Shown piece by piece: positions 1 to 35,746 of a stretch of 35,746 nt of DNA (position 1 is the first letter of the stretch; the number at the start of each line of letters is the position of its first letter). The notes under the pieces were generated by a model. It saw only the letters and a list, made by a program, of their open reading frames with translations. It did no database searches and was not told the DNA's origin. Source of the stretch: Lentisphaerota bacterium (GTDB taxonomy: Bacteria > Verrucomicrobiota > Kiritimatiellia > RFP12 > JAAYNR01); NCBI GenBank assembly GCA_012520735.1, contig JAAYNR010000140.1:1-35746 (forward strand). The letters are read 5' to 3'. A program made the position numbers and the translations under genes.

Positions 1-69
1 CTTCATAAGTTGTTGCGTTGAAGCAGCTAAGACAGCATTGAGAGTCATCGTCAACTCTCTCCCTTTTAA
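1..69. repeat. Left copy of a direct repeat also present at the right window edge (65/69 identical); truncated by the window start
   Basis: cttcataagttgttgcgttgaagc.gctaag.cagcattgagagtc.tcgtcaactctct.ccttttaa occurs at 1-69 and 35678-35746, same orientation, 4 mismatches. Confidence 0.9.
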
Positions 70-180
70 AATCTATTTTCCAAACGCGTAGCGTTTTATT
101 AAAACTGCGGGAGTCCATGCAAGTGCCAGACATGTTAAGAAAATAAGACTTCTATGCTGTACAACATTTGGTTACGGCTG

Positions 181-228
181 TAAGCAGTTTTAGGTAGTAG
201 GGACTCGTTTTATGCTAAAAACTGCTTA
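181..228 (-). other. Inverted repeat / hairpin (11-bp arms) overlapping the 3' end of the epimerase gene
   Basis: taagcagtttt (181-191) and aaaactgctta (218-228) are perfect reverse complements; no T-tract follows. Confidence 0.5.
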
Positions 229-1165
229 GGGTCTGGTTGAGGCCTTGTTCGGCTGTGAGTGGCATTTTAGCCCAGCCGAGAGCTTGTTTAATTTTGCTGT
301 TGTTTACGATGTATGATTCGGTGAGTTTTTGTAGGCGTTCGCTGTTGAGGGGGAGGTGGATGAAGTCGCCTATGCGGGCGATTGTACGGATAAACCGGGG
401 TGGCAGGTGCCAGATGTGTGGTGTACGACCGCGAGAGGCGGCTATCAGTGTGATGAGCTGATTGGTGGAGAGGGGTTGGTCGTCGGCTATATTATAGATG
501 CCGACGGGGATTTGACCCGGCAGGAGTTGCTCCACGATGGCGCAGATGTTGGTTATGGAGGTGAAGGAGCGGTGGTTGTCGAATGCCCCAAGGGGCCAGG
601 GGAGCCCGATGGAGTTTATTTTATAAAGGAGGTTGAGGTTTCCTTTGTTGCCAGGACCGTGGATCATGGCCGGACGGAGGATGTACCCTTTCAGTGGTGC
701 TTTTGTTACGATCTGTTCGGCGGCCAGTTTGCTTTTGCCGTAGGGGGTTTGTGGCGTGGGGGTGATGTCTTCAGTGAGTTCTGTGGCGACGGTGTCGGCA
801 GCGGCTTTGACCGTGCTGAAGAGGATGAAGGGTGTGGTGTCAGGAGATGGTGTGGGGGATGTTGTCAGGGTGGTGACAAGCTTCTCGGTTAGTCCGGTGT
901 TTATAGCGAAGTAGGCGTCGGCAGCGGAGGTGTTTTTTGTGTCGTGGGCTTTACCAGCGAGGTGGATCACCGCCTGTAGCTCTGCCGATGGGATGTTGTT
1001 GAGTTGTTCCCAAGTGAAGCATGTTTGGAAGAGCTCCCGAGTGACGGCCTGGTCGATAGCCAGCTGGATGTCGAGTCCCCACAGGGTGTAGCCACGCTGG
1101 TGGAGGTAGTGTGCCAGATTGGTGCCGACAAAACCGAAGGCTCCGCTTATCAGGATTGGTTTCAT
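215..1165 (-). CDS. NAD-dependent epimerase/dehydratase (extended SDR family; polysaccharide nucleotide-sugar epimerase/reductase)
   Basis: N-term MKPILISGAFGFVGTNL (GxxGxxG Rossmann), FSTVKA and YGKSK active-site motifs; internal start at 1165 has a GAGGGGAGT SD; the longer ORF start at 1300 overlaps the upstream gene. Confidence 0.88.
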   Translation of the reverse strand: MKPILISGAFGFVGTNLAHYLHQRGYTLWGLDIQLAIDQAVTRELFQTCFTWEQLNNIPSAELQAVIHLAGKAHDTKNTSAADAYFAINTGLTEKLVTTLTTSPTPSPDTTPFILFSTVKAAADTVATELTEDITPTPQTPYGKSKLAAEQIVTKAPLKGYILRPAMIHGPGNKGNLNLLYKINSIGLPWPLGAFDNHRSFTSITNICAIVEQLLPGQIPVGIYNIADDQPLSTNQLITLIAASRGRTPHIWHLPPRFIRTIARIGDFIHLPLNSERLQKLTESYIVNNSKIKQALGWAKMPLTAEQGLNQTLSSF

Positions 1166-1980
1166 TGTACTCCCCTCTTGGCTGAGCCGTTGCGCACCGA
1201 TTTTTTCAGTCGCGACTTGCCACTGAAAAGCTCGAAAACTTTGAAGAAATACTTGGGGAGTAACATGGCCATGTTTGTGTAGATGCCGTTCATACGACAC
1301 CCACGGACAATATCACGGTTTAGTGTAATGGTGCTTTTCCATGACTTGGTGCTTTTGCCGCCGGTGCGCATAATCACCATAGCCTCGGGGAGGTATACTG
1401 TACGGAGCCGGGCGTGCCACAGAAAACGGATCAGAAGTTCGTAGTCGGCACCTATGGGGAAATCGGTGCGATATAGGCCGAGGTGGCTGAAGTGTTCGCG
1501 CCGACAGTAAAACCCGGGGTGTGGCGGCATGAATCCCCAGCGTAGCATCCAGGGGCGGAAGCGACGTGCCGAGTAGTGACGTACCACCCGGTTGAGGTCG
1601 TCGGGACGGACAAAGCTGATGTCTCCGTAGACAGCATCGGCGCGTCCGTTGTCTCTGGCAAAGGCTGCCGCCACACTCTCAAGGATGGTAGAGCCGGCAA
1701 AGAAGTCGTCGGCATTGAGTATCCCTACCACCTCACCCATACTACGGACGATCCCTTTGTTAATTGCATGGTAGAGTCCGGAGTCGCGCTCACTTGACCA
1801 CCTCATACGACCGCCAAAACGCGGCTCGTATGCTTTGATTACATCGACGGTTCCATCAGTAGAGCCACCATCAACCACAATGTAATCGATATCGGTATAG
1901 CTTTGAACCAGCACCGAGTCGAATGCTGTAGCGATAACGGTGGCGTTGTTAAAACAGGCTGTTATCAGTGTGATTTTCAT
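1162..1980 (-). CDS. Glycosyltransferase family 2 protein
   Basis: MKITLITACFNNATVIATAFDSVLVQSYTDIDYIVVDGGSTDGT ... GILNADDFF, a typical GT2 (GT-A) nucleotide-binding region; 4-nt overlap with downstream gene. Confidence 0.92.
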   Translation of the reverse strand: MKITLITACFNNATVIATAFDSVLVQSYTDIDYIVVDGGSTDGTVDVIKAYEPRFGGRMRWSSERDSGLYHAINKGIVRSMGEVVGILNADDFFAGSTILESVAAAFARDNGRADAVYGDISFVRPDDLNRVVRHYSARRFRPWMLRWGFMPPHPGFYCRREHFSHLGLYRTDFPIGADYELLIRFLWHARLRTVYLPEAMVIMRTGGKSTKSWKSTITLNRDIVRGCRMNGIYTNMAMLLPKYFFKVFELFSGKSRLKKSVRNGSAKRGVQ

Positions 1981-1981
1981 A

Positions 1982-2686
1982 TTATGGAGTTGTCAGTGTC
2001 TCTCCTTCCCATAACAGACCGGGCACTTTAATTTGTGGTAATTTACGAAAAACTCTGTGTAACAGCCGACTGTCGGGGAAGATTATAACCCATGCGGTAA
2101 GAAAAATGAGGAGAGCGTCTGTTCGCAGGGAGAGGTTTTGCTGATACCAAAGCTCGAGTGCACCTTTAGCAGGGGCTATATGCCGGGCGTAAAACTCGGC
2201 AGGTGGCATACCACTCTCGGAGAGGAGGCGTTCTTCGTCGCGAAAGACGATAGACCCGATACCTGTCAGGCCGGGGCGTATGTTATAGATAACTTTTTTG
2301 ACATCTTCGGGGTATGGCTCAAATGTTTTATCAGCCAGCGGGCGTGGCCCCACGATAGCCATATCGCCTTTGATGATGTTTATCAGTTGGGGCAGTTCGT
2401 TGAGTTTGGTCATGCGCAAAAACCGCCCGAATGGGAGGACGCGTGGATCGCGGCGGGTGGTGTGGTAGCCGCCACTCATCGAGGGGCTCGCCTTAAGCAT
2501 AGTGGCAAACTTCCAGATGTCGAACGGCTTATTATAGCGACCGACCCTTTTCTGCAGATAAAAGACGTAGTGTTCGCCGCTCAAAAGGAGTATTAGTACC
2601 ACAGGCAGCAAAAGCGGTGATAAAAACAACAGCGCCAGTGTTGCCAGAATAAAGTCAGTTAATCTTTTAAAAAAGCCGTATATCAT
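1982..2686 (-). CDS. Sugar transferase (WcaJ/PglC-type polyprenyl-phosphate phosphoglycosyl transferase)
   Basis: N-term membrane helix; YLQKRVGRYNKPFDIWKFATM, TRRDPRVLPFGRFLRMTKLNELPQLINIIKGDMAIVGPRPL motifs. Confidence 0.93.
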   Translation of the reverse strand: MIYGFFKRLTDFILATLALLFLSPLLLPVVLILLLSGEHYVFYLQKRVGRYNKPFDIWKFATMLKASPSMSGGYHTTRRDPRVLPFGRFLRMTKLNELPQLINIIKGDMAIVGPRPLADKTFEPYPEDVKKVIYNIRPGLTGIGSIVFRDEERLLSESGMPPAEFYARHIAPAKGALELWYQQNLSLRTDALLIFLTAWVIIFPDSRLLHRVFRKLPQIKVPGLLWEGETLTTP

Positions 2687-4656
2687 AGAGTTCTCTCTGT
2701 CTCATTAATCCAAACCCGCATCTCTCCCGGTTTGCGGTTGTCCCATAAGCAGTATGGGATGGCTTGCATAGTAATTGGTTTCGTTATGAGTTTAGCTTGG
2801 TCGTCGGCAGGGGCATAGAGGGTGTTAGACCAGGCAGTGGCAGATTTACGTTTGGCGGTGGCTTTTATCATAATGTATCCACCTAGCGCAGCCGACTTAA
2901 CACTATGAAGCTCTGCATTGGCCGGTAATGAGATGGCGGCGAGGTCTTTACCGTTATCGCACTCTTCCAGACAGTATACGAGTGGTCCACGTTGCAAGGC
3001 GACTTGCCCAGCATTTTGCCGCACCGACGGATGAGCTGCCAGCCGTACAGGCTCCATAGGGAGGTTGAGCTCAATTTTGTCCCCGGCTTGCCAACAGCGT
3101 GTAATATGGAGGTACCCTTTAATAACCCTGACAGTGGTGTCAGCAAGCTTTACGGAGGTTTTTATAGAAAGATCGAGCACGGTATAGGCTGTGCCGGCGG
3201 AACCGGCAGCGTGGAAGGTAGCTGCCGGGTTGCGGCACCACCCTGGCAAGCGAAGAGCGATAGTAAATTTTTCCCCTGCCGGCGGTGGCGTTACTGTTAT
3301 AGAGACGGTGCCATCCCAGGGGTAGTCGCCCTCTATCGCGAGTTTGGCAGTGCCGCACTCAAGGTGGGCTGATACTCTCCCAGCGGCATAGAGGTGCAGG
3401 GCGACAGTTTTGGCCGAACTGGAGGCAACATAGGCACCGAGTGATGCATAAAGGCGGGCAATGTTTGGTGGACAGCACGAGCAGTCGAACCACTTCTGGC
3501 GGGAAGCGGGATAATTATGGTAGCCGCCACCAACCTTCTCTATTAGTTCGGGATAAACCGCCAATCTGTTGGCGTAGAAAAACTTTGTGCCGTCGCGGGA
3601 GACACCTGCCGCAACCCCGTTATAGAGAGCACGCTCCATGGTGTCGGCATAGGAGGAGTCGAGGTCGGCATTGAGCATCCGCTGGGCAAAGAAAACAAGC
3701 GCAATGGCGGCACAGGTCTCGGCATAGGCATCTTCATTGGGGAGATCGTAATCGACCGTAAACCTCTCCCCTACTTGCGACGATCCGACACCACCTGTTA
3801 TGTACATACGTCGGGTGGTGATGTTTCTCCATAAATCACGGCACACCGCCAGCAACTCTTTATCATCTCTCTCTACGGCGACATCGACCATAGCGGCATA
3901 AAGGTAGCAGGCACGCACGGCGTGTCCTTCGGCGCTTTTCTGCTTGCGCATAGGGAGATGAGCCTGCATGTAAGCACAGGCTCCGGGCAGGCGGTCGCCA
4001 CGCGCCTTGGCTTCGGCATTAAAATAGTAAGGTAGCTGCCCACGTTCATCGACAAAATAGGCGGCCAAATCGAGGTAGCGCTGCTCACCAGTTAGTTTAT
4101 AGAGACGAATCAGAGCCAGCTCTATCTCGGGGTGTCCCGGGTAACCACGTTTTTGGCCTCTGGCTGTGCCGAAAACAGCGGCGATGTGGTCGGCATAGCG
4201 GCAAAGGGCTTGCAGAAAGTCGTCCTCGCCACTGTACACGGCACGGGCAGCGGCGGCCTCCATCAGATGACCGGCACAATAGAGTTCGTGCATGCTGTGG
4301 AGGTTACTCCACCGTTTATCGATCCCTATACGCTGATAATAAGAGTTAAGGTAACCATCGGGCAATTGAGCATTAACATAACTGCTGACTACAGCATCGA
4401 CGCGACGTTGCAGTAGTTTATCGGGAGAAACCGCCAGCGAGTAAGCGGCTGCCTCCAACCACTTGGCTACATCGGAGTCCCAATACTCATGCACTGTGGC
4501 GGCTTTAGGATTAAAAGCGCCCAGCCGACCCGTTTTTTTAAGCAACTTATACTCAATAGGTAGCGTGACTTCACGATTAGTTTCCAGCCGCTCAGCCCAG
4601 AAGTTGTCGCTGAACTTCACCTGTGTCACTTGAACTGGCTCCATTTTTGTTTTCAT
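2683..4656 (-). CDS. Glycoside hydrolase family 127 (beta-L-arabinofuranosidase-like, DUF1680)
   Basis: Full-length GH127-like sequence including WFDCSCCPPNIARLYASLGAYVAS cysteine motif and MYITGGVGS; likely start at 4656 (MKTKMEPVQV); overlaps next gene by ATGA. Confidence 0.85.
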   Translation of the reverse strand: MKTKMEPVQVTQVKFSDNFWAERLETNREVTLPIEYKLLKKTGRLGAFNPKAATVHEYWDSDVAKWLEAAAYSLAVSPDKLLQRRVDAVVSSYVNAQLPDGYLNSYYQRIGIDKRWSNLHSMHELYCAGHLMEAAAARAVYSGEDDFLQALCRYADHIAAVFGTARGQKRGYPGHPEIELALIRLYKLTGEQRYLDLAAYFVDERGQLPYYFNAEAKARGDRLPGACAYMQAHLPMRKQKSAEGHAVRACYLYAAMVDVAVERDDKELLAVCRDLWRNITTRRMYITGGVGSSQVGERFTVDYDLPNEDAYAETCAAIALVFFAQRMLNADLDSSYADTMERALYNGVAAGVSRDGTKFFYANRLAVYPELIEKVGGGYHNYPASRQKWFDCSCCPPNIARLYASLGAYVASSSAKTVALHLYAAGRVSAHLECGTAKLAIEGDYPWDGTVSITVTPPPAGEKFTIALRLPGWCRNPAATFHAAGSAGTAYTVLDLSIKTSVKLADTTVRVIKGYLHITRCWQAGDKIELNLPMEPVRLAAHPSVRQNAGQVALQRGPLVYCLEECDNGKDLAAISLPANAELHSVKSAALGGYIMIKATAKRKSATAWSNTLYAPADDQAKLITKPITMQAIPYCLWDNRKPGEMRVWINETERTL

Positions 4657-4773
4657 AATTATCTTTAGCATACACCCAAACAGGGGTTTTGTGGCAAAAA
4701 CTTGCAATTTGCGGCTTTTCGTAACGGCATGATTGTGGCATACTACGGCATTGTCAATCAAGTGAGTTAAAAG

Positions 4774-6711
4774 ATGACCGATTATACCCAAATTTTAAAT
4801 GAAGAACAACGGGCTGCCGTAATGGCCGGCGAGGGTCCGCTATTGGTATTGGCGGCAGCCGGCACTGGTAAAACCCATACTCTTGTCTACCGTGTAGCCT
4901 ATCTCATTGAGAACGGGGTCAATCCCGGTTCGATTTTACTGCTGACTTTCACGAATCGTGCCGCCAGAGAGATGCTGGAACGGGCCCGTATAGTGTGTGG
5001 CGATGCCGTAGGCTCTGTCTGGAGCGGTACATTTCACCATATTTGCAACCGTATGTTGCGTCGTTTCAGCGAGAGGGTCGGCTATCCAAACGACTTCTCT
5101 ATTCTGGACCGGGACGACTCCCGTTCGTTGATCGACCAATGTGTCAAAAACCTGAATCTCACCTCCAAAGATTTCCCTAAAAAAGATGTCTTAGCCAGTC
5201 TCTTCAGCAATGCTGCCAGCCGCAATGTACCTGTGGAAGAGGTAATAGAGGCGAGTCTCGACTCCCTAAAGGTCGATATTGACGATATTGTCCGTGTAGC
5301 CGAGGCTTATGCGGCCCGCAAAGTGGAGGTCAGGGCGATGGATTTTGACGACCTCCTCCTTAATGGACTCCGTTTGATAAGTGAACATAAGGAGATAAGG
5401 GAACATTATCAGGAACGCTTTGCCCATATTCTGGTTGACGAATACCAGGACACCAACGGACCACAATCGCAGTTGGTAGATCTGCTGGCAGCCAAATGTC
5501 GCAATATCATGGCAGTTGGCGATGACTTCCAGTGCATCTACTCCTGGCGGGGTGCCGACTTCCGCAATATAATGGAGTTTCCCAAACGGTATCCCGACTG
5601 CACAGTTATCAAGCTTGAACAAAACTACCGTAGTGTACCGGAGATACTTTCGGTGGCTAACACCTGTATTGCCGGCAACCCTGAGCAATTTCAAAAAGTG
5701 TTGCGGGCGACCCGTCCGGCACGTGTTAAGCCGCGCACAATGTATTTGCGTGATGGGCAGGAGCAGGCTGAGGCGGTTATCCGCATGATCAATCGCTATC
5801 ATGCCGATGGTTGCCCTTACTCCGACATGGCGATACTCTACCGGGCGCATTTTCACTCTATCGAGCTGCAGGTGGCTCTGGGGCGTATGGGGATACCACA
5901 TCGGATCACCTCGGGTCTGGGGGTCTTTGAACAGGCACACGTAAAGGACGTATTGGCCTTTCTCCGTGTTTGCACCCAGCCTGGCGACAGCATATCATTC
6001 AGCAGACTTTTAGGGATGTTACGTGGTGTCGGGCCCAAAACTGTCGAAGCTTGGTGGTCTAAATTAGGCGGCCACTTTGATTCGGCTAACCCGGCACACC
6101 GCGCAGCACTAATAAACCTCATGCGTCCGGCTATTGCTGAAGCCTGGAGACCAGTAAATGATGCGCTGACAGCATACCATGAAGAGAACCTCGGCACCAA
6201 TGGCGGCGCAGCAATCAGGCTCTTTTACGAAACATTCTACGAAGTTTACATGGCACGCACCTATGAATCGCCTGAAAGACGCGCCGAGGATATACAGGAA
6301 CTGGAGAGCCAGATATCCAAAGCCTCCAACGTAGTAGCGTTTTTATCGGATGTAGCCCTGCTGACCAACGTCGACCACCAGTATGCCCGGCGTGAACGTG
6401 GCGAAGATGACGACGCTGTACAGCTCAGCACCGTCCATCAGGCCAAGGGGCTGGAGTGGCCAGTAGTCTTTGTAATCTGGGCCGTGGAGGGGATGTTCCC
6501 ATCCGGGCGGACAATGGAGGAGTCCGGTGGCGATGCTGAAGAGCGCCGCCTCTTCTATGTGGCGGTCACCCGGGCACGAGATGAGCTTGTGCTACTGGCT
6601 CCGGAGCTGCGCACCACACGTGACGGCGGCTACTTTTTCTGCAAGCCGTCGCGCTTTATCAAAGAGCTCCCACGCCACCTGATTACCGAAACTTATGGAC
6701 GCCGCTTTTAA
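4774..6711 (+). CDS. ATP-dependent DNA helicase, UvrD/Rep/PcrA family (SF1A)
   Basis: LNEEQRAAVMAGEGPLLVLAAAGTGKTHTLVYRVAYL (Walker A), LVDEYQDTN (motif II), GDDFQCIYSWRGAD, QNYRS, STVHQAKGLEWPVVFV, AVTRARDELVL. Confidence 0.94.
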   Translation: MTDYTQILNEEQRAAVMAGEGPLLVLAAAGTGKTHTLVYRVAYLIENGVNPGSILLLTFTNRAAREMLERARIVCGDAVGSVWSGTFHHICNRMLRRFSERVGYPNDFSILDRDDSRSLIDQCVKNLNLTSKDFPKKDVLASLFSNAASRNVPVEEVIEASLDSLKVDIDDIVRVAEAYAARKVEVRAMDFDDLLLNGLRLISEHKEIREHYQERFAHILVDEYQDTNGPQSQLVDLLAAKCRNIMAVGDDFQCIYSWRGADFRNIMEFPKRYPDCTVIKLEQNYRSVPEILSVANTCIAGNPEQFQKVLRATRPARVKPRTMYLRDGQEQAEAVIRMINRYHADGCPYSDMAILYRAHFHSIELQVALGRMGIPHRITSGLGVFEQAHVKDVLAFLRVCTQPGDSISFSRLLGMLRGVGPKTVEAWWSKLGGHFDSANPAHRAALINLMRPAIAEAWRPVNDALTAYHEENLGTNGGAAIRLFYETFYEVYMARTYESPERRAEDIQELESQISKASNVVAFLSDVALLTNVDHQYARRERGEDDDAVQLSTVHQAKGLEWPVVFVIWAVEGMFPSGRTMEESGGDAEERRLFYVAVTRARDELVLLAPELRTTRDGGYFFCKPSRFIKELPRHLITETYGRRF

Positions 6712-6792
6712 ACTTGTCGAACGGTGAGCTTTTAAAGCATAATAGTGTACGATTTATAAATGTATTAGCAACCATCCGTAAAGGATTTAAAC

Positions 6793-8556
6793 ATGTCTAC
6801 AAACTTAAACAGCATGTCACGCCAGGACGCCCCGTATACGGTCCTGATCCTTGAGTCGGATAAAACAAGTTTAAACAGGTTAACCACTATTTTTGAACCA
6901 GATGGTTATGCCATAAATGCTGCAACGGCAGCACCGCAGGCACTGGCCATGGCGTCGCTGATGATGCCCGACCTGATAATTTTCGGTTCCTCACTGCCCG
7001 ATAAAGAGTGCACCGATGTGTGCCGTCAGATCAGGATCGACCCGTTACTGCGCGATATCCCGGTAATTTGTGTAACCGCCCATAACGACGCTGTCGCCCG
7101 CTTGCGTGTTTTGGAGGTGGGCGCCGATGAGATATTCACCGAGCCTATCAATGAACAAGAGGCCAGAACACGCGTACGCAACATTATCCAGCAGGATCGT
7201 CCACGTAAGCTGGCGGCACAGCGCTTGGAGTATGAACGTGCCCAAAACGAGATGGAGAATGCACTCGATGCCATCTTGGAGAAGTGGGCTTTCTCACAGG
7301 AGATGATCGGGGTTGAGGCGATGGGACATACCCGGCGCGTAACCGACCTCACTGTCGCGGTAGCGCGGGAGATGGGGATACCTGATGAGGATATTAATGT
7401 TATCAGGCGAGGCGCGATTCTGCATGATATCGGCCGGACAGCTTGTGATGATGACGATCTCCTCGGTTGGGACGATCTCCCCCAACGTGAAAAAGCCGCC
7501 ATACGCCAACACCCACTGCGTGCTCAGGAGATGTTATGGTCGATACCTATACTACGTCCCGCATTGGCGATCCCCATGCACCACCACGAGCGCTGGGACG
7601 GCTCGGGCTATCCTAATGGTTTACAGGGTGAGGCCATACCCCTGGCGGCACGAATTTTTGCAACGGTTGATGTCTGGGACGAACTGTGCAGTGGCGACCC
7701 GAGTCGGCAACCGTGGCAGCCTAATCAGGCTCAAGCTTATATCCGGGCTCAAGCCGGCAAGTGGTTTGACCCTAAAGTTGTTGAAGCATTTATCAAAGTA
7801 CTCGCTGAGCGCCCGGCCTTAACTGGACCACCACTGCCACGCCGTAGCGGCAAGCTCGAAAAAGCAGACAAGAAAAAACTCAAACTTGGCTCATCCTTCT
7901 CACTGTCGCGCCGTGGTGCTTGGATGCACCTGACCATCTCAGCCTTCTTAATCACCGTATTACCAATGTTGATTCTGGTATGGTTATGGCAGTTTGACAC
8001 CACTAGCGGTGGAGTTTCTGCCCCCTTTGCTGCGGCAGTAATAGTGGCGACCCTAGGTATTATGACCAGTGGCTATATACTGCTGGGCAAGTACCGCTTT
8101 AATATTGTCCGCTTGCGTCACTATCTGCACACTCTGGCCAGTGGTGATATACCGATGCGCGTGCAGTTATCGCAAGACTCCGACGACCTCATCGCAATGC
8201 AACACGATATGGCCGATATTGTCCGTCAGGCGGCTGACCGTATCCACACTATTATGGAACAGCAGGAGAGACTACTTCACGCAGAACGCCAGCGCGTCAT
8301 GATAGAGAGCCTGGCCTCGCTGTGTCACCACCTCGGCCAACCGACAACCATGGTTGCCACCCAACTCTATATGATGGAGCAGCAGGCGCAAACTCCGGAG
8401 ATGCGCGAAGCAGTGAGCGAATGCCAGAAGTCGTTTGAAGCGGTGCAGGATATCCTCAACCGTCTGCAGCGGGTGGTGATTTATCGTACGGAACCGTACT
8501 TAGGATCAGAAAATATCAATGAGGAGTCTGCCGAGGACCGCATGGTTAAAATATAG
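6793..8556 (+). CDS. Multidomain signalling protein: degenerate receiver (REC) + HD-GYP + 2 TM + HAMP-like linker + HisKA-like dimerisation/H-box helix, no HATPase
   Basis: REC-like N-term (VLILESDKTS, PDLIIFGSSLP, TEPIN); HD-GYP signature HDIGR ... HHHERWDGSGYPNGLQGEAIPLAARI; TM helices; SLASLCHHLGQPTTMV H-box-like motif near C-term. Confidence 0.9.
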   Translation: MSTNLNSMSRQDAPYTVLILESDKTSLNRLTTIFEPDGYAINAATAAPQALAMASLMMPDLIIFGSSLPDKECTDVCRQIRIDPLLRDIPVICVTAHNDAVARLRVLEVGADEIFTEPINEQEARTRVRNIIQQDRPRKLAAQRLEYERAQNEMENALDAILEKWAFSQEMIGVEAMGHTRRVTDLTVAVAREMGIPDEDINVIRRGAILHDIGRTACDDDDLLGWDDLPQREKAAIRQHPLRAQEMLWSIPILRPALAIPMHHHERWDGSGYPNGLQGEAIPLAARIFATVDVWDELCSGDPSRQPWQPNQAQAYIRAQAGKWFDPKVVEAFIKVLAERPALTGPPLPRRSGKLEKADKKKLKLGSSFSLSRRGAWMHLTISAFLITVLPMLILVWLWQFDTTSGGVSAPFAAAVIVATLGIMTSGYILLGKYRFNIVRLRHYLHTLASGDIPMRVQLSQDSDDLIAMQHDMADIVRQAADRIHTIMEQQERLLHAERQRVMIESLASLCHHLGQPTTMVATQLYMMEQQAQTPEMREAVSECQKSFEAVQDILNRLQRVVIYRTEPYLGSENINEESAEDRMVKI

Positions 8557-8586
8557 GCAACTCCAGAGTAACCCCTCAGGAATATC

Positions 8587-11427
8587 ATGTCTCAACATGG
8601 CGATATCATAATCACGGGTGCCCGTGAGCATAACTTGCGTAATATTGATGTACGCATCCCCCGCAATCTCCTCACAGTAATAACCGGCCTCAGCGGCTCG
8701 GGTAAATCATCACTGGCTTTCGACACCCTGTATGCCGAAGGCCAACGCCGCTATGTAGAGAGTTTGTCGGCTTATGCCCGGCAGTTTCTCGACCAAATGC
8801 AGAAGCCGGAGGTCGAGCACATTGAAGGGCTCTCCCCCGCCATTGCGATTGAACAGCGGACTTCCGGTAACAACCCCCGTTCGATCGTCGCCACGACCAC
8901 CGAGATCCATGACTATCTGCGTCTTCTCTATGGCAATATTGGGCATCGTCACTGTCCCGAGTGCCAGCGACCGGTAGAGCGACAAAGTGCCGAACAGATA
9001 GTGGAGCAGCTTCTGGCTCTACCCGAAAAAACCCGTCTGGTAATACTCGCGCCTATGATCAAAGGGCGTAAAGGTCGGCATGAAGAGACCTTTGCCGTCA
9101 TTCAGCGGCAGGGGTTTATAAGAGCCAGAGTTGACGGCACAATGTATGAGATCGATGAAATACCGGCACTTGATAAAAACCGCGCACACACAATTGAAGC
9201 GGTGGTTGATCGCCTGGTTATCGGCTCTCTGGCACGGTCACGAATCACCGACTCTGTGGAATTGGCGCTAAAGCAGGGCAGCGGCGTGATTCAGGTATTG
9301 CAGACCACCCCCGATGGAACTGAAAGCGAAACCCTCTACTCCGAGAAAAATGCCTGTGTCCACTGCAACATCAGTTTTGAAGAGCTGAAGCCGCGCTCCT
9401 TCTCATTTAACAGCCCTTTTGGTGCCTGCCCCGCATGTGCCGGTCTGGGGGTGCAGTTAGTTTTTGATGAAGACTTGGTTGTCCCCGATAAAAACCTCTC
9501 ATTGGAAGATGGTGCCGTGCAGGCCTGGCGCAGGTGTGGGCGTAGTCTCATCATCTATTACCGTCATCTGCTGCGTGCAGTAGCTAACTACTATAAAGCC
9601 GACATGACACTCCCCTACCATGAGCTGCCGTCCGATTTCCGCCACATACTCATGCACGGCACAGGGGACGAGCCGATCGCCCTCACTTATTGGATGCGTG
9701 GTGCCAGACGAACCTTCACCAAACCTTTTGAGGGAGTTCTGCACAATCTGTTACGCCGCTATAATGAGACCGACAGAGACGAACTTCGTGATCGTCTGGC
9801 TAAATATATGAGCCCTCAGGAGTGCCCAAAATGCCATGGAGCACGTTTGCGCCCGGAGTCACGCGCCGTCACTGTAGGCGGTAGCTCGATAATTGATGTT
9901 ATGAGCATGACAATTCTGCAGTGCCGCCAATTCTTTGCCGATCTGAAGTTACCGAAGCAGGAAGAGTTGGTCGCCACTGAGGTCTTAAAAGAGATCAGGC
10001 GCCGCCTCAATTTTCTGGTAGATGTTGGCTTGGAGTACCTGACACTAGACCGCCCCAGTGGCACGCTCTCTGGGGGCGAGATGCAGCGCATCCGACTGGC
10101 CACACAAATCGGCTCGGGTCTGGTAGGCGTTCTCTACGTACTGGACGAACCAACCATTGGTTTACACCAGCGTGACAACGAACGCTTGATTGGGATGTTG
10201 CGACAACTGCAGCAGCGTGGTAACACCGTGGTAATCGTTGAACACGACGAAGAGATGATCCGCCAGGCCGACACCATCATTGACCTCGGCCCCGGTGCCG
10301 GACGCGACGGCGGTGAAGTTGTCTATCAGGGCGACTTAAAAGGGCTCCTTAAAGCCTCACGTTCTATAACCGCTGCTTACCTCACAGGGAAAAAAACAAT
10401 CACCATTCCCGCCTCCCGTATTGGCCCCAATAGCAACTGGCTTACCATAAAAGGCGCCTCCGCCAATAACCTGCAAAACATCGATGTCTCCATCCCGCTA
10501 GGTTGTTTTGTTTGTGTTACCGGCGTCTCCGGCTCGGGCAAATCGACCCTGATAGACGATATCCTACGTAAATATCTGGCACGGCACTTCCATAACGCCA
10601 CCGCTAAACCGGGAGAGGTTAAGGAGATCAGCGGTATAAAGGCACTCGACAAAGTAATTGAGATCGACCAAAGCCCCATTGGCCGTACCCCGCGTAGTAA
10701 TCCGGTCACCTACACCGGTGCCTTTACGGCTATTCGCTCCCTCTTTGCCGCTACACCAGCCGCCAAGATGCGCGGTTATGCCCCGGGGCGCTTTAGTTTT
10801 AATGTCAAAGGAGGCCGCTGCGAAGTTTGCAAGGGCGATGGTCTTATCGGGCTGGAGATGAACTTCCTCCCCGATGTTTACGTAACCTGTGAACAATGTG
10901 CCGGCCTCCGCTATAATCGCGAAACTCTGGAGGTCCGCTATGGGGATAAAACCATTGCTGATGTCCTTGCCATGACAGTTGACGATGCCCTCGAATTCTT
11001 CAGTGCTGTTCCGGCTATCGCCTCCAAACTGCAGACACTCGCCGAAGTTGGCCTCGGCTACCTGCAACTTGGCCAACCGGCCACTACTCTATCCGGCGGT
11101 GAGGCACAACGGATAAAGCTCTCTGCCGAGCTGAGTCGTCGCGCCACAGGCCGTACCCTCTACCTGCTAGACGAACCTACCACAGGACTCCACTTTGCCG
11201 ATGTACACAAACTGATGGAAGTTTTGTTGCGACTACGTGAGAGCGGCAACACGGTAGTCGTAATTGAGCACAATCTTGATGTCATAAAGTGCGCCGATTA
11301 CATTATTGATCTCGGCCCCGATGGTGGCAGTGGCGGCGGTCAGGTGGTGGCTTGTGGTACACCGGAAGAGGTCGCAAAATGTAAAAATTCACACACCGGA
11401 CGTTTTCTTAAAAAAGTTCTTAACTGA
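8587..11427 (+). CDS. uvrA: UvrABC system protein A (excinuclease ABC subunit A)
   Basis: Full-length UvrA: ITGAREHNLRNIDVRIPRNLLTVITGLSGSGKSSLAFDTLYAEGQRRYVESLSAYARQFL, Zn-binding CxxC pairs, two ABC signature motifs (LSGGEMQRI, LSGGEAQRI). Confidence 0.98.
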   Translation: MSQHGDIIITGAREHNLRNIDVRIPRNLLTVITGLSGSGKSSLAFDTLYAEGQRRYVESLSAYARQFLDQMQKPEVEHIEGLSPAIAIEQRTSGNNPRSIVATTTEIHDYLRLLYGNIGHRHCPECQRPVERQSAEQIVEQLLALPEKTRLVILAPMIKGRKGRHEETFAVIQRQGFIRARVDGTMYEIDEIPALDKNRAHTIEAVVDRLVIGSLARSRITDSVELALKQGSGVIQVLQTTPDGTESETLYSEKNACVHCNISFEELKPRSFSFNSPFGACPACAGLGVQLVFDEDLVVPDKNLSLEDGAVQAWRRCGRSLIIYYRHLLRAVANYYKADMTLPYHELPSDFRHILMHGTGDEPIALTYWMRGARRTFTKPFEGVLHNLLRRYNETDRDELRDRLAKYMSPQECPKCHGARLRPESRAVTVGGSSIIDVMSMTILQCRQFFADLKLPKQEELVATEVLKEIRRRLNFLVDVGLEYLTLDRPSGTLSGGEMQRIRLATQIGSGLVGVLYVLDEPTIGLHQRDNERLIGMLRQLQQRGNTVVIVEHDEEMIRQADTIIDLGPGAGRDGGEVVYQGDLKGLLKASRSITAAYLTGKKTITIPASRIGPNSNWLTIKGASANNLQNIDVSIPLGCFVCVTGVSGSGKSTLIDDILRKYLARHFHNATAKPGEVKEISGIKALDKVIEIDQSPIGRTPRSNPVTYTGAFTAIRSLFAATPAAKMRGYAPGRFSFNVKGGRCEVCKGDGLIGLEMNFLPDVYVTCEQCAGLRYNRETLEVRYGDKTIADVLAMTVDDALEFFSAVPAIASKLQTLAEVGLGYLQLGQPATTLSGGEAQRIKLSAELSRRATGRTLYLLDEPTTGLHFADVHKLMEVLLRLRESGNTVVVIEHNLDVIKCADYIIDLGPDGGSGGGQVVACGTPEEVAKCKNSHTGRFLKKVLN

Positions 11428-11483
11428 AATTACTCTACACACTTGACTGAATTATGGTATTATTGAGCACCAAAGGAGAAATT

Positions 11484-12026
11484 ATGAAAACAAACAAAAT
11501 TTTATGTGCTTTTGCAATTGTCGCAACACTGGTTATCAATGCTACGGCTCAGATGTCGTCGGTCTATCTGGTTCAGATTACCGATATGGCCAAAAATTCT
11601 ACTTATGAAGTGATGTCACGTGATCAACTGTCTGAATTGAAGAAACAAATATCCGAGGAGACCCGTGCCTTTCCTGCCGCTATGGCTGCCGTACAAAAAG
11701 AGTGGAAAGAGAGCGAACTCACTGCTAAGACGTATTTTCCCGGCAGTAAACTTTCGCCTCGCAAAGTTCGCGAGCAGGGGCCGATGTCGGCAGATATGGC
11801 CAATAAGAAAAAAGAGCGTCTTAACGACCGCATGCTGGATTCACAGATGAAAGATGCTAAAAAAAGGCGCGGACGGGGCAAAAACGACGTTGCTTTTAAC
11901 AAACAGATGAAAGAGGCCGAACGCAATCAGGCAGTTGAAACAATTCACGACCAACTTTGCACTAAACTGAAAGAGGCGTTAGGTCGCGACATCCCCAAAA
12001 ACTCCTTTGGCGGCGATTTCCTATGA
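11484..12026 (+). CDS. Secreted hypothetical protein, highly charged, Lys/Met-rich
   Basis: MKTNKILCAFAIVATLVINATAQ signal peptide; SD AAGGAG 5' of ATG at 11484; stop overlaps hisD start. Confidence 0.75.
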   Translation: MKTNKILCAFAIVATLVINATAQMSSVYLVQITDMAKNSTYEVMSRDQLSELKKQISEETRAFPAAMAAVQKEWKESELTAKTYFPGSKLSPRKVREQGPMSADMANKKKERLNDRMLDSQMKDAKKRRGRGKNDVAFNKQMKEAERNQAVETIHDQLCTKLKEALGRDIPKNSFGGDFL

Positions 12027-13339
12027 GTGTAGCCAAGTTTAGCATTGAGCGGTGGTCGCTCAAAAAACGCAACGCTACTGTTGAAGCTTTTTTAAACCGC
12101 CCCGCCTTTGATGAGCGCGCTGAGTCTGTCGCCGCAAAGATGCTGGCTGATATCCGCCGGAGTGGCGAATCAGCAATACTTAAGGCAGCGCATCGCTTTC
12201 AGGGCGGAGTTAACCTGACTAGCCGTAATCTCCGCGTTAGTGCGGCGACTCTGGCGGCGGCAGAGCGAAAGACTCCCCCGGCCGCTGCCGCGGCTGTACG
12301 TGATGCCTACAGCCGTGTTACAACTTTTGCCAAAGCCGGTTTGCGTCGGGAGTGGACTATCCCCACCCCTGGTGGAGGATCACTGGGCGAACGCTACCAC
12401 CCCATGGAGAGGGTTGGGGTCTATATACCCGGCGGCACGGCTCCTCTCGCCTCAACGGCTGTAATGACCGCTGCTTTGGCTCAAGTGGCAGGAGTACCGC
12501 AAATCGTTGCCTGCACACCTTGCGCCGCTGATGGCACCATCAATCCTGTATTGCTCTTTGCGCTCACACTAGCCGGCGTTACTGAAGTTTATAAAGTAGG
12601 CGGCATTCAGGCGATTGGCCTAATGGCTTACGGCACCGAAAAAATCCACCCCGTCCACAAAATTGTCGGCCCCGGTAACGCTTATGTTACTGCTGCCAAA
12701 CGGCAGGTTTACGGCGTAGTAGCGATCGACCAGGTTGCCGGGCCGAGCGAAATAGCCATTCTGGCTGATGAAACGGCTAACCCGGCCTGGGTCGCCGCCG
12801 ATCTCCTCTCGCAGGCAGAACACGGCAGTGGGCTCGAGAAATCACTCCTAGTTACCAACAGCGAAAAACTGGCCGGGGAGGTCGTGGCTGAGGTCACACG
12901 CCAAACACCCTTACTGACACGCCGCGATGCCGTCGACACCGTCATAGCCAATAACGGTATGCTGGCTGTTGTCACTCCGAACCTCGACCAGGGTATGGAG
13001 CTGTGCAACCGATTTGCACCGGAACACTTTGAAATCATAACTGCCGATGCCCAACAGCGCGCCAAAACAGCCACTACTGCCGGGGCACTCTTCATTGGTG
13101 GTTGGACCCCTGAGTCGGCCGGTGACTTTGTAGCCGGCCCCAGCCATGTATTACCAACCGGTGGTGCCGCTAAAATGTTTTCGGGACTCACTGCCGACGA
13201 CTTCCGGCGGCGGATGAGCATTGTAAACTTCACAGAAAAAGACCTCACCGAAACACGCCGCACGATTGAGACGTTCGGTGCTGTTGAGGGGCTCGACGCG
13301 CACGCCCGCGCCGCCACTATCCGTTTTGAAAACATCTGA
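12023..13339 (+). CDS. hisD: Histidinol dehydrogenase
   Basis: ERVGVYIPGGTAPLASTAVMTAALAQVAGV, KIVGPGNAYVTAAKRQVYG, IDQVAGPSEIAILAD, AEHGSG, FAPEHFEI motifs. Confidence 0.97.
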   Translation: MSVAKFSIERWSLKKRNATVEAFLNRPAFDERAESVAAKMLADIRRSGESAILKAAHRFQGGVNLTSRNLRVSAATLAAAERKTPPAAAAAVRDAYSRVTTFAKAGLRREWTIPTPGGGSLGERYHPMERVGVYIPGGTAPLASTAVMTAALAQVAGVPQIVACTPCAADGTINPVLLFALTLAGVTEVYKVGGIQAIGLMAYGTEKIHPVHKIVGPGNAYVTAAKRQVYGVVAIDQVAGPSEIAILADETANPAWVAADLLSQAEHGSGLEKSLLVTNSEKLAGEVVAEVTRQTPLLTRRDAVDTVIANNGMLAVVTPNLDQGMELCNRFAPEHFEIITADAQQRAKTATTAGALFIGGWTPESAGDFVAGPSHVLPTGGAAKMFSGLTADDFRRRMSIVNFTEKDLTETRRTIETFGAVEGLDAHARAATIRFENI

Positions 13340-13354
13340 ACCATAGCAATACCC

Positions 13355-14398
13355 ATGAGTAAATATGTAACCGCAGCCGTACGTGCCCTGAATGCCTATA
13401 CCCCGGGAGAGCAGCCCAAAGCAGCCGACCTTAACAAGCTCAACACCAATGAAAATCCATATCCGCCCAGTGCCGCTGTAGCTGAAGTGCTCCGTTCGTT
13501 CGACTCCTCTCTGCTCCGTCTCTACCCAGATCCCCTTTGCAATGCTGTCCGTGAGCGGATCGCAGCGATGCACCAATGCACGGTTGAGCAGGTTTTTGTC
13601 GGCAACGGCTCGGATGAAATACTGGCTCTATGTACACGTGCCTTTGTTGAAGACGACGGCTCAATTGGCTACTTTACCCCCTCTTACTCACTCTACCCAG
13701 TCCTGACTGATATTCGCAAGGCACGCCGCAACCCTGTACCACTAAATACCGGGTTTTCGTGGAATATGCCGGCTGATTACCGCGCTTCGCTCTTTTTCAT
13801 TACCAACCCCAATGCACCTACCAGCCTCCTCTTTGACCACAATACCGTCGGCAATTTCTGCCACGATTTTGATGGCGTAGTTGTGATAGACGAAGCGTAT
13901 GTCGATTTTGCAACAACCAACTGTATGGATCTAGCCTTACGCAGTGGCAACGCCAACACTCTTGTCATGCGCACACTCTCCAAATCATTTTCACTGGCAG
14001 GTCTCCGTTTCGGCTATGTGATTGGACCGGTACCACTGATTAGTGCACTATATAAAATAAAAGACTCTTATAACCTCGACATGCTGGCCCAGAAAATCGC
14101 CCTGGCAGCACTCAATGATGTTGACCATATGCATAATAACGTGGCTAAAATTAAAGCTACGCGGGCTAACCTCACCACTGAGCTCCGTAATCGTGGCTGG
14201 GAGGTTCTCGACTCTCAAAGCAACTTCGTCTTTGCCAAACCACCACAGGGGATGGCCGCCGCAGATATCTTTACCGCACTGCGACAACGACACATTTTTG
14301 TCCGTTACTTTCCCGGCCCCGACACCGCCGACTACCTGCGCATTACTATCGGTACGGACCAGCAGATAACTGCCCTGCTTGCAGCCCTGCCGACATAA
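13355..14398 (+). CDS. hisC: Histidinol-phosphate aminotransferase
   Basis: LNTNENPYPPS, VFVGNGSDEILALCTRAF, VVIDEAYVDF, RTLSKSFSLAGLRFGYVIG; directly downstream of hisD. Confidence 0.94.
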   Translation: MSKYVTAAVRALNAYTPGEQPKAADLNKLNTNENPYPPSAAVAEVLRSFDSSLLRLYPDPLCNAVRERIAAMHQCTVEQVFVGNGSDEILALCTRAFVEDDGSIGYFTPSYSLYPVLTDIRKARRNPVPLNTGFSWNMPADYRASLFFITNPNAPTSLLFDHNTVGNFCHDFDGVVVIDEAYVDFATTNCMDLALRSGNANTLVMRTLSKSFSLAGLRFGYVIGPVPLISALYKIKDSYNLDMLAQKIALAALNDVDHMHNNVAKIKATRANLTTELRNRGWEVLDSQSNFVFAKPPQGMAAADIFTALRQRHIFVRYFPGPDTADYLRITIGTDQQITALLAALPT

Positions 14399-14419
14399 AC
14401 GCGTCCGGGAAAGCACCGC

Positions 14420-15115
14420 CTAATCGTCATTGCGGTCTTCAACTTCTACATCGAGAACCCCAGGCATCGTTTTAAGATAGCGGATAGTAGTTGCTGTACT
14501 GTTTTTGGCATTTTTACGCAACAGCAATTTTAAAATTTGCCTATCCCCCGCTATGTTTTCATCGCACACAATTTTGTGAACATGCAGACCACCTTTAGCC
14601 AAAGCCTCTTTAATCAATTTATGCGAGGTCTTGCTAACATTTATTGTAATGCTAAGCTGGGTAAGTTGCCGTGGAAAGCTAACCAAAAAACGCTCAATCG
14701 GTTTAAGTGCCATCAATATTACCAGACAGATCAAAGTTGTCGCGACCGCAGCCACATAAAGCCCTCCCCCCACCGCAAGTCCAATAGCCGCCACAGCCCA
14801 CAAACTGGCAGCCGTAGTTAAGCCGCGCACCACATCCTCCCGAAATAAAATAGTCCCCGCACCCAGAAAACCGATCCCACTTACCACCTGAGCCGCTACA
14901 CGAGCTACATCTACTTCAATATGCGGTTGCCCCAGACTAATCACCTCCATAAACCCATATGCCGAAACTATCATGATTAACGCTGAACCAACACACACCA
15001 TCATGTGCGTACGTAAACCTGCTACCCACAACAAGCGTTCCCGCTCCAGCCCGATTAAACCACCTAGACAAGCCGCCATTAATAAACGTATAATTTGTGT
15101 CTTTGCATCTAACAT
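14420..15115 (-). CDS. MgtC/SapB family membrane protein
   Basis: ACLGGLIGLERERLLWVAGLRTHMMVCVGSALIMIVS ... RVAAQVVSGIGFLGAGTILF ... VRGLTTAASLWAVAAIGLAVGGG, the MgtC core signature. Confidence 0.93.
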   Translation of the reverse strand: MLDAKTQIIRLLMAACLGGLIGLERERLLWVAGLRTHMMVCVGSALIMIVSAYGFMEVISLGQPHIEVDVARVAAQVVSGIGFLGAGTILFREDVVRGLTTAASLWAVAAIGLAVGGGLYVAAVATTLICLVILMALKPIERFLVSFPRQLTQLSITINVSKTSHKLIKEALAKGGLHVHKIVCDENIAGDRQILKLLLRKNAKNSTATTIRYLKTMPGVLDVEVEDRNDD

Positions 15116-15227
15116 AATTCACCACCCCTTTTAAATAGTACAATCTTAACTACATAACTACCCTATCGACAAGTTCAAAAATATTTTCCCGTTGCCGCCA
15201 TCATTCACAACTGATAAACTAGTCTTT

Positions 15228-16310
15228 ATGTTTAAAACGCACCATATACCCACTTTACTGCTGTATCGATTGATTGCCGCTTTTGTAGTATCGCTCTTGC
15301 TATGGCATCTGCCGGCTCGTGCCAATGATGCCACACCACAGCCGCGAGAAGCATCGACTCTGCCTGATCCTGTCGCCAGAAAAGAGTTTGCAACGCGCTT
15401 GCAGCAGAGTCAACGTGCAGCCCGCGCCCATGCAATAAGCCAAGCCAAACGTTATAACCTCCCAATCACAATCACGGGCGATGACGGCTACTCCTTTTTT
15501 GAGCTAGTCGACTGGCAAAACTCACGCCCCGTTTATTATGGTACGCTAAACCTCAACGCTGCCATAAGTAGCAGTGCCAACCTGATCTGGCCGTCACCCT
15601 ATCTGGCTCAGGGTGCCAATGGCACTGTAGGTGTATGGGATGCCGGCAGTGTCCGAGCTACACATCAAGAGTTCGATACACGAGTCACAGTTAAAGATAA
15701 CGTAGCCAACCATACCCACTCAACTCATGTTGCCGGAACTATCGCCGCAAAAGGTTTCAACATTGATGCACACGGTATGGCGCCATTGGCTAAGATCGAC
15801 AGTTACGACTGGCTCGACAACTATAGTGAAATCTACAACGCCGCCGCCACCAACACTGCTGCTCTCACTATGGTAGAATCAAGTGTCACCAGTGGCGATC
15901 ACACCCAAAACTGGTATTTTCACTGGGATCGCAGCTCCCCCATCCGCGCCACATTATCATGGACCGACCCACGCCGTGAGGCTATTGCCGAACACGACTC
16001 CCGCCTGCCGCATCTGGTTAATGATCTTAATCTTAAAATAATCACCCCCCGCGGAAAGCAATTGCTCCCCTACGTCATGCCGTTTGTCGGGAACTGGTCA
16101 CTTGCCTCAATGTCGCACCCCGCTACTAACGGTATCAACCACACCGACAATGTGGAGCAAGTATACCTCGCTAACCCCACCACTGCCGGACGTTATCGCG
16201 CTGTTGTCTCTGTCAGCGGCACTCTTATCCATGATCTTCAGCAATATTCACTATGGATCAGCGGCTCAAAACCACCACCACACCCCCCTACAGTTATAAT
16301 TATCCGTTAA
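15228..16310 (+). CDS. Subtilase-like (peptidase S8) secreted protein lacking the catalytic-Ser segment; probable pseudoprotease or decayed gene
   Basis: Asp region VGVWDAGSVRATHQEF and His region HSTHVAGTIAAKG present; no GTSMAxP motif; sequence jumps to the post-catalytic IRATLSWTDP...VNDLNLKI region. Confidence 0.72.
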   Translation: MFKTHHIPTLLLYRLIAAFVVSLLLWHLPARANDATPQPREASTLPDPVARKEFATRLQQSQRAARAHAISQAKRYNLPITITGDDGYSFFELVDWQNSRPVYYGTLNLNAAISSSANLIWPSPYLAQGANGTVGVWDAGSVRATHQEFDTRVTVKDNVANHTHSTHVAGTIAAKGFNIDAHGMAPLAKIDSYDWLDNYSEIYNAAATNTAALTMVESSVTSGDHTQNWYFHWDRSSPIRATLSWTDPRREAIAEHDSRLPHLVNDLNLKIITPRGKQLLPYVMPFVGNWSLASMSHPATNGINHTDNVEQVYLANPTTAGRYRAVVSVSGTLIHDLQQYSLWISGSKPPPHPPTVIIIR

Positions 16311-16324
16311 AACCAATCTCTGGC

Positions 16325-16353
16325 TTGACATAGCCGCCTTTTAAAAGGAAAAT
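16325..16353 (+). promoter_or_regulatory. Tentative promoter/operator upstream of the asnC-like gene (TTGACA box with 12-bp palindrome CCTTTTAAAAGG)
   Basis: TTGACA at 16325-16330; palindrome 16337-16348; weak -10 (gaaaat). Confidence 0.3.
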
Positions 16354-16424
16354 GGCATACATGTTTGTTTTCTAATTTTGCCATCACCGCTGCAGAGAAA
16401 TTTGCTGATGACAAGGAGCCCAAA

Positions 16425-16907
16425 ATGGATGACCTTTTAAATTTATTGAAAGAAAACGCGCGTGAATCTGATGATACACTCGCAAAAATGTTAAACACAT
16501 CTGTTGAAGATGTGCGTAAACGTATTACCGAACTTGAGGAGTCGGGGGTTATACGCGCCTATCAGGCAGTAATAAACTCCGATATCATCACCGATGTTAA
16601 CGAGGTCTCTGCCGTTATTGAGCTACGCATCCGCCCGGAACGGGAAGGTGGCTTCGACCGTATCGCTCAGAAAGTAGGCGGGTTCCCTCAGGTGGTATCG
16701 ATCTTTTTAATGTCGGGAGCTTACGATCTGATGTTGATTGTCAAAGGCAAAAACCTTCAGGAGGTAGCTTTGTTTGTCAGTAGCAAACTCGCTACAATTG
16801 ATGGCGTTCTCTCTACCTCAACCCACTTTATGTTGAAAACTTACAAGGACCAAGGTGTCCTTATGACCAAGGATGAACATGACCAACGACTCCCAATTAC
16901 CCCCTGA
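16425..16907 (+). CDS. Lrp/AsnC family transcriptional regulator
   Basis: MDDLLNLLKENARESDDTLAKMLNTSVEDVRKRITELEESGVIRAYQAVIN (HTH) + RAM-like domain; SD AAGGAG upstream of 16425. Confidence 0.88.
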   Translation: MDDLLNLLKENARESDDTLAKMLNTSVEDVRKRITELEESGVIRAYQAVINSDIITDVNEVSAVIELRIRPEREGGFDRIAQKVGGFPQVVSIFLMSGAYDLMLIVKGKNLQEVALFVSSKLATIDGVLSTSTHFMLKTYKDQGVLMTKDEHDQRLPITP

Positions 16908-18063
16908 TTTTGTTGCACCGCATGTGCGCAACCTCCCCAAATCGGGCATTCGTGCATTTTTTGATATTGTAGCCAGTTGTAAAGATGTGATCTCTCTCGG
17001 TATCGGTGAACCCGACTTCGATACCCCCTGGCATATCCGTGCCCGCGTGATTGAAGCAATTGAATCCGGTGCTACCAAATACACCTCAAACCTCGGCTCT
17101 CCCGAACTGCGTAAAGAGATCGCCGCCTACACAGCACGCTCATATGGAGTCACTTACGACTGGGAAAAAGAGATCATTGCTACTGTCGGTGTCAGTGAAG
17201 CTTTCGATATAGCCTTCAGAGCTACACTCTCACCCGGTGATGAGGTTCTCTATCACGAACCATGTTTTGTAGCCTATGCCCCCCTGATCCGCACCGCACA
17301 CGCCGTGCCGGTACCTGTAGTGACACACCGCAAAGATAACTTCCGTCTCAGCGTGGCTGAACTTGAAAAATGCCTCACCCCTAAAACCAAGGCACTCTTC
17401 ATCAACTACCCCAACAACCCTACCGGCGCTACATTGAACCACGCCGATGTTAAGGCACTGGCCGATTTTGCCCGCCGCCATAACCTTCTCGTCTATACTG
17501 ACGAGGTCTACTCCGAGCTTACTTACGAAGGCGACCGCTACTCTATCGCCGCCGAACCTGGCATGAAGGAGCGGACTGTTTTTCTGAACGGTTTTTCAAA
17601 AGCCTGGTCTATGACCGGTTTCCGACTCGGGTTTGTCTGCGCACCGCCGGCACTGACCGAAGCAATGATGAAGATACATCAGTACGGTATGATGTGCGCT
17701 TCATCGCTAAGTCAGGTTGCCGGAGTTGAAGCACTGCAAAATGGCGATGACGATATCAAAACCATGCGTGACTCTTATAAACTACGCCGTAATTATGTGG
17801 TAGCTTCATTAAATGAGATGGGGCTGGATTGCTTTATGCCGTCAGGGGCATTTTACGTTTTCCCCTCTATCGCCTCGACCACTCTCACCTCAGATGAGTT
17901 CGCCCTCCAACTGTTAAACCAAGAGAGTGTTGCCTCTGTTCCCGGTACAGCCTTTGGTACCTGCGGTGAAGGTTTTATACGCTGCTCATATGCCACAAGT
18001 ATGGCACAATTAAAAAAGGCGATGGAGCGGATGTCCAACTTTGTAAAGCGGCACACTAAATGA
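16879..18063 (+). CDS. Class I/II pyridoxal-phosphate aminotransferase (aspartate/aromatic aminotransferase-like)
   Basis: SLGIGEPDFDTPWHIR, YPNNPTGA, YTDEVYSELTY, NGFSKAWSMTGFRLGF; start at 16879 has better SD (AAGGA) than 16873; overlaps asnC stop. Confidence 0.93.
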   Translation: MTNDSQLPPDFVAPHVRNLPKSGIRAFFDIVASCKDVISLGIGEPDFDTPWHIRARVIEAIESGATKYTSNLGSPELRKEIAAYTARSYGVTYDWEKEIIATVGVSEAFDIAFRATLSPGDEVLYHEPCFVAYAPLIRTAHAVPVPVVTHRKDNFRLSVAELEKCLTPKTKALFINYPNNPTGATLNHADVKALADFARRHNLLVYTDEVYSELTYEGDRYSIAAEPGMKERTVFLNGFSKAWSMTGFRLGFVCAPPALTEAMMKIHQYGMMCASSLSQVAGVEALQNGDDDIKTMRDSYKLRRNYVVASLNEMGLDCFMPSGAFYVFPSIASTTLTSDEFALQLLNQESVASVPGTAFGTCGEGFIRCSYATSMAQLKKAMERMSNFVKRHTK

Positions 18064-18593
18064 CCCTCAGTAAATCTTTTCACGAATACTTCATGCACAT
18101 GGCCATGCGCGAGGCTGCCAAAGCTGCCGCTGCAGGTGAAGTCCCTACCGGCTGTGTTATTGTCCGGATGCCCACAGCCGCAGATCTACTCCCTGCATCA
18201 GCCAAACTGCTGGGGCGTGCCCACAATCAAACCGAACTCCTTAAAGACCCTACAGCACACGCCGAGATGATAGCTATCACTCAGGCCGCCGCGGCTGCCG
18301 GCGACTGGCGCCTCGATAACACCATCCTCTATGTTACCAAGGAGCCATGCCCCATGTGTGCCGGTGCTATCGTACTTGCCCGTAATACCACGGTGGTTTA
18401 TGGTCTCCCCGATCCCAAACGTGGTGGTAACTCTGTCTTTAACCTCTTCGACCACCCCGGACTGAACCACCGCCCAACTGTGATCAGTGGGATACTTCAG
18501 GATGAATGCCACGAACAATTTGCCGCTTTTTTTCGCGCCTGCCGCCACGGTCTTGTCCCTAAGCCCGCAACTGCAGAGATCCCCCCCCCATAA
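18060..18593 (+). CDS. tadA: tRNA(adenine34) deaminase / nucleoside deaminase
   Basis: GEVPTGCVIV, DPTAHAEMIAI, TKEPCPMCAGAIVLAR zinc deaminase motifs; ATGA overlap with upstream gene. Confidence 0.85.
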   Translation: MTLSKSFHEYFMHMAMREAAKAAAAGEVPTGCVIVRMPTAADLLPASAKLLGRAHNQTELLKDPTAHAEMIAITQAAAAAGDWRLDNTILYVTKEPCPMCAGAIVLARNTTVVYGLPDPKRGGNSVFNLFDHPGLNHRPTVISGILQDECHEQFAAFFRACRHGLVPKPATAEIPPP

Positions 18594-18655
18594 CCTCAGC
18601 CTGCATAGACTGCAGCAACTACTCTCTCACCCCCTGAAACAACTGGAGTCATAAT

Positions 18656-20773
18656 ATGAACCTTTCACAACGACGTTTCTGTAACACTCTCACCAAAGCC
18701 GATGTTGGCAATAAGGTGATACTTGCCGGCTGGGTCGATGCTTTCCGCGACCACGGCGGCCTCCTTTTTATCCATCTGCGCGACCGCAGTGGCCTGGTTC
18801 AGGTGGTCTTTAACCCTGAACAAGCCGATGCCGCTACCTGCCGCACGGCCGAATCGCTCCGCTCTGAATTTTGTGTAGCTGTTAGCGGAATGGTCATAGA
18901 TCGCACCCCGGGCACCGAAAACCCCCACCTCGATACCGGCACCATTGAAGTCATGGCGCAGACTCTGAAAGTTCTTGCCGACTCCGCCCCGCCACCTTTC
19001 CAGATCTCTGAGAAAGAGATGGTCGCCGGCAGTGTCACCGCCACCAGAGAGGATGTCTCTGAAGAGCTCCGCCTCCAGTACCGCTACCTTGACCTGCGCC
19101 GCCCCTCAATCCGCAACAACATGATTGCCCGGCATAAAATATATCAGTGCGCCCGCCGTTTTCTTGATGAACGTGACTTTGTCGAGGTCGAAACCCCCAT
19201 GCTCACCATGAGCACACCCGAGGGTGCACGTGACTATCTGGTGCCGAGTCGGGTTCACCCACACAACTTCTACGCACTGCCGCAATCGCCACAACTGTTT
19301 AAACAGCTCCTCATGGTTGGGGGTCTGGAACGCTATTTTCAGATTGCCCGCTGCTTCCGCGATGAAGACCTCCGCCCGAACCGTCAGCCGGAGTTTACAC
19401 AGATCGACCTCGAAGCCTCGTTCATTGATGAAGAATTTATCTATGAATTGGTCGAGGAGCTCACAGTACGGCTCTTCGCCGTTGGCGGTATCGAACTGCC
19501 ACGCCCCTTCCCCCGTATCACTTACGACGAAGCCATCGACACCACCGGTTCTGACAAACCCGACCTCCGCTTTGGCCTCCGTTTTGTCGATGTCACCGAC
19601 ATTTTCAGCGATACCCAATACACTATCTTCCGCCAGATTCTCAAACGTAACGGCTGCATCAAAGGGATTAATGTAAAGGGTCAGTCGGAAAAATTGAGTA
19701 AAAATGTACTCCAAAATGAATATGCTAAAACAATCGTCCCCTCATTCGGTGCTAAAGGGATGACCTGGATGCGAGTTGAAAATGGCACACTGGAGTCGAA
19801 TATTGTTCAATTTTTCAGCGATACCGAGCTGGAAAACCTTAAGACGCGTTTCGCCGTTGAAGAAGGTGATGTTTTGTTGCTGATCGCCGATGCCTCTTAC
19901 GATCTCGTCACCTCAGCACTAGGTCAGTTGCGCCTCCATATTGCCAATCGCCTTGGCCTCATCCCTAAAAACAGCTGGGCACCGGCCTGGGTCACATCCT
20001 TCCCTCTCTTTGAAGCGACTGATGAGGGTGGTGTCTCCTCCAAGCACCACCCCTTTACAGCTCCGGATCGTACCGACTTTGACCCCCATAACATCAACGA
20101 TCTACTCGCCCTTAAGTCGCGCGCTTACGATCTGGTCATGAACGGCGAAGAGCTCGGTGGCGGCAGTATCCGCATTAACGACCGCACTCTACAACGTAAA
20201 ATATTTACCGCCCTTGGCCTCACCGAAGAAGAGACCCGGGAGAAGTTTGGCTTTTTCCTGCGTGCCTTCGACTTCGGTGCCCCACCGCATGGTGGCCTCG
20301 CTCTCGGTATGGATAGGCTAGTAGCCATGATCCTGCAACTCCCCTCAATCCGAGAAGTTATCGCCTTCCCCAAAAACCGCAGTGCCAGTTGCCCGCTCAC
20401 CGGCGCACCAACCCCAGTAGCCGACAAACAACTTGCCGAACTCAGCCTGCTCAACCTTGGTAATCAGAGTCGTGGTGCTGCTGCACAAATTACCGACAGC
20501 ATCAGCACCCTCTCCTGGTTGGCTCGTATCGCAGTAAATAGTACCGAGCGCCCACTCATTGAAAAAGCAGTTGCAGAGGCTGACGCTCTGGCCGACTTTG
20601 CCGCTGCTAATGCCGGTAGTGAAGAACCGATGCGCACCGTAGCCCCACCGGCCGGACAGAGACGCCCCGGTGATACCGCCATTGCTAACAGTGCCGCCGC
20701 TGCCGGTGAACTTTTAAAACTCGCCCCCGCCACCAAAGGCGGTTATTACAAAGTGGCAGCGGTCATGGAGTAG
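18656..20773 (+). CDS. aspS: Aspartate--tRNA ligase (bacterial type with GAD insertion) with a C-terminal GatC-like extension
   Basis: AspRS motifs: RYLDLRRP, FVEVETPMLTMSTPEGARDYLVPSR, FRDEDLRPNRQPEFTQID, GALALGMDR-type GGLALGMDRLVAMI, FPKNRSASCPLTGAPTPV; residues beyond this (ITDSISTLSWLARI...LLKLAPATKGGYYKVAAVME) resemble GatC. Confidence 0.95.
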   Translation: MNLSQRRFCNTLTKADVGNKVILAGWVDAFRDHGGLLFIHLRDRSGLVQVVFNPEQADAATCRTAESLRSEFCVAVSGMVIDRTPGTENPHLDTGTIEVMAQTLKVLADSAPPPFQISEKEMVAGSVTATREDVSEELRLQYRYLDLRRPSIRNNMIARHKIYQCARRFLDERDFVEVETPMLTMSTPEGARDYLVPSRVHPHNFYALPQSPQLFKQLLMVGGLERYFQIARCFRDEDLRPNRQPEFTQIDLEASFIDEEFIYELVEELTVRLFAVGGIELPRPFPRITYDEAIDTTGSDKPDLRFGLRFVDVTDIFSDTQYTIFRQILKRNGCIKGINVKGQSEKLSKNVLQNEYAKTIVPSFGAKGMTWMRVENGTLESNIVQFFSDTELENLKTRFAVEEGDVLLLIADASYDLVTSALGQLRLHIANRLGLIPKNSWAPAWVTSFPLFEATDEGGVSSKHHPFTAPDRTDFDPHNINDLLALKSRAYDLVMNGEELGGGSIRINDRTLQRKIFTALGLTEEETREKFGFFLRAFDFGAPPHGGLALGMDRLVAMILQLPSIREVIAFPKNRSASCPLTGAPTPVADKQLAELSLLNLGNQSRGAAAQITDSISTLSWLARIAVNSTERPLIEKAVAEADALADFAAANAGSEEPMRTVAPPAGQRRPGDTAIANSAAAAGELLKLAPATKGGYYKVAAVME

Positions 20774-20784
20774 TACTTTAACCG

Positions 20785-23700
20785 CTATCTGAAAGTATCC
20801 TGCAACTCATCAAGGCTCATCTGTTTTTCAGCCTCGGCACCACCGTCAACAACAAGCAACAGTCGGGCCGGTGCCACTCCCGGCGGCTTGCCGGAGCGGA
20901 GTAACCAAGCTGTAGCAGAGGTTTTCGCGCCGCCGCCCATCGCCAGTAAAGCTGCCAATTGTGACTCGTCAGTAAGCTCCAGATTTACTGCTATATTGGT
21001 TTTACCGTGAGGTGCCATATTCAATGTCAGGTCTGCCCCGTCAGCCAGTTTGACCACCCCCTCAGGGACAAACTTCAGCCTGACTACATCTCTGACAGCA
21101 ACCGCACTATGGTTAGTCGCCGATATCTCAAGCACACCCTTGACAGCTCCCTCACGCGATAATAGAGGAGTGGTGAGCCGCATCCGTGTGGCCACCATAT
21201 CGTCAACTGGCGACTGTGGCAAAAAGCCATCGCCATGGAGATCAATATAAACGGGATTGGTGATCGCAGCATGGCTCAACTTCCCCTCACCACCATCTTT
21301 GCGTTGGCGCAAGTTTGGCCCGGAACCGCGGACAATAGCAATAAAGTGTGTGTCTTCATGCAGCTCAACCGCAAAACTCTCTTTAAACTGCACAGGCCCC
21401 GACATAAAACGATCCGGGTTAACACTCCGCAACACTCGCATAGCCGGATCAGTTACACCATTACGTAATACCTCTACCTCCTCAACTTCAATCCAGTTTG
21501 GGGCCTGCACCGTTAAATTAACAGCAACCTCTCTACTTTGAGCCATAACCATATCACCTGGACCCCCTACCTCTTCTGAGTTAGCGGTGACCGCAAGGAG
21601 ATCGACAAACGGTCCGGTTGTCATGAAAACATGCCCTTTTTTAACTGCTGCCATTATCTTCACAGGGTCAATAACACCGGGTTTAGCCCCCTCATACCTC
21701 ACATAACTGCGAAAGCGACCCACACCATGAAAATTGTGATGCGCCGCACTCCCTATTACTGCTGGCAGTCGCCAACCATGCCGTACCGTCTCCAGCCAAC
21801 AGAGAATATCGTTTTCAAGCCGTTTTTTAGGATCATTAAGAGAGTCAAGCGTACGGACATCCCAGGCGTGAACTGTTGCCGCTGTATGATGCGAGATACG
21901 GTCGGGGATACCATCGCCATCACTGTCACGCAACAGCGGTTTAAAGAAGGCACGTTTATCACGCCAGTCAATGGCGATATCAGCATCACGCCACATAGAG
22001 CTGTAGAGGTCATAATTCCTGACATGTTCCGGTGCCATCGTGTTGTCGGTTTGTGTCACCACAATTAACTTCTCATAACCCAAATGGATGTTACGCAAAG
22101 CCTCCCATGGGTCATCAGGTGGAAACGGCGAGCCCCAACTACGTAACCAGTCGATCTGCGAACAGTGCTGTGGACGTTGCGGCACACCACCATCCTGCTG
22201 ATGCTTTTTATACGGTATGGGGAAGGCACACTGCTCATTAAAAGCATATTTACGACCATCTCTAGTGAGCCTGATGCCGCTGCAAACCGATATCCACTCG
22301 CCAAGCCCCATACTTTTAACCAGCGGTGTATCGTCGGCCACTGTGTTACTCTCTGTTGTCGGAGCAAAGTCAATTTGCTCCGCTACCAGATTGAGCAGCC
22401 GCCCCTCAGGCGTATTACTGAGATATCCATGATCTCTGGTAAAAGCACTCCGTGCCGACAACGTATTAAAATCGACACTCACCCAACCACTACTCTCTAC
22501 CACCCGCTCTATGTTTAATTCAACTGCCCTCTCTGTCCCCGCCTCAAGCTTTACCTCTACCGCTGCAAAATTGTATTCCGGACCTCTGGTGGCAATAATA
22601 CGGTAGTGCCCTGCTGGCACCTCCTGACGCAACTTACCATCAGTGGTATAGACTAAATTACCCACCAGATTAGAACCATCTTCATTAAAAAACTGTGGGT
22701 CTGGAGTCTCTCCAAGTCCACGAAACTCCACCTTACAAGGTAAGCCGACACCACCCTGATCACGCACCGTCGCTGTCACCCACGCCTTTTCAACAAAAGA
22801 GAAATTCAGCTCACTCTGCTCTGGGAGCCTAACCTCAACACTTTTATCTGCTTCTCCAAATGTTGATGCCACCAATTTATAGAGACCATCCGGGGCGTGT
22901 ATCTCCAAAACACCGTCAGCACCGGTTTTGCCGGCCCCGTAAAGTTCTCGTCCACTCTCCAACCTGATCAAAATCCCGGCCCGTGGGCCACGCTCATCAA
23001 CAGTCTTAATCCGTAACGGGAACTGCTCCATTTTACCCAACTCATTGGCCACTCGCCGCACAGCAAACAGGTCATCACCAGGTATCAGCATGGCCCATAT
23101 CTTATGAGTTTCTTCCGGTTTCAGCTTGGCATTCTGTTGTGCTGATGTACCACTCCAGACACCATACGCCTGACCCATAAAATGGTCGTAGGCCCAAGTC
23201 AGTTTACCATCTATTGAACGCCCCTTAAGAACATCCTTGCCGGCCACCTGCAGATATGGCGCTGATGGACACTGACAAACAAACTCGGTGGCCGGTGCTG
23301 AGCGTGGTATCACCACCTCTGCTGCGGCCTCATCCGGTGCATCATCACCCATTATTACAGCGAGTACATCAATATCACGCTCCGCCTTTAACTGAGCCGC
23401 AATTGACTTCTTCACATTTTCCCGACGCCGCTTCAGCCACCACCCCTCACTCTTGCCGGCTCCAAAAGCCTCACCGGTATTATAAAACTCAACCTCTACC
23501 CTGACAAACGCCTCACCATCACGCAAAGTATAACGAATCTTAGCCGGACAAAAATACGAATAGTGCGGTTTACCACTGACAGTCAGGGTCACTTCCACGC
23601 CCTCTTGTCGCTCAAAAGCATCGGCATAATGAGGGTCATAGTAAGCGGCCCCTTTTACAAGATCACTGGCGACACTGCCAACATCAGCCCCCAAGCGGAA

Positions 23701-24000
23701 AAGAGTGAGCAAATCATTGGGTCTGTCGCGAAAGGTAAGGTCTACTACTCCACCCCCCGCCTGCAACATAATCCGTCCACTGCTGCGCCCCATCCGCAAC
23801 TCATGGTTGGCCACTACAGCCACAATACGATCATTAACTAAAACATAATCACCCAGCACAGCTCTAACACTAGGCCCCTTTGGTGCCAGTAACTCCCAAT
23901 TTGACAGGCGCAACACATCAAGCTCTGCTCCTTTAACACCAAACCCCCCCCCCCCGACAGCCAGTAAAGCCAAAACGGTTATGTAACCCTGCCTGAACAT
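20785..24000 (-). CDS. Large secreted CehA/McbA-like (PHP-domain related) protein, putative metal ligands degenerate
   Basis: Signal peptide MFRQGYITVLALLAVGGGGFGVKGA; GWVSVDFNTLSARS at the position of GWxxxDxHxHS; GVGRFRSYV; AITNPVYID near C-term as in this family; the ORF track start at 24081 would read through a terminator hairpin. Confidence 0.68.
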   Translation of the reverse strand: MFRQGYITVLALLAVGGGGFGVKGAELDVLRLSNWELLAPKGPSVRAVLGDYVLVNDRIVAVVANHELRMGRSSGRIMLQAGGGVVDLTFRDRPNDLLTLFRLGADVGSVASDLVKGAAYYDPHYADAFERQEGVEVTLTVSGKPHYSYFCPAKIRYTLRDGEAFVRVEVEFYNTGEAFGAGKSEGWWLKRRRENVKKSIAAQLKAERDIDVLAVIMGDDAPDEAAAEVVIPRSAPATEFVCQCPSAPYLQVAGKDVLKGRSIDGKLTWAYDHFMGQAYGVWSGTSAQQNAKLKPEETHKIWAMLIPGDDLFAVRRVANELGKMEQFPLRIKTVDERGPRAGILIRLESGRELYGAGKTGADGVLEIHAPDGLYKLVASTFGEADKSVEVRLPEQSELNFSFVEKAWVTATVRDQGGVGLPCKVEFRGLGETPDPQFFNEDGSNLVGNLVYTTDGKLRQEVPAGHYRIIATRGPEYNFAAVEVKLEAGTERAVELNIERVVESSGWVSVDFNTLSARSAFTRDHGYLSNTPEGRLLNLVAEQIDFAPTTESNTVADDTPLVKSMGLGEWISVCSGIRLTRDGRKYAFNEQCAFPIPYKKHQQDGGVPQRPQHCSQIDWLRSWGSPFPPDDPWEALRNIHLGYEKLIVVTQTDNTMAPEHVRNYDLYSSMWRDADIAIDWRDKRAFFKPLLRDSDGDGIPDRISHHTAATVHAWDVRTLDSLNDPKKRLENDILCWLETVRHGWRLPAVIGSAAHHNFHGVGRFRSYVRYEGAKPGVIDPVKIMAAVKKGHVFMTTGPFVDLLAVTANSEEVGGPGDMVMAQSREVAVNLTVQAPNWIEVEEVEVLRNGVTDPAMRVLRSVNPDRFMSGPVQFKESFAVELHEDTHFIAIVRGSGPNLRQRKDGGEGKLSHAAITNPVYIDLHGDGFLPQSPVDDMVATRMRLTTPLLSREGAVKGVLEISATNHSAVAVRDVVRLKFVPEGVVKLADGADLTLNMAPHGKTNIAVNLELTDESQLAALLAMGGGAKTSATAWLLRSGKPPGVAPARLLLVVDGGAEAEKQMSLDELQDTFR
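23944..23955. repeat. 12-nt homopolymer (C12 on +, G12 on the coding strand) inside the signal-peptide coding region
   Basis: aaaccccccc cccccgacag at 23941-23960. Confidence 0.9.
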
Positions 24001-24029
24001 CTCCCCCCTGTTACCAAAACAATACGCAA

Positions 24030-24064
24030 AATAAAAAGACGGGCTCCCTGTACGGAGGCCCGTC
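24030..24064 (-). terminator. Rho-independent terminator of the RRM protein gene
   Basis: Minus strand: GACGGGCCTCC-gtacag-GGAG.CCCGTC followed by TTTTTATTTT, just after stop at 24093. Confidence 0.85.
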
Positions 24065-24092
24065 TGTTTTGTGCCACTCAAGCGGGTTTAAA

Positions 24093-24443
24093 TTACCAGC
24101 GTGAGGTGCCGCGTTCGCGACGATCGCCACCTTCGCGGCGCCCACCACCAAAGCCGCCACCACCGTAGCCACCGCCACCGCCACGAGGGCGCTCAGTGCG
24201 GGGTTTCGGCTGCGACTCATTAACGCGCAATGCACGCCCGCCGACCTCGCGACCATTCAAAGCGGCGATTGCCGCATTGGCCTCTTCGGCGTTCTCCATC
24301 TCAACAAAACCGAAGCCCTTGCTACGGCCTGTCATGCGGTCCACACAAACGCGAGCCGAACTGACGCTCCCGTATGCTGAGAAAAAATCTCTCAGCTCGT
24401 CATCGCTCGTCGAATAAGCGAGGTTACCAACGTAGATATCCAT
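24093..24443 (-). CDS. RRM-domain RNA-binding protein with glycine-rich tail (Rbp-type)
   Basis: MDIYVGNLAYSTSDDELRDFFSAYGSVSSARVCVDRMTGRSKGFGFVEM (RNP1/RNP2), GGGGGYGGGGFGGGRREGG tail; SD GAGAAGG before 24443. Confidence 0.95.
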   Translation of the reverse strand: MDIYVGNLAYSTSDDELRDFFSAYGSVSSARVCVDRMTGRSKGFGFVEMENAEEANAAIAALNGREVGGRALRVNESQPKPRTERPRGGGGGYGGGGFGGGRREGGDRRERGTSRW

Positions 24444-24986
24444 GATACCTTCTCTCTTCTGCTTCTCTGCCGCCATGTTGCTTGTCTGTAATGGGTGAAT
24501 CCGTAGCGCATGGCACACTGCGGCTCCAAAGGCCTGTTGTAAGCCTATGCGCCTCGCCACCGCTGCACTGTACAGCGATGTAGCAAAGGTACACCCAAAA
24601 GTGTTGAAATTATGAAAATTGAGGAAAAACAAGCTGCATCTTTTGGTGCAACCAATTGATAAAAGCAGTGAGAAACGTCTTTTCTGACGCTTAAAACGAC
24701 CCGTACTACGGCTGAAACTCTCAAACAATTACCTTAACATTATATCCGCACACGGCGAATTATCGCCAGTTCCGGTACTCCGAGACTCACCAGCCTCAAG
24801 AAGAGAGATACCTTCCCCTTTTCGATTGCCGCCTATCTTACCACTTATCCTATTTTCCCGCAAGCAGAAATTTCAGCACAATTTTGAATTTTTGGTTTTG
24901 ACTTTTTCCCCAGCTCCCCTGTATACTGCGCCTTGGAATAAATTTATTTTTTTCATTGGCTTCGCCCCCCTAAAGAAGGAACAATT

Positions 24987-25277
24987 ATGGCCGATTTTGT
25001 CCGTGTACTGCGTAACATTGTAATAGCAGTAGCCGTTATTGTGGCTATATGTGGCTCAGTGTTGATTCTGGCTCCAAGGATACGGGAGTTGCGTGATCGC
25101 GATATGCACAGTAAACAACTTATGAGTAAGATCGACTCCAAACAGCAGGAGATAAAAGAGATCCGCGCCAAACAACAACGTTTACATGCTGACCCATCGT
25201 TTGTGGAACGCGTGGCACGGGAAAATCGACGTATCCGCCCCAGTGAAGTTGTCTTCACTTATGAGCCGGAGCAGTAG
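24987..25277 (+). CDS. FtsB/DivIC-family septum formation initiator-like protein
   Basis: Single N-term TM plus coiled coil (RELRDRDMHSKQLMSKIDSKQQEIKEIRAKQQRLHADPSFVERVARENRRIRPSEVVF). Confidence 0.8.
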   Translation: MADFVRVLRNIVIAVAVIVAICGSVLILAPRIRELRDRDMHSKQLMSKIDSKQQEIKEIRAKQQRLHADPSFVERVARENRRIRPSEVVFTYEPEQ

Positions 25278-25358
25278 CATTACCGCCTCACCACGCCTCC
25301 CTCTGTAATCAACGTGGTCTGGTAATATGGATCGCCGTAAAACTGGTAAATTAACTAA

Positions 25359-26282
25359 ATGTCCCGACTTAAACACCGCCTCGAATATGCTGCCATCAGG
25401 GCTGTGCAGCTATATTTGCTGGCCATGCCGCACCGTTGTGCCCTCTTTAACACCTGGATACTGGCCTGGCTCACCTTTAACCTGATCGGCATCGGACGGG
25501 CTGAAGCGATGCGCCGTATCCGGCAGGTTCTCGGTCAAACCGTCCCCAAATGCCAGGTGCGTCGTATCGCCTGGCTGTCATGGCGCAATATGTGCTTTAA
25601 CATGACCGAAATGGTTCGTGTTACCCGCATCACACCGCAATGGATAAAACACCACACCAGTGGCATGGAAGAGGCTATGACGTTTCTAAAAGACCAGTTG
25701 GCTCAACATGGCGGTGCTATCATCGCTGTAGCCCATATGGGCAACTGGGATCTGGCAGGAGTTGCCTGCCGGCAAGCCGGTATCGACATCTTCTCTATTG
25801 CCGGCAAACAGAAAAACCCCTATGTCAACCGCTGGCTTGATGGTATCCGCGGCCACAGCATGGATGTACTGGAGCGGGGCTCTTCAGCCCTCCGTATCGT
25901 ACTGCGTCGGCTGCAACAGGGCGGTGTCTTTGCCATCCTCCCCGATGTCCGCATGCCTGTCAAAGACCTCGACATAGATTTTCTCGGTGCCCGGGCCAAT
26001 CTCGGCCGCGGTATGGCTCAATTTGCCCGCCGTGCGCAAGTACCGATATTGCCTGTTACCCTCCTACGTCAGGGATGGGCGCAGCACACCGTCATCCTCC
26101 ACGACCCTGTTCTCCACGACCCCACTCTGGAACGTGACGCCGACCTCATCCGAATGACCCAAATTGTTGCCGATCATATCACCGCTGCCGTCATGAAACA
26201 TCCTGAACAGTGGTTTTGGTATAACAGACGCTGGGTTCTGATGCCGTTAAAACCAAAAAAACAGCAACAGCAAACTCCATGA
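25359..26282 (+). CDS. LpxL/HtrB-type lysophospholipid (lipid A) acyltransferase family protein
   Basis: AHMGNWDLAG (HX4D), ILPDVR, NLGRGMAQFARRAQVPILPV, HPEQWFWYNRRW C-term signature. Confidence 0.9.
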   Translation: MSRLKHRLEYAAIRAVQLYLLAMPHRCALFNTWILAWLTFNLIGIGRAEAMRRIRQVLGQTVPKCQVRRIAWLSWRNMCFNMTEMVRVTRITPQWIKHHTSGMEEAMTFLKDQLAQHGGAIIAVAHMGNWDLAGVACRQAGIDIFSIAGKQKNPYVNRWLDGIRGHSMDVLERGSSALRIVLRRLQQGGVFAILPDVRMPVKDLDIDFLGARANLGRGMAQFARRAQVPILPVTLLRQGWAQHTVILHDPVLHDPTLERDADLIRMTQIVADHITAAVMKHPEQWFWYNRRWVLMPLKPKKQQQQTP

Positions 26283-26457
26283 GTTATCGACAACCACACC
26301 TTGCCTTTACTGCCAATGCAACTACCTTTTACCACCCTCGGCTCCACTGTTTCTCTTAACACACTACTATTTGAAGGTTGACTGATACCATATAACAAAT
26401 GTAAGTTAATATGCCAAACGCCATTTTTAAAGTTTGTAGAACATCACAGAGTATATC

Positions 26458-27009
26458 ATGCCACATTTAAACGCTTTTAACTGGTCGCTGATCATTGGTA
26501 TCATAGCTACTGTTATCGGCTTGTCACTACTTGCCGGGGGACAAAAAATAACTCCTCTACTGTTGGCACTACCGCGCCATAAATGGACCGGACGTATTTT
26601 AGCGGTTCTGGCCTGGATCGGTACCGGCTGGGCAATCATGGTGATGCCACTCAGTATGCTGACGCCTTACAAACAATTTGTACCCTACATCATTATCATC
26701 TCTATTCCGCTAAGCTGGTTTTGGCTGGAAGACCTCCTCACCTGTCGTGCCACCGCCGGTCTGCTGATGCTCTTCCCTACACCTCTGCTGCTGTGTCTCC
26801 GCTCGCACCACTCACCCTGGCGTCTGGTTCTGATCTCTTTTGCCTATCTGGCACTAACAGCCGGCATGGTTGTAATGCTCTACCCGTGGCACATGCGACG
26901 GGCTTGCCATGCTCTGGCCAAAAACTCTGTAACCCGTATAGCCACCGGCGCAGCCACAACACTCATCGGCATTTTAATCATAGCCATCGGTCTACTTGCC
27001 TTTCAATAA
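26458..27009 (+). CDS. Multi-pass hypothetical membrane protein
   Basis: 183 aa with about 5-6 hydrophobic helices; 3 nt upstream of the next ORF. Confidence 0.7.
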   Translation: MPHLNAFNWSLIIGIIATVIGLSLLAGGQKITPLLLALPRHKWTGRILAVLAWIGTGWAIMVMPLSMLTPYKQFVPYIIIISIPLSWFWLEDLLTCRATAGLLMLFPTPLLLCLRSHHSPWRLVLISFAYLALTAGMVVMLYPWHMRRACHALAKNSVTRIATGAATTLIGILIIAIGLLAFQ

Positions 27010-27012
27010 GTC

Positions 27013-28368
27013 ATGGATAACGTAAAAGATAACACCCCACCCCAAACTCCACCAACAACTCATAAAGGTTTTAACCCCGATCTGTTGGTCAAGCTACCTC
27101 TCTCCCGCGCGACGGAAAAAGGTGACAAAGCCACCTCCACACCTGCTCTCGATTTAATTGCTACTGCCAAAAAGCCTACTGACATACCTGCTACAGATAA
27201 AAACATAACCGTTTTACCACCAACTGAACCCACAGCCACCAAAAAGCCGGAGCTGAAACTAGTCACTATAGAGCCGACCGGCAGAGCAACAACCCGGCCA
27301 AGCACAAAAGTTAAACTCAACGACCTCATCTCCCCCCAGGCTCCCTCCCCTGACTCCCCAGCCTCGGCACTGCCCGACTCTTCAACTCCGCAGCCAGGAT
27401 ATTTTCAGCAGCAGCAACCGATCTATTCCTCGCGTCGCCGATCTTTTAAACTACGCTACCTGTGGCTGTTTGTGCCTCTCTTTGCCGCTACAGCGGCCTA
27501 CTTTCTCTACAAATGGGAACGCCCTGAACGTCCATCCCTGCAACTTACCGCCTCTACTAATCCTGACATGGGCGAAAACCTCCTCCCCGCTCAAGAAAAA
27601 AACACTCACCTCCCCTCTACCTCGTGGACCCGTGGAGCATTACGCCTCCATCTCACAACCTACGATGCCGAAGGTTTGGAGATGCCCCTCACCAACACCT
27701 TTACCATCTCCCTCAACTCTACCCAACCACCATACTCTCTGGTAACAAACGCAACCACCCCATTGTTAATACCTGATCTTACTGTCGGCGACTATGCCCT
27801 CTCAATTATGGGTAAAAATTTTTATGCCTCAAAAACTCAGTATATTAAAATCACACCACGTCAACTCTCCAATGCTACAATAATGATGAAGCCCTTTACC
27901 GGTGAAATAGAACTCGCCTGCCACGGAACCAGTCGTACCTTTGCCGTTTATATCGGAGAGCGTTATCTGGGCACGTCAAAGAACTGCTACGAACTGCCAC
28001 TTTATGTACCACATAAACTAACCCTCAAAGCTCCCGGTTGGCGTGATGCTGAAGTTGAATTAACTCTCTGCGACAATCAAAGCCGACACATTGTGGAGAT
28101 ACCTGTACAACGCATCAAGACCGGCATGTCGATCTCTGTCGACCCGGTGACAGGTCCCGCCCCTACCAGCGGGCTGCTCCGTATAAACGATAGCACCCCG
28201 CAGGTTCGTATCAACCTTCCGTTGCAGCGTGATTCACTCACTTACTCCGGTGAGATCACCCTTAACCTCACTATCGACGGCTTTAAAGTGATTGATAACG
28301 ATAAAACCATCACCCTTGTCGATGGCCAGACTACCAGTGTTGTCTTCCGTGTCGCCCCCACTAAATAA
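27013..28368 (+). CDS. Single-TM hypothetical protein: disordered Pro/Thr/Lys-rich N-terminal region, TM helix, PEGA-like C-terminal region
   Basis: TM LRYLWLFVPLFAATAAYFLYKW; C-term repeats such as GEIELACHGTSRTFAVYIGERYLGTSKNCYELPLYVPHKLTLKAPGW. Confidence 0.72.
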   Translation: MDNVKDNTPPQTPPTTHKGFNPDLLVKLPLSRATEKGDKATSTPALDLIATAKKPTDIPATDKNITVLPPTEPTATKKPELKLVTIEPTGRATTRPSTKVKLNDLISPQAPSPDSPASALPDSSTPQPGYFQQQQPIYSSRRRSFKLRYLWLFVPLFAATAAYFLYKWERPERPSLQLTASTNPDMGENLLPAQEKNTHLPSTSWTRGALRLHLTTYDAEGLEMPLTNTFTISLNSTQPPYSLVTNATTPLLIPDLTVGDYALSIMGKNFYASKTQYIKITPRQLSNATIMMKPFTGEIELACHGTSRTFAVYIGERYLGTSKNCYELPLYVPHKLTLKAPGWRDAEVELTLCDNQSRHIVEIPVQRIKTGMSISVDPVTGPAPTSGLLRINDSTPQVRINLPLQRDSLTYSGEITLNLTIDGFKVIDNDKTITLVDGQTTSVVFRVAPTK

Positions 28369-28411
28369 GCGTTAGCATACCGCACGATTTTCCTGTAAAA
28401 TTGGTAATATC

Positions 28412-29428
28412 ATGAAAACACTCAAACTCACAAACACTACTCTATCGGCTACCCTCTCTATATGGATCGCTATCTCCGCCTTTGCCAGCGAGGCCACTCC
28501 ACCCCAACCAAAGCTACTGATATCACCTGTAACACAACTGGAGATCGGCGACATCCGCGCCAATGTAATAACAAACCTCTACTTTGAGATCGCCAACAAA
28601 GGAACAGCCCCCCTGGTAATCGATCGCCTCACCCCAACTTGTCCCTGTATTGTCGGCTCTATCGAGACACCCACCATTGTCCCGGGTGGAAAAACCACTA
28701 TCACACTGGCACTCGATGCTTCGAAAGTCAATGGAAAGTTTACCAGAGGGTTATGGGTTCACTCTAATGACCCCGAAACTGAACAAATTGCTATCATGCT
28801 CAGCGGCAACTCCATACAATCGTTTTTTGGTTTGCCGCCCCATGTTGTAACACTGGCCACATCCTCAGCCGGCACTCCGCTTACCAATGTTTTTACCCTT
28901 GTAGCCGCCGAAGCTGACCTTTTCATCGGCACGCCTAAAGTCGAAACCATAGGTGACCTCACTGTTAACCTCTCCATAGTCACCAATAAAACTGCCAAAA
29001 CCAGCTACACTGTGACTGCTGTTTTTGTCCCTAAAACCGACGATCGCCACAACGCTACCATTGAAATACCTGTGATCAGTAGCTACAACTATAGTCCGCT
29101 GGTGGTATACTATCGCGTTGTGGCAGGTGCCAGCCTCAATGCTGTACCACGCCGGGTTGTAATTCCCGCAAACAGCAAAAACCACGATTTCAAATTTACC
29201 ATACGCTCTAAGAGCAACACTATCGATCCTGCACAAATTACCTGGGAGCCTCAAATCAATGGCATCACAATCACCATGACACCCATAACACGCGGCAAAG
29301 GTGTTACAGTTAGCGGCACTATCACAGAGAACGCACTACATGAACTGCTGCAAACCGCAGAGAAGGCACTCCTGTTTGCATGTCCCGGTTATAAACCGGC
29401 TACGGTCACTTTCGAGGCCGAACAATAG
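28412..29428 (+). CDS. DUF1573-containing secreted protein
   Basis: Signal peptide; VITNLYFEIANKGTAPLVIDRLTPTCPCIVGSIETPTIVPGGKTTITLALDASKVNGKFTRGLWVHSNDPE, the DUF1573 signature. Confidence 0.85.
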   Translation: MKTLKLTNTTLSATLSIWIAISAFASEATPPQPKLLISPVTQLEIGDIRANVITNLYFEIANKGTAPLVIDRLTPTCPCIVGSIETPTIVPGGKTTITLALDASKVNGKFTRGLWVHSNDPETEQIAIMLSGNSIQSFFGLPPHVVTLATSSAGTPLTNVFTLVAAEADLFIGTPKVETIGDLTVNLSIVTNKTAKTSYTVTAVFVPKTDDRHNATIEIPVISSYNYSPLVVYYRVVAGASLNAVPRRVVIPANSKNHDFKFTIRSKSNTIDPAQITWEPQINGITITMTPITRGKGVTVSGTITENALHELLQTAEKALLFACPGYKPATVTFEAEQ

Positions 29429-30260
29429 CAGTTGGCAGCTCAGTGATTGGTTCAGCCGGTGTGATGTCCTCAGCCGCCTCCTCTTCAAGCTCAATCTGAT
29501 AAGCCAATGCTTGTAATAATGAATCTGCCTTGGTTGTAGGTGTCTCGTCTGATGCCACTATAGAGTCAATCGCCTCAATCAGCAAATCTACACACTCCTG
29601 ATCCTCAACCCTCTTCAACATCTCAATCAATTTAGGCAAAGCCACCACTTCTTCAAGCATATCCAACTCAATAATCAAGTCATCTAAAAACTCCAGAGTG
29701 ATATCATCGCCAAATATCTCCGCCGCAGCGTCGAGCATCTCCGCCTTATCAAACTCATTCTCAACCTCAGCAAGGGTGCCCCGCCAAAAGTCCTGCACCT
29801 CTTCAGCAACCTCCGGATCAGGATCAACCAACATCTTTGTCAGTAATGGCAGAGCCGGCAAACCCACCCAATCTAAGGCAAAGGCTACCCTGCTGCGAAC
29901 TTCCGGCTCAGGATGACGATACAACCTCTCTGCCTCTCTTAAAATACCGCTCCTATTATCGTCGTCCAACATCTCCTCCAGATCTCTGGTTATAGCGCCA
30001 ATCTTCTCTTCATCAATCAAGTCACGCTCATCGATCTCTACCTCTACATGACCCGGAGAACTTACCAACTTTTTGTCTGATGTCAGCTTGGCAGCCTCAC
30101 TGCGCCCAACATTTTTGTCAGTTGGTTTAGGCGATGCCACTACCGCCAACGGATCGCTATTTGTGCTGTCACTACCGTTGCGCTCTCCACGCATCACCAT
30201 CACCGCTACCACCGCTACCACCGCAACGGCCAAAACTGCAAAAATTATCTTATTGTTCAT
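29406..30260 (-). CDS. Membrane-anchored acidic HEAT-repeat-like protein
   Basis: N-term anchor MNNKIIFAVLAVAVVAVVAVMVMRG; RHPEPEVRSRVAFALDWVGLPALPLLTKMLVDPDPEVAEEV repeat-like helices. Confidence 0.75.
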   Translation of the reverse strand: MNNKIIFAVLAVAVVAVVAVMVMRGERNGSDSTNSDPLAVVASPKPTDKNVGRSEAAKLTSDKKLVSSPGHVEVEIDERDLIDEEKIGAITRDLEEMLDDDNRSGILREAERLYRHPEPEVRSRVAFALDWVGLPALPLLTKMLVDPDPEVAEEVQDFWRGTLAEVENEFDKAEMLDAAAEIFGDDITLEFLDDLIIELDMLEEVVALPKLIEMLKRVEDQECVDLLIEAIDSIVASDETPTTKADSLLQALAYQIELEEEAAEDITPAEPITELPTAIVRPRK

Positions 30261-30348
30261 CCTGTTCTCTCTCTTTAAACTCCCACTTACTTCTGTAAAA
30301 GCAACCTATCTTTGCATAAATCAGGCTGTGTTGACAAGAGTTCTCCTT

Positions 30349-32559
30349 TTAAAAGTACGGTTCCGGTGCCAAAACCTCGCTAACTGTATCCATTAACAAT
30401 GCATCCCGTTGCCGCCGCTGCATTATATTGAGGCGTTCGCTAAATCCCTCCAGTACACCCAGCTTTTCCCGACATGCCGCCGTCATACCAAGACTGTTAA
30501 GCATCTCCGCATGGTATAACACCAGCTCCGGGGTTAAAAGTTTTGCCGGAACCGCATCAAGTGTAGCTAAGGCCTTCTCAATATTGCCGCTCTTCTTGTA
30601 GGCCATTGCTAAAAACAGAAACGTATCGCCGCTCGCGTCATCAAGACTGATCGCAAATTTCAACGGCTCCATAGCCGATTCCGCATCGCCAATACGCAAT
30701 GTCGCCTCACCCAGCACTGTCAGCAGCATCGCATTAGTATCACTCAACAACACTTGCTGCAAGTGCCCTACCGCTAACCGTGGTGCCCCGCGTTTTATCA
30801 CAGCTCGCGCCAGCATCTCATTGGCAAAATTATCATCCGGCAGAATTTTACGTATTGTTTGAGCATCACGCTCCACCAGATTCCAATCCTGACTTTTTAA
30901 GTCTGTCTCCAAGAGCCAGCGGGCTATATCAGCCTGCTCTGGCAGATCTCGTTGCAGCAAACGTAAAAAGAAGATACGTGCCGACTCCAAACTGCGCCCG
31001 CCGCGTGCCATTAATATTCTGGCTCGTAATAGCTCCATTTTATCACGTTCAATTGGTGGCCGCACCCGCGACAATCTCGGCATCACCACCTGCTCCAGCT
31101 CGTCCAGCATCCCTTTATCCAACATCTCCAAGGCGAGCTTTAACAAGGCAACCACATCAGCATCTGCCGGCACTTCAAACTCACCTTTTCCCAAAGGCCC
31201 GAGTTGATCATGCTCTGTTTCAGTCTGTGCCTGCAAAGCCTGCGGGTCAATATGACACCAATTTTGCCATGGCAGCCAAACCAGCACCACCACCGTAGTG
31301 ACAACCCCCAAGACACCAACCGACCGCCAAAAAAACCAATGCCACATCTCAATGCTTCCGATATCCTGCATTGCCGCTTCGGTCGACATCCCCGCCCGTG
31401 GTGAAGTCACTTTAGACAGCAACCACCAGCGGCACGCCAGAAACCCACTGGCAAATACCACCATTAACGATGTAATAATAGAGATCTCGCCCGCACCACG
31501 CCACACCCACCACGGAGTATAAGGAAAGTTGAATAAAACAAGTGCCAGAGAGATGCTCCCCAGTGCCATACACGCCATATAGTTAACACGTATTTTTGAC
31601 TGTGCACTCAAAGACAAACTCAAAGCAATCACAAAGGGAATACCGGCCCAGAGTAGGGTCCACATCCAGTAAGGTGAGGTCGGGACACTTAAAAGAGCCT
31701 TATAGTGACCATTAATTAACAGCCGCACAACCTGAGTTATCGGTATAGCTACCTCACGTGACTCACTCAACAAAAACGAAGCCATACCAAGTTGCAACAT
31801 GAATGCGCCGCAAATGCTCCCCACCGCTATCAGGAAAAACGTCTGCACATCAAGATCGTTTTGCAAAACGGTACGCATATAAAAGACAGTCAGCACAACC
31901 CCCACTGCGATAAACAGCGGACTCTCCGCCAGTCCTACCCCCCCAACGGCACTCGCAAAGAAAGCGCCCAGCTTACTGGGACGCAAACAGAAAGAACTGG
32001 TTGTCCATACTGCCAGTAAAACCAGCAGAATATCAAACGATGCCGGACCGGCACGGGTAGCGATTACCCACAGTGGTGCAAAAAATGCAAACACCATACC
32101 GGCCGCAATTGTCCCAAATACTAACCCACGCCTCTCACTACGACTAAACTCATCGGTAAGGATATTTACCACATCGTGCGCTTTAGCAATCTTCTGCTGT
32201 GGCACCCCCTCCGGTTCATCATCCCTTATTAAAAATAGCGTCGCCACATTAATGCCACTCATCGAGCACGCCAGTAACCGATAAAACACCACCACCACAC
32301 CACTCAAGGCCGCACCGGCATAAATAGCACTCAGTGCGTTAAGTGTTATCTCGGGAGAAAACACCCCCGTTGAAACTGCTATACGAGCACTCAGCAACCA
32401 CATCTGATGCAACGCCATAGTACGCGGATCCAGCCCCAGCACCTGCCACCCCATCTCGGCAGACTGTCCGGCAGCAACCACATCAGCAATGCAAAAACAA
32501 CACAGCACTGCCGTGTAAACTAACCCTGCTATAACCGCCAGCCAGCGTAACGATTTCAT
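30349..32559 (-). CDS. Polytopic membrane protein with C-terminal TPR-like repeats
   Basis: Many hydrophobic helices in first ~430 aa; AKLLTPELVLYHAEML, AISLDDASGDTFLFLAMAYKKSGNIEKALATLDAVP in the C-term. Confidence 0.8.
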   Translation of the reverse strand: MKSLRWLAVIAGLVYTAVLCCFCIADVVAAGQSAEMGWQVLGLDPRTMALHQMWLLSARIAVSTGVFSPEITLNALSAIYAGAALSGVVVVFYRLLACSMSGINVATLFLIRDDEPEGVPQQKIAKAHDVVNILTDEFSRSERRGLVFGTIAAGMVFAFFAPLWVIATRAGPASFDILLVLLAVWTTSSFCLRPSKLGAFFASAVGGVGLAESPLFIAVGVVLTVFYMRTVLQNDLDVQTFFLIAVGSICGAFMLQLGMASFLLSESREVAIPITQVVRLLINGHYKALLSVPTSPYWMWTLLWAGIPFVIALSLSLSAQSKIRVNYMACMALGSISLALVLFNFPYTPWWVWRGAGEISIITSLMVVFASGFLACRWWLLSKVTSPRAGMSTEAAMQDIGSIEMWHWFFWRSVGVLGVVTTVVVLVWLPWQNWCHIDPQALQAQTETEHDQLGPLGKGEFEVPADADVVALLKLALEMLDKGMLDELEQVVMPRLSRVRPPIERDKMELLRARILMARGGRSLESARIFFLRLLQRDLPEQADIARWLLETDLKSQDWNLVERDAQTIRKILPDDNFANEMLARAVIKRGAPRLAVGHLQQVLLSDTNAMLLTVLGEATLRIGDAESAMEPLKFAISLDDASGDTFLFLAMAYKKSGNIEKALATLDAVPAKLLTPELVLYHAEMLNSLGMTAACREKLGVLEGFSERLNIMQRRQRDALLMDTVSEVLAPEPYF

Positions 32560-32561
32560 CT

Positions 32562-34211
32562 TCAGACCTGCTCCCCATTAACTACTTCTAACGCAAAGTG
32601 CGCCCCGGCCGACGGTGTGCCGATTCTCCGTCCGGCAATTATCGTCGGCCCCGCCACCTCACTACGCTCCGGATAATCAAGCGTGTAGTGCAAACCTCTG
32701 CTCTCTTTACGATGTGCCGCACTGCGGATAATTAATGCTGCCACATCGGCAATATTACGCAACTCCAAAATATCTGTCGTCACCAGATAATCAAAGTAAT
32801 ACTGACGGATCTCGCGGCGTATGTTCGCCACACGCCGCAAAGCCCGTTCTAGCCGTTTGCCACTCCGCACAATCCCTACATAGTCCCACATACAGGTGCG
32901 CACCTCATTCCAGTTATGCGCTACTACCACCTGCTCATCACTCTCCACCGCATTACCATAATGCCACGGCGGTATTGCTGCCGTAACTGCTGGCATACTA
33001 CTGCTTAGAGCAAAATCAGACGCCGCTTTGGCACACACCAACGCCTCCAGCAGTGAATTACTGGCCAGCCTGTTAGCTCCGTGTAAACCTGTATTAGCAC
33101 ACTCGCCTATAGCCAGTAACCCCGGCAAAGTAGTCTCCCCCTCTACTGTCGCTTTGATCCCTCCACAGCAATAGTGAGCCGCCGGCACTACCGGCACCAG
33201 ATCACGTGACATATCAATACCAAAACTTAACGTTGTCGCAAAAATATTAGGAAACCGCTGCTCTAGATATTCACGTGATTTATGCCTGATATCGAGGCAA
33301 CAGTAGGGTGAAGCTGTCCGTTTCATCTCTGCATCAATAGCCCTGGCCACAATGTCACGCGGTGCCAGCGCCCCACGTTTATCGTATTTCTCCATAAACG
33401 GCTTGCCATTGCGATCAACCAGCTCTGCCCCCTCTCCCCGCACAGCTTCACTGATAAGAAAACTCTTAGCTTTAGGGTGATAGAGGCAAGTCGGATGGAA
33501 CTGAATAAACTCCATATTGGCTATATCAGCACCCGCCCGCCACGCAATCGCAATACCATCACCTGTAGCTATATCAGGATTACTGGTATAAAGATAGACC
33601 TTGCCACAACCCCCAGTAGCCATTATTGTCCAGGCCGAACGTACCGCACCGATGCATCCCGTTTCTGAATCGAGTACATAAGCACCGATGCAACGGTTTT
33701 CACCCGGCAAACCCAGCCACCGTGTCGTCACCAGATCAATCACCATCGCGTGTTCGCGCAGTGTAATATTGGGATTCTCCTGTACCCTCTCCAGCAACAC
33801 ACTCTCAATCCGTCGCCCTGTTATATCACCGGCATGGAGAACCCGCCGCTGCGAATGCCCACCTTCACGCCCCAGATCATACCCACTGGCATTATCGGTG
33901 CTGCCACTGAAATTTACCCCCAAACGTTCCAACTCAGCTATCCGTTCCGGGCCCTCTCTGATAATACGCTCCACTACCGCCTCATCACATAACCCTGCAC
34001 CGGCATCAAGTGTATCTGCCACATGCTCAGCAAAAGTGTCATCCGGATCAACCACACAGGCAATCCCCCCCTGAGCAAAATTACTGCTGCTGTCTGCCGA
34101 CAATTTCTTTGTAACCAGCAACACACGCCCATGAGATGCCAGATGCAAAGCCGTGCTCAAGCCGGCAATACCACTGCCAACTATCAAAAAATCAAATGTC
34201 TCTACATGCAT
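32562..34211 (-). CDS. nadB: L-aspartate oxidase
   Basis: FDFLIVGSGIAGLSTALHLA FAD motif, SSNFAQGGIACVVDPDDTFAEHVADTLDAGAGLCDEAVV, HSQRRVLHAGDITGR, AAHYCCGGIKATVEGETTLPGLLAIGECANTGLHGANRLASNSLLE. Confidence 0.95.
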   Translation of the reverse strand: MHVETFDFLIVGSGIAGLSTALHLASHGRVLLVTKKLSADSSSNFAQGGIACVVDPDDTFAEHVADTLDAGAGLCDEAVVERIIREGPERIAELERLGVNFSGSTDNASGYDLGREGGHSQRRVLHAGDITGRRIESVLLERVQENPNITLREHAMVIDLVTTRWLGLPGENRCIGAYVLDSETGCIGAVRSAWTIMATGGCGKVYLYTSNPDIATGDGIAIAWRAGADIANMEFIQFHPTCLYHPKAKSFLISEAVRGEGAELVDRNGKPFMEKYDKRGALAPRDIVARAIDAEMKRTASPYCCLDIRHKSREYLEQRFPNIFATTLSFGIDMSRDLVPVVPAAHYCCGGIKATVEGETTLPGLLAIGECANTGLHGANRLASNSLLEALVCAKAASDFALSSSMPAVTAAIPPWHYGNAVESDEQVVVAHNWNEVRTCMWDYVGIVRSGKRLERALRRVANIRREIRQYYFDYLVTTDILELRNIADVAALIIRSAAHRKESRGLHYTLDYPERSEVAGPTIIAGRRIGTPSAGAHFALEVVNGEQV

Positions 34212-34319
34212 ATTAACCCTGAAATCAAAAAAACTTCACAATCAGTTTTATCCGCCAATTAATCACTTTTAACTATAAGTCAACCAGCCTCGCTCTGTCA
34301 ATAACACCCAACCACCAAA

Positions 34320-35426
34320 TTATGCCCCACTTGCCATCTCCAACCCCTTCTCTATGAAGCTGAAAAACCGCTCTGCGGCTACTCCCCACCTTAGATTCTC
34401 ATACGCAAATCTTTGTCCGCCCCTCCCTATCCGTTCCGCCAGTTCAGGCGTATCCATCAAAAGCTCTACCTTATCGGCTATCTCCTGCACACTCCCCTCA
34501 TACAACAACAACGCCTCTGCGCCATCAGATAAAAACCGCCCTAAATTACTTACCGGCAAAATAACCGGACGCCCAGATGCAAAAAACTCCGGTAGTTTCG
34601 AAGGAAACCTGAACTCATTAAACTCATCAGCCACACCCGGTTGCACCAGTATATCCCCTTTTGCCAATAATCCGGGCAACTCTTCACGTGCCACTACACC
34701 AAAATCAGTTACATATGGTGCTGCGGCTACAACTCGTCCGGCAAAACCGTCGTCATAACACCCCCCGCTCCTCAATAATCTTACACTGCGCCCACGCCGA
34801 TTCAGCTCCACCACCGCCCCATACAACGTCGCCATTTCATCGCTGTTATTTGGATGCACATTACCCGTATAAACCAGTGTTGTTGCACCATCAGTAACAT
34901 CACGCCCACGCCACACCTCCATATCACCAAACAGCTCTTCATCGTAACCTGGCCAGAACAACTCTCTCCGCACCCCGCACGGCACCATCTCCAACAGACG
35001 ATCCATCAACACCGTTACCCCCGCCGCCCCTCTCATAAACCGCTCCATATGTATCGGGTGCGACAACGCCCGTCCCTTAAGATGCCGATACCGCAATCTG
35101 GCTCGTAAACTAAATATGCGCCCGTGTGGCACACACAGATGAGTCGCCGTAATAGCCTTTTCATTATCCTCTAAATGGACAAAATACGGCACGCCATACT
35201 CTGCCACCAAACTATTTACCGCCAACCGCACACTCTCCCGTGGTGTCCACGCTACGACACCATCCACCCCGCTCTTCAGCAAATCCCCCCGCAAACACTC
35301 TTCATATGGAGGATAACAGATTACCACCTGCCACCCCTCAGGCGCATGATTTGCCAGTGCCCGGGCATGTAAATCACTATTACTCCCAGACTCACTGTGC
35401 ATCACTATAGCTATTTTTCGCTTCAA
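34320..35426 (-). CDS. Glycosyltransferase (GT-B fold, GT4-like)
   Basis: TLVYTGNVHPNNSDEMATLYGAVVEL ... LPGLLAKGDILVQPG ... FPSKLPEFFASGRPVILP; TTG at 35426 has upstream GGAG, but the start could also be TTG at 35456. Confidence 0.85.
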   Translation of the reverse strand: MKRKIAIVMHSESGSNSDLHARALANHAPEGWQVVICYPPYEECLRGDLLKSGVDGVVAWTPRESVRLAVNSLVAEYGVPYFVHLEDNEKAITATHLCVPHGRIFSLRARLRYRHLKGRALSHPIHMERFMRGAAGVTVLMDRLLEMVPCGVRRELFWPGYDEELFGDMEVWRGRDVTDGATTLVYTGNVHPNNSDEMATLYGAVVELNRRGRSVRLLRSGGCYDDGFAGRVVAAAPYVTDFGVVAREELPGLLAKGDILVQPGVADEFNEFRFPSKLPEFFASGRPVILPVSNLGRFLSDGAEALLLYEGSVQEIADKVELLMDTPELAERIGRGGQRFAYENLRWGVAAERFFSFIEKGLEMASGA

Positions 35427-35525
35427 ACAACCATCTCCACACCCGGTTAACCACAACCAAACTTACTCACCTGAATAACTGTTATATTGTACCACACCTG
35501 AAAGCCGAAAGTAGACAACGAAATC

Positions 35526-35555
35526 ACCCCATAAAAAAATTAATATTTATGGGGT
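35526..35555. other. Perfect 10-bp-arm inverted repeat (hairpin) in the right-end intergenic region
   Basis: accccataaa (35526-35535) / tttatggggt (35546-35555), 10-nt AT-rich loop. Confidence 0.75.
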
Positions 35556-35677
35556 AGACCCGCTTGCTGTTCAGGGCGTTTTTATTTAGCCACGTTGGAG
35601 CCTTGCAGCTATTGATAACACTTTAGTAGCTAACCCGTTAGCTACTGTCAAAAAAAACAAGAAGTTCAAACAGCTAT

Positions 35678-35746
35678 CTTCATAAGTTGTTGCGTTGAAG
35701 CGGCTAAGGCAGCATTGAGAGTCGTCGTCAACTCTCTTCCTTTTAA
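35678..35746. repeat. Right copy of the end repeat; on the minus strand it also carries the last codons of an ORF entering from outside the window (stop at 35666-35668)
   Basis: 65/69 identity to 1-69; minus-strand reading LKGRELTTTLNAALAASTQQLMKIAV*. Confidence 0.9.

Follow-up and report, generated by a model that had tools for sequence, protein, structure and literature searches.

In the translationally phase-variable poly-G/C genes of Campylobacter, Neisseria and Helicobacter, a G-tract lies in the 5' part of the coding sequence and a change of one base in its length truncates the product (PMC6321876; gonococcal lgt genes, cited in PMC5084427). In Campylobacter, where tracts of at least 7 G/C are counted, poly-G/C lengths peak at 9-10, every poly-G/C tract of at least 8 varies in C. 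jejuni NCTC 11168, and the neutral drift of three glycine codons into nine Gs is one listed origin of such tracts (PMC6321876). Poly-G can also act from a promoter spacer, as in the meningococcal porA gene (van der Ende 1995, cited in PMC5084427). In Verrucomicrobia, homopolymer tracts of more than 8 bp in 17 genes of Akkermansia muciniphila have been described as a possible resource for phase variation (PMC3048395), and our literature searches on phase variation in related uncultured groups found nothing. In this study, we have analyzed a window of 35.7 kb (the whole stretch of 35,746 nucleotides) from a Lentisphaerota bacterium that carries a G12 tract near the start of a gene for a large secreted protein. 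The tract shares the 5' coding position and the truncating outcome of the genes above, and exceeds the Campylobacter cut-off. A working switch would add a poorly studied uncultured group to those with contingency loci. Our overall verdict is that G12 is real sequence and mostly ordinary, its role as a switch being that of a candidate.

The G12 tract and its gene

The tract occupies positions 23944..23955 on the minus strand, where it forms four GGG codons (Gly16-Gly19). Read from the start, this strand is ATG TTC AGG CAG GGT TAC ATA ACC GTT TTG GCT TTA CTG GCT GTC GGG GGG GGG GGG TTT GGT, exactly the V-GGGG-FG codons that a first-pass annotation, made from the letters alone, had placed about 45-56 nt after position 24000; the run is exactly 12 bases long and, counted from the A of the ATG, spans offsets 45-56. 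It had also been called the longest homopolymer of the window, and it is: the runner-up is a C9 run (18581..18589) at the 3' end of a cytidine-deaminase-type ORF, which is no 5' surface-gene tract. The frameshift that had been proposed to shut off the product was reproduced in silico, since tracts of 10, 11, 13 and 14 bases yield proteins of 21, 53, 22 and 54 amino acids, while lengths of 9 or 15 keep the frame. The run is long enough to slip and is placed where slippage of one or two bases, in either direction, alters expression by truncation. All four glycines are encoded by GGG, for which the chance is 0.002-0.005 under the codon usage of the 1,071-aa gene or of the window.

The gene itself (20785..24000, minus strand) is the large ORF that had been annotated as a 1072-aa CehA-like protein; its product has 1,071 amino acids plus the stop codon, and the likeness to CehA holds as distant homology and not as family membership. 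The NCBIfam model NF038032 (CehA/McbA) scores 70.5 bits against a curated cut-off of 80 and matches over profile positions 138-315 only, in the C-terminal half of the profile, and sequence searches of Pfam and PDB gave no match. Alignment with secreted homologues from the same phylum places D-F-N-T-L (22459..22473, minus strand) where these have D-[FWL]-H-N-H, and T-E-S-N (22345..22356, minus strand) where they have T-[ED]-H-N. Both HxH histidines and the third ligand histidine of the PHP-type metal site (HxH, T-[DE]-H-N) are thus replaced, whereas the phylum homologues keep them. The loss of three ligand histidines suggests that the protein is a degenerate relative of the CehA/McbA-type metallohydrolases, probably a non-catalytic pseudo-enzyme. 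Searches of 145 order genomes and 388 phylum genomes found no close orthologue, and the named genome collection, queried with the protein as well as a two-row alignment, yielded no relative.

The signal-peptide codons (23929..24000, minus strand) encode MFRQGYITVLALLAVGGGGFGVKG, with probable cleavage before AEL as judged from the homologue signal peptides of P0002 (SAAEL) and of genome G244 (KGAEL). The N-terminus, MFRQGYITVLALLAVGGGGFGVKG-AELDVL, aligns with that of a paralogue on contig C131 (...SIISLLTVALSLSA-AELVTL) and with that of a homologue from a same-class genome (MSPVHLLLLFSVWATLAKG-AELLTL), and these two alignments support the start codon at 24000 as well as the signal peptide. 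The placement of the tract within signal-peptide codons, as first annotated, agrees with homologous N-termini that end in KGA-EL or SAA-EL. Neither the paralogue nor the G244 homologue has the glycine run in its signal peptide; both are distant homologues (about 29-40% identity) rather than orthologues proper, and relative to both aligned sequences the glycines read as an insertion.

Upstream, a terminator-like hairpin (GACGGGC..GCCCGTC with a T-tract; 24033..24064, minus strand), whose stem is present in the fold and which a simple consensus scan missed, marks the end of the preceding gene about 33 nt before the ATG. That gene (24093..24728, minus strand) encodes an RRM RNA-binding protein (Pfam RRM_1, E=4e-26). 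The RNA around the start folds no more stably than shuffled sequences do (z=-0.42), and a consensus scan of 23850-24300 found no sigma-70-type promoter. The neighbouring gene on the plus strand (18656-20773) encodes an AspRS fused to a GatC-like C-terminal part; it matches the bifunctional NCBIfam model PRK12820 over its full length with 1200 bits, below the curated cut-off of 1379. Genomes of the same family carry an AspRS of about 600 amino acids that is 41-42% identical to it, and horizontal acquisition of the window's gene is possible.

Long G runs in the host genome

Genome-wide run statistics, which are pattern counts, show how the tract compares with chance. Under a first-order Markov model based on the dinucleotides of the window, about 0.009 runs of at least 12 G or C are expected per 35.7 kb, and about 0.66 when the same model is scaled to a genome of this size. 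G12 is unusual for one window and corresponds to about a once-per-genome expectation, and it was singled out afterwards as the window's longest run. The host genome (G000) holds 258 G runs of at least 7; three internal runs (those preceded by a non-G) reach at least 11, and one at least 12. Geometric decay predicts 0.67-1.7 runs of at least 11 and 0.15-0.5 of at least 12, and the probability of three or more runs of at least 11 is 0.03-0.24, depending on the decay, so a small excess of long runs is still compatible with it. Run lengths in this genome are near-geometric, with no genome-wide excess, unlike those of two genomes of the same order, G021 and G017. The genome's own distribution of G-run lengths separates a neutral tract, as in this genome, from genomes that keep long tracts.

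G12 is the longest internal G run of the genome and falls within the first 60 nt of a gene for a secreted protein. Of the other two internal runs of at least 11, one lies 98 nt from the 3' end of mfd (contig C277) and the other midway through an aspartate-aminotransferase-like gene (contig C117); long runs are not concentrated in surface or secreted genes. The 21 runs of at least 9 include several at contig ends (C264, C196, C29, C120), the others being intergenic, mid-gene or 3', and the surface genes of this genome show no pattern of 5' G-tracts. The genome carries a full-length mutS, which is not decisive, as mismatch repair is retained in some phase-variable species.

A C17 run was considered as a second long tract and set aside, as it forms the last 17 bases of contig C264 and could be an end effect of assembly or sequencing. 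The long G/C runs found at the ends of C264, C196, C29 and C120 suggest either that the assembly broke at poly-G or that they are artefacts of two-colour sequencing.

Poly-G in candidate promoter spacers of order-mates

Comparison of run lengths across genomes revealed, in order-mates, a recurrent -35/poly-G/-10 arrangement that precedes genes for large, mostly exported proteins. Among runs of at least 7, those of at least 11 make up 27/114 in G021 (Fisher p=4e-18 vs pooled genomes) and 17/51 in G017 (p=1e-15 vs pooled genomes), a heavy tail that is absent from the host genome and its nearest relatives. Many of the G021 tracts share the element TTAGCCTTGnCTAAC-[G9-30]-n2-5-TATACT (16 copies within one mismatch; L177, L178, L182, L183, L194, L245, L249, L252, L255 and others), with further copies in G004 (L236, L244), G043, G066, G109 (L239) and G123; the window's genome has zero copies, and the reversed control pattern also gave zero. 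The element precedes large, signal-peptide-bearing ORFs by about 20-150 nt, and its poly-G forms the spacer between -35 and -10, mostly of 16-19 nt and sometimes of 21 or 35.

A search for G9 followed by TATAAT or TATACT within 1-7 nt found sites in 26 of the 145 order genomes, vs 5 for the reversed control (loci L264-L292). When distinct sites were chosen by this pattern alone, 16 of 27 had a TTG hexamer (at least 4/6 of TTGACA) at 15-21 nt. Over all distinct sites the hexamer is present in 27 of 39, with a 17- or 18-nt spacer in 16 of those 27, and at 31 of the 39 sites the ORF that follows has a strongly hydrophobic stretch at its N-terminus. From their sequence, these -35 (TTGnCT)/poly-G/-10 (TATAAT/TATACT) sites look like a candidate promoter phase-variation system of the porA type. 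Alternatively, they could be plain G-rich spacers without switching, which would fit the interruption of some G004 spacers by an A. The arrangement is a stronger result than the window's tract, which lies outside this promoter set: G12 was also considered as a promoter spacer of the order-mate type and rejected, as it is not bracketed by a -35/-10 pair and its genome contains no match to the pattern.

Other repeat families with G11-G18 tracts occur in G017 (loci L205/L208/L209, L213/L214, L203/L211 and L206/L207), for example AAGTTTCTTAGATGATT-[G14-18]-TACAAGAACCGCATCCGCAG, and tracts also stand 7 nt before ATGAAACATATAAAAATGTTT. In G021, the N-run scaffold gaps at L179, L187 and L190 have long G-runs at one or both edges, and some tract lengths in that genome are therefore assembly-dependent.

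Competing readings and known systems

We regard it as probable that G12 arose as an unselected simple-sequence expansion that could in principle slip, and that it is no regulatory device, because the frequency of such runs is near chance and runs of the same class are found in housekeeping genes. The points counted in favour of this reading are the geometric run lengths, the mfd and aminotransferase runs, the homologues without a glycine run, mutS, the contrast with the heavy-tailed G021 and G017, and the neutral drift listed for Campylobacter tracts; those counted against it are a length that is switchable elsewhere, the rank of longest internal run, the 5' position in a secreted-protein gene, at which a switch would work best, the all-GGG glycines, and thin comparative data. 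The proposed course of events would be that the signal peptide tolerates extra small residues and that the gene gained three to four glycines, which, being encoded by GGG, would have produced a run long enough to slip. Slippage by one or two bases would then truncate the protein and turn it off, as follows from the sequence, and we infer that slippage probably takes place in this organism, with an effect that would be neutral or slightly harmful. G12 is most likely a mutational hotspot rather than a regulatory device.

The first-pass annotation had favoured a true translational contingency locus, in which slippage of the G-tract toggles the secreted protein between on (lengths 12, 9 and 15) and off (10, 11, 13 and 14) in a subpopulation. 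Its position, length, base and frameshift outcome all fit such a switch, the start and signal peptide are validated by homologues, and the promoter-spacer poly-G and heavy-tailed run lengths of the order-mates indicate that the order may use the mechanism. Nevertheless, we find this reading doubtful: the genome has no genome-wide signature, its run lengths being geometric, its long runs extending to housekeeping genes and its surface genes showing no 5' pattern; the tract is not conserved in the paralogue or in G244, distant as these homologues are; the promoter-type element has zero copies here; and mutS, though not decisive, is present. A more specific proposal, that G12 is a working translational switch for a secreted, catalytically dead protein derived from CehA and the counterpart of the order-mate promoter sites, so that the order would use poly-G at both levels, we consider decidedly unlikely. 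It is very unlikely that the real tract length differs through assembly or sequencing error, 12 being one choice among poor poly-G reads. The assembly does consist of 320 contigs, with long G/C runs at contig ends (including the C17 of C264), but the tract lies inside a 35.7-kb contig, its flanks are unique, and a length of 12 is one that holds the 1,071-aa frame open. A start downstream of the tract, which the first-pass annotation had named as fatal to its proposal, would turn the run into a non-coding leader. The GTG at codon 29 has a Shine-Dalgarno-like AAAGGAG 11 nt upstream, located after the tract, whereas the GGGGGGAG before the ATG at 24000 abuts the start codon. However, such a start would delete a signal peptide that is exactly in register with its homologues (KGAEL/SAAEL), which favours 24000 and makes the downstream start extremely unlikely.

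Unlike the genes of Campylobacter, Neisseria and Helicobacter, G12 is a single unconserved tract that belongs to no gene set, in a genome whose run lengths are geometric and not peaked, and it is known from one assembled sequence. In A. muciniphila the tracts are likewise candidate switches, but two of the tract genes there are capsule genes, whereas here the gene encodes a degenerate relative of metallohydrolases (PMC3048395). The window's tract differs from that of porA in lying within coding sequence, in a genome without such a promoter site; the closest match to porA is found in the TTGnCT-[G9-16]-TATAAT/TATACT sites of the order-mates.
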